DNA of 64,000 bases from Aggregicoccus sp. 17bor-14 (GTDB lineage: Bacteria > Myxococcota > Myxococcia > Myxococcales > Myxococcaceae), in the NCBI RefSeq assembly GCF_009659535.1, contig NZ_VJZZ01000002.1, positions 496,001-560,000 on the forward strand. The letters are read 5' to 3'. The position numbers and the translations under genes are program-made. Shown here piece after piece: positions 1 to 64,000 of the stretch. The notes beneath the pieces were generated by a model that saw nothing but the letters and a program-made list of their open reading frames with translations, was not told where the DNA came from and made no database searches. Within the stretch, counting starts at the first letter, position 1, and every line of letters begins with the position of its first letter.

Positions 1-514
1 CCGTGCGCGGGTCATCCGCCTTGTCCACGTAGACGATGTCGAAGGGGCCGTTGGAGTTGAGCTGCAGCACCGTCTCCTCGGACGTGGTGAGGAAGTGCTT
101 GTGGCCCTTGGGCATGGAGAAGTAGCCGCCCGCACTCAGCGCGGTCATCTTCGACGCGTCGAACTTCGCGCCCATGCCGATGCTCGCGTTGCCCGACAGC
201 ACCGTGAGGCGCTCGTCCTGCGAGTGGTGGTGCGGCCCGATGCGGTAGTTCGCCGGGAACTTGATGCGCATCGCGAAGGGGCCGGGCTTGCCGGGGTCTC
301 CCTCGAGCACCGCCACCTTGGCACCCGGCGGTAGCGACGGCGGCCCGTCTCCCCACTTCAGGTCGTTCGCGGTGACGACCACGTCCTGGCCCGCGCCCAT
401 GTGCTTCGCGGCCGCGTGGCCCTCGTGGGAAGTGGGGGTGGCCTGCGCGAAGACGAGCGCGGCGGGCAGGCAGAGTGCGCCGGTCAAGAGTGTGCTGCGG
501 AGTGTGCGGATCAT
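1..514 (-). CDS. Secreted cupin-domain protein (3' end outside window)
   Basis: About 171 codons are visible; the C-terminus lies beyond base 1. Residues 1-24 form a signal peptide, so the product is probably periplasmic or secreted. The rest is a single cupin: motif 1 at about residues 94-108 carries HHHSQDE with a following LSG, and motif 2 at 129-143 carries MPKGHKH, which together would bind one divalent metal. The substrate cannot be told. The ATG is preceded by a strong AGGAGG-type ribosome site about 5 bases upstream, which fixes the start. It is divergent from the M28-like peptidase gene with about 175 bases between them. The cupin assignment is firm; enzyme, sensor or storage role is open. 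Confidence 0.85.
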   Translation of the reverse strand, partial: MIRTLRSTLLTGALCLPAALVFAQATPTSHEGHAAAKHMGAGQDVVVTANDLKWGDGPPSLPPGAKVAVLEGDPGKPGPFAMRIKFPANYRIGPHHHSQDERLTVLSGNASIGMGAKFDASKMTALSAGGYFSMPKGHKHFLTTSEETVLQLNSNGPFDIVYVDKADDPRT

Positions 515-689
515 GCGGACCTCCTCTGGGGTCGACTCCGGAAGCTGGGAGGGTGCGCGGGGTGTTTCCATCGCGCCCGGGTCGCAGGGCAGAGGTCGAC
601 CGCTCGCGGCGGAGGCGGCGCTGCGCACCGCTCCCCGACCGCCCAGCGGCGGGTGGAACATTCGCCTCGCCCGTCGGGTGGAGGGCAGA

Positions 690-2849
690 ATGCCTCCCTC
701 TCCCCGAGGTGCTGCCCTGAGAACCCGCCTGCTGCTGCCGCTCGTCCTCCTCGCCCTCCCCGCCGCCGCTGCTGCGCCCTCGCCCCTGGGTCCCATCTCG
801 CCCGAGACCGGCCTGGTGCTGCGCGATGACGTCGTGCGCGCGTACATCCAGGAGAGCTCGGGGGACCGCATCCACGACAGCGTGGCGCGGCTCGCCTCGC
901 AGGCGCGCGACGCCCAGGGTGACTACGCGCGGGCGGCCGACTGGATGAAGGGCGCGGCGGAGGCCGCGGGGCTGAAGGACGTGCACCTGGAGGCCCTGGA
1001 GGACGGGCCGCAGTGGCGCGCCACCCGCGGCGAGCTGTGGCTGAGCGCGCCGCAGCGCTTCAAGGTGACGAGCTACGCGGACCAGCCGATGAGCCTCGGG
1101 ATGGGCAGCGGCGCCTTCGAGGGCCAGGGCCTCGAGCTGGTGGACGTGGGCGAGGGCAGCTCGGACGCGGACTACGCGGGCAAGGAGCTGAAAGGCAAGG
1201 TGGCCTTCACCTCGGGCATCCCGTACCCGGTGCTGACGAAGGCGGTGAAGGAGCGCGGCGCAGTGGGCGTGGTGAGCGCCTACTCCACGCCGCCGTGGAA
1301 CCTGCGCAACCGCCTGGACGGCGACTTCCCGGACGAGATCGGCTGGGCCGCGGTGCCGGACGCCATGTTCCCCGAGGGCATGCGCCGGCCCTTCCTCTTC
1401 ATGCTCTCCGACCGCCGGGCGCGCGAGCTGCGCACGCAGCTGAAGGCCGGCCCGGTGAAGGTGGACGTGAGCGTGCAGGCGGAGATGTACCGGGGGCACT
1501 TCGACATCGTCAGCGGCGTCATCCCGGGCAGCTCGCGCGCGAACGAGGAGGTGGTGCTCACCGCGCACCTGGACCACTACAAGCCGGGCGCGGACGACAA
1601 TGCGTCGGGCTCGGCGACGCAGCTCGAGCTGGTGCGCACCTGGACGGAGCTCATCCGCCGCGGCGTGGTGCCGCCGCCCGCGCGAACGCTGCGGGTGCTG
1701 TGGGTGCCGGAGCTCGTGGGGACGCGCAGCTGGCTCGCGCACCACGCCGCGGACCCGGTGAAGCGCGTGGCCAACTTCAACTTCGACATGCTCGGCGCGA
1801 GCCTCAGCCGCATGCACTCGCGCTACGTGGTCTCGTACGCGCCGGACTGGAACGCGAGCTTCGTGAACGCCGTCGCCGAGTCGACGCTGGACTTCATGAA
1901 CCGCTTCAACGCCGTGGCCTACCCCGCGCGCAAGGACCTGCACATCATCTCCGTGACGGGCTCGCGCGACCCGCTGGATGGCGTCATGGAGCGCTACACG
2001 CGCGGCTCCGACCACCAGCTCTTCAACGACCACGGCATCCCCGCCGTGTCCTTCACCACCTGGCCGGACGACGGCTACCACACCAGCGGCGACCGGCCGG
2101 AGAACGTGGACCCCACGCAGCTGCACCGCGCCGCCGTCCACGGGCTCGCCTCGGTCACGGTGGCCGCCTGGGCGGAAGGGGAGGGCGCGCTGCAGGTGGC
2201 GCGGCTCGTCTCCCTGTACGCGGTGAAGCGCCTCGCCCAGGACGAGTTCGAGGCGCGCCAGGCGCTCGCCGCCGCGCCGCTCGCCTCGCTGCCCGAGGTG
2301 TACCGCCTCACCCGCGCCGACGTGCGCGCCGCCCACCAGCGCGAGCGCCAGGCGCTGCTGTCCTGCATCCCGCTGGGCGCGCCCGAGGCCCCCGTGCAGG
2401 CGATGGTGAAGGCGCTGGGCACGGCCGAGGCGCAGGCGCTGGAGCGGCTGCAGAGCGATGCGCGCGGGCGCGACCCGAAGGTGAAGGAGCCGCGCCCCAC
2501 GGAGCTCGAGCGCCAGGCGCAGCGGCGCATCCCGCGGCGCGTGAAGGGCAAGGAGGAGGCCGCCTTCGCCGAGGTCACCGAGAAGCTGCCGAAGGAGGAG
2601 GCGCCCCGGGTGGCCGCGGTGAACGCCGCGATCGACGCGGCGATCGCGGCGCTGCGCGCGCGCGGCGAGGGCGAGCTGCGCTTCTTCGAGGTGCACGAGG
2701 CCATCGCGAGCTACGCGGACGGCAAGCGCTCCGTGGCCGACATCCGCGACGCCCTCTACGCCGAGTACGGCTACGCCTTCCCCGTCCCGGCGCTGATGGA
2801 CCTCTTCGACGTGCTGGAGAAGGGCGGGGTGATGACGCAGGCGCGCTGA
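690..2849 (+). CDS. Secreted M28-like zinc aminopeptidase
   Basis: A 719-residue protein with a signal peptide (residues 1-27). A PA-like insert lies near residues 110-260, then an M28-type metallopeptidase core. Putative zinc ligands are H293 (AHLDH), D303 (GADDNASG), E341 (VPELVG), D366 (NFDMLG) and H464 (YHTSGD). Classical M28 enzymes have two adjacent glutamates at the E341 site, the first being the general base; here it is proline, as in the aminopeptidase-like (DUF4910-type) branch as I recall it. The C-terminal 250 residues are charged and helical and may bind or regulate. The frame is open further upstream, but the ATG at 690 immediately precedes the signal peptide. Probably degrades peptides outside the cytoplasm; catalytic competence is not certain. 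Confidence 0.85.
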   Translation: MPPSPRGAALRTRLLLPLVLLALPAAAAAPSPLGPISPETGLVLRDDVVRAYIQESSGDRIHDSVARLASQARDAQGDYARAADWMKGAAEAAGLKDVHLEALEDGPQWRATRGELWLSAPQRFKVTSYADQPMSLGMGSGAFEGQGLELVDVGEGSSDADYAGKELKGKVAFTSGIPYPVLTKAVKERGAVGVVSAYSTPPWNLRNRLDGDFPDEIGWAAVPDAMFPEGMRRPFLFMLSDRRARELRTQLKAGPVKVDVSVQAEMYRGHFDIVSGVIPGSSRANEEVVLTAHLDHYKPGADDNASGSATQLELVRTWTELIRRGVVPPPARTLRVLWVPELVGTRSWLAHHAADPVKRVANFNFDMLGASLSRMHSRYVVSYAPDWNASFVNAVAESTLDFMNRFNAVAYPARKDLHIISVTGSRDPLDGVMERYTRGSDHQLFNDHGIPAVSFTTWPDDGYHTSGDRPENVDPTQLHRAAVHGLASVTVAAWAEGEGALQVARLVSLYAVKRLAQDEFEARQALAAAPLASLPEVYRLTRADVRAAHQRERQALLSCIPLGAPEAPVQAMVKALGTAEAQALERLQSDARGRDPKVKEPRPTELERQAQRRIPRRVKGKEEAAFAEVTEKLPKEEAPRVAAVNAAIDAAIAALRARGEGELRFFEVHEAIASYADGKRSVADIRDALYAEYGYAFPVPALMDLFDVLEKGGVMTQAR

Positions 2850-2872
2850 GCCGGCGGGCATGGAGGTGCGGG

Positions 2873-2901
2873 GCCGGGGCGCACCTACATTCGGCCCCGG
2901 C
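2873..2901 (+). terminator. Hairpin after the M28-like peptidase gene
   Basis: Arms GCCGGGGC (2873-2880) and GCCCCGGC (2894-2901) pair perfectly over 8 bases with a 13-base loop. It lies 24 bases after the stop at 2849 and ends 12 bases before the next gene's ATG at 2914. No U-tract follows, as is common in GC-rich genomes, so it may be a weak terminator or a leader structure for the next gene. Confidence 0.4.
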
Positions 2902-2913
2902 GTGGGCGGCGCT

Positions 2914-5340
2914 ATGGTTCTGCCCGTGAAGCCCCTCCGATTCCCCGCCCCCCGCGCCGTGACGGGCCTCGTCGCGGCGCTCGTCTCGCTCGCTGCGCGT
3001 GCCGACGAGTGCGCTCCCCCTGCGCCCCGGGACCCGCAGCCCCTGCTGCAGGCCGCACAGGCCGACGAGCTGTACGCGAAGGCCCTGACCGAGGCGGCGA
3101 ATGCCTGCCGCATCCCGGGCGAGCTGTGTGACGGCGCGCTGCAGCGCTGCAATACCCACGCGACTGCGCTGAACGCCCACGCCTCCGAGCACGCCGAGGA
3201 CGCGCTCCGCCAGGACCTCGCGCGCGTCCTGGGTGACGAGCACTTCGCTGCACAGCTCCCGGCCGCGCTCGCCGAGGCCCCTGCCTACTGCGCCGTCACG
3301 AACGTGGACCTCGCGGCCGCGCAGGCGAGCAAGCGCCGCGCGCAGGCGGCCTCGCACCGCCAGGTCCACGCAGAGCACACCCGGTGGAGCGCGTGGGTGC
3401 AGGCCGCCCTCACGCGCTGTGCGCAGAAGGCGCAAGGGGGCAACGCGGTCGCTGCAGCGGGAGCTGCGGGCGCCGCAGCCCCCGTGTCCCAGCCGCAGGT
3501 TGTGTCCGCTCCGACCTCGGCGACGTCTGCTCCGTCCGCCACGCCCGCCGCAGCGAGCGGCTCGGCCACTGCGGGCGCGCCCGTCGTCTCGCAGCCCAGC
3601 GCTGCTTCCACTGCGAGTGCCCCGGTGTCGCCGCAGCCCAGCGCTCCTCCGGCGCAGCGAGGGGTGTCCACCCGCGCAGCGGCTCCGGCAGCGGCGATGG
3701 CAGCCGTCCCGACGCGCGCCACGGCTGCGGTGTCGACCGTCAGCGCAGCGGGCAGCACGGCGGCTGCGACGGTGGTGAAGGCGGGCGGCGAGGCGGCACC
3801 TGCCGCGGCGGTCGCCGCTGTCGCCAGCACGAGCACCGGGAGCGCGACCCCGACGGCTGCTGTGGCAAGCAGCAGCACGAACGTGCCGACGGCGACTGCC
3901 TCGGTCCCGAGGAGCTCGCCGTCCACGAGCACTGCTCCGGCCTCCAGCAGCCCGGCACCGGCAGTGGCCGTGTCGCTCGGCACGAGCGCTGCGGCCGCGG
4001 CGCCGGCCGTCATCAAGGCGTCGGGGACGGCGCAGGCGGCTGCAGTGCCTGCGGTGAGCACGCCGCAGGCTTCTTCCTCCGCGCATACGGAGTCGCGTGC
4101 CACCGCCGACGCCCGCGCGCAGGAGGCGCGCCGCAGCGAAGACGAGGCGCTCGCGCGCGAGGAGGCGGAGCGCCGCCGCGCGCGGCTGCAGCGCGAACAG
4201 GCCGAGCAGCAAGCCCGCGCCGAGGCCGCAGCGGAGCGCCGCGAGGAGCTCGCGCGCCTGGAGGCGGAGCGCAAGCGGGCAGCGCAAGAGCGCGAGCAAT
4301 CCGAGGCGCGGCTCGCGAAGGCGCGCGAGGAGCGGGAGGAGCGCGAGCGACGCGAGAAGCTCGAGGCCAGGGCGCGGGCCGAGGAGTCGAAGCGCGACGA
4401 GGCCCGCCAGCGCGCAAAGGACCTCGAAGAGGCGGCTGAAGCAAAGCAGCAGGCGCACGAGCGCGCCGTCGCAGAGCTGAAGGCGCAGCAGCAGGCGCGG
4501 CTCGAGGCCCTTCGCGCCGAGCGCGCGTCGCTGCAGGCCGCGGAGCAGCGCGCGCGCCAGGGGAAGTCGCAGTCCCTGCAGGAGCAGCGCGAGGCGCAGG
4601 CGCGCGCGGCGCGGCTCTCGGCCATCGCGCGCGAGGAGCGCGAGACGCAGGCCGCGAGCGAGGCGCGCCTGCAGCAGCTCACCGAGCAGGAGGAGCAGCG
4701 CAAGACCACGGCGGAGCAGGAGCTCGCCGAGACGCTCGACGCCGCCGAGGACCCGCACGTGCGCCCGCGCGGCGAGCTCTCGCTCGCGGCGAGCGGCGGG
4801 CTGTCCTCGGCTTCGCCCTCCGCCCCCGAGCGCGCGTACCTCGCGGGCGGAACGTTGGGCGTGCGGCTCGGCCTCTTCGGCTCGGCGCCGCTCGAGGGCG
4901 GGCTTGCCTCCGGGCTGGAGCTGCAGGCACAGGGGCAGTACCTGCGGAGCCTCGCACGCAGCGCGCGCGAGGAGCGCTTCCGCGTGGTGCCCGGCGCGCG
5001 CTACTGGCTGGGCTCGGTGGGCCTCGGCGTGTCTGGCGAGTGGCAGCGCACGACGGTGACGAACCCGGCGCTCGGTCTCTCGTCCTCGGACAGCGCGCTG
5101 CTCGCGGGGCCGCAGGTGGCCTTCGCGCTGGCGGACGGCCCGCGGCGGCGCCTGGTGCTGAGCGGCCGCTGGCTCCCGCTGCTGGATGGCGCGAAGGGTG
5201 CGTTCGGCGCGAACCTGGAGGCAGGCGTGGGGCCGCTGCTGCTCGGCGCGGAGCTGCTGCGCTGGCGCACGTCCGCGCTGACGGTGCCGCAGGACGGCTG
5301 GGTGGCCTCGGCCTCGGTGGGCTACCGCGCGCGGTTCTGA
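2914..5340 (+). CDS. Secreted Ala-rich / coiled-coil protein with C-terminal outer-membrane-like domain
   Basis: An 808-residue protein with no family I recognise. Parts in order: signal peptide (about 1-29); helical Cys-containing region (30-170); long Ala/Ser/Thr/Pro-rich low-complexity linker (about 175-390); highly charged Arg/Glu/Ala coiled coil (about 395-610); and a C-terminal region (615-808) of alternating short strands ending in RARF, as in outer-membrane beta-barrels. It could span the periplasm, with the coiled coil as spacer and the barrel as anchor. ATG at 2914 is chosen because it precedes the signal peptide; GTG at 2926 is an alternative. The linker produces long open frames on the opposite strand that are composition shadows. 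Function unknown. Confidence 0.8.
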   Translation: MVLPVKPLRFPAPRAVTGLVAALVSLAARADECAPPAPRDPQPLLQAAQADELYAKALTEAANACRIPGELCDGALQRCNTHATALNAHASEHAEDALRQDLARVLGDEHFAAQLPAALAEAPAYCAVTNVDLAAAQASKRRAQAASHRQVHAEHTRWSAWVQAALTRCAQKAQGGNAVAAAGAAGAAAPVSQPQVVSAPTSATSAPSATPAAASGSATAGAPVVSQPSAASTASAPVSPQPSAPPAQRGVSTRAAAPAAAMAAVPTRATAAVSTVSAAGSTAAATVVKAGGEAAPAAAVAAVASTSTGSATPTAAVASSSTNVPTATASVPRSSPSTSTAPASSSPAPAVAVSLGTSAAAAAPAVIKASGTAQAAAVPAVSTPQASSSAHTESRATADARAQEARRSEDEALAREEAERRRARLQREQAEQQARAEAAAERREELARLEAERKRAAQEREQSEARLAKAREEREERERREKLEARARAEESKRDEARQRAKDLEEAAEAKQQAHERAVAELKAQQQARLEALRAERASLQAAEQRARQGKSQSLQEQREAQARAARLSAIAREERETQAASEARLQQLTEQEEQRKTTAEQELAETLDAAEDPHVRPRGELSLAASGGLSSASPSAPERAYLAGGTLGVRLGLFGSAPLEGGLASGLELQAQGQYLRSLARSAREERFRVVPGARYWLGSVGLGVSGEWQRTTVTNPALGLSSSDSALLAGPQVAFALADGPRRRLVLSGRWLPLLDGAKGAFGANLEAGVGPLLLGAELLRWRTSALTVPQDGWVASASVGYRARF

Positions 5341-5368
5341 CGCGCGCCCGGGCTCGCGGGGCCTGCGC

Positions 5369-6031
5369 CTAGAACCAGGCTCCCGCGAGGAGGCCGAAGC
5401 CGCTGCCGTCGATCGTCTCGAGGCCGCTCCCCGAGTACTTGACCCGCGTGTACCGGGCGCCGAGCTCGAAGCCGCCGTTGTTCCCGATGCGGAAGCCGTA
5501 CGCGTACTGGGCCAGCGCGCCGAACGCGGTCCCGTACCGGGTGGACGTGTCGCAGAGCCCGTCCACCGCGCAGGAGAACTTCGGCGAGAGGTGCGCGGTG
5601 AGGCCCGCTCCGAGCCGGTGGCCGCGGTTCGCGTACGAGACCACCACGTCGACCGGCAGGCGCGTGAACTTGATGGAGCCGTTCGAGCCGTTGACCTGGT
5701 CGAACTTGTAGCCGAGCGTGCCCTCCACCGCGAAGGGCAGCTCCGGGCGGTACAGCACGCCTGCCGCGAAGGTCATGAGCTGACCGGCCTTCAGCTTGCC
5801 CTCGCTGCCGTCGCTCCACTGCACGCGCGCGAGCTCCTTGCCCCCGAACGCGAGGTCCATGCGGACCAGGAAGGCGACGCTGCGCGAAGGAGGCGCCGGC
5901 GCTGCGACGGCCGGCTCGGAGGGCTCGGAGGCCGCGGGGGCGGGCGCTGCGGTCTGGGCGTGCGCCTTCGGAGCAGAGGCCGCGAGCGCGAGCGCCGCAG
6001 CGGTGCACAGCCACTTCGAGTCCACCTGCAT
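5369..6031 (-). CDS. Putative outer-membrane beta-barrel protein
   Basis: A 220-residue product with a signal peptide (1-26, cleaved after AHA) and a short Pro/Ala linker to about 48. The remainder is regularly spaced amphipathic strands ending in LLAGAWF, the aromatic C-terminus typical of outer-membrane barrels. Two cysteines (SCAVDGLC) could form a disulfide in an external loop. GGGAGGGG lies directly before the ATG and supports the start. It is convergent with the preceding coiled-coil protein, 28 bases between stops. Function unknown; probably a small channel or structural outer-membrane protein. Confidence 0.75.
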   Translation of the reverse strand: MQVDSKWLCTAAALALAASAPKAHAQTAAPAPAASEPSEPAVAAPAPPSRSVAFLVRMDLAFGGKELARVQWSDGSEGKLKAGQLMTFAAGVLYRPELPFAVEGTLGYKFDQVNGSNGSIKFTRLPVDVVVSYANRGHRLGAGLTAHLSPKFSCAVDGLCDTSTRYGTAFGALAQYAYGFRIGNNGGFELGARYTRVKYSGSGLETIDGSGFGLLAGAWF

Positions 6032-6216
6032 GTCCCCTCCCGGAGTGCGCGGGCCGCGGGCCCTGCGCTGTTGGGTGGCTGCCAGATACCGGGGTGCTCC
6101 AGAGCCCGTCAATCCCGAGGCGCAGGGCTTCCCCTGGCGCACGGCCGTGAGCAGGTGCGCGTGTGGGTGACGCGCGCGCCTCCGCCCAGGCTTCACCACG
6201 AGGGCATACGGGGCGC

Positions 6217-7128
6217 TCACCGCGCAGCGCGCGCGCGCCGGCGCCTCGGAGAGCCGGGCAGCGCGAGCATCGGCGGGAGACGCTCGGCGAGCAATTCGAC
6301 GAAGAGCCGCACCTTGGGCGGGAGGCTCGCGCGGCTCGGGTAGACGGCGTGGAAGGTGCGCACCAGTGCGGGGCGGGGGCCGAAGAGCACCTTCAAGCGG
6401 CCGTCGCGCACGGCCTCGTGGCAGAGGATGCCCGGCACGCGCGCGATGCCCACGCCGGCGAGGGCCGCGTCGCAGGCCACCTCCAGGTCGTTCACCGTGA
6501 GCACTGGCTCGATGCGCGCCTTCACGCCTCCGACGCTCCAGGTCTCGAAGGCGCTCAGCGCGATGCAGCGCGCGGCGCCCAGCGCCCGCGGCTCCGGCGT
6601 GCCGTGGCGCGCGAGGTAGCGGGGGCTCGCCACGTAGTACACCGCGCCCTCGCCCAGGCGGCGCGCCACGAGCGACGAGTCGTCCAGCGGCCCCGCGTGG
6701 ATGGCCACGTCCAGGCCCTCCTCGAGCACGTGCACGGGACGGTCGGCGAGCACCAGCTCCACCTGCAGCTTCGGGTGGCGGGCGAGGAACTCCGAGACCA
6801 CGGGCCCGAGGTAGCGGCGGCCGAAGAGCGAGGGCGAGGAGACGCGCAGGAGGCCCATGGCCTGCGCGAGCTGCTGCTGCACCTCGGCGTTCGCCTCGTC
6901 GATCTGCGCAGCGATGGCCGCGCAGCGCTCGTAGTAGGTGGCCCCCGGGCCGGTGACCCGCAGCTGCCGCGTGGTGCGCTCCAGCAGCCGCACGCCGAGC
7001 TGCGCCTCCAGCTTGCCCAGCCGCTCGCTCGCGCTCTGCTTGGTGATGCCGAGCCGGCGCGCGGCGCGGGTGAAGCTGCCCTCGCGCACGATGGAGGCGA
7101 AGAGGAGCATGTCGGACGGGGACACCAT
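6217..7128 (-). CDS. LysR-family transcriptional regulator
   Basis: A 303-residue LysR-type regulator of normal length. Winged helix-turn-helix at residues 1-60 (ARRLGITKQSASERL is the recognition region), then a periplasmic-binding-protein-like effector domain (about 90-290). The domain resembles the CrgA/DmlR-like branch. Translated divergently from the glutathione S-transferase gene with about 100 bases between them; that gap holds a T-N11-A dyad (7145-7159), so control of the transferase gene and of itself is the likely role. The C-terminus is an Arg/Pro-rich tail. The inducer is not apparent. Confidence 0.93.
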   Translation of the reverse strand: MVSPSDMLLFASIVREGSFTRAARRLGITKQSASERLGKLEAQLGVRLLERTTRQLRVTGPGATYYERCAAIAAQIDEANAEVQQQLAQAMGLLRVSSPSLFGRRYLGPVVSEFLARHPKLQVELVLADRPVHVLEEGLDVAIHAGPLDDSSLVARRLGEGAVYYVASPRYLARHGTPEPRALGAARCIALSAFETWSVGGVKARIEPVLTVNDLEVACDAALAGVGIARVPGILCHEAVRDGRLKVLFGPRPALVRTFHAVYPSRASLPPKVRLFVELLAERLPPMLALPGSPRRRRARAAR

Positions 7129-7144
7129 CGCTGTCCAGCCTATC

Positions 7145-7159
7145 CTGACAAAGCGTCAG
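7145..7159. promoter_or_regulatory. LysR-type operator (T-N11-A dyad)
   Basis: CTGAC-AAAGC-GTCAG is a perfect 5-bp dyad with the T-N11-A pattern (T at 7146, A at 7158) of LysR-family binding sites. It lies between the divergent LysR gene (start 7128) and the GST gene (start 7230), where an autoregulatory and activating site is expected. Confidence 0.6.
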
Positions 7160-7229
7160 CGCGCCGCCGCATTGTCCGTTCGCGCGGGGCGCCGCACCCT
7201 GCGTGCATCCCTCTTCCCGGAGCACGCCC

Positions 7230-7817
7230 ATGAAGCTCTATGCCGCCCCCAGGACCCGCGCCATCCGCCCCCGCTGGCTCCTCGAAGAGCTCGAGGTGCC
7301 GTACGCGCTGCAGCGGGTGGAGGTGTCCCAGCCCGAGGGCGTGTCGCCCGAGATGCGGGCGCTGCACCCGCTCGGCGAGGTGCCCGTGCTGGTGGACGGA
7401 GCGCTCACGCTCTTCGAGTCCTCGGCCATCTGCCTCTACCTCGCGGACCGCTTCCCCGAGAAGGGCCTCGCGCCGCTCCCCACGTCCGCGCAGCGCGGGC
7501 CCTATCTGCAGTGGCTGCTCTTCGCGGAGGTGACGCTCGAGCCGCTGGTGCTCGAGCAGCGCCTCCATGCGATGCGGCCGGAGGCGCCGCGCCCCGCGCC
7601 GCCCGCGCGGCTCGGGGAGGTGCTCGGCGCGCTCGAGCGGCACCTCGAGGGCCGCGAGTACGTGGCGACGGAGGGCTTCACCGCCGCGGACCTCGTCCTC
7701 TCCTCCATCCTCCACCTCGCGCACACCCTGCGGCTGCTCGAGCGCTACCCGCGGCTGAGCGAGTACACGCTGCGCTGCACGAAGCGTCCTGCGGTACGAC
7801 GGGCGGTCATGGGCTAG
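7230..7817 (+). CDS. Glutathione S-transferase family protein
   Basis: A 195-residue cytosolic GST. The N-terminal thioredoxin-like domain (1-78) begins KLYAAPRTRAIRPRW and contains the glutathione-binding ESSAIC motif near 65-70. The helical C-terminal domain carries the GST_C signature FTAADLVLSSIL. The position that usually holds the catalytic Ser/Cys/Tyr is occupied by Arg/Thr, so chemistry may differ from classical classes. A GTG nine codons upstream is in frame, but the ATG matches the family N-terminus. The divergent LysR gene probably controls it. Likely role: conjugation or reduction of electrophiles; substrate unknown. Confidence 0.88.
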   Translation: MKLYAAPRTRAIRPRWLLEELEVPYALQRVEVSQPEGVSPEMRALHPLGEVPVLVDGALTLFESSAICLYLADRFPEKGLAPLPTSAQRGPYLQWLLFAEVTLEPLVLEQRLHAMRPEAPRPAPPARLGEVLGALERHLEGREYVATEGFTAADLVLSSILHLAHTLRLLERYPRLSEYTLRCTKRPAVRRAVMG

Positions 7818-7863
7818 GGGCCCGCGCTAGGGTGTGGGGCGAGCCCTCATCGAAGGAGACCCC

Positions 7864-8367
7864 GTGACGTCCGCGACCCTGAGCGCCCTGCAGCAGTTCC
7901 CCTCCCAGCTCCGGCAGCTCTTCGACGAGGTGCCGCGCGAGCACTGGCACTGGACGCCCGCGTCCTGGGAGGGCATCCCGAGCGAGGCTCTCGACCCGGT
8001 CGGGCAGCTGTGCCACGTGCGGGACATCGAGCAGCTCGGCTACCACGTGCGCTTCAGGCGCCTGCTCGAGGAGCGCGAGCCCGTGCTCGCATCGCTCGAT
8101 ACCGAGGCGCTCGCGGTGCAGCAGCGCTACGCGGAGGCCGACCCCGCGCAGGCGCTCACCGCCTTCGCTCGCGCCCGCGAGCACACGATGGCGCTGCTGC
8201 AGGGGCTCTCCACCGCGCAGCTGCAGCGGCGCGGCTCCTTCGACGGCTACGGCGAGGTCACCGTGCAGTCGCTCATCCACTTCCTGAGCAGCCACGACCA
8301 GCAGCACCTCGCCGGGATGCAGTGGCTGCTGGGGCGCATCGCCAGCCTCGGTGGCTCTGCTCACTGA
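7864..8367 (+). CDS. DinB-family metal-binding protein
   Basis: A 167-residue four-helix-bundle protein of the DinB/YfiT superfamily. Putative metal-binding histidines are H51 (LCHVRD), and H144 and H148 (SSHDQQHLAG). Related proteins include thiol S-transferases and damage-inducible proteins of unknown activity. The GTG start at 7864 has GAAGGAG six bases upstream, which favours it over the ATG at 7834. It follows the GST gene by 46 bases and could be co-transcribed, fitting a thiol-transfer or detoxification role, though this is inference. Confidence 0.85.
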   Translation: MTSATLSALQQFPSQLRQLFDEVPREHWHWTPASWEGIPSEALDPVGQLCHVRDIEQLGYHVRFRRLLEEREPVLASLDTEALAVQQRYAEADPAQALTAFARAREHTMALLQGLSTAQLQRRGSFDGYGEVTVQSLIHFLSSHDQQHLAGMQWLLGRIASLGGSAH

Positions 8368-8477
8368 GCGACGCCGCCGCGGCCCAGCGTTCAGCGCCGG
8401 GCGGCCCGCGAGGCCGCACCCCTGACGAGATGCTGGCCGTGGGCGCGGCGCGGGTGTCTGCTGTGCGGCGCCCCTCC

Positions 8478-8762
8478 ATGCGAACCGCGAAGCCCTACAG
8501 CATCGACTACGCCCCCGCCGCCTGGCGCCACATCGGCTCGCTCTCCGGCGAGGAGTTCAGCGGCCTGCAGCGGGCGCTGCAGCGCATCGCGGAGGTGGCC
8601 ACCGCGGCGCTGCCGGCCGCACCCCCTGCGGGGCTCTTGCTGGAGGCGCAGGTGGCGGGCCTCGGCTTCCGCTACGCCGTGGAGGCCGAGCCACGGGTCG
8701 TACGGCTCGTGAGCCTCGAGCGGCTCGCGCGCCGCGCAGCGCGCACCCGCGCGGCCTCCTGA
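8478..8762 (+). CDS. Small RelE/ParE-like domain protein
   Basis: A 94-residue basic protein. The order Y-A-P-A-A-W near the start, an amphipathic helix with L-x-R-A-L-Q-R-I-A-E, then strands FRYAVEAEP and VVRLVSLERL follows the RelE/ParE toxin fold. No antitoxin-like gene is adjacent, and I see no clear catalytic residues, so it may be a solitary or domesticated member. The frame is open further upstream; the ATG at 8478 leaves the fold complete. Recognition is by pattern only. Confidence 0.6.
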   Translation: MRTAKPYSIDYAPAAWRHIGSLSGEEFSGLQRALQRIAEVATAALPAAPPAGLLLEAQVAGLGFRYAVEAEPRVVRLVSLERLARRAARTRAAS

Positions 8763-8964
8763 GCGCCGCTCCCGTCCACTCGCCGACTCCTACCTGCAGC
8801 GCGTTTTTGCCGCGACGCCGCACGCTTTCGTCCCCGCTGCCCGGCGACTACGACTCCGGTCTGAGTGCACCTTGCCGCGCAGCGAGCGCGCACCCAACTG
8901 GGCGGCCTTCCCGGGGGCGCCTCGCACCGCGCGTGCACGCCCCCCTCACTGGAGGTCCGAGCCG

Positions 8965-10752
8965 ATGCGGAGTCTGGGGGCCGTGGCAGTGCTGCTGGTG
9001 CTGTGGACGGGGGCGGGGTGTGGCGCGGGGGACGAGGCGCTCGAGCAGCCGACGCCGGAGCCGCTCGCGCCGGGAGAGCCCGCGGTGCCGCCGGCGCTGC
9101 CGCCGGGCGCGCCGCAGGGGGTGCAGGCCGCGGTGGCGGGCGACGGGCTGCTCGCGAGCTGGAGCGCTCCGGCTGCGTCCGCGGGCGCCGGCCCCGTGCA
9201 GCGCTATAGCCTGCGCTGCACCCCGGACTGCGGGGAGCAGCAGGTGGACGCGCAGGTGCACGAGCTGCAGCTGCAGGGGCTGCGCGAGGACACGGAGTAC
9301 ACGCTGGAGGTGGCTGCGGTGAACACGGTCGGCGAGGGCCCCGCGGCCCTCTCCTCTCCCGTGCGCCTGCCCAAGCGCAGCCGGCTGCCGGGGGCGCCCA
9401 CGGCGGTGAGCGCCGCGGCGGGGGATGCCCAGGCCACGGTGCGCTGGACGGCGCCGTCGCAGACGGGCAGCTCCGCGCTGCGCAGCTACACCGTGCGCTG
9501 CACGCCCGCGTGCACCGCGCGCTCGGTCGCCGCGCCGGCCACCAGCGTCACGGTCCCGGGGCTGAGCAACGGCACCGCCTACACCTTCCGGGTCTCGGCG
9601 GTGAACGACGCAGGCGAGGGCGCGGCCTCGAGCGCGAGCAACGCCGTGACGCCGCAGGCCCCGCTGCCTCCGCCTCCTCCGCCCCCTGCCGCTTCGGGCC
9701 GCTGGGTGTCGGCCTACTACGTGGGTTACCAGCGCAGCCTCTACCCGGAGGCCGAGCTGGACCTCAGCACGCTCACCCACCTCATCGTGGGGCGGGTGAC
9801 GCCGCTGGCCACGGGCACCTTGAACACCACCTTCGACATCGACGCGACGAACGGCCCCGCCATGGCGCGCACCCTCTCGAGCCGCGCGCACGCGGCCGGC
9901 AAGAAGGCGCTGCTGATGGTGGGCGGCGCGGGTGAGCACGACACCTTCGCGGCCGCCGCCTCCTCGGCGAACCGCGCGCGCTTCGTGAGCAGCCTGCTCT
10001 CGGCGATGGACAGCCTCGGCTACGACGGGCTGGACCTGGACTGGGAGCCCATCCTCGATGCGGACCAGGCCCCGCTGCTCGCGCTGGTGCAGGCGCTGCG
10101 CGCGGCCCGGCCCGGCATCCTGCTCACGCTGCCCGCGGGCTGGGTGAACGCGAACTTCCCCGGCGACGTGGGCAGCTACTACGCGCAGCTCGCCGCGCAG
10201 CTGGATCAGCTCAACCTCATGTCCTACGACATGGCGGCGGACTGGACGGGCTGGGACAGCTGGCACTTCGCCGCGCTGTACGGCGAGAGCGCCACGCACC
10301 CCAGCTCCATCGACTCCACCGTGCGCGCCTACCTCGCGGCCGGCGTGCCCGCGGCGAAGCTGGGGCTGGGCCTGGGCTTCTACGGCTCGTGCTGGCGCGG
10401 GGTGAGCGCGCCGCGCGTGCCCGTCACGGCCTCCGTCGCGCTGCTGGAGAGCGACAACGCCATGAGCTACGCGAACATCGTCTCGCTCTACGCGCCCAGG
10501 GCCACGGCCGCGTGGGACGAGGCGGCGCAGCAGGCCTACCTCACCTCGAGCAGCGGGGCGGGGCCGCAGGGCTGCAACTTCATCTCCTACGAGGACCCGC
10601 GCTCCATCCTCGCCAAGGGCACGTACGCGCGCTCCCAGGGGCTGGGCGGCGCCATCGTGTGGACGGTGAACGAGGGGCACCTGGCGAGCGCGCCCGCGGG
10701 CTCCCGCGATCCGCTGATGCGGGCGGCCGCGGACGCCTTCCTCGCGCCTTGA
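8965..10752 (+). CDS. Lipoprotein GH18 chitinase-like enzyme with two fibronectin III domains
   Basis: A 595-residue protein. Lipobox TGAGC gives acylated Cys19, so it is probably surface- or membrane-anchored. Two fibronectin type III domains (about 48-140 and 143-232) and a Pro-rich linker (about 233-245) lead to a GH18 TIM barrel (247-595). The GH18 signature DGLDLDWE is intact, with E361 as catalytic acid; the later MSYDMA segment is the usual substrate-stabilising strand. Expected activity is hydrolysis of chitin or related N-acetylglucosamine polymers. GGAGG ahead of the ATG sets the start. A strong hairpin ends the gene. Convergent with the secreted nuclease gene. Confidence 0.92.
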   Translation: MRSLGAVAVLLVLWTGAGCGAGDEALEQPTPEPLAPGEPAVPPALPPGAPQGVQAAVAGDGLLASWSAPAASAGAGPVQRYSLRCTPDCGEQQVDAQVHELQLQGLREDTEYTLEVAAVNTVGEGPAALSSPVRLPKRSRLPGAPTAVSAAAGDAQATVRWTAPSQTGSSALRSYTVRCTPACTARSVAAPATSVTVPGLSNGTAYTFRVSAVNDAGEGAASSASNAVTPQAPLPPPPPPPAASGRWVSAYYVGYQRSLYPEAELDLSTLTHLIVGRVTPLATGTLNTTFDIDATNGPAMARTLSSRAHAAGKKALLMVGGAGEHDTFAAAASSANRARFVSSLLSAMDSLGYDGLDLDWEPILDADQAPLLALVQALRAARPGILLTLPAGWVNANFPGDVGSYYAQLAAQLDQLNLMSYDMAADWTGWDSWHFAALYGESATHPSSIDSTVRAYLAAGVPAAKLGLGLGFYGSCWRGVSAPRVPVTASVALLESDNAMSYANIVSLYAPRATAAWDEAAQQAYLTSSSGAGPQGCNFISYEDPRSILAKGTYARSQGLGGAIVWTVNEGHLASAPAGSRDPLMRAAADAFLAP

Positions 10753-10761
10753 AGCTCGAAG

Positions 10762-10791
10762 GGCCGGGCTCCGCAGAGGGGGAGCCCGGCC
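10762..10791. terminator. Bidirectional terminator between chitinase and nuclease genes
   Basis: Perfect 11-bp stem GGCCGGGCTCC (10762-10772) / GGAGCCCGGCC (10781-10791) with an 8-base loop. It sits between two convergent genes (stops at 10752 and 10808) and can serve both strands. Confidence 0.8.
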
Positions 10792-10807
10792 GGACCGCGC
10801 GTGCGCC

Positions 10808-11578
10808 TCAGCCGCAGCCCTGGCTGGTGAGCCAGTTCACGCCCTTGGTGCGCTCGGTGGTGCCGTTGGTGCCGCCGTAGTCCACGTTGGTGAAGGACAT
10901 GGAGACGCTGGCGCCCGAGGACTGGTTGGTGATCTGCATGGTCATCGTGTTGGGGATGAGCGTGGTGGAGTTCGGGTAGTTCGCGCCGATGTAGTAGCGC
11001 AGGCGGCCGCTGGGGAGGCTCCCGCAGGTGGCCATCTTGTTCTCCAGCTGCGCCCAGTTGCCGCGGTTGAAGTTCGCGTCCTGCGGCACGATGTTCGCGC
11101 GCCCGCCCCAGCCGCCCAGCTGCGAGCCGATGAGGTGCCCGCCGTCGTAGTCGTTGCTGGGGTTCTCCGCGTCACCCCACTGCCCGATGCTGGTCTGGCA
11201 GGTGTCCTGGCGCGGCGCCGCGGCGATGATCGGCAGGTACTTGTAGGCGCGGTTCGGGCGGCCCGAGGCGTCGATGTAGTAGTACTCGCCGTCGAAGCTG
11301 TGCCAGATGCTGCGGTCGCTCGAGGGGAAGAACTTCACGCAGTCGCTGATGTTCTCGGCGTGCACGTCGTCCGTGCGCACGCGGTAGCCCACGCCATAGG
11401 GCGCGAGCGCCGCCTGGATCTCGGCCTCGGTGTGCGTGTCGAAGAACTCCGCGAGCCCGCTGGGGCCGCCGAAGTCCTGCTCCAGCTGACTGGCGACTCC
11501 GTCTCCCCCCAGGTCCGCGTCCGTGCCGCACGCGCTGAGCCACAGGACAGCCGCTGCCGCGATCACAAGCTTCTTCAT
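10808..11578 (-). CDS. Lipoprotein DNA/RNA non-specific endonuclease
   Basis: A 256-residue protein with lipobox LSAC (Cys17). The C-terminal half is an Endonuclease_NS_2-type nuclease core: DGGHLIGSQLGG with the catalytic His, followed by NIVPQDANFNRGNW whose Asn residues would bind magnesium, and LENKM. The domain is related to secreted beta-beta-alpha-metal nucleases that cut single- and double-stranded nucleic acid. As a lipoprotein it would digest extracellular or prey nucleic acid. Start fixed by GAGGAGG eight bases upstream. Two dyads sharing GCAAC half-sites lie 58-100 bases upstream of the start. Confidence 0.9.
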   Translation of the reverse strand: MKKLVIAAAAVLWLSACGTDADLGGDGVASQLEQDFGGPSGLAEFFDTHTEAEIQAALAPYGVGYRVRTDDVHAENISDCVKFFPSSDRSIWHSFDGEYYYIDASGRPNRAYKYLPIIAAAPRQDTCQTSIGQWGDAENPSNDYDGGHLIGSQLGGWGGRANIVPQDANFNRGNWAQLENKMATCGSLPSGRLRYYIGANYPNSTTLIPNTMTMQITNQSSGASVSMSFTNVDYGGTNGTTERTKGVNWLTSQGCG

Positions 11579-11635
11579 GGTGCGCCTCCTCGAGTCACTT
11601 CACCGGGGTCCGCCGGTGGGAGGCTGCGTAGCAGA

Positions 11636-11679
11636 GTTGCAGATGCAACCGCTTGACGTCTGCGCAACGACGCGTTGCG
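11636..11679. promoter_or_regulatory. Paired dyads upstream of the nuclease gene
   Basis: Two inverted repeats share the half-site GCAAC/GTTGC: GTTGCA-GA-TGCAAC (11636-11649) and CGCAAC-N5-GTTGCG (11663-11679), with centres about 28 bp apart. They lie upstream of the nuclease start at 11578 and look like a double operator. No dedicated regulator gene is adjacent. Confidence 0.45.
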
Positions 11680-11702
11680 TCTGTCCGCGATCGGAGAGAA
11701 GG

Positions 11703-11730
11703 CCGCGGCGTACGCGCGCGTACGCCGCGG
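11703..11730. terminator. 28-bp perfect palindrome, likely terminator of the collagen-like gene
   Basis: CCGCGGCGTACGCG (11703-11716) is followed directly by its reverse complement (11717-11730). It begins 8 bases beyond the stop of the collagen-like gene on the minus strand (11738). As RNA it would form a 12-bp stem with a GC-rich tetraloop. It could also be a protein-binding site. Confidence 0.6.
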
Positions 11731-11737
11731 CGGGTGC

Positions 11738-13057
11738 TCAGTAGAAGAGGAGCTCGGGCTGCGGCGTCACCGAGATGGAGAAGTCACCCTGGCTGCCGGC
11801 CTCCGCGGCGCCGCTGGCCGCCGTGGACTTCGTGCCGTCTCCACCGTCACCGCCCGAGGCACCGCCGCCGCCCCCCGCGGCCGCGAGCACCGTGGCGGTG
11901 CCCGAGACGGCCCCCGCTCCGGCCGCGCCACCGGTGACGATGATGTTCGCCGCGTTGGCGATGACCGGCGGATTCGCCGAGAGCATCTGCACGATGCCGC
12001 CACCGCCACCGCCTCCGCCGCCGTAGAGCTGGCCCGTGGGAGCACCCGTCGCGAGGCCGTTGGCCCCGTTGCCGCCCCCGGCGCGGATGAAGCCGTTGGT
12101 CCCCACCGAGAGGGTGCCCCGCGACACGAGGGTGAGCACGCCTCCGCCTCCTCCCCCTCCGCCCGGCAGGGCCACGCTGCCGGTGAGCTGCGCGTTGCGC
12201 CCCGCGACGTCGATGGTCCCGTTGATGACGATGTTGCCGCGCGCCGCGAGGATGAGGCGGCCGCCGGCCTCGCCTCCGAAGGCGCTGGTCGTGTTGCCGT
12301 GCTTCGGGCGGAAGCCGCCGCCCGCGCCGCTCAGGTCGAAGCGGGTGAGCAGCGCGGAGCGGCCCAGGTCCAGGCCGCGGCCGCCCTGGTAGCCGTCCGC
12401 CGCGGAGAGGGCGATGCCTCGCGAGGGCGAGTTGATGCTCTGCACCTGCTGCTCCGGGTTCACGGCGATGATGCCGAGCGGGCCGAGGGTGATGTCGCCG
12501 GTGGCGCGGATCGTGGTGCCGCTCGCGACGATGAGCGTGCCGTCGATGCGCACGTTGTGGAACATGAGGTTCGCGCCATTCACCATGCTGCCGTAGCCGA
12601 TGGCCAGGTTGCGCGGCGGCGAGGTGCTGAAGAGGGTGAAGTCTCCCGCCGAGCCGTCGCCGTAGAGCGCGAGCGCGCCCGGCTCTCCCGGAGGGCCGGT
12701 GGGGCCGTCCGGCCCCTGCGCCCCCTGCGCTCCGTCCGCGCCGTTGCACAGGTAGCGTGCGGAGGTGGGGTCTGCCTCGCCCTCGTCCACCGCGCCGTTG
12801 CCGTTGCGGTCCACCGCGGCCTGCAGCAGCACCCCGCCGTGGGGGCAGTTCGTGCCCGCGGGCTCGGGCAGGGTAGCCACGAGCGCCGCAGGTCCCTGCG
12901 CCCCGGTGGCTCCCGGCTCACCCTGCGGACCCGCGGCGCCCTGAGGCCCCGGAGCACCCGCGGGCCCCTCCGAGCCCGCCGAGCCTGCAGAGCCCTTGCA
13001 GGCCGCCACGGCGAGCAGCCCCGAGCCCAGCAGGGCTCTCCCAAACGCGTTCAGCAT
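11738..13057 (-). CDS. Collagen-like lipoprotein with glycine-rich C-terminal region
   Basis: A 439-residue protein with lipobox AVAAC (Cys20). Gly-X-Y collagen triplets (about 22-58) are interrupted by a compact Cys-containing segment with a DRNGNGAVDEGE calcium-loop-like motif (about 70-100, resembling DUF7151), then more triplets to about 128. The rest looks like a right-handed beta-helix: repeated short strands with Asn/Gly turns, and runs of up to nine glycines. A surface-exposed stalk or matrix protein is the likely role. Start supported by GGAGGGGG before the ATG. The glycine runs may vary in length between strains. Confidence 0.85.
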   Translation of the reverse strand: MLNAFGRALLGSGLLAVAACKGSAGSAGSEGPAGAPGPQGAAGPQGEPGATGAQGPAALVATLPEPAGTNCPHGGVLLQAAVDRNGNGAVDEGEADPTSARYLCNGADGAQGAQGPDGPTGPPGEPGALALYGDGSAGDFTLFSTSPPRNLAIGYGSMVNGANLMFHNVRIDGTLIVASGTTIRATGDITLGPLGIIAVNPEQQVQSINSPSRGIALSAADGYQGGRGLDLGRSALLTRFDLSGAGGGFRPKHGNTTSAFGGEAGGRLILAARGNIVINGTIDVAGRNAQLTGSVALPGGGGGGGGVLTLVSRGTLSVGTNGFIRAGGGNGANGLATGAPTGQLYGGGGGGGGGIVQMLSANPPVIANAANIIVTGGAAGAGAVSGTATVLAAAGGGGGASGGDGGDGTKSTAASGAAEAGSQGDFSISVTPQPELLFY

Positions 13058-13174
13058 CCGTTCCCCCTCCAGAAAGAGGCCCGCAGTCTCGCCTGCTTCA
13101 CCCGGAGTGCGCCAATCCCAGGCCCTGACGGCCAGAGGCGCAGGCGCCCGACCCTGGGGTAGCGTGCACGCCGC

Positions 13175-13636
13175 ATGGTCTCGCTCGACGCCCCCGCCCC
13201 CGACTTCGAAGCCCTCACCACCCAGGGGCAGCGCCTGCGCCTGTCCTCACTGCGCGGCCGGCCCGTGGTGCTCTTCTTCTTCCCGGCGGCCTTCACGCCC
13301 GTGTGCACGCGCGAGGCGAAGGAGTTCGGCGACGTGCTCCCGCAGCTGCGCGCGGCCGGCGCGGAGGTGGTGGGCATCTCCACCGACGAGCACCAGGTGC
13401 AGTGCGACTTCGCTGTTGCCACCGGCGCCACCTACCCCATGGTGGGAGACCCCGAGGCCGGCATCGCGCGCAGCTACGACGTGGTGTGGCCGCTGCTCAA
13501 GCGCACGCAGCGCGTGACCTTCGTCATCGATGCGCAGGGCATCATCCGCGGCATCTTCCACCACGAGCTGCGCGTGGGCCACCACGTGCGCATGGTGGTG
13601 CGCGCGGTGCAGGCGCTGGCCACCGCCGCGCGCTGA
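13175..13636 (+). CDS. Peroxiredoxin (AhpC/TSA, Bcp/AhpE-like)
   Basis: A 153-residue thioredoxin-fold peroxidase. The peroxidatic Cys44 sits in PAAFTPVCTREA, matching the PxxxTxxC motif; Arg near residue 116 (KRTQRVTF) would activate it. The only other cysteine is C77, a possible resolving residue. It would reduce peroxides using a thioredoxin-like donor in the cytoplasm. Divergent from the collagen-like gene with 117 bases between them. Standard family length. Confidence 0.92.
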   Translation: MVSLDAPAPDFEALTTQGQRLRLSSLRGRPVVLFFFPAAFTPVCTREAKEFGDVLPQLRAAGAEVVGISTDEHQVQCDFAVATGATYPMVGDPEAGIARSYDVVWPLLKRTQRVTFVIDAQGIIRGIFHHELRVGHHVRMVVRAVQALATAAR

Positions 13637-13697
13637 TTCGAGCCTGCGGGCGCCCGCAGCGGTGATACTCCACGGGCTTCCCCCCGCCTGGAGTCCC

Positions 13698-14255
13698 ATG
13701 CTCGCGCCCGCTCTCGCCGCCGTGCTCCTCTCCGCCTCTGCCGCACCGAAGCCTGAACCGAAGTCTGCGCCGAAGGCAGCGCCGGCGAGCGCCGCGGCGG
13801 ACCCGTTTGCCGCGTGGGAGCCCCTGCTGGGTGACTGGATGGGGGAGGGGAGCGGGCAGCCCGGTGAGGCCACCGGCGGCTTCTCCTTCGAGCGCGACCT
13901 GCAGGGCCGGGTGCTCGTGCGCCGCAGCCACGCGGACTACCCCGCGAGCAAGGAGCGCCCCGCATTCCGGCACGAGGACCTCACGGTCATCGCGCTCGAA
14001 GGAGGCGCTCCGAGCGCGAGCTACTTCGACAACGAGGGCCACGTCATCCGCTACCGCGTGACGCACAGCCCGGAGACGCACCGCACCGTGTTCCTCAGCG
14101 ACGCGATCCCGGGCGCGCCCCGCTTCCGGCTCACCTACGACTGGACTGCGCCCGAGCGGCTGACCCTCACCTTCGAGATCGCCCCGCCCGGCGCGCCCGA
14201 GCAGTTCAAGACCTACCTCAGCGCTCGGGCGCACCGCGCGCCGGCGAAGCGCTAG
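13698..14255 (+). CDS. Secreted DUF1579-like protein
   Basis: A 185-residue protein with a short signal-like N-terminus (1-16) and a Lys/Pro/Ala linker. From about residue 40 the pattern WEPLLGDWMGEGSG, repeated strands and YDNEGH-like elements recall DUF1579/lipocalin-type barrels, which have unknown ligands. ATG at 13698 is chosen because earlier in-frame codons overlap the peroxiredoxin gene. It follows the peroxiredoxin gene by 61 bases and may be co-transcribed. The assignment is moderate. Confidence 0.75.
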   Translation: MLAPALAAVLLSASAAPKPEPKSAPKAAPASAAADPFAAWEPLLGDWMGEGSGQPGEATGGFSFERDLQGRVLVRRSHADYPASKERPAFRHEDLTVIALEGGAPSASYFDNEGHVIRYRVTHSPETHRTVFLSDAIPGAPRFRLTYDWTAPERLTLTFEIAPPGAPEQFKTYLSARAHRAPAKR

Positions 14256-14267
14256 CCGGAGTGCCCG

Positions 14268-14633
14268 CTACTCCGGCAGCGCGGCCACCGCGGTGAGCTC
14301 CACGAGGATGCCGTCGCCGAAGTCGCCCACCGGGATGACGGCGCGCGTCGGCCGGTGCGCGCCGAGCACGCTGGCCACCGCGGCGTCCACCGCGTCCCAG
14401 TGCTCCATGCCGTGAAGGAACACGGTGAGCTGCACGAGGTGCTCGAGGCGCGCGCCGGCCGCCTCCAGCACCGTGCGCACCTTCTCCAGCGCGCCGCGCA
14501 CCTGGCTGCCCACGTCCGGTCCCTCCGCGACCTGGCCGGAGACGAAGACGAGGCCGCGCGCGACGATGCCGGGGGAGTAGTGGCCTGCGGGAGGGGCGGA
14601 GGAGGGCTGGATGGAGCGCATGGCCGCGAGCAT
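14268..14633 (-). CDS. RidA/YjgF family deaminase-like protein
   Basis: A 121-residue RidA-superfamily protein. Family elements are SPGIVARGLVFVSGQVA near the start, the central helix with VRTVLEAAGARLEHLV, and PTRAVIPVGDFGDG, the site of the usual conserved Arg. RidA enzymes hydrolyse reactive enamines from PLP enzymes; this could be a relative with another substrate because the canonical C-terminal VEI(E) is VELTAVAALPE. Start may be the first ATG (14633) or the fourth-codon-later ATG at 14621. Confidence 0.88.
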   Translation of the reverse strand: MLAAMRSIQPSSAPPAGHYSPGIVARGLVFVSGQVAEGPDVGSQVRGALEKVRTVLEAAGARLEHLVQLTVFLHGMEHWDAVDAAVASVLGAHRPTRAVIPVGDFGDGILVELTAVAALPE

Positions 14634-14710
14634 CCCACGGATGAAACGGCGCGGGGGCGGCGAGGCCCCGCTGGCCCCACCGCCCCCGCCTTCACCGCTT
14701 CACGCCGCGG

Positions 14711-17173
14711 CTACTGGTTCTTCCACAGCTGCACGGCGTAGTAGTTCGCCGTGGGGTCCGCCGGGCTCTCGACGATGCCCCCCATGGCCGAGACCCGGCC
14801 GGTGCGGATGACGGTGGGCACCACGATGGCGCTCGGCACGTCCTCCTCGACCACCAGGTAGTAGTCGCCGCGCGCCGGGGCGCGGAAGGAGATCTCCATC
14901 GTCGCGCTCATGCGGTTGAGGGAGCTCGGGACGCCGAGCACCTCGTCGCCCTGCTCGTGCCGCACGCTGGCCAGCACGTTGCCCTGGCGGTCGAGGATCT
15001 TCATCTTCGCGTTCAGCGCCGAGCCCCAGCTGCTGTAGTCGTCGCCCTCGTCGGACCAGTTGCCATACAGCGACACGCTCACCAGCTGGTTCGCGTCCGC
15101 CTGGAAGGCGAACGAGTCCACGTCCACGTGGGTGTCCGAGTTGGAGATGATGCCGGAGGCCCAGCCCTGCGCGTCGAAGGCGCTCGCCTGGGGCTCGGTG
15201 CCGGCGGCGGGCAGGGTGTCGTTGGGCTCGGTCTCGAAGCGGCTGGTCGCGGCGCGCTCGAGCAGGAAGGTGAAGCTGCCGGCGCGGTCGCCGCTCATGC
15301 GCACCAGGTACTCCCCGTCCTTCACCAGGATGGTGCGGTACACGTCCGCGGCGCCCATGTCCTCGAAGGGGAGCTCCTTGGCGAGGTCGCTCGCGGAGTA
15401 GAGCAGCGCGTCCACGTACACCGGGCTCACGTCGCTGTTGCCCTTGCCGAAGGGGTAGAGCTCCACCAGGTCGCCGGCCTTGCCGCTGAACTTGTACCAG
15501 CGCACGTCCGCGTCCGAGGCCACGGTGGCGCTCACGTACTGGCCGTAGGCGATGCCCATGGCGGTCTCGGAGGTGGTGTTGGTGCCCGGGTCCACCGCAG
15601 CCTGCACGCCCTGGGCGGAGAACGAGAGGAAGTAGGGGCCCGCGCCGGTGTTGCAGCAGCGGGTCACGCGGACGTAGTAGGTGCCCGGGGTGCTCAGCAG
15701 CAGCTCGACGCTCGAGTCGTACCAGTACGTGTCGTCGTTGTTCCAGAGCTGGACGCCCTCGGCCGTGTACACGTAGAGCGCGGGGTCGTAGTAGCCCGGG
15801 CGCTCCTCGGGGACGTACATGCCGTTGCGGTGCGCGGTGAGCGCGAAGCGCACGCGGGTGGGAGCGGCGATCTCGAACTTGTAGTAGTCGCCCTCGGTGG
15901 TGCCCGAGCCGGCGAGGCCCTCGTAGTAGCCGTACACCACGCCCGGCGCGATCGCCTCGGCGGCGGCGATGCTGTCGTTGCCGCCGCCCTTGCCCGCCTC
16001 CTCCTGCTCGAGCTGCAGCAGCGCGGGCGCGCCGGCCAGCTGCACCCAGGTGGCGTAGCGGCCACCGTCCAGCTCGGTGCTGTCGCCCACGTCCGGCTCG
16101 AGCACGAGCAGGTAGTCGCCGTCCGCGGGGATGCGCACCTGCTCGAGGCCGAAGTCCAGGTCAGTGCCCGTGCTCTCGTTCTGGCCGATGCGGAAGAGCA
16201 CCTGCTCGTCCTTCGCGGCGACCAGGGTCACGCGGATGCCATGCTTCCAGTTCGCCTGGTCCAGGCGGGTGGCGTAGGTGGCCACCTCGAGCAGCTGGCC
16301 CGCGTGGGCGCTGAAGCGGTAGGTGTCCACGTCGTTCTTCGCCTCGCCGCCGGCCTCGGTGGCGCTCGGGGTGAGGTCGCCGAAGAGGGGCAGGCCCACC
16401 TGCAGCGGCTCCGCGGTGGCGAAGGTGTCGTTGAGCTGCGCGCCGGTGGCCGTCTTGTCCTTCGGCTCGCGCTCGTCCGCGGCGTTGCTCAGGCTGAAGG
16501 CGCCGCTGGTGGCGCTCGCGCCCGGCGCGGTCGCGCTGAGGGTGTAGCCCTGGCCCGCGCGGTCGAAGCGCAGCGCGTCGAAGGTCGCCACGCCGTCCAC
16601 CGTGGTGGCCTCGGCGCCGCTCAGCACCGCGCCGGTGGGGTTGTTGCCCACGCCCAGCTTCACCGGGCGCGCCACCCTCACCACCCGCCCGTCCTTCGCG
16701 GAGACCACGCTCACGCGGAAGGCGTCGAGCGGCAGGCTCGCGCGGTAGGCCTGCACAAGCCCCTCGAAGCGCAGCGCCACCGCCTCCACGTCGAAGCTCG
16801 CGCTCTTCACCGTGCCGCCCTCGAGGTCCTCCACGCCCTCCGCGCTCGCCTCGAGCACGAGGCCCGCGCCGCCGCCCTCCACCCACGCGTCCGCGAAGGT
16901 GGCCTTGCCCCCTTGCGCGATCTGCGTGACGGTGCCGCCCAGGCTCGCGCCCTCGCCGCTGAGCTTCAGCGTCACCTTCGCCGGCACGTCCAGCGCCTTG
17001 CCGTCGCCGTCCTGCACCTGCACCACCACGCCCAGCGGCTCGCCGGCCACGCCGGATGCCGGCTGCGTGGTGATGACCAGCTTCGCCTCGTTGCCGCTGC
17101 ACCCCGCCAGCGCGAGCATCGCGCTCGCGAGCAGGGCCACTGCCCCCCGGAACTGACTCATCTGAAGACCCAT
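14711..17173 (-). CDS. Large lipoprotein with Ig-like and PPC-type repeats
   Basis: An 820-residue protein with lipobox LAGC (Cys25; Cys21 if the ATG at 17161 is used). Two N-terminal Ig-like repeats (about 30-130 and 132-230) match the consensus of the repeats in the giant lipoprotein at 56293-60951. They are followed by four beta-sandwich units with the pre-peptidase C-terminal pattern (D-D-V-D-T-Y-R-F, D-V-R-W-Y-K-F, D-V-D-S-F-A-F), at about 245-390, 395-540, 540-660 and 665-800. No catalytic domain is visible, so it is probably a surface adhesin or scaffold. The gene is divergent from LytSR pair 1, which could regulate it through the repeats at 17324-17352. Confidence 0.85.
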   Translation of the reverse strand: MGLQMSQFRGAVALLASAMLALAGCSGNEAKLVITTQPASGVAGEPLGVVVQVQDGDGKALDVPAKVTLKLSGEGASLGGTVTQIAQGGKATFADAWVEGGGAGLVLEASAEGVEDLEGGTVKSASFDVEAVALRFEGLVQAYRASLPLDAFRVSVVSAKDGRVVRVARPVKLGVGNNPTGAVLSGAEATTVDGVATFDALRFDRAGQGYTLSATAPGASATSGAFSLSNAADEREPKDKTATGAQLNDTFATAEPLQVGLPLFGDLTPSATEAGGEAKNDVDTYRFSAHAGQLLEVATYATRLDQANWKHGIRVTLVAAKDEQVLFRIGQNESTGTDLDFGLEQVRIPADGDYLLVLEPDVGDSTELDGGRYATWVQLAGAPALLQLEQEEAGKGGGNDSIAAAEAIAPGVVYGYYEGLAGSGTTEGDYYKFEIAAPTRVRFALTAHRNGMYVPEERPGYYDPALYVYTAEGVQLWNNDDTYWYDSSVELLLSTPGTYYVRVTRCCNTGAGPYFLSFSAQGVQAAVDPGTNTTSETAMGIAYGQYVSATVASDADVRWYKFSGKAGDLVELYPFGKGNSDVSPVYVDALLYSASDLAKELPFEDMGAADVYRTILVKDGEYLVRMSGDRAGSFTFLLERAATSRFETEPNDTLPAAGTEPQASAFDAQGWASGIISNSDTHVDVDSFAFQADANQLVSVSLYGNWSDEGDDYSSWGSALNAKMKILDRQGNVLASVRHEQGDEVLGVPSSLNRMSATMEISFRAPARGDYYLVVEEDVPSAIVVPTVIRTGRVSAMGGIVESPADPTANYYAVQLWKNQ

Positions 17174-17323
17174 CCTTGCTGTGTGTCGTTTGGCTCTGCG
17201 GCCGGGCCTCGGAGGCAGCAGCCCCCCATGGCCCGTTCGCGATGGACGGCATTTGCCAGCGGGGGCGTGACAGGCGAGTGACCGGGACGGGAGGCCTACA
17301 GAGGCCTACGCGCGTGTCGGGAG

Positions 17324-17352
17324 CGACCGCTGGGGGCCGGGTATCGACCGCT
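17324..17352. promoter_or_regulatory. 21-bp-spaced direct repeat CGACCGCT before LytSR pair 1
   Basis: CGACCGCT occurs at 17324-17331 and 17345-17352, two helical turns apart on the same face. LytTR-domain regulators characteristically bind two direct repeats at this spacing. The site is between the Ig/PPC lipoprotein gene and the kinase gene at 17394. A tandem 10-bp repeat GAGGCCTAC(A/G) lies just before it (17291-17310). A similar 21-bp pair occurs at 46043-46071. Confidence 0.45.
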
Positions 17353-17393
17353 CGCGCCGGCCGGGCGCGCACAGGGGGCGGGGCGCGGGCACT

Positions 17394-18482
17394 ATGCTCG
17401 GCCTGGACATGCCTCCCATCCGCCCTCCCGCGCTGCCCCAGGGCTCGCTCGTGCGCAGCACGGTGCGCGCGCTGCTCGAGCCGCGCCGGCTCGCGCCCAT
17501 CCTGCTGGTGTGCGCGCCCATGGTGGCCGCCCAGAGCCGCTACAGCGAGGACCCGCTCGCCGTCCCGCTCGCGCTGCTGATGTGCGCGCTCTTCGTCCTC
17601 TTCGCGCCCCTGGCCTGGCGGGTGCTCTTCCCCGAGCGGCTGCCCGCCTCGCAGGGCGCGGTGCGGCTGGTGCTCTACGCGGCGCTGGGGGCGGGCATCG
17701 TGCTCACGACCGGCCTGGTGCTGCCGGGGCTCCTGGGCATGGGGCACACCTTCCTCACCCAGCGCCCCACGCTGCTGGTGGCGGGCGCGCTCTTCCTCGT
17801 GGGCGGCTGGGGGCTGGGGCGGGACATCGGCCTCACCGCCACGCTCGCGCGCGAGCGCGCCCGGGCCGAGGCGCTGGCGCGCGCCGCCGAGGGCGCGCAG
17901 CTGCTCGCGCTGCGCTCGCACCTGGACCCGCACTTCCTCTTCAACACGCTCAACGCCATCGCCGAGTGGTGCCGCGAGGACGGCGCGGTGGCGGAGCGCG
18001 CGGTGCTGCAGCTCTCCGAGATGCTGCGCGCGGTGCTCGCGGGCGTGCGGGCCTCCACCTGGCCGCTCGAGCAGGAGCTCGCGCTGGTGGAGACGCTGTT
18101 CGCGCTGCACCTGCTGCGCGACCCGCAGCGCTTCACCTTCGCGCTGCAGGTGCCGCCCGAGGTGCGCGCGCTGCCGGTGCCGCCCCTGCTGCTCCTGCCG
18201 CTCGCGGAGAACGCCGTGAAGCACGGGCCCGCGGCGGGCCATGCGGGGGCGCTGCGGCTCACGGCCGAGCCACACGGCGCCTCCCACGTCCTGCTGCAGC
18301 TGGAGAACCCCGGCCCCTACCGCGGCCCGCGCGAGGGCAGCGACGGACTGCCCACCCTGCAGCGCCGCCTCGCGCTCGCCTACGGCGGCCAGGCCACGCT
18401 CCGGCTCGAGGAGCAGGGCGGGCGCACCTGCGCGAGCCTCCTCCTGCCCCGAGAGGGGCCCCTCCCGGATGTGCTCACATGA
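17394..18482 (+). CDS. LytS/YehU-type membrane sensor histidine kinase (pair 1)
   Basis: A 362-residue kinase. Four or five hydrophobic segments (about 30-150) form the membrane sensor without a recognisable ligand domain. A His_kinase (PF06580-type) domain follows, with phospho-acceptor H180 in LDPHFLFNTLNAI, and then an HATPase region with PLAENAVKHG as N box. The usual G1 aspartate motif is replaced by ENPGP and the G2 box is degenerate (GSDGLPTLQRRL), seen in some members. Start could be the ATG at 17394 or 17409. Stop overlaps the regulator start (ATGA), implying translational coupling. The signal is unknown; cell-envelope stress is a common theme in the family. Confidence 0.9.
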   Translation: MLGLDMPPIRPPALPQGSLVRSTVRALLEPRRLAPILLVCAPMVAAQSRYSEDPLAVPLALLMCALFVLFAPLAWRVLFPERLPASQGAVRLVLYAALGAGIVLTTGLVLPGLLGMGHTFLTQRPTLLVAGALFLVGGWGLGRDIGLTATLARERARAEALARAAEGAQLLALRSHLDPHFLFNTLNAIAEWCREDGAVAERAVLQLSEMLRAVLAGVRASTWPLEQELALVETLFALHLLRDPQRFTFALQVPPEVRALPVPPLLLLPLAENAVKHGPAAGHAGALRLTAEPHGASHVLLQLENPGPYRGPREGSDGLPTLQRRLALAYGGQATLRLEEQGGRTCASLLLPREGPLPDVLT

Positions 18483-19252
18483 CCCTGCGCGTGCTCATCG
18501 CGGACGACGAGCTGCTCGCGCGCCGGCGCCTGCACCGGCTGCTCGGCGCGCTGCCGGACGTGGAGGTGGTGGGCGAGTGCGGCGACGGCAAGGAGGTGCT
18601 CGCGCGCGTGCACCAGGGCGGCGTGGACGTGGTGCTCCTGGACATCCACATGCCCCACCTCAGCGGCATGGAGGCGATGCGCCTGTTCCCCGCGGACGGG
18701 CCCTACGTCATCTTCTGCACCGCGCACCCGGACCACGCGGTGCAGGCCTTCGACTCGGGCGCGGTGGACTACGTGCTCAAGCCGCTGGAGCCCGCGCGGC
18801 TGCAGAAGGCGCTGGAGCGCGCGCGCAGCCGCGACGCCCAGCGCCGCTTCGAGGCGGAGCGCGCGCGCCACCGGCCGGGCGCCGCCGCTACCGCGCCCCC
18901 CGCACTCGAGCGCCTGCCCATCCCCACCCGCCAGGGCATCGTGCTGGTGGACCCGCGCCAGGTGACGCACCTGCAGCTGGGAGATGGGCTGGTGACGGTG
19001 TTCACGCTCACCGGGCAGTACCTCAGCGACGCCAGCCTGCAGGAGCTGCAGGCGCGGCTGCCCCCCACCTTCGAGCGCGTGCACCGGCGCGCCCTGCTCA
19101 ACCTCGAGCAGGTGCGGCAGCTCGAGCCCCTGGAGACCGGCGGCTACATCGCGCGCACGGTGCAGGGGCACGCGGTGGAGGTCTCGCGCCAGAGCGCGCG
19201 CGAGCTGCGGCGCAGGCTGGGGCTGCGCCGTGGGCCTGATGACGAGCCCTGA
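18479..19252 (+). CDS. LytR/AlgR-family response regulator (pair 1)
   Basis: A 257-residue regulator. Receiver domain 1-120: acidic D9, D10, phospho-acceptor D55 in LLDIHMP, and K in VLKPLEP. A Pro/Ala linker (about 130-145) joins a LytTR DNA-binding domain (about 150-250) that ends in the usual HRRALLNLEQV and SRQSARELRRRL segments. It is coupled to the kinase by a 4-base overlap. It would bind direct repeats about 21 bp apart, and one such pair lies at 17324-17352, suggesting autoregulation. A 13-bp tandem duplication covers the stop codon. Confidence 0.93.
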   Translation: MTLRVLIADDELLARRRLHRLLGALPDVEVVGECGDGKEVLARVHQGGVDVVLLDIHMPHLSGMEAMRLFPADGPYVIFCTAHPDHAVQAFDSGAVDYVLKPLEPARLQKALERARSRDAQRRFEAERARHRPGAAATAPPALERLPIPTRQGIVLVDPRQVTHLQLGDGLVTVFTLTGQYLSDASLQELQARLPPTFERVHRRALLNLEQVRQLEPLETGGYIARTVQGHAVEVSRQSARELRRRLGLRRGPDDEP

Positions 19253-19272
19253 AGACGAGCCCTGAAGACGAG
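19241..19272 (+). repeat. Tandem 13-bp duplication across the stop of the LytR gene
   Basis: GACGAGCCCTGAA occurs twice in tandem (19241-19253, 19254-19266), followed by a partial third copy GACGAG. The first copy contains the stop codon of the regulator gene. It looks like recent slippage that leaves the protein end unchanged. Confidence 0.7.
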
Positions 19273-19277
19273 AGCCG

Positions 19278-20315
19278 CTAGCCCGGCCGCTCGATGTGCC
19301 CGTCCGCGTGGCGCGCGAAGCGCCCTTCGGACAGCGGGTGCACCGGGTCGCTCGAGTCCCAGGGCCAGCCGCCGAACTGGGTGCGCTGGTAGTCGGCGAA
19401 GGCCTGCTGGATCTCCTCGCGCGAGTTCATGACGAAGGGCCCGTACTGCACCACCGGCTCGGCGATGGGGCGCCCCTGCAGCATCAGCAGCTCGACCTCT
19501 TCCGGACCTGCCTCCAGTGCCGCGGGCGCGTCCGCGCGCAGCTCCACCGCGTGCGAGGGCGGGATGTCCCGGCCCCCGATGCGCAGGGCGCCGCCCTTGA
19601 AGAAGTAGAGGGTGCGGTTCACCCCGGCGGGCGCGGGCGGCAGGGTCCAGCGCGCGCCGGGCGCGAGCTTCAGCGTCCAGATGGCCACGTCCGAGCCCGG
19701 CTGCGAGGCCCAGGAGTCGGGCGGGGGCGGCAGGCCCTTGAGCCCCTCGAGGCCTCCCGCCACCACCACCACCTCGGTGCTGCGGCCGGCCTCGTCCCGG
19801 AACACCTGGCGCGGGATGCGCTCGCGCCAGAGCATGGAGAAGTAGGGCTCCACCATCTTGCTCTTGCGCGGGAGGTTGAGCCAGATCTGGAACAGCTCCA
19901 CGGGGTTCGGCTTCTCGCGGTTGAGCAGCGGGAACATCTCCGAGTGGTTGATGCCCTTGCCGGCGGTGAGCCACTGCACGTCGCCGCCGCCGAAGCGCGC
20001 CGCAGCCCCCAGCGAGTCCGCGTGGTCCAGCAGCCCCTCGCGCACGATGGTCACCGTCTCGAAGCCGCGGTGCGGGTGGTGCGGAAAGCCCGGCACCACC
20101 TCGCCGTGGTACATGCGCCAGCCGTCCTTGCCCTCGAAGTCCTGGCCCAGGTCGCGCCCCTCCAGCGAGGCCGCCGGCCCGAAGTGCTCGTTGCCCGGCG
20201 GGAAGGCGTCGTCGTGGTGCACGCAGAAGAGGAAGGGGCTGGGCGTGCGCCAGGGCATGCCCAACGCGCTCACCGACCGCACCACGTCACTGCCCTCGCT
20301 TCGCTCCACGCTCAT
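19278..20315 (-). CDS. Pirin-family bicupin protein
   Basis: A 345-residue pirin. The N-terminal cupin carries the metal-binding signature (FPHHPHRGFETVT, about 75-87, and later HSEMFP), and the C-terminal cupin carries the PAPAGVNRTLYFFKGG and MLQGRPIAEPVVQYGPFVMN segments. Pirins are iron proteins; bacterial members include quercetin dioxygenases and regulators of metabolic enzymes. Longer than typical (about 230-290) because of an insert near residues 150-180. AAGGAG upstream fixes the start. Substrate is unclear. Confidence 0.92.
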   Translation of the reverse strand: MSVERSEGSDVVRSVSALGMPWRTPSPFLFCVHHDDAFPPGNEHFGPAASLEGRDLGQDFEGKDGWRMYHGEVVPGFPHHPHRGFETVTIVREGLLDHADSLGAAARFGGGDVQWLTAGKGINHSEMFPLLNREKPNPVELFQIWLNLPRKSKMVEPYFSMLWRERIPRQVFRDEAGRSTEVVVVAGGLEGLKGLPPPPDSWASQPGSDVAIWTLKLAPGARWTLPPAPAGVNRTLYFFKGGALRIGGRDIPPSHAVELRADAPAALEAGPEEVELLMLQGRPIAEPVVQYGPFVMNSREEIQQAFADYQRTQFGGWPWDSSDPVHPLSEGRFARHADGHIERPG

Positions 20316-20426
20316 CGCTGCGTCTCCTTGCGCCGGCGCGGCGCATCCCCATGCATAGCGGCGGGCGTGCGGCAGTGCACGGGGCAGGGCGGGGGAGGTT
20401 GTGCCGCTGCACGCTCCCGGGCCCCA

Positions 20427-21212
20427 ATGGTGCTCATGACCCTGGCCCCGTCGCCTCTCGCCCGCCTGCTCACCGTGGCGCTGCTCGCCTGCGGCCTGGC
20501 CCCTGCCGCCGCGCGCGCCGAGGGCCTCTTCCACAACTCCAGCGCCTCGCTGCTCTACGGCACGAACTTCCACGACGCCTCGGTGGGCAACGACCCGCCG
20601 GGCGGCAAGCTGCTCACCGTCACGCTCGAGAACTTCACCGAGTTCCCGCTCGGCGACAGCTTCTTCTTCCTCGACCTGACGAACGGGGACTACGGCGAGG
20701 GGCCCGCGGACGACTACCGCATGTACGGCGAGTGGAACCCGCGCCTCAGCCTCTCCAAGATCTCCGGCCGCAGCTTCGCCCTCGGGCCGCTGAAGGACGT
20801 GCTGCTCACGTACGAGCACAACCGCGGCAGCAGCGGCTTCGTCTCCAACAACTACGGCCTCGGGCTGGACTTCCGCGTGCCGCACGTGGCGGTGCTCACG
20901 CTCAACACCTACCTGCGCAACGACAACTTCAGCCCGCCCACGCTGCAGCTCACCTTCGTCTGGTACGCGCCCTTCATCACGGGGCCGCTGCGCTGGACCT
21001 TCGGCGGCTTCGCGGACCTGTTCCGCATCCGCGGCGCGCCGGAGGGGCAGGGCGGGTGGGATCTCATGACCCAGCCGCAGCTGCTGCTGGACGTGGGCGC
21101 GCTCGCGGGGCTCTCCCCCGAGCGGGTGAAGGTGGGCACCGAGTGGTACCTGCACCGCAGCGGGCTGGGGCTGCGCAGCGCGCCCCAGGCGATGCTGCGG
21201 CTCGCCTACTGA
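20427..21212 (+). CDS. Tsx-like nucleoside-channel outer-membrane protein
   Basis: A 261-residue protein with signal peptide (1-31, ending ARA). The mature part resembles the Tsx/DUF5020 barrel: GLFHNSSASLLYGTNF, TLENFTEFPLGDSFFFLDLTNG, and a C-terminal aromatic residue (LRLAY). Family members are monomeric barrels for nucleosides and related solutes. It is convergent with the phosphoesterase lipoprotein gene (7-base overlap), whose relatives act on nucleotide-like phosphoesters, so uptake of released nucleosides is plausible. Divergent from the pirin gene. ATG at 20436 is an alternative start. Confidence 0.8.
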   Translation: MVLMTLAPSPLARLLTVALLACGLAPAAARAEGLFHNSSASLLYGTNFHDASVGNDPPGGKLLTVTLENFTEFPLGDSFFFLDLTNGDYGEGPADDYRMYGEWNPRLSLSKISGRSFALGPLKDVLLTYEHNRGSSGFVSNNYGLGLDFRVPHVAVLTLNTYLRNDNFSPPTLQLTFVWYAPFITGPLRWTFGGFADLFRIRGAPEGQGGWDLMTQPQLLLDVGALAGLSPERVKVGTEWYLHRSGLGLRSAPQAMLRLAY

Positions 21213-22807
21213 GCGAGGCCCGCGGCCGCGGCCTCGGCCTCCACCTGCGCGTAGTCGAGGTCCGCGTGGGCGTCCGCGTCCACGAGCGCGCCGGCCTTCT
21301 CCTCCACGTGCTCGCGCAAGGCGGGGAACAGCGCCATCACGCTGTCGGAGCGCACGGTGGAGGGCAGCGCGCGCGCCTCGGTGAGCAGCGTGCCGCGGCT
21401 GCTGCCCGCGTCCAGCGCGCCGTGGAAGCCCTCGCTGGCGATCTCGTTCGCCCCGCCCGGCAGCTTGAAGCCCGCGGAGGCGTAGGGGCGGCGGAAGGAG
21501 AGCAGCACCTGGGCGGGGTACTCCACGCTCAGGGGCTGCAGGGCGGTGCGCGCGCGGAAGAAGAGGTCCGGGTACTTCGCGTCCCGGGTGAGCGCGAACA
21601 GCTCCTCGTCCGTGTGCACGCTGAAGGGCGGCGCCTTGCCGTCCTCCCCGCTCGCATCGTCGCCGCCGTGCGCGTTCAGCTTCACGCCCAGCTCGCCGTA
21701 CTTGCCGTCCGAGGGCAGGTAGTAGCGGTTCTGCGCGGGGTCGTAGCCGAAGCTGACCAGCACCTTGCCGTTTCGCCACAAGCCGTACCACTCGAGCGCC
21801 ACGCCGGGCAGCAGCGCGGCGATGTCCGGCCGGGGACTGGCGCGCGCGAGCGCCACATCCACCGCGTTCAGGGTGGAGGCGCGGCGCGCCACCTCCTCCG
21901 AGAGCTCCGGGTCGGTGTGCAGCGCGAGGTAGCTCACGCGCGTGTGGATGATGGGGATGGCGTACACCTGCCCCGTGCCCCGCCCCTCCGCGAGCCGCTT
22001 CACCGGGGTGAGGCCGAGCCCCGGCATCAGGCTCTCGAAGTCCAGCAGCTCGGGGCCCCGCGCGCGCTGGAAGTCCATGCCGTGGTCGGAGAGCAGCGTG
22101 AAGACGTAGCGGCGCTCGGGGTGCTTCTTCTTGAAGTCCTGGATGCGGCGCCACACCTGCAGGAAGGCGCGCGTCACGTCCTCCTTGTGCTGGATGTGGC
22201 CCATGGCGTCCACCTCCAGCAGGTAGCCGGTGAAGGTGTGCGCGAACTCGCCGCGGCGCGGCAGCAGGAAGAAGAGGTTGTCCAGCGCGTCGCCCAGCGC
22301 GCCCTCGCTGTCGCGGTAGCTCCAGAGCGTGGAGAGGTAGCCGTCCGCGTAGCTGTCGAAGGCGCGGTAGTAGGGCGGGCCCTCCAGCAGCGGCGCGGCG
22401 GGGAACTCCGGCAGCGCGTGCGTGGCGAGCCCGGGCAGCCCCGCGCGCTTCACCTCGTCGCCCACCGGATCGTAGTACTGGTACTCGTAGCCGCTCTCGC
22501 GCGGCGTGCGCAGGATGCGGCTCCAGCTCGCGTCCGACGTCGCCGGGAACATGGAGACGAAGGGCGCCGCGCTCCACCCGCCGCCGGGCCCGAGCGCCTC
22601 GCGCAGCGAGCGGTCCTGGCGCGCCGCGTCCTGCACCGTGTCGTAGGAGAGCCCGTCCACCGCGAGGAACACCTGCACCTCGGGGTTCGCGCCCGGGTCG
22701 CCGTGCACCGGCACGCTGTTGAGCAGCGCGAACTGGTCCCAGTCGCAGCCGGCGAGCGGCAGCGCGAGGAGGCCCGCGAGCAGCGCGAGGCGGCGCGCGC
22801 GCCTCAC
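21206..22807 (-). CDS. Alkaline-phosphatase-superfamily phosphodiesterase-like lipoprotein
   Basis: A 533-residue lipoprotein (lipobox PLAGC). Alkaline phosphatase/nucleotide pyrophosphatase fold elements: FLAVDGLS with the first metal Asp, FPATSDASW with the putative nucleophile Ser/Thr, EVDAMGH with the second metal Asp/His, and LLSDHGMD with the metal Asp-His pair. It probably cleaves phosphoesters outside the cytoplasm; the substrate cannot be told. GTG start overlaps the stop of the upstream outer-membrane gene by 4 bases (GTGA), so the two are translationally coupled. The start is chosen because it directly precedes the Arg-rich signal peptide. Confidence 0.85.
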   Translation of the reverse strand: MRRARRLALLAGLLALPLAGCDWDQFALLNSVPVHGDPGANPEVQVFLAVDGLSYDTVQDAARQDRSLREALGPGGGWSAAPFVSMFPATSDASWSRILRTPRESGYEYQYYDPVGDEVKRAGLPGLATHALPEFPAAPLLEGPPYYRAFDSYADGYLSTLWSYRDSEGALGDALDNLFFLLPRRGEFAHTFTGYLLEVDAMGHIQHKEDVTRAFLQVWRRIQDFKKKHPERRYVFTLLSDHGMDFQRARGPELLDFESLMPGLGLTPVKRLAEGRGTGQVYAIPIIHTRVSYLALHTDPELSEEVARRASTLNAVDVALARASPRPDIAALLPGVALEWYGLWRNGKVLVSFGYDPAQNRYYLPSDGKYGELGVKLNAHGGDDASGEDGKAPPFSVHTDEELFALTRDAKYPDLFFRARTALQPLSVEYPAQVLLSFRRPYASAGFKLPGGANEIASEGFHGALDAGSSRGTLLTEARALPSTVRSDSVMALFPALREHVEEKAGALVDADAHADLDYAQVEAEAAAAGLAQ

Positions 22808-23628
22808 AGCTGCAGCCCCAGGCTGAGCAGGGGCTGGCCCTGGATGCCGTCGCGGCTGTGGCGGTACACGTAGCCCAGGCGCGCCTCGAAGCTCTCCGTG
22901 TGGAAGCGGTAGGAGGCGCCGAACACCTGCATGCTGTCGCGCGCGCTCGTGCCCAGCTGCCCGGTGTGCAGGAAGAGGCCGTGGTTCTTCTTCGGGGCCA
23001 GCTCCACGCTGAGGAAGGCGCCCGGAGTGAAGGTGGTCTCCACCGGCGCGTGCCCCGTCACCCCCAGCACCGTGGCGCTGCCGTGCAGCGTGAGCCAGCG
23101 CCGGGCACTCCAGCGCGCCGCGAGGCTGAGCGGCAGCGCGAGCACCGAGCGGCCGCCGGTGTCGAAGCCCGAGGTGTAGCGCGAGGAGAGGAAGGCCTCG
23201 TTGGCGCTGGGCAGGAGGAGATACGCGCCCAGCTGCAGCGCGAGCGCGAGGCGCGGGCCCTGCAGCAGCGCCGCCTTGAGGTGCAGGTTCGGCACCCGCA
23301 TCACCAGGTTCGTGGGGCTCAGGCCCACCTGCAGCCCGCCGGGAAGGCCCACCTCGGCCGCGGACGTCCCCAGGTACACACGCCCCTCGGGAAGGGTGGC
23401 GCCGGTCTGGTCCCACAGCGGGTAGAGGCCGGTGGCGGGCGAGGTGAAGGCGTCTCCGGCGGCTCCCGCGTCTCCCGGGACGATCTCGGCCGGCGGTTGG
23501 GCGGCGGACGCTGCGGGCTGTGCGCTGGGCAGGCCCGCAGCCGGGGCGGTCGCGGCAGGCGTTGGCAAGGCGGCTCTAGGACCCGCAGCCACCTGCATGG
23601 CGCACACCGCGATGAATACAGAGAGCAT
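22804..23628 (-). CDS. Putative outer-membrane protein coupled to the phosphoesterase gene
   Basis: A 274-residue protein of no family I recognise. Signal peptide (1-15), Ala/Pro-rich linker (to about 60), then many short amphipathic strands ending in LLSLGLQL, suggesting a barrel. ATG at 23628 is chosen because a GGAGGGGG site lies 5-12 bases upstream; a longer in-frame start at 23679 has none. The stop overlaps the GTG of the phosphoesterase gene. A role in presenting or exporting the phosphoesterase, or in substrate entry, is inference. Confidence 0.75.
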   Translation of the reverse strand: MLSVFIAVCAMQVAAGPRAALPTPAATAPAAGLPSAQPAASAAQPPAEIVPGDAGAAGDAFTSPATGLYPLWDQTGATLPEGRVYLGTSAAEVGLPGGLQVGLSPTNLVMRVPNLHLKAALLQGPRLALALQLGAYLLLPSANEAFLSSRYTSGFDTGGRSVLALPLSLAARWSARRWLTLHGSATVLGVTGHAPVETTFTPGAFLSVELAPKKNHGLFLHTGQLGTSARDSMQVFGASYRFHTESFEARLGYVYRHSRDGIQGQPLLSLGLQL

Positions 23629-23740
23629 CGTCCCCCCTCCAACCGCGGCCGGCTCCCGCGGAGGTCCAGCGAATTCCATGAATCCTGTTCTTCTCCCGGC
23701 CGGAAGCCGACATGTAACCTGCGCAACACGCCGGAGGCAA

Positions 23741-24637
23741 ATGGGCCTCGCGCCCTGGCTGCTGCTGGGGCTGCTGCTGCTGCCGGCCGGCTGCCGCAGC
23801 CGCTCGGCGTCCGCGGCGGAGGCCCCGCCGCCGCCGCGCGCCCCGATGAAGGGCGAGTCCCTGCGGCTCGTGACCTACAACGTCTACAACCGCCCCTGGC
23901 GCCGGGCGGCGCGCACCCACGATGCCGCCGAGCTCCTCGCGCAGCTGCAGCCGGACGTCGTGCTGCTGCAGGAGGTCTCGCGCTACGCGCACTCGAAGGA
24001 CGTGCCCAGCGCGCGCTTCGCCCAGCGCCTCGGCCTGCAGGACTTCACCTACTGGATGGAGGACGGCCTCCTCTTCAGCGGCGGGCAGGCGCTGCTGTCG
24101 CGCTACCCGCTGCGCGAGGTGGCCGGGCACCCCTTCAGCAAGGACTACCGCATCGAGGCGAAGGGCTTCGTGCACGCGGTGCTGGCCACCCCCGCGGGGG
24201 ACGTGGGGCTTGTGGGGGTGCACATGGCGGCGGTGAAGGGCGGCAAGGTGAAGGCGCAGCAGTTCGCCGAGCTGCAGGCCTTCGTGGAGGGCCTGCGCGC
24301 GCGCATGCCGGTGCTGGTGGCCGGGGACTTCAACGAGGAGCCCACCACGCCGCTCTCGCAGGCCTTCCGCCGCGCGCTCGGGGCGCAGAGCCTCTACGAG
24401 GCGGTGGGGCAGGGGGACCCGAAGCTCAAGAGCTACGCGCCCTACCCGCGCCCCTGCACCGACCCGCAGGCGGAGCTCATCGACGACATGCTGCTCGTCC
24501 CCGCGCACACCCCCCACGCCGCGCAGCTGAGCTTCACCCGCGGGGGCATCCAGCAGGGCCCCACGCCCGTGGCCTCGGACCACTGCCCCGTCGCCGCCAC
24601 CATCCAGCTGATGCCACCCCCGCCCGACCCGGGCTAG
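23741..24637 (+). CDS. Endonuclease/exonuclease/phosphatase-family lipoprotein
   Basis: A 298-residue protein with lipobox LPAGC (about Cys18). EEP-fold motifs are complete: VTYNVYN (metal Asn), LLQEVSR (metal Glu), GLVGVHMA (catalytic His), VAGDFNEEP (Asp/Asn) and SDHCPV (catalytic Asp-His). EEP enzymes cleave phosphodiester or phosphate bonds in DNA, sphingomyelin or inositol phosphates. The lipobox places it outside the cytoplasm. CCGGAGG nine bases before the ATG fixes the start. It is divergent from the outer-membrane/phosphoesterase operon. Confidence 0.9.
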   Translation: MGLAPWLLLGLLLLPAGCRSRSASAAEAPPPPRAPMKGESLRLVTYNVYNRPWRRAARTHDAAELLAQLQPDVVLLQEVSRYAHSKDVPSARFAQRLGLQDFTYWMEDGLLFSGGQALLSRYPLREVAGHPFSKDYRIEAKGFVHAVLATPAGDVGLVGVHMAAVKGGKVKAQQFAELQAFVEGLRARMPVLVAGDFNEEPTTPLSQAFRRALGAQSLYEAVGQGDPKLKSYAPYPRPCTDPQAELIDDMLLVPAHTPHAAQLSFTRGGIQQGPTPVASDHCPVAATIQLMPPPPDPG

Positions 24638-24644
24638 AAGCGGC

Positions 24645-24660
24645 GGTGCCATGTGGCACC
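24645..24660. promoter_or_regulatory. 16-bp palindrome before the ABC ATPase gene
   Basis: GGTGCCA-TG-TGGCACC is symmetric in all seven positions of each arm. It lies just after the EEP gene (stop at 24637) and 53 bases before the ABC ATPase GTG (24713). Its short loop argues against a terminator and in favour of an operator for a dimeric regulator. Confidence 0.45.
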
Positions 24661-24712
24661 CCCGGTCCCTCCGCCCCCGCTCTGCCGCGCCCTCTTCTCA
24701 CGGGGAGGCGCG

Positions 24713-25501
24713 GTGACGGCCCCGCTGCTCGAGTGTGAGGGGCTCACGGCGGGCTATGGCCCCACCCAGGTGCTCGGTGGAGCCGGCGGCCTGAGCTGGC
24801 GCGTGGGCGCGGGCGAGCTGTGGGCGGTGCTCGGCCCCAACGGCGCGGGCAAGAGCACGCTGCTGCGCAGCCTGCTGGGGGTGAGCGCCTGGACGCGCGG
24901 GAGCGTGCGGCTGCTGGGGCGCGAGCGCGCGGAGTGGGAGCCGCGGGCGCTCGCGCGGCGGGTGGCGTGGGTGCCGCAGGGGCTGGAGCCGGTGGAGGGC
25001 TTCAGCGGCCTCGAGCTGGTGCTGATGGGGCGCAGCCCGCACCTGGGGCTGTGGGGGCTCGCCTCGGACTCGGACGTGGCGCGCGCCCGCGCCGTGATGG
25101 AGGAGCTGGAACTCAGCCACCTCGCGGGGCGCATGGCGGACGCGCTCTCGGGCGGCGAGCGGCGCATGCTGCTGCTCGCGCGCGGGCTGGTGCAGGACCC
25201 CGAGCTGCTGCTGCTCGACGAGCCCACCGCCTTCCTCGACCTCAAGCACCAGGTGGCGGCGCTGCAGCGGGTGCGCGCGCGCACGGACGCGGGCCTGGGC
25301 GCAGTCGCCGTCCTGCACGACGTGAACCTCGCTGCCGCCTTCGCCACCCACGTGCTCCTGATGCAGGAGGGGCGGGCGCTCGCCGCGGGCCCCGCGCACG
25401 AGGTGCTGGTGCACGCGCAGCTCGAGCGCCTCTACGGGCTCGCGCTGGAGAGTGCGCGCGCGCCCTCCGGCGCCCAGCTCTTCGCCCCCCGCGCGCGCTA
25501 G
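24713..25501 (+). CDS. ABC transporter ATP-binding protein (FecE/BtuD-like)
   Basis: A 262-residue ATPase: Walker A GPNGAGKST (41-49), Q-loop VPQGL, signature LSGGERRM, Walker B LLLLDEPT and switch His in VLHDVNLAA. It resembles the ATPases of iron-siderophore, haem or cobalamin importers. No permease or binding protein is adjacent in the window, so it is an orphan here. GTG at 24713 has GGGGAGG seven bases upstream, which decides the start over the ATG at 24653. The stop shares CTAG with the convergent lipoprotein gene. Confidence 0.93.
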   Translation: MTAPLLECEGLTAGYGPTQVLGGAGGLSWRVGAGELWAVLGPNGAGKSTLLRSLLGVSAWTRGSVRLLGRERAEWEPRALARRVAWVPQGLEPVEGFSGLELVLMGRSPHLGLWGLASDSDVARARAVMEELELSHLAGRMADALSGGERRMLLLARGLVQDPELLLLDEPTAFLDLKHQVAALQRVRARTDAGLGAVAVLHDVNLAAAFATHVLLMQEGRALAAGPAHEVLVHAQLERLYGLALESARAPSGAQLFAPRAR

Positions 25502-25956
25502 CGGCGGGTCGGGGCGGCGGCCGGGGTGCCCGCGTCCCGGGTCCCGCCGTCTCCCATGGCGCCTCCGGCGCCCCCATCCCGAGCCCCGAGGCTGCCGCTG
25601 CCGGCCATGCCGCGCGCGCCCGGGTCCACACCGCCATCCATGCGGCTGAGCGAGTTGCCCGGCGCAGTGGAGCCCTCGCCCACGCCGCCCGAGCCGCCGG
25701 TGGCCTCGGCCTTCGGGTCCTTCGTCTCCGGCGAGAGCGGGGAGGCGAGCTTGGGGTCAGTGGTGCCCACGGTGTTCGGCTGGCTGCCGGTCTTCGGGGC
25801 GCCGCCCGTCTGGGCCTCGGGGCGGGCCTGGCGCTGCTGGGGGGTCTGGAAGGCGTCCTGGTCGCGCGGGGCGCTCTGGTCTGCGCAGGCTCCGATGCCG
25901 TAGGCCGCCACCGACACCACGCCCACCGCCACCGCCCGCCGCATGAATCGCACCAT
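25498..25956 (-). CDS. Small Gly/Pro-rich lipoprotein
   Basis: A 152-residue product with lipobox IGAC (Cys24) followed by a low-complexity Gln/Gly/Pro/Asp-rich chain without visible fold. No family recognised. ATG at 25956 has GAGGA six bases upstream. It is convergent with the ABC ATPase and shares the tetranucleotide CTAG (25498-25501) as both stop codons. It is divergent from the ClC gene. Likely an unstructured surface lipoprotein. Confidence 0.7.
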   Translation of the reverse strand: MVRFMRRAVAVGVVSVAAYGIGACADQSAPRDQDAFQTPQQRQARPEAQTGGAPKTGSQPNTVGTTDPKLASPLSPETKDPKAEATGGSGGVGEGSTAPGNSLSRMDGGVDPGARGMAGSGSLGARDGGAGGAMGDGGTRDAGTPAAAPTRR

Positions 25957-26123
25957 GGAAGTCCTCGCTCCTGGGGAAAGGCTGCCCAGAAAGGTAGGAA
26001 TGGCGGCGCGGCTGTCAGGGAGCGGGGGAGGGCTCGGCCGCCCGGCTGCTCCCACCTCCGTGCAGGTGCTCGACACAAACCGTGCTCCCCGCCCCGGGAA
26101 ATGACACTGTTGGGACACCAAGC

Positions 26124-28292
26124 ATGTCCGCTCCGCCCAAGCCTCCCCCCCTGCAGCGCGTGCACCTCGCGCTGCGCACCCTGCCCCCCCGCCTCGAGCG
26201 CGCCGTGGAGGCGCTGCCCCCGCGCCTGCAGCGCCTGGTGGACGCGCTGCTCGCGGCGACCAACCGCGTGCACCTGCCCAGCGCCTCGGTGCTGCCCTTC
26301 GCGGGGGCGGTGGTGGGGGTGTACAGCGGGCTCGCGGCGGGCATCTTCGCGAACCTCATCGGCCTGGTGAGCGGGATGGCCTTCGGCTTCCCGCACGTCA
26401 TCGACCTCTTCCGCAAGCGCAGCGACACGCGCCTCTTCCTCGCCGAGGCGCTCGCCGGGGCGCACTGGCACTTCGAGTACATCGTGGTGGCGCTGCCGCT
26501 GGCGCTGGGCGGGCTCGCGCTCGCGCGGCTCATCTCGCCGGGCGGCCCGCGCGACGTGGTGCGCCGCCGCCTGCGCGTGCTCGCGCTGCTCACGCTGGGC
26601 GCGCTCGCGCTCTACTACCCGCTGGTGGCGCTCGCGGCGGTGAACACCGTGCTCGGGCGCACGCACAACCTGGGCGCCTTCCTCAAGTACGTGCCCTGGT
26701 TCCTGGTGCTGCTCGCGCCCACGCTGGGCGGCATGGTGGTGGGGCGCATCCTGCGCAACCACCCCGAGGCGCACGGGCACGGGGTGCCCGAGGTGGTGCG
26801 CGCGGTGGAGCGCGAGGGCGCGGGGCTGCCGGCGCACGAGGGCCTGCGCAAGCTCGTCGCCTCGGCGGTCACCATCGGCTCGGGCGGCAGCGCGGGGCGC
26901 GAGGGGCCCATCGTGTTCGGCGGCGCGGCCTTCGGCTCCGAGGTGGGGCGCACGCTGGGCTTCAGCCGGCGCGACCTCTCCATCCTGCTCGCCTGCGGCG
27001 CGGGGGCGGGCATCGCGGCGTCCTTCAACGCGCCCATCGCGGGCGCGCTGTTCGCGATGGAGATCCTGCTGCGCGAGATCCGCCTCCAGGTCTTCAGCCC
27101 CATCATCCTCGCCAGCGTCACCGCCACCATGGTGGGCCGCGGCGTGATGGGCAGCGCGCCGATGCTCGCGCGCGTGAACTACAGCATGGTGAGCGGCTGG
27201 GAGATCCTCGCCTACGGCCTGCTGGGCGTGGTGTGCGGCCTGCTCGCCTTCCTCTTCCTCGAGGCGCTGCACGCGGTGGAGGCGCTGTTCCAGGGCAAGG
27301 GCAAGAGCCGGCTCTCGCAGCTGCTCGGAAAGCGCGGCCTCCCCTTCCGCGCGGGGCTGGGCGGCCTGCTCGCCGGCGCGCTCGCGCTGGTGCACCCGGC
27401 GGTGTGGGGCACGGGCCACGAGTACGCGAACGAGGCGGCGGTGGGGAAGCTCACGCTCGGGGTGCTCGCGCTCGGCTGCGTGGCGAAGCTGCTGGCCACG
27501 GCGCTGACCATCGGCTCGGGCGGCTCGGGCGGCACCTTCTTCCCGGCCACCGTCATCGGCGCGCTCGGCGGCGGCGCGCTGGGCGAGGCGCTGCACCGGC
27601 TGCTACCCGGAGTCACGGCTCCCAGCGGCGCCTACGCGATGGTGGGCATGGGCGGCACGGTGGCGGCGATGACGCGCGGGCCGCTCACCGGGATGATGAT
27701 GATCTACGAGCTGAGCGGGAACTACGCGATCATCCTCCCGCTGATGGTGACCTGCACCATCGCGAGCTTCCTCTGCCACGCGCTCGCCGAGCGCCGCGCC
27801 GCGCAGCACGCGCCGGCGGAGCGCCCGCGGCGCCAGGTGCCGGTGGGCACGGGCAACCTCATCGCCTGGACGGGGGCGCTCGCGCCGGACGTGCCCGCGC
27901 TGCAGGTGCGCGAGCGGCTGCTGGCCTCGCCCTCGGGGGCGCTGCCCGTGCGCGGCGTGGACGGCGCCGTGGCGGGCGTCATCGCCGCGAGCGCCCTGGG
28001 CGCGCGCTGGCGGCTCGTGGGCGGAGAGTCCACCGCGGCCGCGCTCGCCGAGCCGGCCACCCCGCTGGGGCCGGCCACGCGCGTCGCCGATGCGCTGGAG
28101 GCGATGGACGCCCAGGACGTGGACGCGCTGCCGGTGGTGGACGGGGAGGGGGGCCGGGTGGGCGTGGTCACCCGCGGCGTGCTGCGCCGCTTCCTCGAGC
28201 AGGCCCCCGCGGCGCAGCCTCACGGCGCGCCGCCGGCCGCGCCTCCTCCCGCGCCGGAAGAGCCCTTCGCGCCGACCGAGATGCGCAGCTAG
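26124..28292 (+). CDS. ClC-family chloride channel/transporter with CBS region
   Basis: A 722-residue membrane protein. Family motifs: GSGGSAGREGP (about 262-272, the GxxGREGP anion-path motif) and GSGGSGGTFFP (the GGxFxP motif). About 12 hydrophobic segments span residues 55-560, with a soluble tail at about 580-700 that reads as a CBS-domain pair ending in a Pro-rich stretch. ClC proteins move chloride or exchange it for protons across the inner membrane. The gating glutamate follows the GREGP motif. Start chosen at the ATG (26124) after a short Pro-rich leader. Convergent with the aminotransferase gene, sharing CTAG as both stops. Confidence 0.92.
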   Translation: MSAPPKPPPLQRVHLALRTLPPRLERAVEALPPRLQRLVDALLAATNRVHLPSASVLPFAGAVVGVYSGLAAGIFANLIGLVSGMAFGFPHVIDLFRKRSDTRLFLAEALAGAHWHFEYIVVALPLALGGLALARLISPGGPRDVVRRRLRVLALLTLGALALYYPLVALAAVNTVLGRTHNLGAFLKYVPWFLVLLAPTLGGMVVGRILRNHPEAHGHGVPEVVRAVEREGAGLPAHEGLRKLVASAVTIGSGGSAGREGPIVFGGAAFGSEVGRTLGFSRRDLSILLACGAGAGIAASFNAPIAGALFAMEILLREIRLQVFSPIILASVTATMVGRGVMGSAPMLARVNYSMVSGWEILAYGLLGVVCGLLAFLFLEALHAVEALFQGKGKSRLSQLLGKRGLPFRAGLGGLLAGALALVHPAVWGTGHEYANEAAVGKLTLGVLALGCVAKLLATALTIGSGGSGGTFFPATVIGALGGGALGEALHRLLPGVTAPSGAYAMVGMGGTVAAMTRGPLTGMMMIYELSGNYAIILPLMVTCTIASFLCHALAERRAAQHAPAERPRRQVPVGTGNLIAWTGALAPDVPALQVRERLLASPSGALPVRGVDGAVAGVIAASALGARWRLVGGESTAAALAEPATPLGPATRVADALEAMDAQDVDALPVVDGEGGRVGVVTRGVLRRFLEQAPAAQPHGAPPAAPPPAPEEPFAPTEMRS

Positions 28293-29503
28293 GCCGCGCG
28301 CATCCGCTCGAGCGCGCGGGCGAGCGCGTCCACCTCGTCCAGCGTGTTGTAGTGCAGCAGCGAGGCGCGCACGGCGCCGTCCGGCATCCGCCCCAGCGCC
28401 TGCATCGCGAGCGTGGCGTAGTAGTGGCCCGCGGCCACGCCGATCTCCTCCTGCGCGAGCCGCTCGGCCACCTGGCGCGGGGTGAGTCCCTGCACGTTGA
28501 AGCAGAAGGTGGCGGCGCGCCCCTCGGGAGTCCGCAGGCCGTACAGCGTCACGTGCGGCAGGGCCTGGAGGCGCTCGAGGCCCGCCTCCAGCAGCGGGCG
28601 CTCCAGGCTCTCGATGTGCCCGTACGCGCGCTGCAGCCCCTCGCGCCCCGGCAGGCCGTCGCCGAGCACCTCGCGCAGGTAGCGCAGGGAGCCCAGCCAC
28701 CCGGCGAGGGCCTCGTGGCTCGCGGTGCCCGGCTCGAACTTCTGCGGGCTGTCGTCCGGGACGAACCACAGCTTGTCCGCGGGCAGCCCCGCGAGCAGCC
28801 CCTCGCGCACGTAGAGGCAGCCCAGGTGCGGGCCGAAGACCTTGTAGGGCGAGAAGAGGGCGAAGTCCGCGCCCCAGGCCTTCACGTGGGGCAGGTGGTG
28901 GGGGCTCGAGTGCACGGCGTCCACGATCAGCCAGGCCCCGGCCTCCCGCGCGAGCGCGCCCGCGGCCGCCACGTCCGGCGTCGTCCCCACCGAGTTCGCG
29001 GCGGCCGTCACCGCGACGAGCCGCGTGCGCTCGGAGAGCAGCGGCCGCAGGTCCGCCGGATCCAGGCGCCCCTCGGGCCAGCGCGCGCGCCAGGTGCGCA
29101 CCTGCACCCCTTGCGCCTCGAGCGCCCGCCACGGGCTCGCGTTCGCCTCGTGCTCGAGCTCGCTCACCACCACCTCGTCCCCTGCGCGGAAGAGCCGCGA
29201 GAAGGCGCGCGCGAGCTGGAAGGAGAGCGCGGTGGCGCTGGTGCCCAGCATCACCTCCTCGGGCGTGCAGCCCAGGAAGGCGGCCGTCTCGGCGCGCGCC
29301 CGGGCCTTCACCTCGGTGGCGCGGCGCGAGGCGGGGTAGGGCATCCCCACGTTGCAGCTGCCCGCCGTGAGGAAGTCCGCAATCGCCTGGATGCAGTGCG
29401 TGGGCACCTGCGCCCCGGCGGCGTTGTCCAGGTAGCGGAAGCCCGAGCGCAGGGCCGGGAAGTGCGAGCGCACGGAGGCGGGGCTGGGAGGGGAGGAGCG
29501 CAT
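28289..29503 (-). CDS. Class V aminotransferase, cysteine-desulfurase-like
   Basis: A 404-residue PLP enzyme similar to the TIGR01976-type cysteine desulfurase-like proteins. PLP contacts: D195 and H198 (VDAVHSS) and lysine K221 in FSPYKVFGPH. The catalytic Cys loop of true IscS/SufS enzymes is not recognisable, so the substrate may differ. Cytoplasmic. ATG at 29503 lies in the short gap before the divergent kinase-like gene (start 29558). It shares the stop tetranucleotide CTAG (28289-28292) with the ClC gene. Confidence 0.9.
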   Translation of the reverse strand: MRSSPPSPASVRSHFPALRSGFRYLDNAAGAQVPTHCIQAIADFLTAGSCNVGMPYPASRRATEVKARARAETAAFLGCTPEEVMLGTSATALSFQLARAFSRLFRAGDEVVVSELEHEANASPWRALEAQGVQVRTWRARWPEGRLDPADLRPLLSERTRLVAVTAAANSVGTTPDVAAAGALAREAGAWLIVDAVHSSPHHLPHVKAWGADFALFSPYKVFGPHLGCLYVREGLLAGLPADKLWFVPDDSPQKFEPGTASHEALAGWLGSLRYLREVLGDGLPGREGLQRAYGHIESLERPLLEAGLERLQALPHVTLYGLRTPEGRAATFCFNVQGLTPRQVAERLAQEEIGVAAGHYYATLAMQALGRMPDGAVRASLLHYNTLDEVDALARALERMRAA

Positions 29504-29557
29504 GGTGCGCGCGAGCATAGCGCCGCAGGAGACGCGCGGGCCGGGTAGCATCCCCCC

Positions 29558-30055
29558 ATGGCTCAGCAGGCGATGCTGCACTTCATCTGTGGGAAGGCGG
29601 GCTCGGGGAAGACCTCGCTCGCCCGGGCGCTCGCGGCGCGCGAGCGCGGGGTGTTCTTCTGCGAGGACGCGTGGCTCGCGCGGCTCGGGGCCCCCATCGC
29701 CTCGGTGCAGGACTACGTGGCGGCGGCGGCCCGGGTGCGCAGCATGATGGAGCCCGTCATCGCCCAGCTGCTCGCGCTGGGCGTGCCGGTGGTGCTGGAC
29801 TTCGCGGGCAACACGCCGCGCGAGCGCGCCTGGGTGCGCTCGCTCTTCGAGCGCGCGGGAGCCGCACACACCCTGCACCTGCTCGAGCTGGACGACGAGA
29901 CGTGCTGGGCCCGCATCGCGCAGCGCAACGCCGAGCGCCCCGAGGGGCTCTTCTTCGGCGAGGTGTCGCGCGCGCTCTTCGACGCCGTCACCCGCCACTT
30001 CGCTCCGCCCACGCCCGAGGAGGGCTTCACCCTCGAGCGCCATCCCCAGGGCTGA
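29558..30055 (+). CDS. Small P-loop kinase-like ATPase
   Basis: A 165-residue protein with Walker A GKAGSGKT (12-19) near the N-terminus and a hydrophobic strand (PVVLDFAG) as Walker B-like element. Pattern and length match small AAA/zeta-toxin-like or nucleotide-kinase-like proteins that phosphorylate a small substrate. No antitoxin is adjacent. The divergent gene is a PLP enzyme. Function unknown beyond ATP binding. Confidence 0.8.
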   Translation: MAQQAMLHFICGKAGSGKTSLARALAARERGVFFCEDAWLARLGAPIASVQDYVAAAARVRSMMEPVIAQLLALGVPVVLDFAGNTPRERAWVRSLFERAGAAHTLHLLELDDETCWARIAQRNAERPEGLFFGEVSRALFDAVTRHFAPPTPEEGFTLERHPQG

Positions 30056-30061
30056 GGGGCC

Positions 30062-31543
30062 TCACTGCCCCGCGCGCGGGCGCAGCAGCGCGGCCGAGTC
30101 CACGTGCAGCGCGAGCCGCCCCAGCGCCTGCCCGCGCACGACGAAGCCGTCGCCCTCCGCGTACACGCCCAGCGGGGTGAAGGCCTCCACGTGCCCCTCG
30201 AGCCGCAGGCCCGGGGCGAGCTCGCGCTGCAGCCCGGCCTCGGCGAGGCCGCGCAGGCGCTCGAGCTGCGCGCGCACGGGGAAGCGCGCGTTCTGCGCGA
30301 GCAGCTCGCGCAGCGTCTCGTGCCCCCAGCGCTCGGCGTAGCGCGCGAGCGCGTACTCGGTGCCCAGCGCGTACTCCACGTCCTCGAGCACCAGCGCGCC
30401 GCTCGCCGCGTCGTAGCGCGGGCGCGCCGTGAGGTACACGTCCCCCTCCAGGCGGCGCAGGCCGAGCAGCCCGGTGTGCAGCGTCACGTGCACGCGCAGG
30501 AGCGCCCCGCCGCCGCTGCCCTCCACCCCGACGTCGTCGATCTTCAGCCGGTGCCCCTGCAGAGAGAGCGCGCGGCCCCGCAGCTGCTCGCGCAGCCGCG
30601 CCCCCAGCTCCGCGAAGCCGATGCGCGCGTCCAGCGCGAGCTGCGCCGGAGCGTCGTCGCCGTCCGCGGGCAGCAGCGGGGGCAGGGGCTGGGGCTCGAC
30701 CTCGGGCGCGCGCCCCACCGAGAGCAGCGGGCGCACGCGCACCCGCAGCGTGGCGGAGACGCGGAGCCCCTCGCCGTGGGGCGGCGTCACCTGCACCGCG
30801 CTGGGGCGCAGCGCGAGCCACACCCCGCTGCCCAGCGCGAGCGGCCGCTGCAGCTGCTGCCACACGGGCGTCACCCGCGGGCGCAGCTGGGTGAGCTGGG
30901 GCACGCGCGCATCCAGCTGCGCGAGCGCCGCGTCCAGGCGCGGGGTGAGCGCGGCGCGCAGCCGCTCCGTCACGTCGTAGCGCAGGAAGGTCACGCGGCA
31001 GGGGGAGGGGAAGTCGAGCGTGTAGCCGCTCTTCGCGCGCAGGTGCCAGTCGCGGGACCACGAGAGCCCGGAGCGCAGCGCGAGCGAGAGCGTGGGCGAC
31101 TCGCCGCTCGCGCCGCAGCTGGCCACCTCCGGGCACAGGGTGCGGCTCACCCGCAGGCAGGCGCGCGCGAGGTAGCGCGCCCCGAAGCGGGCATGCAGCT
31201 CCGCGCCCTGCACCTCCACCTGGAAGGGCGCGCGCTCGACGCGGTACTTGAGCCCCACCCGGCCGTTGGCCACCGGCGTCCACGCCTCCGTCTCGTCCAC
31301 CACCCGGGGCACCTGCTGCTCGAGCGCCGCGAGCGCGCCCTTCAGGTCCAGCTCCACCGGCAGCGCCACCACCGACTCGGGCAGCTCGGGCGGCGGGGGG
31401 CTCGGGCGCAGCGCGGGCCGCGGCACCTCCAGATGCTCGGTGCAGCCGCCGCGCCCCAGCAGCCCCAGCGCGCCCCCGAGGAGCAGCAGCGTCAGCACCC
31501 CCCAGGGCAGCCACCTGCGCGCGCGTGAGTGTCGAGCCGCCAT
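30062..31543 (-). CDS. DUF4403-family envelope protein
   Basis: A 493-residue protein with one N-terminal membrane anchor (about 10-33), then a Pro-rich linker and a long beta-rich region typical of DUF4403 (repeated SLDARIGFAELGARLREQL-like segments). The family is unstudied; tandem TULIP-like lipid-binding folds have been suggested by analogy and I treat that as conjecture. Start supported by AAGGAGGGG before the ATG. It is divergent from ohrR with about 70 bases between starts, which holds the OhrR operator, so it could share regulation by chance of position only. Confidence 0.8.
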   Translation of the reverse strand: MAARHSRARRWLPWGVLTLLLLGGALGLLGRGGCTEHLEVPRPALRPSPPPPELPESVVALPVELDLKGALAALEQQVPRVVDETEAWTPVANGRVGLKYRVERAPFQVEVQGAELHARFGARYLARACLRVSRTLCPEVASCGASGESPTLSLALRSGLSWSRDWHLRAKSGYTLDFPSPCRVTFLRYDVTERLRAALTPRLDAALAQLDARVPQLTQLRPRVTPVWQQLQRPLALGSGVWLALRPSAVQVTPPHGEGLRVSATLRVRVRPLLSVGRAPEVEPQPLPPLLPADGDDAPAQLALDARIGFAELGARLREQLRGRALSLQGHRLKIDDVGVEGSGGGALLRVHVTLHTGLLGLRRLEGDVYLTARPRYDAASGALVLEDVEYALGTEYALARYAERWGHETLRELLAQNARFPVRAQLERLRGLAEAGLQRELAPGLRLEGHVEAFTPLGVYAEGDGFVVRGQALGRLALHVDSAALLRPRAGQ

Positions 31544-31579
31544 TCCCCTCCTTCTACCCCAGGCCGCGTGCAGATTCAG

Positions 31580-31607
31580 TTGCGCGCAATCGAATTGCGA
31601 GCAATAT
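31580..31607 (+). promoter_or_regulatory. OhrR operator overlapping the ohrR promoter
   Basis: TTGCGCGCAA (31580-31589, perfect palindrome) is followed by ATTGC-GA-GCAAT (31594-31605). The pair sits 10-35 bases before the ohrR ATG. Possible promoter: TTGCGC (31580-31585) and CAATAT (31602-31607) with a 16-bp spacer, so a bound repressor would cover both elements. Confidence 0.65.
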
Positions 31608-31614
31608 ACATCCC

Positions 31615-32045
31615 ATGGACCCGCTGCTCCTCGAGCACCAGCTGTGCTTCGCGCTCTACGCCGCCACGCGGGCGATGACGCAGGCGTACGCGCCGCTGCT
31701 CGAGCCGCTGGGGCTGACCTATCCGCAGTATCTGGTCATGCTGCTGCTCTGGGAGGAGGACGGTCTGGCCGTGCGCCAGCTCGGCGAGCGGCTGGAGCTG
31801 GACTCCGGCACCCTCACCCCGCTGCTCAAGCGCCTGGAGGCCGCGGGCCTCTTGCGCCGCGCGCGCGACCGCGCGGACGAGCGCGTGGTGCGCATCCACC
31901 TCACGGCCGCGGGCCGTAGCCTCAAGGCGCGCGCGCGGGGCATCCCGCGCGCCGTGGCCTGCAGCGCAGGCCTGCAGGCGGGCGAGCTCACCCGCCTGCG
32001 CACCGAGCTCCGTCGTCTCACCCACACCCTGAAGGAGAATCGCCC

Positions 32046-32049
<4 letters not shown>
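31615..32049 (+). CDS. ohrR: Organic-hydroperoxide-sensing MarR-family repressor OhrR
   Basis: A 144-residue MarR-type winged-helix repressor. It matches Xanthomonas OhrR with a constant offset of 11: reactive C11 (C22 there) in HQLCFALY, Y25 (Y36), Y36 (Y47) and resolving C116 (C127). It is therefore a 2-Cys sensor whose oxidation releases DNA. The recognition helix region is around residues 62-80 (DSGTLTPLLKRLEAAGLL). The operator lies directly upstream, and ohr follows with an ATGA overlap, so autoregulation and control of ohr are expected. Confidence 0.95.
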
Positions 32050-32459
<410 letters not shown>

Positions 32460-32478
32460 GCCGGCTGAGCCGCCTGCG

Positions 32479-33372
32479 CTAGGCGCTCTCCTTCCAGGCC
32501 TCGAGCCCCTGCGCGTCGAGCGCCTGGAAGTCCGCGTCGCTCAGGCGGATGCGGGCCGCGGCCGTGTTCTCCTCCAGGTGCTTCACCTTCCCGGTGCCCG
32601 GGATGGGGAGCATCACGGGGCTGCGGCGCAGCACCCACGCGAGCGCCACCTGCGAGAGGCTCGCCCCCAGGCGCTTCGCGAGCGTGTCCAGGAGGCTGTT
32701 GGGCGTCGCGAGGCCGCCGGCGGCGAGCGGGTACCAGGGGATGAAGCCGATGCCGTGCTGCTCGCAGTAGCGCAGCACCTCCTCGCTCCCGCGCTCCACC
32801 AGGTTGTAGCGGTTCTGCACCGTGGCCACGCGGAAGTGGCGGCCGGCCGCCTGCACCTCCTCCACGCTCACCTCGCTCAGGCCCACGTGCTGGATGAGCC
32901 CCTCCTTCTGCATCTCGGCGATGGCGCCGAACTGCTCGTCGCGCGGCACCTTCGGGTCGATGCGGTGCAGCTGCCACAGCGCGAGGCGCTCCTGCTTCAG
33001 CCGCCGCAGGCTCATCATCACCTGCTGGCGCAGGTACTCGGGGCGCCCCAGCGGGCGCCAGATGTCCGGCCCGTGCCGGGTGAGGCCGCCCTTGGTGGCC
33101 ACCACGAGGCCGCGCGCGTACGGGGCGAGCTCCTCGCCGATGAGCCGCTCGCTCACGTCCGGGCCGTAGCTGTCCGCGGTGTCGATGAAGGTGATGCCCA
33201 GCTCGGGCAGCCGGCGCAGCACGCGGCGCGCCTCGGCCACGTCCGCGGGCTCGCCCCAGATGCCCTTGCCGGTGATGCGCATCGCGCCGAAGCCGAGCCG
33301 CACCACCTCCAGGTCTCCGCCAATCTTGAACGTGCCGCTCGCCACAGCGCTGCCTGCGCTCGTTGGGCTCAT
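32479..33372 (-). CDS. Aldo/keto reductase
   Basis: A 297-residue TIM-barrel oxidoreductase. The catalytic tetrad is complete: D64 and Y69 (FIDTADSYG), K94 (VATKGG) and H136 (WQLHRID). The NADPH-binding end reads [13 protein letters not shown]. It would reduce aldehydes or ketones with NADPH; the substrate is not evident. ATG at 33372 fits the family N-terminus. Convergent with ohr at a 19-base distance. No regulator is adjacent. Confidence 0.93.
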
Positions 33373-33437
33373 TTGGGTGTACCTCCGGGTGAAGGGGGGG
33401 TGAGAGCCCCTGCACTAATCACCGTGGGGCGGGTGCG

Positions 33438-34514
33438 CTAGGCCGGAACGAGGCAGTAGAGCGTGGTCACCTCGCGCGAGCGCGCGGCGTGCAGGGGGTC
33501 CGAGGTGTCCTTCGCCTTGCCGTGGCGCGCGGGGGTGGAGCGCTTCCACTTCACCTTCAAGCCCGCCTCCCGCAGCTGCGCCTCGAGCCAGCCCTCCGCG
33601 CGCAGTCCGAGCAGCACGGCCAGGTCCGAGAGGACGAGCAGCCCCTCTCCGCCGGGGGTGAGGTGCGCCGGCAGCTCCGCGAGGAAGCGGCGCAGGAAGG
33701 CGCTGTCCTCGTCGAACACGGCGCGGTCCACGCGGTTCTTCGGGGGCTCGGGGATCCACGGCGGGTTGCTGATGACCAGGTCCGCACGGCCCTCGGGGAA
33801 CAGGTCCGCCTGCGCCACGCTGAAGCGCTCGGCGAGCCCGAGCCGCTCGGCGTTCTCCCGCGCGCAGGCGACCGCGCGCTCATCCACGTCGGTGGCCTGC
33901 ACCGAGTGCGCGCCGTGCTGCAGGAGCAGGAAGGAGAGCACGCCGGTGCCGGTGCCCACGTCGAACACGCGCCGGCCCTCCACGCCGGGCAGGCGCAAGA
34001 GCAATTCCACGTAGTCCGTGCGGGTGGGCAGGTACACGCCGTAGTGCGGGTGCAGGCGCCCGGCGAGCCCCGGCACCTCGAGCCCCTTGCGGCGCCACTC
34101 CGCCGCGCCCAGCATGCCGAGCAGCTGCTTGAGGGGCACGCGCGTCGTCTCGGCGGTGGGCTCGCCCCAGGTCCAGCGGCAGGCCTGGGACACGTCCGGT
34201 GCGCGGGCGAGCGAGAGCCGGTAGTCGCGGTCCAGCTCCACCACCAGGTGCGAGAGCACCTCGTGCTCGAGCTGGCGCGCGCGGCGCTCGGCGCGGAAGG
34301 CCTCGAGGGGGCTCTTGACCGCGGGCGTGCGCGGGAGCCTGCGCGCGAGCGCCCCCAGCAGCTGCTTCGCGTTGTGGAAGTCCCCCGTGTACAGCAGGTA
34401 CTCGCCGCGCCGCAGCCGCTTGAGGGCCGCGTCCGCGCTGAGTCGATCGTCCACGGGGCTGAGCCGCGCGGGGGCGGGCGCGTCGCTCTCGGAGTGCCAG
34501 GTGAGGGAGTCCAC
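33438..34514 (-). CDS. PrmC/HemK-like class I methyltransferase
   Basis: A 358-residue protein. The SAM-binding motif is FDVGTGTGVL and motif IV is NPPW (SNPPWIPEP), typical of N-methyltransferases acting on glutamine, adenine or guanine. The N-terminal 150 residues are extra compared with PrmC and contain a helical domain with LHPHYGVYLPTRTDYVELLL. Substrate unknown. GTG at 34514 is chosen; an upstream GTG at 34523 is possible. Divergent from the CreD-like gene. Confidence 0.85.
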   Translation of the reverse strand: MDSLTWHSESDAPAPARLSPVDDRLSADAALKRLRRGEYLLYTGDFHNAKQLLGALARRLPRTPAVKSPLEAFRAERRARQLEHEVLSHLVVELDRDYRLSLARAPDVSQACRWTWGEPTAETTRVPLKQLLGMLGAAEWRRKGLEVPGLAGRLHPHYGVYLPTRTDYVELLLRLPGVEGRRVFDVGTGTGVLSFLLLQHGAHSVQATDVDERAVACARENAERLGLAERFSVAQADLFPEGRADLVISNPPWIPEPPKNRVDRAVFDEDSAFLRRFLAELPAHLTPGGEGLLVLSDLAVLLGLRAEGWLEAQLREAGLKVKWKRSTPARHGKAKDTSDPLHAARSREVTTLYCLVPA

Positions 34515-34690
34515 GGAGGGCACCCTACACGCCGGGGCGCGCGCGCGGGGGCCCGCGTGTGGGCCTTCCGGGACAGAATGTCCGCGCAGGTGGCCGCAGG
34601 GCCGCGCTTCGGGCGCGGCCGTGCAGCCGCAGGGCAGGGGCCCTCCAGGGGAGCGGGGCGCTGGCACGCGGCCTGCTCTGGCGCCGGCCC

Positions 34691-35959
34691 ATGCGAAACC
34701 TCCTGGCCATCGGCTTCATCTGGGTGGGCTGCGCGCTCGCGTGGACCATCCTCGGCTCCACGCTCGTCGCGCGCTCGGGCGAGTCCTCCTCGGAGCTGCT
34801 CGGGGAGGTCCATGCGCTGTGGGGCAGCCCCATGGTGCAGGAGCCTCCCACGGCGCTCTACCGCGAGAAGCGCACGGTGACCGAGACCGTGAGCGTGAAC
34901 GACGCGCAGGGCCTGCCGCACGTGCAGACGGTGCAGCGCGAGGAGGAGGTGCCGCGCGCGGCGGCGCTGGAGCGCAGCAGCCTGGAGGCCTCGCTCTCGC
35001 TCGAGCAGCGGCGCAAGGGACTGCTGTGGTTCCCCACCTACGCGGTGGACTTCCGCGGCCAGTACGTCTTCGTGAACCCGGATGCGCAGCCGCAGGAGCT
35101 GGAGTTCAGCTTCCCGCTCCAGAAGGACAGCGTGGGCTACGACGGCTTCGCGGTGCACGATGCCGCGGGCGCACTGGTGCCCACGAGCATCGCGGACGGG
35201 ACGGCGCGCTGGCGCGCACGGGTGGGGCCGGGCGAGCGCACCTCGTTCTCGGTGGGCTACCGCTCGCGCGGCACCGAGCGCTGGGAGTACGCGCTCACGG
35301 AGGGCACCGGCCAGGTGCGCCACTTCTCGCTGCTGCTGCGCACGGACGATGCGCGCGTGGACTTCCCCGTGGGCTCGCTCTCGCCCTCGCGCCACGCGGC
35401 CACGGGGCGCGGCTGGGAGGGAGAGTGGGAGTTCGAGAGCCTGGTGTCCTCGGCCCGCGTGGGCGTGGCGCTCCCGGGGCGGCTCAACCCGGGCCCGCTC
35501 GCCGCGCGCATCACCTTCTTCGCGCCGGTGGGGCTGCTGTTCTTCTTCTTCGTGGTGGGGATCCTCGCCACCGTGCAGGGCCAGCGCCTGCACCCGGCGA
35601 ACTACTTCCTCTTCGGCTGCGCCTTCTTCGCCTTCCACCTGCTCTTCGCGTACCTGGTGGACCACCTGCCCATCGCCCCCGCCTTCACGCTCGCGGCGGT
35701 GGTGAGCGTGGCGCTCGCCACCACCTACGCGCGGCTCTTCGTGGGCTGGCGCTTCGCGCTGCGCGAGCTGGGAGGCGCGCAGCTCGTGTACCTGGTGCTC
35801 TTCAGCCTCACCTTCATGTGGGAGGGCTTCACCGGGCTCGCCATCACCGTGGGCGCCATCCTCACGCTCTTCATGGTGATGCAGGTGACGGGGCGCGTGG
35901 ACTGGCGCCAGCTGGGCCTGCCGCGAGACCCCGTCACGGGCGCGCCCAAGCTGGGCTAG
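34691..35959 (+). CDS. CreD-like inner-membrane protein
   Basis: A 422-residue membrane protein. One N-terminal segment (about 5-25) is followed by a large periplasmic beta domain (about 40-270) and a cluster of about five C-terminal membrane helices (about 275-410). This layout, together with TERWEYALTEGTGQVRHF and LAATVQGQ-like segments, matches CreD (PF06123), an inner-membrane protein linked to envelope and beta-lactam stress in other bacteria. No creBC neighbour is present, so regulation must differ. ATG follows a GC-rich intergenic region with no clear terminator. Confidence 0.8.
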   Translation: MRNLLAIGFIWVGCALAWTILGSTLVARSGESSSELLGEVHALWGSPMVQEPPTALYREKRTVTETVSVNDAQGLPHVQTVQREEEVPRAAALERSSLEASLSLEQRRKGLLWFPTYAVDFRGQYVFVNPDAQPQELEFSFPLQKDSVGYDGFAVHDAAGALVPTSIADGTARWRARVGPGERTSFSVGYRSRGTERWEYALTEGTGQVRHFSLLLRTDDARVDFPVGSLSPSRHAATGRGWEGEWEFESLVSSARVGVALPGRLNPGPLAARITFFAPVGLLFFFFVVGILATVQGQRLHPANYFLFGCAFFAFHLLFAYLVDHLPIAPAFTLAAVVSVALATTYARLFVGWRFALRELGGAQLVYLVLFSLTFMWEGFTGLAITVGAILTLFMVMQVTGRVDWRQLGLPRDPVTGAPKLG

Positions 35960-36019
35960 CGCGGCGTCCTTCGGAGCGCTGTCGACGTGCGCGTCCGAGC
36001 GGCTACGCTCGCGCGCACC

Positions 36020-36505
36020 ATGTCGCCACGTGCCCTGTGCCTCGCGCTCTCGCTGCTGCTCTCCTCCGCGGTCGTCGGCTGTGCGAGCGGTGCCCGGACG
36101 CTGCCAGGAGCGACCGCGGGCGTGGTGGAGCGGCTCTACTTCGGGCGCACCTTCCCGGGCGGCGAGGTCTCGGACGCGGACTGGGCGGCCTTCCTGCGCG
36201 ACGAGGTCACCCCGCGCTTTCCCGCCGGCCTCACCGCCTGGCCCACGCAGGGGCAGTGGCGCGATACGGCCACCGGCGAGGTCACCCGGGAGCCGGGCTT
36301 CGTGCTCGAGCTGCTGCACCCCGCACAGGAGGACGCGGCGCAGAGGGTGGAGGGGCTCTGCGAGGCATACCGCGCCCGCTTCCACCAGAAGGCGGTGCTC
36401 TGGATGCGCAGCGAGGTGCAGTGGCGCGAGGTCGCTGCGCCGGCCGTCGCACCACCGGCTGCCACCGTGCCGCAGTCTCGCGGGGCGCCCGCGCTCGTGC
36501 CCTAG
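36020..36505 (+). CDS. DUF3574 lipoprotein
   Basis: A 161-residue protein with lipobox VVGC (Cys21). Residues 35-125 read as the DUF3574 module: ERLYFGRTFPGG, ADWAAFLRDEVTPRFPAGLT, and RDTATGEVTREPGFVLEL. Family function is unknown; a role in the envelope is likely. ATG at 36020 precedes the signal peptide. The gene nearly touches the convergent DUF1275 gene (9 bases between stop codons). Confidence 0.85.
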   Translation: MSPRALCLALSLLLSSAVVGCASGARTLPGATAGVVERLYFGRTFPGGEVSDADWAAFLRDEVTPRFPAGLTAWPTQGQWRDTATGEVTREPGFVLELLHPAQEDAAQRVEGLCEAYRARFHQKAVLWMRSEVQWREVAAPAVAPPAATVPQSRGAPALVP

Positions 36506-36513
36506 GCCGGGCC

Positions 36514-37332
36514 TCAGCGCTGCGCGATGAAGGGCGCCGGGCCGCTCTCCTGCGCCGGCGCCCCCGGCAGCGCAGACACCGTGCCCGGCGCGCCGCGGCG
36601 CGGGCGCCAGTCCAGCCCCACCAGCGCGACGAGGAGGCAGCAGGGCGCTCCGAGCGCGAGCGCCCCGTAGCGCGCGTGCAGCAGGGTGCCCGCGACGCAG
36701 CCGCCGAGGAAGGAGCCGAGGAGGAAGACGTGCAGCCACGCTCGCTCGAACTCCACCGCGTGCAGCAGGTCGCGCAGCGCGCGCGCGAGCCCCAGCGCGC
36801 CGCGTCCGCGCGCGTGGTCGCGCACCCAGGTGCCCATGCGCACCAGCTCGATGCCCAGGTCCGTCACCATCCCCGTCACGTGCGAGGTGCGCACCACCGC
36901 GCCGGACACGCGCGTGACGAGCGCGTTCTGCAGGCCCATGGCGAAGCTCAGCCCCCACGCGAGCGCCGGCTCGCGCTCGCCCGGGTGGCGCCAGCAGAGG
37001 AACGCCACGCCGCCGAGCATCAGCAGCTCCAGCAGCAGCACCAGCGAGTGCCGCCCGCGCGAGCGGTGGCGCGCGGCGTCCATCAGCAGGCTGGAACTCA
37101 CCGCGCCGCAGAAGAAGGCGAGCAGCAGCCGCGCCGCGGCCGCCGCGTCCAGCCCGTGGCCCGAGGCCAGCGCCTCGCCCAGCTCGGATACCTTGCCGCT
37201 CATGTGCGAGGTGTGCGTGCCCAGCAGGTAGAAGCCGACCGCGTTCACGCTGCCCGCCACGCCCGCCAGCAGCATGGCGAGCAGCGCGTTCTCTCGGCGG
37301 GCCTGGGGAGAGCCCTCGCGGTTGAAGAGCAT
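36514..37332 (-). CDS. DUF1275 (YoaK-type) membrane protein
   Basis: A 272-residue membrane protein with about six hydrophobic segments. Family signatures: GSVNAVGFYLLGTHTSHMSG near the start and GLQNALVTRVSGAVVRTSHVTGMVTDLG in the middle, both typical of DUF1275. Function is unknown, perhaps transport. Start at 37332 is the first ATG of the open frame. Pro/Gly-rich tail at the end. Confidence 0.88.
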   Translation of the reverse strand: MLFNREGSPQARRENALLAMLLAGVAGSVNAVGFYLLGTHTSHMSGKVSELGEALASGHGLDAAAAARLLLAFFCGAVSSSLLMDAARHRSRGRHSLVLLLELLMLGGVAFLCWRHPGEREPALAWGLSFAMGLQNALVTRVSGAVVRTSHVTGMVTDLGIELVRMGTWVRDHARGRGALGLARALRDLLHAVEFERAWLHVFLLGSFLGGCVAGTLLHARYGALALGAPCCLLVALVGLDWRPRRGAPGTVSALPGAPAQESGPAPFIAQR

Positions 37333-37372
37333 GAGCGCGAGCGAGTCTAGCTCCCCTGGAGCCGGGCCGCGC

Positions 37373-37717
37373 CTAGCCTGGCGGCCAGGTGAGCGGACGG
37401 CCGGCGAGCACGTGCAGGTGGATGTGGAACACCGTCTGCCCCGCGTCGCGGCCCGCGTTCATCACCACCCGGTAGCCCGAGTCCGCGTAGCCGCGCTCCT
37501 TCGCCAGCTTCGCCGCCGCGACGTAGAGGTGGCCCGCCAGCTCGCGGTCCCCGGAGGCGATGTCCCCGATGGTGGCGATATGCTTGTTCGGGATGACGAG
37601 CACGTGCATCGGCGCCTGGGGATTGATGTCCTCGAAGGCGAGGCAGTGCTCGTCGCGGTAGACGACCTTGGCCGGAATCTGGCCGTCGCGGATGCGGCAG
37701 AAGAGGCAGTCGGACAT
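37373..37717 (-). CDS. HIT-family (HinT-like) nucleotide hydrolase
   Basis: A 114-residue histidine-triad protein. C4 and C7 form the usual N-terminal Zn pair (SDCLFCRI). The catalytic triad HIHLH is at 98-102, and MHVLVIPNKH at 37-46. HinT hydrolyses adenosine phosphoramidates and related nucleotides. Normal length and fold. It is upstream of the GT22-type gene on the same strand, 21 bases apart, so could be co-transcribed. Confidence 0.95.
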   Translation of the reverse strand: MSDCLFCRIRDGQIPAKVVYRDEHCLAFEDINPQAPMHVLVIPNKHIATIGDIASGDRELAGHLYVAAAKLAKERGYADSGYRVVMNAGRDAGQTVFHIHLHVLAGRPLTWPPG

Positions 37718-37738
37718 GGGCGGGCAGTGTAGCCCTGC

Positions 37739-39181
37739 CTAGTCGAGCCGCCAGGAGAAGTGGGCGTCCGCGACGCATCCTGCACGCTGCAGGCGCACGA
37801 GGACGAGCGGCCCGTCGCTGGCCAGCACCTGCGCGCCGCCGTCGGAGCCCACTGCCCCGGGCACGGTGATGGCGTAGTTGTAGAGCCCCGCGCCGCGCGG
37901 CGGCCCGTCGTGCGGGTAGAGCGGCACCGGGCGGTGCAGGTAGCTGTAGCCGCCGGTCCACGCCAGGTGCGCGACCTCCACCTTGAGCCCGCACAGGTCC
38001 GGCGCGTGCCCGGCCCGCTCGAGCAGCCGGTTGATGGGCCCCGCGTCGTCCCAGGCGCTCGCCCGGGGGCGGCTTTCCTCGTACGCGCCCAGGTCCCCGA
38101 AGCGGAGCTGCGGGGCGCTCGCCGCCGAGAGCACGCCGACCGCCAGCAGCGCACCCGCTGCGGCTCGGGCGGCGGCGGGGTCCTGCACCTGCGAGAGCAG
38201 CGCCTCCAGCCCCACCCCGGCGAGCGCCGCCACGAGCGGGAAGAGCGGCAAGAGGAAGCGCAATTCCTTGTGGGGCTGCAGCGCGTGCACGAGGAAGAAG
38301 GCCGCGCTGAGCAGCCAGAGCGCCGGCGCGCGCCGCGCCGCGAGCAGCGCGAGCCCGAGCCCCGCGAGCGTGACGGCGGGCATGGCCTGCAGCAGCACCC
38401 GCAGGTAGTAGCCGAAGGGCGAGGTGCCCCAGCGCGCGGCGCCCCCGGCCAGGTTGAAGTCCAGGTACACGCGCGCGGACTGGAACCAGCTCCCCCACGT
38501 CAGCCGGTCCAGCAGCCCGTAGAGCAGGGCGCCCACCGCGAGCACCGCCGCGGCCTCGGCCGCCCGGGCCCAGCGCCGGCGCACGAGCAGCACGGCGAGC
38601 AGCCCCAGGCACAGCAGCCCGCACTGCAGCCGCAGCAGGGTGGCGAGCGCGAGCAGCGCCGCACCCCCGAGCGTCTGCCGGCGCGTCGCCCCCTCCGGCA
38701 GGGCGAGCGCGAGCCCCGCCACCAGGGGCAGCGCCGCGGCGTTCTCGCTCATCGCCCGGTGCGAGAAGTAGAGGGGCACCGCGCCCAGGGCGAGCAGCAG
38801 CGCCGCGCTCGCCGCGGCGAGCGCCCCCGCCCCGAGCCTGCGCGCGAGCGCGTACGCCCCGGCGATGCAGCCGGTGCCTGCAAGCGCGAAGGCGCAGCGG
38901 GTGAGGCGCAGGTAGCCCCCGGGCTCGGGCAGGTGCAGGGCGCGCGCGAGCTCGAAGAGCCCCGCCACCAGCCCCGGCAGCGCCCAGCTGCGCGCCCCGC
39001 GCGCGAACTCCCAGGCCACCAGGCCGTAGCCCCAGACGAGCCGGTGCGCGGGCTCCAGGCTCTGGTGCACCTCGTCCGGCCAGTACAGGCCGTCCTCCGT
39101 CAGGGCGAGGTACAGGCGCAGGGCACCCCCGGCCACGAGGCCGAGGAGCAGCAGCAGGAGGGCAGGGGAGGGCCGGCGCAT
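37739..39181 (-). CDS. GT22-type (Alg9-like) mannosyltransferase
   Basis: A 480-residue membrane protein with about nine to eleven hydrophobic segments. The first loop PDEVHQSLEPAHRLVWGYG (35-53) and the motif HKELRFLLP (304-312) are hallmarks of GT22 dolichol-phosphate-mannose mannosyltransferases, which attach mannose to glycans or lipids from a polyprenyl-phosphate-sugar donor. The C-terminal 130 residues form a soluble domain. Bacterial members occur in actinobacteria and some myxobacteria, with unknown acceptors. The ATG at 39181 is only 49 bases from the divergent hprK start; the gap has GGGAAC/GTTCCC inverted repeats. Confidence 0.85.
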   Translation of the reverse strand: MRRPSPALLLLLLGLVAGGALRLYLALTEDGLYWPDEVHQSLEPAHRLVWGYGLVAWEFARGARSWALPGLVAGLFELARALHLPEPGGYLRLTRCAFALAGTGCIAGAYALARRLGAGALAAASAALLLALGAVPLYFSHRAMSENAAALPLVAGLALALPEGATRRQTLGGAALLALATLLRLQCGLLCLGLLAVLLVRRRWARAAEAAAVLAVGALLYGLLDRLTWGSWFQSARVYLDFNLAGGAARWGTSPFGYYLRVLLQAMPAVTLAGLGLALLAARRAPALWLLSAAFFLVHALQPHKELRFLLPLFPLVAALAGVGLEALLSQVQDPAAARAAAGALLAVGVLSAASAPQLRFGDLGAYEESRPRASAWDDAGPINRLLERAGHAPDLCGLKVEVAHLAWTGGYSYLHRPVPLYPHDGPPRGAGLYNYAITVPGAVGSDGGAQVLASDGPLVLVRLQRAGCVADAHFSWRLD

Positions 39182-39229
39182 GACGGGAACATTCCAAACG
39201 GCCCGGCCGATGATATCCAGTTCCCCGTA

Positions 39230-40192
39230 ATGGCCTCCCTGCGCATCGCCCGGCTCCTCGAGGACCGCGACTACGACCTGAAGCTCACCCTGGTGGCGGG
39301 GGAGCGCGGCCTGCAGAAGGTCATCACCTCCCCGCGCATCCAGAAGCCGGGGCTCGCCCTCACCGGCTTCACCGAGCACCTGCACCCCCAGCGCGTGCAG
39401 GTGTTCGGCAACACCGAGATCTCCTTCCTGCGCACCCTGCCCGAGCCGCGCCAGCGCGAGGTGCTCTCCACCCTCTTCGCCGGCGACCTCGCCTGCGTGG
39501 TGGTGACCAAGAACCTGGAGTTGCCGACCGCGCTCGTGGACGAGTGCGAGCACGCCGGGCTCTCGCTGATGAAGACGCCGCTGCTCAGCAGCACCTTCAT
39601 CCAGCAGGTGCAGGCCTTCCTCGAGGAGGCCCTCACCGAGACCAGCAGCCTGCACGGCGTGCTGATGGACGTGTTCGGCGTGGGCATCCTGCTGCTGGGC
39701 AAGAGCGGCATCGGCAAATCCGAGATCGCCCTGGACCTGGTGATGCGCGGCCACCGGCTCGTCGCGGACGACATCGTGGACGTCACCCGGCGCAAGAACG
39801 CGGTGCACGGCGCGGGCAACCCCGTCATCAAGCACCACATGGAGATCCGCGGCCTCGGCATCATCAACATCAAGGACCTGTTCGGCGTGGCCGCCGTGCG
39901 CGAGACCAAGGCGATCGAGATGGTCATCGAGCTGCACGACTGGGACCCGCACCAGGAGTATGACCGCCTGGGGGTGGAGGACCAGATGTTCAACATCGTG
40001 GGGGTGGACATCCCCCTCTCGGTGGTGCCCGTCCGTCCAGGGCGCAACATGACCACCATCATCGAGGTGGCGGCGCGCAACCACCTGCTCAAGTTGCAGG
40101 GCCATCACTCGGCGCGCGAGTTCGCCGAGCGCCTCAATCGGGCCATCGCAGAGGGTGCGATGCGCCGCACTCTGGGAGAAGAGGTCGAGTAG
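39230..40192 (+). CDS. hprK: HPr kinase/phosphorylase
   Basis: A 320-residue bifunctional kinase/phosphorylase, full length. N-terminal regulatory domain (about 1-130); Walker A GKSGIGKS (157-164); the C-terminal signature [15 protein letters not shown] binds HPr. It phosphorylates and dephosphorylates HPr on serine, linking PTS state to metabolism. No HPr or PTS gene is present in the window. The TAG stop shares its G with the GTG start of rapZ. Confidence 0.97.
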
Positions 40193-41055
40193 TGTCCGCC
40201 CCCACCAAGCAGATCGTCGTCATCACCGGCATGTCCGGCTCCGGCAAGAGCACGGCCATCCGTGCGCTGGAGGATGCGGGCTACTTCTGCATCGACAACC
40301 TCCCCGTGCTGCTCCTGCCCAAGCTCACCGAGCTGGCGGGAGGAGGCCACATCGAGCGCGTGGCGCTCGTCATCGACGCGCGCGAGAGCGTGTTCCTCCA
40401 CGAGGCCCCGCGCATCCTCGGGGACGTGAAGCGCGCCGGGCACCAGGTGGACGTGCTCTTCCTGGACGCGAGCGACGAGAGCCTCCTGCGCCGCTTCAGC
40501 GAGACGCGCCGCAAGCACCCGCTCGCCCCCGAGGGCAGCGTGATGCAGGGGCTCACCGCCGAGCGCCACCTGCTCAAGGACCTGCGCGAGATGGCCGACC
40601 AGGTCATCGACTCGAGCGCGCTCAACGTCCACGACCTCAAGCGCATGGTGCAGGCGCGCTTCAGCCCGAACCCGGACAGCGGGCCCAGCCTCAGCCTCAT
40701 GTCCTTCGGCTACCGCTACGGCGTGCCCCCGCAGGCGGACCTCGTCCTGGACGTGCGCTTCCTGCCCAACCCCTACTTCATCCCGGAGATGAAGGGGCTG
40801 ACCGGCAAGAACCCCAAGGTGGCCGCCTACGTGCTGGACCGCGACGAGAGCCAGCAGTTCCTCGCCAAGGTCGAGGACCTCTGCCGCTTCCTCTTCCCGC
40901 GCTACCAGAAGGAGGGCAAGGCGTACCTCACGGTGGCGCTCGGGTGCACGGGGGGCAAGCACCGCTCGGTGGCCATCGCGGCCGAGCTCGCGCGAAGGCT
41001 CTCGGACACGCACAGCCGCGTTCAGCTGTGGGACCGGGACCTGGGCAAGGAGTAA
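40192..41055 (+). CDS. rapZ: RapZ-type P-loop protein (YvcJ family)
   Basis: A 287-residue protein. Walker A GMSGSGKS (13-20) and downstream CIDNLP; the C-terminal domain has [22 protein letters not shown] and the conserved [15 protein letters not shown] loop. In enterobacteria RapZ is an RNase adaptor for GlmS control; in other groups the function is less clear. GTG start overlaps the hprK stop by one base, and the pair is conserved in many proteobacteria. A short gap leads to asnS. Confidence 0.96.
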
Positions 41056-41066
41056 GGTCCGCCGCC

Positions 41067-42530
<1,464 letters not shown>

Positions 42531-42541
42531 GGAAGTGCGGG

Positions 42542-42570
42542 CGGGAGGGGCTGGCCCTCACCCCCTCCCG
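42542..42570 (+). terminator. Terminator hairpin after asnS
   Basis: CGGGAGGGG (42542-42550) pairs with CCCCTCCCG (42562-42570) over 9 bp around an 11-base loop, 12 bases after the asnS stop. The CCTCACCCC-rich loop resembles the repeat family seen at 52172 and 60974. Confidence 0.65.
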
Positions 42571-42587
42571 TGCACACCGTTGCGGGC

Positions 42588-42728
42588 ATGTTCTTCTTCT
42601 TCAGCAACCGCTTCGGCTGCGTGGGCTCCATCCTCGTCTCGGCGGCGCTCAGCGCGCTCATCTACTTCGTCTTCATGCACGGCAGCTGCGGGGGCGCGGG
42701 CGGCCCCGTGTCCCCCAGCGGCTACTGA
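42588..42728 (+). CDS. Small single-pass membrane protein (46 aa)
   Basis: A 46-residue open frame beginning MFFFFSNRFGCVGS, with one hydrophobic segment (about 12-30) and a Cys/Gly-rich tail. It lies right after the asnS terminator and overlaps the stop end of the convergent DNRLRE gene by 7 bases. No clear ribosome site. I recall similar Phe-rich short frames in other myxobacteria but cannot verify. Function unknown. Confidence 0.5.
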   Translation: MFFFFSNRFGCVGSILVSAALSALIYFVFMHGSCGGAGGPVSPSGY

Positions 42729-43864
42729 GCGGCGCAGGGCTCCTCGTACTCGAGCCGCAGCGTGGGCCAGCTGCCCGTGTCCGGGCTGTACGCGGAGACG
42801 AAGTCCACGCCGTCGGGTGAGTCGGTCTTGAGCCCCAGCTCGAGCCGCAGGGGTCCCTCGGCCACCATCAGCGTGTCCGTGAGATCGTAGTCGACGGCGC
42901 CCGCGCCCGAGATGCTGCGGCGGGTGGCGAGCGGGGTGAGCTCGGTCTGCGGGCGCGTGGCCCAGGTGCGGCTGTCCTGGGTCCAGGCCCCCGCCTGCAC
43001 GCGGAACAGCTCGGGCGCGAGCCGGGTGCCCTCGGTGGCGAAGAGGCGCAGCGTGGCGCGGGTGAGGGTGCGGCCCTGCCGGTCCACCTGGAAGGCGAGG
43101 TACGACTCGCGCACCGGGTCGCCGTCCACGCGCAGCTCGGGCTTGCGCAGGAAGTCCTTCTCCGGGGAGTCGGCGAGCACGTAGAAGCCCTCCACGGGCC
43201 AGCTCACCTCCACGCGCTGCGCGGTGGCGCCCGCGGCGCAGTCCGCGGGCTCCGTCTGCACCACCAGCTGGGGCCGCAGGGCCTCCAGGGTGCTGTCGCG
43301 CGCGACGAAGCTCGCGCCGTCCGCGCTGTCGGTGGCGAGCAGGAAGTCGTAGTCGCCATCGCCCTGCACGGCGGCGCTCACGTCCAGCTCCACCCAGCTG
43401 TCGGCGCGCACGGCCCCGCTCGCGGCGTAGCGCGGAGCGTCCGCGGCCGCGCGGGGGCGGCTCTTCCAGGTGACGTGCTCCTCGCTCCAGCCACCCTGCA
43501 CCGTTTGAGCGTAGGGCGCGTCGGTGCTCGCGCTGGTGGCGTACACGCGCAGGGTGGCGTGGCGCACGCGGCCCACGCCGCTGAGCCGGAAGTGCAGCAC
43601 CGACTCCACGCGCGGGTCGCCGTCCACGCGCAGCCGGCTGTGCGCCCCGAAGGCGCGTCCCGAGCGCTCGGACTCCACGCGCGCGTCCGCGTCCGCGAGC
43701 GCGAACACGGTGGTGCTGCCGCCCAGCGCGAACTCGGCCTGGGCGAGCGGGGCCGCGTGCAGCAGCTCGTCGTCCCCCAGCTCCACGGCGTCCGGGTCCG
43801 CGTCCCCACCACAGGCCAGCGCCACGGCCGCCGCGACGGCCCATCCCCACGTCTTGAACTGCAT
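42722..43864 (-). CDS. DNRLRE-domain (CBM96-like) lipoprotein
   Basis: A 380-residue protein with lipobox-like ALAC (Cys18). Two DNRLRE/CBM96-type beta-sandwich domains (about 45-205 and 215-380), each with the pattern LRVDGDP...SYLAFQVDRQGR or LHFRLSGVGR, then ATLRVYAT/ATLRLFAT, then a TW..RP loop. Such domains bind carbohydrate or serve as structural caps on surface proteins. No enzyme domain. ATG at 43864. Divergent from LytSR pair 2, with a structured intergenic region between. Confidence 0.8.
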   Translation of the reverse strand: MQFKTWGWAVAAAVALACGGDADPDAVELGDDELLHAAPLAQAEFALGGSTTVFALADADARVESERSGRAFGAHSRLRVDGDPRVESVLHFRLSGVGRVRHATLRVYATSASTDAPYAQTVQGGWSEEHVTWKSRPRAAADAPRYAASGAVRADSWVELDVSAAVQGDGDYDFLLATDSADGASFVARDSTLEALRPQLVVQTEPADCAAGATAQRVEVSWPVEGFYVLADSPEKDFLRKPELRVDGDPVRESYLAFQVDRQGRTLTRATLRLFATEGTRLAPELFRVQAGAWTQDSRTWATRPQTELTPLATRRSISGAGAVDYDLTDTLMVAEGPLRLELGLKTDSPDGVDFVSAYSPDTGSWPTLRLEYEEPCAAQ

Positions 43865-44252
43865 CGGTCTCGTGCTCCCCCTGCGCCCCGCCCGGCATGG
43901 ATTGCACCCGCCGTGCCGGGCTTCCCCCTCCCTCCGGGAGAGGGGCGGGGTGGGGGATCTCCCCGGGGAGAGGGAAAGAAAGTTCCCTGCCCGCGGAAGG
44001 CGGCGTGTCCCGCAGTGCAGGGTCGCTGACCTGCCGTGGGCATGGGGTGGGGGCGCTGCGTGCGGCGTCCCCCCCACCTGCCGGACCGCCGCACGCAGGG
44101 GGCAGCAGTCGCCCGGGCGCGCGCGCTGGAACAAGGGGGTGCGACGAAGCGGCCCGCAGCTGCGCTGGAGCGCCCGCCGCGTGAGGCGAAGCGGAGCCCC
44201 GCGGCAGGTTGACCCGTGCGCGGAGCGGCCCGCACAATCCCCGCCCTCCGCC
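43865..44252. other. Structured intergenic region between DNRLRE gene and LytSR pair 2
   Basis: No convincing gene. It holds a CCCTCC-type repeat copy (about 43925-43955), the perfect palindrome CTCCCCGGGGAG (about 43959-43970), a 12-bp inverted repeat interleaved with a second helix (44046-44098), direct repeats AGCGGCCCGCA (44148-44158 and 44224-44234), and a possible promoter TTGACC-N18-CACAAT (44209-44238) ending about 15 bases before the kinase ATG. Confidence 0.55.
44046..44098. promoter_or_regulatory. Interleaved inverted repeats (pseudoknot-like)
   Basis: Helix A: GGTGGGGG (44046-44053) with CCCCCACC (44071-44078). Helix B: CTGCGTGCGGCG (44056-44067) with CGCCGCACGCAG (44087-44098), 12 perfect pairs. 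The arms alternate A5-B5-A3-B3, the topology of an H-type pseudoknot, or of two mutually exclusive hairpins. It may act as a leader element or DNA operator. Confidence 0.5.
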
Positions 44253-45212
44253 ATGGCGTCCGAGCCCTTCCATCCCGACGAGACGCCTCGCTCCGAGGAC
44301 GACGAGGTGCGCGTGTCCAAGGCGCGCATCCAGGCGGTGGTGAACGTGCTCTCGGTGATGGCGATCGGCGGCTACGACCCGCAGACCATGCGCCTGCCGC
44401 CGCGCGAGTCGGACGCCTTCGGGCTGCTCGAGGAGGGCTTCAACCTCTTCGCGCGCGAGCACGCGGAGACCACGCAGCGCAACCTCGAGTACCTGCGCAC
44501 CATCGAGCAGGCGCGCCAGGAGGCCGCCGAGCGCCAGGTGCGCGAGGCGCAGCTGCAGGAGCAGCTGATGCGCGCCCAGCTGCACACGCTGCGCATGCAG
44601 CTGCAGCCGCACTTCCTCTTCAACACGCTCAACTCCATCGCCGCGCTGGTGGAGGAGGACGTGCGCGCCGGGCAGCAGATGATCGCCCACCTGAGCGACT
44701 TCTTCCGCCTCACCCTGGAGAGCACGCGCCAGCAGGAGGTCACGCTGCGCGACGAGCTCACCCTCATCGGGCACTACCTCGACCTGGAGAAGATGCGCTT
44801 CGGGGACCGGCTGCAGGTGAGCCTGGACGTGGCCCCCGAGGCCCTGGACGCGCTGGTGCCCAGCTTCATCCTCCAGCCGCTGGTGGAGAACGCCATCCGC
44901 CACGGCATCCAGCCGGCCATCGAGGGCGGCACGGTGCAGGTGGTGGGGCGGGTGGAGGGCGAGCGCGTGCACCTGGAGGTGCGCGACGACGGCGTGGGGC
45001 TCGCGGCGCCCGCGAGCGCCGGGGCCCGGCTGGGCCCCGCGCGCCGCTCCACCGGGGTGGGGCTCTCCAACACCCGCCAGCGGCTCGCCCAGCGCTTCGG
45101 CGAGCCGCCCGAGCAGCTGCTCGAGGTGCGCGCGCGCACGCCCCGCGGCACCTGCGTCACGCTGCGCTTTCCCCGCCTCCTCGCGGCCCGCGGGGACAGG
45201 AGGACGTCATGA
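44253..45212 (+). CDS. LytS-type sensor histidine kinase without membrane segments (pair 2)
   Basis: A 319-residue soluble kinase. Residues 1-100 lack membrane segments and form helical coiled coil (about 55-110). H120 in LQPHFLFNTLNSI is the phospho-acceptor. N box LVENAIRHG, G1 RDDGVGL and G2 STGVGLSNTRQRL are intact, unlike pair 1. The sensor input must be cytoplasmic or through a partner. ATG at 44253. Stop overlaps the regulator ATG (ATGA). Confidence 0.93.
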   Translation: MASEPFHPDETPRSEDDEVRVSKARIQAVVNVLSVMAIGGYDPQTMRLPPRESDAFGLLEEGFNLFAREHAETTQRNLEYLRTIEQARQEAAERQVREAQLQEQLMRAQLHTLRMQLQPHFLFNTLNSIAALVEEDVRAGQQMIAHLSDFFRLTLESTRQQEVTLRDELTLIGHYLDLEKMRFGDRLQVSLDVAPEALDALVPSFILQPLVENAIRHGIQPAIEGGTVQVVGRVEGERVHLEVRDDGVGLAAPASAGARLGPARRSTGVGLSNTRQRLAQRFGEPPEQLLEVRARTPRGTCVTLRFPRLLAARGDRRTS

Positions 45213-46021
45213 GTCAGCCCCTCTCCGTGGTCATCGCCGACGACGAGCCGCTCGCGCGCCGGCGCCTGCTCTCGCTGCTGCGCGACGAGCCGGGCCTGAG
45301 CGTGGTGGCGGAGTGCGCGAACGGCGTGGAGCTGGTGGACGCGGTGCGCGCGCGCAGCCCGGACCTCGTCTTCGTGGACGTGCAGATGCCGGGGCTCAAC
45401 GGCCTGGAGGCGCTCGCGGCGCTGGAGGGCGAGCGCGCGCCGGTCACCGTCTTCGTCACCGCGTACGAGGAGCACGCGCGCCAGGCCTTCGACACCGAGG
45501 CGCTGGACTACGTGCTCAAGCCCATCCACGAGGACCGCTTCCGCCGCGCCGTCTCCCGCGCGCGCGAGCGGGTGCGCGAGCGGCGCGCCGCGGCGCTCAA
45601 CCAGCAGGTGGTGCGGCTGCTGGGCGGCGAGGGCTCCACGGCCGACGCGGTGCCCGGCGCCGCGGGGCTGCCCGCCTCCGAGCCGCGCCTCAGCCGCATC
45701 CCCATCCGCACCGGGGACCGGGTGATGCTCCTGGACGTGGAGGAGATCCGCTGGGTGGAGGCCGAGGGCGACTACCTGCGCTTCCACACGCGCGACACCT
45801 CGCACTCCACCCGGATGACGCTCTCCACGCTCGAGCGCCAGCTGGACCCCTCGCGCTTCGTGCGCATCCACCGCTCCACGCTGGTGCGCGCCGCCGTGGT
45901 GAAGGAGCTGCAGCCGCTCACCCACGGCGAGAGCCGCGTGGTGCTGCACGACGGCACCCTGCTCAAGCTCAGCCGCACCTACCGCGAGCGCCTGCAGCAG
46001 CTGCTCACCCAGGGCGCGTAG
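45209..46021 (+). CDS. LytR/AlgR-family response regulator (pair 2)
   Basis: A 270-residue regulator. Receiver: D11, D12, phospho-acceptor D57 (VFVDVQMP) and K in VLKPIHE. The LytTR DNA-binding domain (about 165-265) includes RWVEAEGDYLRFHT, RFVRIHRSTLV and a basic C-terminus. AGGAGG six bases before ATG at 45209. Direct repeats resembling those before pair 1 lie just beyond its stop, 111 bases before the next gene, which it may regulate. Confidence 0.94.
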   Translation: MSQPLSVVIADDEPLARRRLLSLLRDEPGLSVVAECANGVELVDAVRARSPDLVFVDVQMPGLNGLEALAALEGERAPVTVFVTAYEEHARQAFDTEALDYVLKPIHEDRFRRAVSRARERVRERRAAALNQQVVRLLGGEGSTADAVPGAAGLPASEPRLSRIPIRTGDRVMLLDVEEIRWVEAEGDYLRFHTRDTSHSTRMTLSTLERQLDPSRFVRIHRSTLVRAAVVKELQPLTHGESRVVLHDGTLLKLSRTYRERLQQLLTQGA

Positions 46022-46042
46022 GCGCTGCACCTACTTCACCCC

Positions 46043-46078
46043 CGACCGCTTCGCCGCGCGCGAGGACCGCTTCGCCGC
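46043..46078. promoter_or_regulatory. 21-bp-spaced direct repeat downstream of LytSR pair 2
   Basis: GACCGCTTCGCCGC occurs at 46044-46057 and 46065-46078, a 21-bp repeat interval. The core CGACCGCT/GGACCGCT (46043-46050, 46064-46071) is almost the pair seen at 17324-17352. It lies 111 bases before the V4R-like gene. The 21-nt phase also fits a coding-repeat remnant (DRFAARE-DRFAA), so either origin is possible. Confidence 0.4.
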
Positions 46079-46181
46079 ACCCCGGCGCGCGCAGGCGTCC
46101 GGCCGAAATATGCTCGCGCCGGCCGGGTTGCAGGTCGGCAGGGCCGCAGGGCCAAGGGCACGCAGCACCCGAAGGAGACGG

Positions 46182-46784
46182 ATGTCCAGCGCAGCAGCCG
46201 CAGCAACGCGAACGGTGGACCTCGGCGCGCTGGAGCTGACGGGCGAGGCGTTCGCGGCGATCGTCTACGGCTTCTCGGAGCGCAACCTGCTCGCCCCGCG
46301 CATCCTCGAGCGCCTGGAGCTGAGCGCGCCCGAGCGCCCCTTCACCCCCACCGGCCACTACCCCATCACGCAGGCCTTCAAGCTGCTCGCCGCGGTGGAG
46401 GGCGAGATGGGGGAGGCGGGCCTGATGAAGACCGGCAGCCTCATCCCGCGCTACGCCCTCTTCCCGGGCGGAGAGCCCGCGGACGTGCGCGCGGCGCTGC
46501 AGCAGCTGGACACGGGCTACCACCACAACCACCGCCGCGACGGCCGGCCCCTGTGGGACCCGGTGACGGGGCAGCTCGGCGAGGGCATCGGGCACTACGC
46601 CTGCGTCGAGCTGGGCACGCGCTCCGCCCGCTTCCACGTGAGCAGCCTGTACCCGTGCAGCTTCGACCGCGGCATCCTCCTGGGCCTCAGCCGCCGCTTC
46701 GAGCCGCTCGTCACGGTGAGCGAAGAGCCGGGCCGCTGCCGGCGCCAGGGCGGCGAGGCCTGCCACTACCTGCTGCGCTGGTAG
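46182..46784 (+). CDS. Unknown protein with V4R-like C-terminus
   Basis: A 200-residue cytoplasmic protein I cannot assign with confidence. GYHHNHRRDGRPLWD near 113-127 and the C-terminal pattern RC-R-RQGGEACHYLLRW, with paired cysteines and a final aromatic strand, recall 4-vinyl-reductase (V4R)-like ligand-binding domains. GAAGGAG seven bases before the ATG at 46182 fixes the start; the frame is open upstream to 46022 without a start codon. It follows LytSR pair 2 and ends with a strong hairpin. A small-molecule sensor is possible. Confidence 0.65.
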   Translation: MSSAAAAATRTVDLGALELTGEAFAAIVYGFSERNLLAPRILERLELSAPERPFTPTGHYPITQAFKLLAAVEGEMGEAGLMKTGSLIPRYALFPGGEPADVRAALQQLDTGYHHNHRRDGRPLWDPVTGQLGEGIGHYACVELGTRSARFHVSSLYPCSFDRGILLGLSRRFEPLVTVSEEPGRCRRQGGEACHYLLRW

Positions 46785-46813
46785 GGAAACCCCTGCCTCC
46801 CCCCCGGTGACAA

Positions 46814-46848
46814 GGGAGGGCCGCCGGCGCTATGACGGCGGGCCTCCC
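46814..46848 (+). terminator. Hairpin after the V4R-like gene
   Basis: GGGAGGGCCGCCG (46814-46826) pairs with CGGCGGGCCTCCC (46836-46848) in 12 of 13 positions around a 9-base loop, 29 bases after the stop. An ATG at 46832 within the loop is therefore an unlikely start for the following gene, which is placed at 46877. Confidence 0.65.
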
Positions 46849-46876
46849 TCTCCTCACAGCCGCCGGGGGCTGCCGG

Positions 46877-47269
46877 ATGTACGAGCTGCGCAACGATGTG
46901 CCGGGCCGCACCATGTACGTCACCCTCCGCGGGGCGATGCGCGCGGAGGAGATGCGGCGCTTCACCGCCGAGCTCGAGGCGGCCTGCGACGTGTACGGCG
47001 GCCGGCCGCACCTGTGCCTCGCGGACATGAAGGGCCTCACGGTGATGGACCCCGAGGCGGCGCAGCTGCTGCGCGAGAGCATCGCCTACACGCGCCGGCG
47101 CGGCGTGGTGCTCTGCGCCCACGTGGTGGACTCCACGCTCGCGCGGCTGCAGACCCTGCGCATCGGCATCGAGGCCTCCGGGCCGGACGCCACCATCGAC
47201 TGCGGGAGCGTGGAGGAGGCGGAGCGGGTGCTCGCCCACACGCGCCGCCAGCTCGAGAAAGAGCCCTAG
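46877..47269 (+). CDS. STAS/SpoIIAA-like small protein A
   Basis: A 130-residue protein of strand-helix alternation (TMYVTLRG, AEEMRRFTAELEAA, HLCLADMKGL, GVVLCAHVVD) matching the STAS/SpoIIAA-like fold of anti-sigma-antagonist relatives. No phosphorylatable serine in the canonical DxS site is obvious (ADMKG). Start at ATG 46877 follows the terminator hairpin. Stop shares CTAG (47266-47269) with the convergent second STAS-like gene, a possible paralogue. Confidence 0.75.
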   Translation: MYELRNDVPGRTMYVTLRGAMRAEEMRRFTAELEAACDVYGGRPHLCLADMKGLTVMDPEAAQLLRESIAYTRRRGVVLCAHVVDSTLARLQTLRIGIEASGPDATIDCGSVEEAERVLAHTRRQLEKEP

Positions 47270-47673
47270 AACTCGGCGCCCAGCGCGGTGAGCCAGCCGC
47301 GCGCCGCCGACTCGGTGGAGAAGAAGTTGAGCGTGGGGCGCTGCCCGCTCAGCTCGCTGCCCAGCTGCATCAGCAGCAGCATGGTGCGCATCTGCTCGCT
47401 CGTGTTCACGTACGCCATGGTGAGCGGCGTGCCGCGGCGAAACGCCCACTCGATGAGCAGGCGGCGCCCCTCGGGCTCGAACACCCCGTCGCCCATCTGG
47501 CCGAGGTCGCAGAACATGAACACCGGCTCGCCCTGCGGCACCACCGTGTCCACGTAGCGCACCCACGCCTCCGCGTCCGCCCCCGTCACCGAGCCTCGCA
47601 CCATGAGGAAGGTCACCTTCCCCTCGCTGCGGGCCTGGTGGATGCCGACTCTCTGCTCTGTGCGGGCGCTCAT
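47266..47673 (-). CDS. STAS/SpoIIAA-like small protein B
   Basis: A 135-residue protein with the same size and strand-helix pattern as the convergent gene (VTFLMVRGS, VFMFCDLGQMGD, LTMAYVNTSEQ). Direct sequence identity with A is low by eye, so the pairing may be structural only. Likely a switch or adaptor, but I see no partner kinase. The ATG at 47673 precedes an ordinary N-terminus. Shares CTAG stop with A. Confidence 0.7.
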   Translation of the reverse strand: MSARTEQRVGIHQARSEGKVTFLMVRGSVTGADAEAWVRYVDTVVPQGEPVFMFCDLGQMGDGVFEPEGRRLLIEWAFRRGTPLTMAYVNTSEQMRTMLLLMQLGSELSGQRPTLNFFSTESAARGWLTALGAEF

Positions 47674-47761
47674 TTGCAGGGGCACTGTAGCCTGAAGGGG
47701 CTCGGAGGCGCAGCCCGGCGGGGCATTTGCCAGTGTCGGCCCCACCGCGTATGGGCGGGGG

Positions 47762-49213
47762 ATGTCCGCCTCCGTGCCGCCCGAGTCCCTCTCCGCCCAC
47801 CCAGCTCCGGCGCAGTCGCAGCCCCAGGGCCTGCTCGCCCTGCTGCGCCAGGCGGTGGCCGGGGCGCACCCGGCGCACGACTTCACCACCGGCCTGCTCG
47901 GGCGCGCCATCCTCCTGCTCAGCATCCCCATGGTGCTGGAGATGGTGATGGAGTCGCTCTTCGCCATCGTGGACGTGTACTTCGTCTCGCGCCTCGGCGC
48001 GGACGCCATCGCCACGGTGGGGCTCACGGAGAGCATGCTCGCGCTGGTGTACGCGCTGGCGATGGGGCTCTCCATCGGGGCCACGGCGGTGGTGGCGCGG
48101 CGCATCGGGGAGAAGGACCCGGAGCGCGCGGCGCAGGCGGCGGCGCAGGCGCTGCTGCTCGGCGTGCTCGTCGCGGTGCCGGTGGCGCTCGCGGGCGTGC
48201 TGGGGGCAGGGCCCCTGCTGCGCGTGATGGGCGCGAGCCCCTGGGTGCTCGAGCACGGGGTGGGCTTCACCCGGGTGATGCTGGGCAGCACGCCCATCAT
48301 CGTCCTGCTCTTCCTCATCAACGCCGTGTTCCGCGCGGCGGGGGATGCGGCCATCAGCATGCGCGTGCTGTGGCTCGCCAACGCGCTGAACATCGTGCTC
48401 GGGCCCTGTCTCGTCTTCGGGGTGGGGCCCCTGCCGCGGCTCGGCGTGCTGGGGGCCGCGGTGGGCACGGCGCTGGGGCGCTCGGTGGGCGTCCTCTACC
48501 AGCTCTACCGGCTCACCCGCGGGGACGGGCGCATCGCGCTCGCGCGCCGGCACCTGAAGGTGGAGGCGGGCACGCTGCTCGCCATGCTGCGCCTGTCCGC
48601 GAGCGCCACCCTGCAGATGCTGGTGGGCACCGCGAGCTGGCTCGGCATGGTGCGGATCATGGCGGGCTTCGGCAGCGCCGCGGTCGCGGGCTACACGCTC
48701 GCGATGCGCATCGTGATGTTCGCGCTGCTGCCCTCGTGGGGGATGAGCAACGCGGCCGCCACCCTCACCGGCCAGAGCCTGGGCGCGGGCCGCCCCGAGC
48801 GCGCCGAGGCGGCCGTGTGGCGCGCGGGCCGCTACAACATGTTCTTCCTCGGCGGGGTGAGCCTGCTGTTCCTGGCGCTCGCCCCGCAGCTGCTCGCCCT
48901 CTTCACCCGCGAGCCCGAGGTGCACGGCCACGCGGTGCACGGCCTACGCATCGTGAGCGCGGGCTTCGTCTTCTACGCGTACGGCATGGTGCTCACCCAG
49001 GCCTTCAACGGCGCGGGCGACACGCGCACGCCCACGTTGCTCAACCTCGTGTGCTTCTGGCTGCTCGAGCTGCCGCTCGCGTACGCGCTCGCGTATCCCG
49101 TGGGAATGGGGCCCACCGGCGGCTTCCTTGCCATCACCACCGCCTTCGTGGTGCTCACGGTGGCGAGCGGGCTGCTGTTCCGCAAGGGCGCCTGGAAGAC
49201 GCGCCGGGTGTAG
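47762..49213 (+). CDS. MATE-family efflux transporter
   Basis: A 483-residue membrane protein with about 12 hydrophobic segments in two homologous halves, each starting with a family motif (LLSIPMVLEMVMESLFAIVD near 52 and the GTASWLGMVRI half near 290). MATE transporters export cationic drugs or metabolites with sodium or proton coupling. The N-terminus has a Pro/Ala-rich extension before the first helix. ATG at 47762. Convergent with the EamA transporter gene (stops one base apart). Confidence 0.93.
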   Translation: MSASVPPESLSAHPAPAQSQPQGLLALLRQAVAGAHPAHDFTTGLLGRAILLLSIPMVLEMVMESLFAIVDVYFVSRLGADAIATVGLTESMLALVYALAMGLSIGATAVVARRIGEKDPERAAQAAAQALLLGVLVAVPVALAGVLGAGPLLRVMGASPWVLEHGVGFTRVMLGSTPIIVLLFLINAVFRAAGDAAISMRVLWLANALNIVLGPCLVFGVGPLPRLGVLGAAVGTALGRSVGVLYQLYRLTRGDGRIALARRHLKVEAGTLLAMLRLSASATLQMLVGTASWLGMVRIMAGFGSAAVAGYTLAMRIVMFALLPSWGMSNAAATLTGQSLGAGRPERAEAAVWRAGRYNMFFLGGVSLLFLALAPQLLALFTREPEVHGHAVHGLRIVSAGFVFYAYGMVLTQAFNGAGDTRTPTLLNLVCFWLLELPLAYALAYPVGMGPTGGFLAITTAFVVLTVASGLLFRKGAWKTRRV

Positions 49214-49214
49214 C

Positions 49215-50150
49215 TCAGGCGCGCGAGCGCGCGAGCAAGCCGCGCAGCCAGGCCTCGCCGCTCACCAGGCCGATGCCCCCGAGCACCAGCACCGCGCCCA
49301 GCACGAAGTGGAGGGTGAGCGGCTCGCCCAGCACCAGCACACCGGCCGTCACGCCGAACAGCGGCGTCATGAAGGAGAAGACGGCGAGGTTCGAGGCGAG
49401 GTAGCGCCGCAGGAGCCAGAACCACGCGAGGTAGCTCGCGAAGGACACCACCACGCCCTGGAAGAGCACGCTGCCCACGGCGACGGGCGTGAGCGCCACG
49501 TGCGACGCCTGCCCGGTGGCGAGCGCCACGCCCAGCAGGAGCACGAAGGCCACCGCCAGCTGGTAGAAGAGCGTGAGCGCGGGCGGCGCCTCGGACAGGC
49601 GCGAGGTGCGCACCACCACCGTGGTCGCGCCCCACGCGGCCCCCGCTCCCACGCCCAGCGCGTCGCCCAGCAGCATGCGCGGGTCCATGTGCGCGAAGGA
49701 GGCCCCGCCCACGAAGGCCACCGCGATGCCCACGAAGCACACCCCGATGCCCAGCCACTGGAAGGGGCGCAGCCGCTCGGAGGGGATGAGCAGGTGCAGC
49801 CCCAGCGCGCTGAACACGGGCGAGGTGTAGAGGAACACCGCGATGTGCCCCGCCGTGGTGTAGGTGAGCCCCAGCGCGATGAGCAGGAACTCGAGCGCGA
49901 AGAGGGCCCCGGCCGCGAGCCCCGCGGGCACCGTGCCCTGGCGCACGCCCTCCCAGCCCCCGCGCGCCGTCATCAAGAGCCCCACCAGCAGGGCCGCGAT
50001 GCCCGAGCGCGTCGAGGCCTGGAGGATGGGCGCCACGTCGTGCGCCGCGAGCTTGATGGCCACCTGCTGCAGCCCCCACAGCGCGCACAGGAGCAGCATC
50101 AGCTGGAAGCAGAAGGCGTCGGCGCCGCGCCGCGCGCTGGGAGGGGACAT
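49215..50150 (-). CDS. EamA/DMT-family transporter
   Basis: A 311-residue membrane protein with about ten hydrophobic segments, two EamA repeats (about 15-145 and 165-295). It matches drug/metabolite transporters such as RhtA/YdcZ relatives and probably exports a small metabolite. The ATG at 50150 has GGGAG 6 bases upstream; an ATG at 50162 is in frame. Divergent from the acyl-CoA synthetase gene. Confidence 0.9.
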   Translation of the reverse strand: MSPPSARRGADAFCFQLMLLLCALWGLQQVAIKLAAHDVAPILQASTRSGIAALLVGLLMTARGGWEGVRQGTVPAGLAAGALFALEFLLIALGLTYTTAGHIAVFLYTSPVFSALGLHLLIPSERLRPFQWLGIGVCFVGIAVAFVGGASFAHMDPRMLLGDALGVGAGAAWGATTVVVRTSRLSEAPPALTLFYQLAVAFVLLLGVALATGQASHVALTPVAVGSVLFQGVVVSFASYLAWFWLLRRYLASNLAVFSFMTPLFGVTAGVLVLGEPLTLHFVLGAVLVLGGIGLVSGEAWLRGLLARSRA

Positions 50151-50317
50151 GCGCGCTCCCATACGTGAACTGGCCCCCCGTGCCGAGTGCCGAATTCCGC
50201 AGCGCGAACCGTCCGAGCGTGCGCGGGAGGGCAGGGCGGGGTGGGTCCCTCTGGCCTCCCCCCGCAGGGGCCATTAGCGTGGGGCCCCGAGACGCCCACC
50301 CACGCGAGGACGACGCG

Positions 50318-52129
<1,812 letters not shown>

Positions 52130-52171
52130 GAACGAGATGGCGCTGATCTGATGCAGTTGGGCGCAGCTGTC

Positions 52172-52192
52172 CCCTCTCCCTCTGGGAGAGGG
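52172..52192. terminator. Terminator-like hairpin with repeat sequence
   Basis: CCCTCTCCC (52172-52180), TCT loop, GGGAGAGGG (52184-52192): perfect 9-bp stem. It is followed by ACGGGGTGAGGG. It lies between the convergent acyl-CoA synthetase (stop 52129) and NTF2-like (stop 52253) genes. The GGGACGGGGTGAGG tail recurs inverted at 60974. Confidence 0.65.
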
Positions 52193-52252
52193 ACGGGGTG
52201 AGGGAAGGGGACGGAGCTGCGTGACCGCCCCCTCCGCGAAGGGGGCGCCCGG

Positions 52253-52786
52253 TCACGGCCTCGGCGGCGGAGCCGGGTTGAGCTCCTGCGACCAGACGAC
52301 CGAGGCGATCTTCCAGCCGGACTCGGTGCGCAGGAGCTGCCAGCCCTCCTTGCCCCAGTTCTGTTTGTAGGTGCCCACCGTGAAGGTGTAGTCGAACCAC
52401 ACCTGGGCGACCTCGCCATCGGTGTCGATGCGGACCTTCGAGAAGGTCTCCTCCAGGCGCGCCGGGTTCTGGACGACGAAGTCGATGAAGCCGGCGGGGC
52501 TGCCCCTGGCGGAGACCTTGCTCGGATGCGGCAGCTCGGGCTTCGGCCGGCTGGCGTAGAGCATCTCCGCGGAGGTGTCGGAGAGCACGCTGGCCCACGT
52601 GATGTCCTCCTTCAGGAACAGCTTCATGAAGGCGGCCTTGTCCTTCTCGAGGATGGCGGTGCGGAAGGTCTCGATGACGGCTTCGATCTCCTTCCTGCTC
52701 CGCGCCGTATCCGCGGCGCGGGCCTGCTGGGGAGGGCCTGCGGCGAGGGCGAAGGCCAGGCACACGGCGGCGACTGCAGGGTTCAT
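52253..52786 (-). CDS. Secreted NTF2/SnoaL-like protein
   Basis: A 177-residue protein with signal peptide (1-24, ending ARA). Residues 30-165 show the NTF2-like alpha+beta-cone pattern: an N-terminal helix (RKEIEAVIETFRTAILEKD), strands VWFDYTFTVG and WQLLRTESGWKIASVVW. The family includes isomerases and ligand-binding proteins; catalytic residues are not obvious. ATG at 52786 precedes the signal peptide. Confidence 0.8.
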   Translation of the reverse strand: MNPAVAAVCLAFALAAGPPQQARAADTARSRKEIEAVIETFRTAILEKDKAAFMKLFLKEDITWASVLSDTSAEMLYASRPKPELPHPSKVSARGSPAGFIDFVVQNPARLEETFSKVRIDTDGEVAQVWFDYTFTVGTYKQNWGKEGWQLLRTESGWKIASVVWSQELNPAPPPRP

Positions 52787-53215
52787 CACGGCTCCGGGTG
52801 TCGAAGGAAGCGAGCACAGGCAACGCGCAGGTGCGCGAGCCGGCGCAGGTAAGCACAACGGCTTCCCGGCAAGCGCCGCTCTCCGAGCGGATGGCTCAGC
52901 GGGACCCGCGCGCCTGCAGTGACCTGTCCGAGAGACCTCCTCAGGTCGTCGGGACTCCGGGTGCGTGGTGACCCGCCCCCTGCGGGGGCTCGCGCGCACC
53001 CGTTCGTTTGCCCTCCACGCACTGTCTCGGTTTCCCCTCCCGACGCGGCTGTCGGCCCGCCCCTTTCACCCGTGGGCAGGGTCCGGCCGCACGCAGGGGC
53101 AGGGTGAATCCAGGGGGTGGACCCGAGACCCGGGGCATTTGCACCCCATTTGACACTCCAACGATAAGCGCACCTAAAATCCGCGAAAAATTTCCCTCAG
53201 CGAACGGAATATTCC
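52787..53215. other. Long upstream region of the TTG operon
   Basis: About 430 bases with no convincing gene. A GC-rich stretch with a 6-bp hairpin (GCCCCC-TGC-GGGGGC at 52975-52989) gives way at 53146 to an unusually AT-rich segment carrying the promoter at 53150-53180 and the leader of the gene at 53216. Confidence 0.6.
53150..53180 (+). promoter_or_regulatory. Sigma70-like promoter of the TTG operon
   Basis: TTGACA (53150-53155) and TAAAAT (53175-53180) with a 19-bp spacer, in an AT-rich island of an otherwise very GC-rich region. It ends 35 bases before the TTG at 53216, which supports that start. Confidence 0.6.
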
Positions 53216-56200
53216 TTGCGCGTTAAACAGAAGCTTCTGGCGGCCACCGCCGTGGCGACCGCCGCCGTTCTCCTCGTGCCTCCGTCCGTGAGTGCCTACC
53301 GGCGCTACGTGGACCAGCTGGCGCGCGCCAAGCTCCGCGACTTCCTCAAGGATCCGCAGGCGGGCGACGAGGGCTGGCGCGAGGCCGACCCGGACGCGTG
53401 GCGCGAGACGGCGCCCGGTGAGGGCGAGGCCGAGGGCGACGATGCGATGCGCCGCATGATCGCCGCCAAGACGCTGTGGGGGACGCGGACTCCCGAGGCG
53501 ATGGAGCACCTGGCGCGCGTCTCCCACCAGGAGGCGCAGCGCTGGGCGCCGCAGCTGGCGTCCCCGCTGCGCGCCGCGCCCGGCGTGGACCAGCCGGCGA
53601 TCGTGGGTGGCGCGAACGCGGCCAGCCTGTCGTGGGTGAACCTCGGTCCGACCAACGCGAGCTTCGAGTACAACGGCAGCCTCTACAGCGAGGTGGACTC
53701 GGGCCGCGTCAACGCCATCCTCGTGAGCCCCGCCGACACCCGCATCGCCTACCTGGGCACCAGCGGCGGCGGCGTATGGAAGACCTTCGAGATGGGCAAC
53801 GCGAAGCCCACCTGGTACCCGGTGGCCGAGACGCTGGGCAACCTGGCCATCGGGGCGCTGGACCTGGACCCGCAGGCGCCGGACACGCTCTACGCGGGCC
53901 TGGGCGACTTCGTGGACACGCCGGGCGGCCAGGTGGTGAAGAGCACCGACGGCGCGGCCACCTGGGGCGCGCCGGTGAGCCTCTCGGGGCAGTACCCCGC
54001 CGGCTCGGGCGGCCTCTCGGTGAAGGCGCTGCGCATCCGCGCGCTGCGCGTGGACCCGACCAACTCCAACGTCGTGCTGGTGGGTACGGACGTGGGGCTC
54101 TTCCGCTCCACGGACGCGGGCGCGAGCTACAGCCTGGTGGACCTGCCCAACCAGGGCACGACGCAGAAGCCCGAGAGCGTGTGGAGCATCGTGTACACGG
54201 GCGCCGTCAACGGCGTGAGCCGCTGGGCCCTCAGCGGCGTCTACGCGTGCGATGCCGCCAGCCGGCCTCCGGATGCAGGAGTTGGCCAGGCCTCGGGCGC
54301 CACGGGCTGCACCGCGGGCAACCCGGGCGACCTCTGGACGAGCAGCGACGCGGGCGCGACCTGGAGCTCGCGCAAGGCCGCGGGCGCCATCCCCACCACG
54401 GCGGTGGGCCGGCTCACGCTCGGCGCGGGCACTCCGTCGGCCACTGCGGTGACGGTGGTGTACGCGCAGCTGGGCAACCAGGACGAGTACAACGCGCCCG
54501 CGGGCGCCGGCTACTGGCGCTCCACCGACTCGGGCGCGACCTGGGTCGCCATCAACGGCACGCTGGCGAACGCGACCAACTCCGTGGGCGGCGCGCGTGA
54601 CTGCGGCACCGTCAACGTGAACGCCGGGCAGGCCTGGTACAACTCGGCGGTGGCGGTGGATCCCGCCAACGACAACAACGTGCTCATCGGCGGCATGCTC
54701 TGCGGCCTGCGCACCAGCAACGGCCTCTCCGCGACGCCCACCTGGGAGAACGTCTCGCACTGGCTGCCCAGCGGCGGCGGCGGCAACGTCACCGGCGGCA
54801 CCCTGGACTACGTGCACGCGGACTGGCACGCGGCGCTCATCGTGCGCACCGCCACGGGCTACCTGGCGATGGGCGGCAGCGACGGCGGTCTCTTCGTCTC
54901 GAGCAACCTCTTCAACGCGACGCCGCCCCAGGTGGTCTGGAACGGGATGAACCAGGGCATCGTCACGCACCTGGGCTACTCGATGGCCTCGGGTGACCCG
55001 GCCACGGGCAACTCCTACCTCGCGTACACCGGCCTGCAGGACAACGGCACCCGCTTCCGCGATCCGGCCGCAGGCGCCTCCTCCACCACCTTCAACCAGG
55101 TCATCGGCGGCGACGGCTTCGGCGCGGCCGCGAGCAAGGACCCGTCGAGCAGCGCCACCGTCTACTGGGCGAGTGTGAACGGCAGCCGCCGCACCTGCGT
55201 GCCCACGTCGGCCAACAGCTTCTGCAACGCCGGCACCGCGTGGACGACCAAGAACGCGACGCCGCTGTCCACCACCACCTGCCCCGGCGAGGGCCAGCCC
55301 TTCATCATCCGCTACGCGGTGGCGCAGGCCAGCCCCAGCGTCAACACGGTGCTCACCGCGACCAACGGCGCCGTCCACCGCGTGAGCGGCACGGGGGCGT
55401 GGGCCGCCATCAGCCCCTGCCTCACCGGCGCCACCCGCAACCTCGCGGCCTCGCCCACCATCGACGGCCTGTACGGCGTGGCGATGAGCGGCGGCCGCTT
55501 CTACGTCACCAGCAACTGCACGGGCACCACCACGGCCTGCACCTGGACCCAGAGCAGCGTGCTGGGCTTCGACGCCAACGGCGACGGCACCCTCGGGGCC
55601 GACGAGAAGGTCAGCTACACGTCCATGGTCTCCTTCCCGCCCGCCACGCCGGCGGGCAAGACGGCGGGTGACGTGTACGTGGCGGCGAGCGCGGCCCCGC
55701 TCGCGGGAGACGGCAAGAGCCTGGTGTCGGACGCGCTCGGCCACCTCTTCATCACCACCAACCGCGGCGCGAGCTGGGCCCCGCTGCACGGCAACGGGAC
55801 GGGCTTCGACCTGCCCAACGTGGGCATCGGCTCGGTGCGCTACGACCCGGGCGACACCGCCAACAACACCCTCTACGTGGGCACCGAGCTCGGCGTGTAC
55901 CGCAGCATCGACGGCGGCCAGACCTGGCGCCGCTTCGGCAACGGCCTGCCCATGGCGAGCGTGACGGACATGTTCATCAGCCGCACCGGCTCGATGCTGC
56001 GCGTGTCCACCTTCGGCCGCGGCCTGTGGGAGATCTACCCCTCGGCCACCGCCGAGAAGGGCGTGAACGGCACCGGCGACTGGAACCGCGACCAGCAGCT
56101 GGACTTCATCGACCTCGCGGCGATGGCGAGCCGGCTCGGCACCTCGCCCGCCACCACCGAGGCCCCCCTCTACGACTGGAACGTCGACGTGACCGGCACC

Positions 56201-56263
56201 GTGAGCGGCACGGACGACGCGGACCTCACCCAGCTGCTCAACAAGTTCGGCGGTCGCCCGTGA
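53216..56263 (+). CDS. Secreted beta-propeller protein with dockerin-like C-terminus
   Basis: A 1015-residue protein, apparently starting with TTG. Signal peptide (1-27: KQKLLAATAVATAAV...SVSA). The middle (about 130-930) has BNR/sortilin-like beta-propeller blades: repeated TSSDAGATW, RSTDSGATW, STDGAATW and RSIDGGQTW Asp-box-like motifs. The C-terminal 65 residues (about 950-1015) hold a dockerin-like pair: GDWNRDQQLDFIDLAAM (calcium loop D-x-N-x-D...D) and YDWNVDVTGTVSGTDDADL, the second with a two-residue insertion. No catalytic residues of sialidases are clear. It overlaps the second gene's upstream GTG by 4 bases. Probably a surface-bound binding protein. Confidence 0.85.
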   Translation: MRVKQKLLAATAVATAAVLLVPPSVSAYRRYVDQLARAKLRDFLKDPQAGDEGWREADPDAWRETAPGEGEAEGDDAMRRMIAAKTLWGTRTPEAMEHLARVSHQEAQRWAPQLASPLRAAPGVDQPAIVGGANAASLSWVNLGPTNASFEYNGSLYSEVDSGRVNAILVSPADTRIAYLGTSGGGVWKTFEMGNAKPTWYPVAETLGNLAIGALDLDPQAPDTLYAGLGDFVDTPGGQVVKSTDGAATWGAPVSLSGQYPAGSGGLSVKALRIRALRVDPTNSNVVLVGTDVGLFRSTDAGASYSLVDLPNQGTTQKPESVWSIVYTGAVNGVSRWALSGVYACDAASRPPDAGVGQASGATGCTAGNPGDLWTSSDAGATWSSRKAAGAIPTTAVGRLTLGAGTPSATAVTVVYAQLGNQDEYNAPAGAGYWRSTDSGATWVAINGTLANATNSVGGARDCGTVNVNAGQAWYNSAVAVDPANDNNVLIGGMLCGLRTSNGLSATPTWENVSHWLPSGGGGNVTGGTLDYVHADWHAALIVRTATGYLAMGGSDGGLFVSSNLFNATPPQVVWNGMNQGIVTHLGYSMASGDPATGNSYLAYTGLQDNGTRFRDPAAGASSTTFNQVIGGDGFGAAASKDPSSSATVYWASVNGSRRTCVPTSANSFCNAGTAWTTKNATPLSTTTCPGEGQPFIIRYAVAQASPSVNTVLTATNGAVHRVSGTGAWAAISPCLTGATRNLAASPTIDGLYGVAMSGGRFYVTSNCTGTTTACTWTQSSVLGFDANGDGTLGADEKVSYTSMVSFPPATPAGKTAGDVYVAASAAPLAGDGKSLVSDALGHLFITTNRGASWAPLHGNGTGFDLPNVGIGSVRYDPGDTANNTLYVGTELGVYRSIDGGQTWRRFGNGLPMASVTDMFISRTGSMLRVSTFGRGLWEIYPSATAEKGVNGTGDWNRDQQLDFIDLAAMASRLGTSPATTEAPLYDWNVDVTGTVSGTDDADLTQLLNKFGGRP

Positions 56264-56292
56264 ACCGCGCCCCTCGTCAGGAGACGTCCATC

Positions 56293-59200
56293 TTGAGCCT
56301 CAAGCACCTCGCGCTGGCCCTGCTCGCGGCGGCCAGCTTCGCCTCCGGCTGCAAGGGCGCCAAGCCCCACAACGACCTGCCCGACGGTGGCTCCCCGCCG
56401 GCGCAGGTGGCCCGCAAGCTCGCCTTCACGGCGCAGCCCACGGCCGCCCAGGTGGGCGCGCACCTCGCCCCGTCCGTGCAGGTCACGGTGCAGGACGCGG
56501 ACGGGAACACCGTCACGGCGGCCAACACCTCCATCACCCTCGCCCTGGGGCAGAACGCCGCGGGCGCGAGCCTCTCGGGCCTCAAGACCGTGGCGGCGGT
56601 GAACGGCGTGGCCACCTTCACCGAGCTCGCGCTGGACAAGGCCGGCGAGGGCTACACCCTGGTCGCCAGCGCCAGCGGCCTCACCGGCGCCACCAGCGCG
56701 GCCTTCTCCATCAGCGCCGCGCCGCAGAGCACGCCCACGCTGGCCTTCTCGGCGGCGCCGGACGAGGCCGACGCGGACGGCACGCTGCTGCCCGAGGTGA
56801 CGGTCGCCGTGAAGGACGCGCAGGGCCATACCCTGACCGGCGCCCTCTCGGTGTCGCTCGCCCTGGGCGCGAACCCCTCGGGCGCCACCCTCCAGGGCAC
56901 GCTCGAGACGGTGTCGGTGAACGGCGTGGCCACCTTCCAGGGGCTGAGCATCACGCAGGTGGGCGAGGGCTACACCCTGGTCGCCTCCGCGCCCGGCGCG
57001 GTGAGCGTCACCAGCGCGCCCTTCCGCGTGAAGCCCGGCGCGGCCCGCTCGCTCGCCTTCGTCACCCAGCCCTCCTCCACCGTGGCCGGCAGCGCCCTCG
57101 CTCCCGCGGTGCAGGTGGCGGTGCGCGACGTGCACGGCAACACCGTCACCGCCTCCACTGCCAGCGTCACGCTGGCGCTCTCGGCGGGCAGCCTCGCGGG
57201 CACCCGCACGGTGGCGGCCGTCAACGGCGTGGCCACCTTCCCGGACCTCTCCGTGGCCCAGGCCGGCACCAGCTATACCCTCGCCGCCAGCTCGGGCTCG
57301 CTCACGGGCGCCACCAGCGCCGCCTTCGCGGTCAGCCCCGGCGCTCCCGCCGCGCTCGCCTTCCGCACGCAGCCCGCGGGCGGCCCGGCCGGCGCCACGC
57401 TCGGCGCGGTGGAGGTGGAGGCGCTCGATGCATCCGGCAACCTCGTCCCGGGCTTCGCGGGCGAGGTCTCGCTCTCGCTGGGCGAGGCGCCCTCGGGCGC
57501 GGTCCTCTCCGGCACCGCGAGCGCCACCGCGGCGGGCGGCGTGGCCCGCTTCGCGGACCTCTCGCTCGCCCGCGCCGCGGCGCGCTACACGCTGGTCGCC
57601 CGGAGCACGGGCCTCGTGGACGTGACGAGCGCCGCCTTCGCGGTGACCCCCGGCGCGGCGGCCCGCCTCGCCTTCGGCGTGCAGCCCTCCGGCGGCGCGG
57701 CCGGCCAGGCCTTCAGCCCCGCCGTGCAGGTGTGGGTGGAGGACGCGCTGGGCAACCTCACCGACTCCAGCGCGAGCGTGACGCTGGCGCTCACGGGCGG
57801 CGACGCCGCGGCGCAGCTCTCCGGCGCGCTGAGCACGACCGCGTCCTCCGGTGTGGCCACCTTCGCGGGCCTCTCGGTGGACAAGAGCGGCATGGGCTAC
57901 CAGCTGGTCGCCTCGAGCACCGGCCTCCCGGGCCTCTCGAGCGCCACCTTCGCCATCGTCTCGGGCGTGGCCTCCCGCCTCGCCTTCCTCACCCAGCCCA
58001 CGGACACCGTGGCGGGCGCGGGCCTCGCCGCCGATGTGGTGGTGCAGGACGCGCTCGGCAACCGCGTGCTGGACTCCACCGCGAGCATCACGGTCAGCCT
58101 CTCGGGCGGCAGCGCCGGCGCGAGCCTCCAGGGCACGCGCACCGCCTCCGCCGTGGACGGCGTGGCCCACTTCTCCGCGCTGTCCATCGAGACCGCGGGC
58201 ACGGGCTACCAGCTCACCGCCAGCGCCGCGGGCCACACGGGCGCCACCTCCAGCGCCTTCGCGGTGACTCCGGCCGCGGCCCACGCGCTCGCCTTCACGG
58301 CGCAGCCGGCCAGCACCACCGCGGGCGTGGCCCTGGGGGAGGTGCAGGTGACGGTGCAGGACGCCTTCGGCAACGTCGCCACGGGCGCCTCCTCCTCCAT
58401 CACCCTTGCGCTCGGCGGCGGCAGCAGCGGCGCCACCCTCGCGGGCAGCAGCACGGTGGCGGCCGTCAACGGCGTGGCCACCTTCACGGGCCTCTCGGTG
58501 GCCCGGACCGGCACGGGCTACGTGCTGACGGCCTCCTCCGCGGGCCTCACCGACGCCACCAGCAGCACCTTCGACGTGGCGGTGGCGGCGGCCTCGCGCC
58601 TCGCCTTCGCCGTCGAGCCGCCGGAGAGCGCGACCGCGGCCGAGCCGCTCGCGCCCTCCGTGCAGGTGCGCATCGAGGACGCCTTCGGCAACGCCGTGGC
58701 GGACGCCACCGCGAACATCACGCTCGCGCTGAGCGGCGGTGACTCCAGCGCCGTCCTCTCGGGCACCCGCAGCGTGAGCGCGGTGGCCGGTGTGGCCACC
58801 TTCCCCGGCCTCTCCGTGGACCTCGCGCAGAGCGGCTACCGCCTCGAGGCCACGTCGGCGGGGCTCACCGCGGCGACCTCGCGCGCCTTCACCATCGTGC
58901 CGGGCAGCGCCGCGCGCCTCGCCTTCCGCGTGCAGCCCACCGGCGCCACCGCCGGCGCGACGCTCGCGGACGTGGAGGTCGCGGTCCTGGACGCGCACGG
59001 CAACACCGTGCCGGACAGCAGCACGAGCGTAGCGCTCGCCCTGGCGCCCAGCGCGCCCGTCTCCGGCCTGCTCACCGAGCTCACCGTGGGCGGCATCGCG
59101 CGCTTCTCCGGGCTCTCGGTGGACCGCGCGGGCAGCTACACGCTGACCGCGAGCGCCACGGACCTCACCGCGGCGACCTCCGCGTCCTTCGACGTGGCGC

Positions 59201-60951
59201 CCGCGGCCGCGGCGCAGCTCGCCTTCACCACCCAGCCCGCGAGCACCCCCGCGGGCCAGGCCTTCACGGTGGAGGTGGCGGTGCAGGACCGCTTCGGCAA
59301 CCGCGTCACCAGCGGCGCTCCCGAGCTCACGCTGGCGCTCCACGGCGGCAGCGCCGGGGCCAGCCTCTCCGGCACCTCCACGGCGAGCGCCGCGAGCGGC
59401 CTCGCGCGCTTCACCGGCCTGTCCGTGCAGCAGGCGGGGACGGGCTACACGCTCAGCGCCTCCAGCGCGGGCGTGGCGGACGCCACCAGCGTCAGCTTCG
59501 ACGTCGCCGCGGGCAGCGCGGCGCGCCTGGTCTTCAGCACCCCGCCCCAGGACGGCACGGCCGCCGCGGCGCTGGCCGCGGTGGTGGTCACGGCGCAGGA
59601 CGGCTACGGCAACACCGCGGCCGACTTCGGCGGCAGCGTGACGGTGGCGCTCGGGAGCAATCCGGGCGTGGCCACCCTCGGCGGCACCACCACGGTGACG
59701 GCGAGCGCGGGCGTGGCCACCTTCTCCACCCTCACGCTGGACAGGGCGGGCAGCGGCTACACCCTCGCGGCGAGCGCCACGGCGCTGAGCGGCGCGACGA
59801 GCCCTGCCTTCACCATCGCCGCGGGCGCGCCCAGCCGGCTCGCCTTCAGCGTGCAGCCTCCCGCGAGCGGCGCGGCGGGCGTGAGCCTGAGCCCGGCCGT
59901 GGAGGTCTCCCTCCTCGATGCGCAGGGCAACCTCACCCCCTCCACCGCGAGCGTGACGCTGGCGCTCGGCGCGAACCCCGGCAGCACCACGCTGGGCGGC
60001 ACCACCACCGTGGCGGCCGTGGGCGGCGTGGCCCGCTTCACCTCGCTGCAGGTGACGCGCGCTGCGAGCGGCTACACCCTGAGCGCCTCCTCCTCGGGGC
60101 TCAGCGGTGCCACCAGCAGCGCCTTCTCCATCACGGCCGGGGCGGCGAGCCGGCTCACGTTCGTGACCCAGCCCAGCAACATCGCCACCGGCGCCGTCAT
60201 GACGCCGGCGGTGCAGGTGGCGGTGGAGGATGCGTTCGGAAACCGCACCGCGAGCGCGCTCGCCATCAGCCTGGGGCTCGCCGACGGCTCCAGCGCCGTG
60301 CTCTCCGGCACGCTCACCCGCACGAGCACGGCCGGCCTGGCCAGCTTCGGGGACCTCTCCATGGAGCAGGTGGGCACGGGCTTCCGGCTGACGGCCTCCG
60401 CCACGGGCCTCGGCGCTGGCACCAGCACGACCTTCGACGTCACCGCCGCCCTCGGCTTCGCCTTCACCGAGCCGACGAGCGGGAAGATCCGCCTCATGCG
60501 CAACCCCGCCTCCACCAGCCGCAACATCGTGCTGGACCTGGTCACCCTGGAGGACCTCACCGGCTACTCGGTGGGCATGAACCTGCCGCTCGACACCACG
60601 CGCGCGCAGGCCGGCAGCCCGCTGATGACGAACGGCAGCGCACTGCCCGCGGGCAGCGCCCCCACGGCCGCCATGGCGCTCATTCCCACCAGCGGGCCCC
60701 TGCAGGGCGTGCTGGTGAGCGGCCAGAGCCAGAAGGCCAGCGGCGCGGGGGCGGTCCTCACGGACACCCTCATCCCCGCCGGCTCGGTGCTCTACACCCT
60801 GCGCCTCAGCATGCCCACGGGCGCCACCGAGGGTGTGGTGTTCGACGGGGCGTCGCCGGGTGCGAAGTTCCGCGCCCTGCTGCGCAACAAGCTCGGTGAG
60901 GACGTCGTGGCGGGCAACGACTTCGCCATCGGCAAGCTCGAGCTGCGCTAG
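56293..60951 (+). CDS. Giant Ig-repeat lipoprotein with possible cohesin-like C-terminus
   Basis: A 1552-residue lipoprotein (lipobox FASGC). Residues 43-1385 are 13 Ig-like repeats of about 103 residues, each of the form L-A-F-x-x-Q-P, AGxxLxPxVxVxVxDxxGN, GxATFxGLSV and GxGYTLxAS. The last 165 residues differ: NIVLDLVTLEDLTGYSVGMNLP and SVLYTLRLSMPTG resemble a cohesin-like beta-sandwich; this is inference. TTG at 56293 is chosen because AGGAGA lies 8 bases upstream; the overlapping GTG at 56260 lacks a ribosome site. Repeats match the N-terminal part of the 14711-17173 lipoprotein. Confidence 0.85.
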   Translation: MSLKHLALALLAAASFASGCKGAKPHNDLPDGGSPPAQVARKLAFTAQPTAAQVGAHLAPSVQVTVQDADGNTVTAANTSITLALGQNAAGASLSGLKTVAAVNGVATFTELALDKAGEGYTLVASASGLTGATSAAFSISAAPQSTPTLAFSAAPDEADADGTLLPEVTVAVKDAQGHTLTGALSVSLALGANPSGATLQGTLETVSVNGVATFQGLSITQVGEGYTLVASAPGAVSVTSAPFRVKPGAARSLAFVTQPSSTVAGSALAPAVQVAVRDVHGNTVTASTASVTLALSAGSLAGTRTVAAVNGVATFPDLSVAQAGTSYTLAASSGSLTGATSAAFAVSPGAPAALAFRTQPAGGPAGATLGAVEVEALDASGNLVPGFAGEVSLSLGEAPSGAVLSGTASATAAGGVARFADLSLARAAARYTLVARSTGLVDVTSAAFAVTPGAAARLAFGVQPSGGAAGQAFSPAVQVWVEDALGNLTDSSASVTLALTGGDAAAQLSGALSTTASSGVATFAGLSVDKSGMGYQLVASSTGLPGLSSATFAIVSGVASRLAFLTQPTDTVAGAGLAADVVVQDALGNRVLDSTASITVSLSGGSAGASLQGTRTASAVDGVAHFSALSIETAGTGYQLTASAAGHTGATSSAFAVTPAAAHALAFTAQPASTTAGVALGEVQVTVQDAFGNVATGASSSITLALGGGSSGATLAGSSTVAAVNGVATFTGLSVARTGTGYVLTASSAGLTDATSSTFDVAVAAASRLAFAVEPPESATAAEPLAPSVQVRIEDAFGNAVADATANITLALSGGDSSAVLSGTRSVSAVAGVATFPGLSVDLAQSGYRLEATSAGLTAATSRAFTIVPGSAARLAFRVQPTGATAGATLADVEVAVLDAHGNTVPDSSTSVALALAPSAPVSGLLTELTVGGIARFSGLSVDRAGSYTLTASATDLTAATSASFDVAPAAAAQLAFTTQPASTPAGQAFTVEVAVQDRFGNRVTSGAPELTLALHGGSAGASLSGTSTASAASGLARFTGLSVQQAGTGYTLSASSAGVADATSVSFDVAAGSAARLVFSTPPQDGTAAAALAAVVVTAQDGYGNTAADFGGSVTVALGSNPGVATLGGTTTVTASAGVATFSTLTLDRAGSGYTLAASATALSGATSPAFTIAAGAPSRLAFSVQPPASGAAGVSLSPAVEVSLLDAQGNLTPSTASVTLALGANPGSTTLGGTTTVAAVGGVARFTSLQVTRAASGYTLSASSSGLSGATSSAFSITAGAASRLTFVTQPSNIATGAVMTPAVQVAVEDAFGNRTASALAISLGLADGSSAVLSGTLTRTSTAGLASFGDLSMEQVGTGFRLTASATGLGAGTSTTFDVTAALGFAFTEPTSGKIRLMRNPASTSRNIVLDLVTLEDLTGYSVGMNLPLDTTRAQAGSPLMTNGSALPAGSAPTAAMALIPTSGPLQGVLVSGQSQKASGAGAVLTDTLIPAGSVLYTLRLSMPTGATEGVVFDGASPGAKFRALLRNKLGEDVVAGNDFAIGKLELR

Positions 60952-60973
60952 GCGCACGCACCTCAAGGCCGCC

Positions 60974-61011
60974 CCTCACCCCGTCCCCGCAGCAGAGGGC
61001 GCGGGGTGAGG
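60974..61011. terminator. Bidirectional hairpin of the repeat family
   Basis: CCTCACCCCG (60974-60983) pairs with CGGGGTGAGG (61002-61011) over 10 bp, between convergent stops at 60951 and 61031. Its left arm region CCTCACCCCGTCCC is the exact inverse of the tail at 52190-52203, so it is a copy of the same dispersed element. Confidence 0.65.
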
Positions 61012-61030
61012 TGGAGGGTCTCGGGCGAGC

Positions 61031-61564
61031 TCAGGGTGCGGAGAGAGGGCTGCCGGAGATGGCCTCGAGCAGCGCCTCTGCCGAGAAGGCGCCGTCGTGG
61101 CGGTGCCCGTTGATGAAGAAGGTGGGGGTGCCGTTCACGCCGCTGCGCACGCCGGTCATGAAGTCGCGCCTTATCTTGTCGTGGAAGCGGTGCTCCTGGA
61201 CGCTGCTGGCGAACGCGTCCACGTCCAGGTCCAGCATGCCCGCGTACTCGATGAGCGCCTCCAGCGAGAGGTCGTCCTGGTTCTCGTAGAGGAGCTGGTG
61301 CATCTCCCAGAAGCGGCCCTCCGCGCCGGCGGCCTCCGCGGCCTCCGCGGCCTGCTCCGCGTACGGGTGCGCCTGCGTGAGCGGGAAGTGGCGGAAGACG
61401 AGGCAGAGCCGGCTGCCGAGCGCCTGCCGCAACCGTTCGACCTCGGCCTGGGCCCGGCCGCAGAAGGGGCACTGGTAGTCGCCGTACTCCAGGAGCATCA
61501 CTGGCGCACTGGGGGAGCCGCTGACGTGGTCCTCCGGGCTCATGGCCACCGTGCGCGCATTCAT
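61031..61564 (-). CDS. DsbA-like thioredoxin-fold oxidoreductase
   Basis: A 177-residue protein without a signal peptide. Redox motif C32-P-F-C35 in GDYQCPFC, cis-proline in NGTPTFFING, and the DsbA helical insert (about 60-130). Relatives include the DSBA-like/FrnE and bacterial glutaredoxin-like enzymes; a cytoplasmic role is likely because no signal is seen. Its start ATG overlaps the stop of the upstream peroxiredoxin gene (ATGA), suggesting it may be the electron donor for that enzyme. Confidence 0.9.
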   Translation of the reverse strand: MNARTVAMSPEDHVSGSPSAPVMLLEYGDYQCPFCGRAQAEVERLRQALGSRLCLVFRHFPLTQAHPYAEQAAEAAEAAGAEGRFWEMHQLLYENQDDLSLEALIEYAGMLDLDVDAFASSVQEHRFHDKIRRDFMTGVRSGVNGTPTFFINGHRHDGAFSAEALLEAISGSPLSAP

Positions 61565-62094
61565 GACGGCACCCGCGCTTCCTGCCCGGGCGCCGGGCTC
61601 GCGCGCCCGCCGGACTGGGCGTTCAGCCGCTCGAGCGCATCCAGCACCCCGTCCGCGCCAGGGTTCACGCCGACCGGGGAGCGGTAGCTCCAGAACACCT
61701 TCCCCTCGCCGTCCAGCACGTACAGCACCCGGTCGGAGACGCCTTCCTCCTCGCGGTAGGCACGGAATGCACGCGAGACCTTCCCTTTGGGCTCGAAGTC
61801 CGCGAGCAGCGGCATGTGCAGCTTCCGGTCGCGCGCGAAGGCGGCGTGGCACCACGCACCGTCCACCGAGATGGCGAGCACGTTCGCTCCCAGCTGCTTC
61901 AGCTCGGGCAGCAGCTCGTTGAACACCGCGAGCTCGTCGCTGCACACCGGGCTCCAGTCCGCCGGGTAGAAGATGAGGACCACGGAGTTGCCCGAGCAGT
62001 CCTCGAGCGTGAGCCGCTGGTCGGGCGTGACGTTGAGGGTGAAGGAGGGGGCCTGCGTGCCGGCAGCCAGCGGTGGAGCCTGGGATGTAGCCAT
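61561..62094 (-). CDS. Peroxiredoxin coupled to the DsbA-like gene
   Basis: A 177-residue AhpC/TSA-type peroxiredoxin. Peroxidatic C51 in PADWSPVCSDE (PxxxSxxC variant), and C82 (GAWCHAAFARD) as possible resolving residue, 31 apart, close to the 33-residue spacing in the peroxiredoxin at 13175 (C44-C77). C33 is extra. Start at 62094 has GAGGTG seven bases upstream. Stop overlaps the DsbA-like ATG by 4 bases. Confidence 0.92.
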   Translation of the reverse strand: MATSQAPPLAAGTQAPSFTLNVTPDQRLTLEDCSGNSVVLIFYPADWSPVCSDELAVFNELLPELKQLGANVLAISVDGAWCHAAFARDRKLHMPLLADFEPKGKVSRAFRAYREEEGVSDRVLYVLDGEGKVFWSYRSPVGVNPGADGVLDALERLNAQSGGRASPAPGQEARVPS

Positions 62095-62339
62095 GGGATG
62101 CACCTCGCAGTGGGGAGGAGTCACCGCAAGGGTAGGGACGCGGCGCACGGTCCACAGACACCCGCGCTCCCGTCGCTCTCGGTCGGTGCGTCGCCGGCAG
62201 CTCGCGCCTTGCGCTCGGTCGCCCGTGCTGCACGCGTCTGCCCGGTCCACCTCCAGGCTGACCCCGGCGGCCGGCGTTCCGCCCGCCACTTCGTGCGTAC
62301 ACTCGCGCTGAAGCCCCACCCCGAACGAGGAGCCGCGCG

Positions 62340-62642
62340 ATGGCGAAGCTCGCATTGTTGGCACGCATGGAGGCCAAGCAGGGCAAGGAGGCAGACGTCG
62401 AGCAGTTCCTCGCGGGGGCGCTGCCGCTCGCGCAGAAGGAAGCCGGCACCACCACCTGGTTCGCGCTCCGGCTGGGACCGAGCTCCTTCGGCATCTTCGA
62501 CACCTTCGACGCCGAGTCCGCGCGCCAGGCGCACCTGGACGGCCCCATCGCGAAGGCGCTGATGGCCAAGGCCGGCGAGTTGCTCGCGAAGCCGCCCTCC
62601 ATCGAGAAGGTCGAGATCCTGGCCAACAAGCTCCCCGCTTGA
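62340..62642 (+). CDS. ABM-domain monooxygenase-like protein
   Basis: A 100-residue single-domain protein of the antibiotic-biosynthesis-monooxygenase (ABM) superfamily: LALLARMEAKQGKEADVEQFL, TTTWFALRLG, and FGIFDTFDAESARQAHLDG. Such proteins are dimeric ferredoxin-like folds that oxidise small aromatic compounds or act as binding proteins. No cofactor motif. Divergent from the peroxiredoxin gene with 245 bases between. Confidence 0.88.
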   Translation: MAKLALLARMEAKQGKEADVEQFLAGALPLAQKEAGTTTWFALRLGPSSFGIFDTFDAESARQAHLDGPIAKALMAKAGELLAKPPSIEKVEILANKLPA

Positions 62643-62712
62643 GGGGGCGAGCAGGACGTGGATGCGGAGTGCGGGGGCTGCGACCTCAGGTTCGAACCGC
62701 AGGAGGACCGCC

Positions 62713-63162
62713 ATGGAGCTCGTGAACGACCACCAATTCCCCATGCCGCGCGAAGGCTTCGTCGTCACGCACTTCATCACCAGTCGGGACGTCGAGCGCT
62801 CGGCGGCGTTCTACCGGGACGTGCTCGGGGGCGAGGTCGTCAGCGAGGGCAGGCCCACGGCGGTCAGGCTGGCCAACAGCTGGATCATCATCAACGACGG
62901 GGGTGGACCCACCGACGACAAGCCGGACGTCTCCCTCGAGCCACCGAGCGACGCGCACAAGACCAGCTCGTTCCTGAACCTCCGCGTCGCAGACATGGAC
63001 GCGTGCTACGCCCAATGGAAGCAGCGGGGCGCCGAGTTCGTGACCCCACCCCGGAAGCACGCGCACGAGATCCGCTGCTACATCCGCGACCCTGACGGCT
63101 ACCTCATCGAAGTGGGCCAGACGACTCCCTCCCCTGCATGGCCTCCCGGGCCAACGCACTGA
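62713..63162 (+). CDS. VOC-family (glyoxalase/dioxygenase-like) protein
   Basis: A 149-residue protein. VOC fold: an N-terminal FVVTHFITSRDVERSAAFYRDVLGG element with a His, central FLNLRVADMDACYAQW, and C-terminal YIRDPDGYLIEVGQ with a Glu metal ligand. Members bind metal and act on glyoxals, fosfomycin or aromatic diols; the substrate is unknown. AGGAGGACCGCC before the ATG fixes the start. It follows the ABM gene by 70 bases. Confidence 0.9.
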   Translation: MELVNDHQFPMPREGFVVTHFITSRDVERSAAFYRDVLGGEVVSEGRPTAVRLANSWIIINDGGGPTDDKPDVSLEPPSDAHKTSSFLNLRVADMDACYAQWKQRGAEFVTPPRKHAHEIRCYIRDPDGYLIEVGQTTPSPAWPPGPTH

Positions 63163-63428
63163 CCTGGGCTTCAGCGAGTCGGGTGGAGGCCTGCCTCGTC
63201 CAGGCGCGACTGCTCGACGTGCGCCGCTTCGAAGCGGCGCTCGCCCGGGCGCCGTACGCGGTAGACCCCGCTGCTCCTGATTCGCCATGCAGCGGCGGCC
63301 CCGCGCTCTCGCGCCGTGCCGGATGCCCAGCGCACGCTGACCGTGCAGGGCCGCAGGCGCTGGAAGCTCGCGGTGCGCGGCCTCGACGCGCTCGGGGTGA
63401 AGTTCGACAAATGCCTGCGCCAGCCCCT
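63163..63428. other. Intergenic region with no convincing gene
   Basis: About 266 bases between the VOC gene and the MFS gene. Short open frames on both strands show no family pattern or ribosome site, so I treat them as composition-driven. Confidence 0.5.
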
Positions 63429-64000
63429 TCAGGTGGCCTGGCGCAGGCGGATGCGCCGGCTGACGTGGAGGGCAACGAGGAGAACGCCCACCCCGCCGGC
63501 CACGATGACCGGGGCGGTGCCGAAGCGTTCCACGCTGGTGCCCGCCAGCGCGACGCCCGCGGATTGGCCGAGGAAGAAGCTCGAGGAGAACGCGGAGACG
63601 GCCGTGCCGCGGCGCTCCGGCGCCATCTGCGTGGCATTGATCTGCAGCGTGTTGTGCAGCATGTAGAACCCCAGCCCGGCGCCGAAGCAACCGGGGACGG
63701 CCACCCACCACACCGGCGACAGGCCGGTGGCCGCGAGTGAGGCCGCGATCAACACGCCGCCCCACGAGGTGAGCCCGACCTCGCCGAGGCCACGCACCAG
63801 CCGTGCCGACAGCAGGGCGAACACCAGCCCGCCGAAGCCGAACAGCGTCACCAGCGCGCCCGCTGCGGTCAGCGTCAGGTGGTGCACGAGGTACAGGTGC
63901 GAGGCGATGAAGGCGAACGCACCGTAGAGGCACCCACCCTCGAGGAACACGGCCAGCAGCACCACCCGCGCCCACGGCCGTGAGAGCACCTGCACGAACT
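63429..64000 (-). CDS. MFS transporter, C-terminal part (5' end outside window)
   Basis: About 190 codons in frame, continuing past the window edge, so the N-terminal part lies outside. Five or six hydrophobic segments with ASHLYLVHHLTLTAAGALVTLFGFGG, LVRGLGEVG and GFYMLHNTLQINATQMAPERRGTAVSAFSSSFFLGQSAG, the last a typical second-half MFS helix pair. It would transport a small solute with proton coupling. The stop at 63429 ends the gene normally. Confidence 0.85.
   Translation of the reverse strand, partial: FVQVLSRPWARVVLLAVFLEGGCLYGAFAFIASHLYLVHHLTLTAAGALVTLFGFGGLVFALLSARLVRGLGEVGLTSWGGVLIAASLAATGLSPVWWVAVPGCFGAGLGFYMLHNTLQINATQMAPERRGTAVSAFSSSFFLGQSAGVALAGTSVERFGTAPVIVAGGVGVLLVALHVSRRIRLRQAT

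Follow-up and report, generated by a model that had tools for sequence, protein, structure and literature searches.

Cohesin–dockerin pairs are known mainly from cellulosomes, together with scattered non-cellulosomal proteins. In the cellulosomal pairs (types I, II and III; Clostridium thermocellum CipA, Acetivibrio and Ruminococcus), an enzyme carries a C-terminal dockerin with F-hand calcium loops, its partner has the cohesin fold, and a cell-surface protein provides the anchor; a cellulosome comprises a scaffoldin with several cohesins and many enzymes. Cohesin and dockerin modules are also used outside cellulose degradation, as in the Clostridium perfringens glycosidases, Archaeoglobus and ANME archaea (PMC9012536). 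Further, the surface protein TMEM132/Coherin resembles the lipoprotein described below in joining a cohesin domain to Ig domains of the bacterial type; the TMEM132 proteins differ in being eukaryotic transmembrane adhesins, and dockerin homologues are not detectable in vertebrates (PMC6030884). For myxobacterial or Myxococcus dockerins, no paper on a system of the kind described below was found among the titles and abstracts searched.

The window analyzed here, a 64,000-nucleotide stretch of Aggregicoccus sp. 17bor-14 (contig NZ_VJZZ01000002.1, positions 496,001 to 560,000), carries two adjacent genes that probably encode a private, one-to-one dockerin/cohesin anchoring pair with exchangeable cargo and variable stalk length. 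Similar to the cellulosomal pairs, a C-terminal dockerin with F-hand calcium loops is combined with a predicted cohesin fold and a putative cell-surface anchoring protein. However, each lipoprotein has one cohesin-like domain and no multi-cohesin scaffoldin occurs, the single private partner is encoded next door, a Gram-negative lipoprotein replaces the SLH or sortase anchor, the cargo is not cellulases, and the domain sequence lies beyond the Pfam Cohesin family; with three one-to-one pairs in its own genome, the arrangement is not a cellulosome. The non-cellulosomal modules share the use outside cellulose degradation, but differ from the strict two-gene unit found here, in which the lipoprotein has a long Ig stalk and the cargo belongs to two or more unrelated classes.

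Gene 1 (53216–56263, + strand), an ORF of 1015 aa with a TTG start, encodes a predicted secreted protein with an Asp-box (GH74-like) propeller and a C-terminal dockerin. The protein begins with the signal-peptide-like MRVKQKLLAATAVATAAVLLVPPSVSA (MRVKQK...SVSA; 53216–53296, + strand), as read from the sequence. Its beta-propeller region (53633–56050, + strand) is supported by Pfam matches to BNR (E 3e-4) and Sortilin-Vps10 (E 4e-6), by PDB profile matches to GH74 and by fold matches from a low-confidence model, and six Asp-box-like motifs were counted in the protein. Gene 2 (56293–60951, + strand; 1552 aa) follows the gene 1 stop after a gap of 29 nt, and a Shine-Dalgarno-like AGGAG (56279–56283, + strand) lies 9 nt 5′ of its TTG codon; the TTG codons at 53216 and 56293 are the most plausible starts of the two genes. 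The encoded protein is a lipoprotein with a lipobox-like FASGC (Cys20) in its signal (56293–56352, + strand), in place of which paralogues have LAGC and LAAC. A stalk of exactly 13 Ig-like (Big_1-type) repeats follows (56416–60441, + strand), supported by Pfam Big_1 matches and a repeat period of 100–107 residues, and the extreme C-terminus is formed by the distinct cohesin-like domain (residues 1385–1552; 60445–60948, + strand). These gene models agree with the initial annotation, which had read a TTG-started gene for Asp-box-like blades ending in a dockerin-like calcium-loop pair, and a TTG-started lipoprotein gene with 13 Ig-like repeats and a separate last domain. Its AT-rich promoter, TTGACA-N19-TAAAAT (53150–53180, + strand), fared less well: the hexamers, at 53150 and 53175, are 19 nt apart, which is outside the usual range, and a simple consensus scan was negative, so that it is at best a weak candidate. 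An Rfam search of the window returned no match. A DsbA-like thioredoxin-fold gene (window 61031–61600, − strand) faces the gene pair and is probably unrelated.

The last 67 residues of the gene 1 protein (949–1015; 56060–56260, + strand) have the layout of a type I dockerin, namely about 60–70 residues with duplicated F-hand calcium loops. The first loop, DWNRDQQLDFID (56078–56113, + strand), is canonical, while the second, DWNVDVTGTVSGTDDAD (56174–56224, + strand), is irregular and stretched. Pfam Dockerin_1 (PF00404) matched this segment with an E value of 9e-4, its 19.9 bits staying below the 22.9-bit cut-off, and the same model individually matched 25 of the 37 relatives, at best with 1e-5. 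When a family profile built from the 37 relatives was compared with PDB, known dockerins led the matches (2jnk and 2y3n, then 5lxv and 6kg9), the best of which include the dockerins of C. perfringens hyaluronidase, B. cellulosolvens, R. flavefaciens and C. acetobutylicum; EF-hand proteins with similar or weaker scores were interspersed among them. The structure model of the full-length protein was of such low confidence (pLDDT 49.5) that the fold of the dockerin could not be assessed from it.

The initial annotation had proposed that the last domain of the lipoprotein is cohesin-like, and structure prediction supports this. The best AlphaFold2 (AF2) model, computed from eight homologues, had a mean pLDDT of 85.1 and a pTM of 0.82, and was the one confident model among five (pLDDT 85, 60, 59, 52 and 40). 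Foldseek against PDB gave cohesin entries as the best 28 matches (best E 5e-5). Consistently, the 48 best entries by VIA-align were all cohesins, with Z scores from 10.8 to 8.0 over 117–145 aligned residues, and the first non-cohesin reached a Z of 7.4. A wrong model would hardly agree with a single family in this way, and the C-terminal domain of gene 2 is predicted to adopt the cohesin fold, a nine-stranded jelly-roll beta-sandwich. The C. perfringens cohesins 2vo8, 2jh2 and 2w1n appear, with the hyaluronidase dockerin 2jnk, among the structural and profile matches of the window pair. In contrast, neither the window domain nor any of its 38 relatives matched Pfam Cohesin (PF00963), which had no match in the Aggregicoccus sp. 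17bor-14 genome either, and searches of Pfam, NCBIfam and PDB with sequences and profiles of the window family were negative. Of the HMM checks that the initial annotation had suggested, the dockerin model therefore gave a match below its cut-off and the cohesin model none. As the domain is undetected by Pfam and by PDB sequence profiles, it is called cohesin-like here, not a PF00963 member. The failure of the window-family profiles to reach cohesins, together with a CBM2 structure at rank 29 of the Foldseek matches, would suit a beta-sandwich that is related to cohesins but has a glycan or a different protein as its ligand, the dockerin-like end binding something else and the two genes being neighbours through a common substrate. 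We consider this rather unlikely, as all the top VIA-align matches are cohesins and as the gene linkage and the second cargo class described below point to the anchoring pair.

A dockerin is also carried by the GH74 xyloglucanase of C. thermocellum, and the gene 1 propeller resembles this enzyme family. GH74 headed both the fold and the profile matches: the 24 best PDB fold matches of the propeller model were all GH74, the tandem seven-bladed Asp-box propeller family, although on a model of pLDDT 49.5, and the propeller profile matched PDB entries including GH74 6p2o at 4e-9. However, the aspartate of the GH74 TDIGG motif, which we take to be catalytic from general knowledge and from the title of the PoGH74 D60A entry, aligned in 6p2o with Ser183 of the gene 1 protein, so that one of the two catalytic aspartates of GH74 is missing in the alignment. 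At the TD.GG aspartate position, Ser, Ala or Thr was found in all the propeller relatives in which the motif could be located. This replacement makes ordinary GH74 catalysis by the propeller doubtful; judged from these residues, the propeller may bind xyloglucan-like polymers rather than cleave them, or may cleave them through other residues, and its function is assigned here only by such inference.

The gene pair was then surveyed in 147 genomes of the class and one further record (L059). The own genome contains three propeller-dockerin/cohesin-lipoprotein pairs of identical gene order, and the paralogous pairs are 49–51% identical to the window in the cohesin-like domain and 43–61% in the dockerin; a fourth propeller paralogue, on contig C3, has neither a dockerin nor a cohesin-like neighbour. 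About 40 further loci carry the pair, and with three copies in one genome the association is not due to chance. All 41 testable dockerin-bearing propellers, that is, those with enough flanking sequence (two more propeller/dockerin genes are cut off by contig ends), adjoin a gene ending in a cohesin-like domain, while none of the 17 dockerin-less propellers has such a neighbour within about 6 kb (Fisher p 5e-15). The linkage count and this p value overstate independence owing to relatedness, as the dockerin-less propellers come mostly from one clade and 12 of the 17 belong to a single orthologous group. The dockerin-less orthologues L104–L115 end just past the last blade (WEL.P), and all lack a lipoprotein neighbour. 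The dockerin is thus absent exactly where the neighbour is absent, which argues against separate ligands for the two domains. Adjacency was kept even where the order was reversed to lipoprotein then propeller (L072, 1894–6839), and a tandem pair of propeller/dockerin genes was found upstream of a single cohesin-like lipoprotein (L093, 2239–6142). On the cohesin side there were three exceptions: L083 is located where its contig begins, and no dockerin partner was detected for L091 or for an incomplete second copy in L085. A search of 195 genomes of the phylum gave no instance of the propeller/lipoprotein system beyond the order.

Distances between dockerins and cohesin-like domains were correlated across the pairs (mirror-tree r 0.74), but no better than those between propellers and cohesin-like domains, and the partial r fell to −0.05 after the propeller distance was removed, indicating no co-evolution signal beyond co-inheritance. 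Covariation of alignment columns, with the propeller as control, was enriched 1.5-fold in the top 1% and not at all in the top 0.05%.

A second class of gene pairs, with an unrelated cargo, came to light through weak matches of the cohesin-like profile. At 22 loci (L096, L097, L098, L099, L127, L128, L137, L141 and L144–L157), a gene for an M4 (thermolysin-family) protease with a C-terminal dockerin is followed, in every case adjacently, by one for an Ig-stalk cohesin-like lipoprotein. The upstream protein combines FTP, M4 and M4_C with Ig-like (Big_7) domains and ends in a canonical dockerin with a regular second loop, and the FTP propeptide, Peptidase_M4 and M4_C were confirmed by Pfam for four members. 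HExxH and GxxNExxSD (GLNExxSD) motifs were present in 21 of the 22 proteases, the remaining one being cut off by a contig start. The Ig repeats of the downstream lipoprotein are of another kind, and its C-terminal domain is a homologue of the window domain: in profile–profile comparisons of the window and protease classes, the cohesin-like families matched with 97.6% probability (E 4e-12) and the dockerin families with 97.9% (E 6e-13). The protease-class dockerin matched the B. cellulosolvens dockerin 2y3n at 1.7e-11 and passed the PF00404 cut-off in genome scans, for example with 32.8 bits in genome G044. The sole near-significant PDB match of the protease-class cohesin-like domain was a cohesin (10uy, E 0.013); together with the recurrence of the pair with an unrelated protease cargo, this again speaks against a glycan-binding sandwich and for a dockerin–cohesin partnership. 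The initial annotation's small two-component scaffold is supported for the propeller and its lipoprotein, but was drawn too narrowly, as the protease cargo was missed. Four more cohesin-like lipoproteins are encoded beside M4-type proteases on two small contigs of genome G092 (L142, 3089–9733; L143, 1921–6441); in these, short proline-rich linkers replace the Ig stalks, and in three of the four cases the M4-like protein encoded upstream has a visible dockerin-like end of divergent sequence.

Pfam dockerins above cut-off occur in 37 of the 147 genomes of the class, vs. Pfam cohesins in only two. This gap between many dockerins and almost no recognizable cohesins in a Gram-negative predatory lineage is partly explained by a partner that is divergent in sequence. 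Just two Pfam Cohesin matches passed the cut-off, namely G001:C97:1348–1686 and G010:C92:1495–1857. In addition, dockerin proteins of about 335–430 and about 830 aa were observed in other genomes of the class (L123, L130, L132, L135, L138 and L139), some in facing or nearby pairs; the profiles found no cohesin-like neighbour for them.

The stalks vary from nothing to very long, as shown by Ig-less linkers vs. long Ig-repeat lipoproteins: the lipoprotein ORFs range from 216 to 2161 aa, the stalk being nil or nearly nil in L059, L141 and L142 and longest in L068. These lengths bear on two further explanations. The EF-hand-like segment could be a signal for export or folding that depends on calcium; the lipoprotein would then not be a permanent anchor, but would escort the segment or act as its export receptor. 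Like a sorting signal, the dockerin is the end of the protein in essentially all propeller relatives, and the dockerin-less orthologues are presumably secreted in another way; the cohesin-like domain too is C-terminal in nearly all pairs. We regard this explanation as very improbable, since long and variable Ig stalks suit reach, not escort, and known dockerins bind cohesins. Alternatively, the pair could bind on the inner face of the outer membrane and retain the propeller in the periplasm, as the orientation of the lipoprotein is not readable from its sequence. This is quite improbable: the longest stalks, at about 2000 residues, would hardly seem to fit into a periplasm, and M4 proteases of the kind found in the second class are secreted enzymes.

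Taken together, the dockerin/cohesin pairing proposed by the initial annotation is largely supported: the adjacency that it asked to be surveyed was kept, and neither of the outcomes that it had named as contrary, a non-cohesin fold or separated genes lacking the C-terminal domains, was encountered. In the anchoring mechanism that we favour, the propeller protein would be exported with its C-terminal dockerin attached, and the lipid of the gene 2 lipoprotein would anchor that protein in the outer membrane, so that the cohesin-like domain is presented outward at the tip of the 13-repeat Ig stalk. Direct, calcium-dependent binding of the dockerin to this domain would then fasten the exoprotein to the cell at a distance set by the stalk, where it may take part in the degradation of polymers or prey. 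The relatives with M4 metalloprotease cargo and with stalks of none to many repeats suggest a cargo-exchangeable display module, and as the unrelated cargo shares the plug-and-stalk arrangement, myxobacteria seem to have here a means of keeping exoproteins on their cells that has attracted little notice. For binding-specificity work, compact one-to-one pairs, three in a genome, would be usable, and the system may serve as a natural module for surface display, the reach of which varies. It is an evenly balanced proposal that myxobacteria possess a general, so far unnamed surface docking system, in which private pairs, adjustable outer-membrane lipoprotein stalks and exchangeable cargo (GH74-like propeller, M4 protease and possibly more) would keep lytic exoproteins on the predator for contact-dependent degradation. 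The pairs suggest, in concrete and testable form, a way in which hydrolytic proteins could be retained on the myxobacterial surface during contact-dependent feeding.
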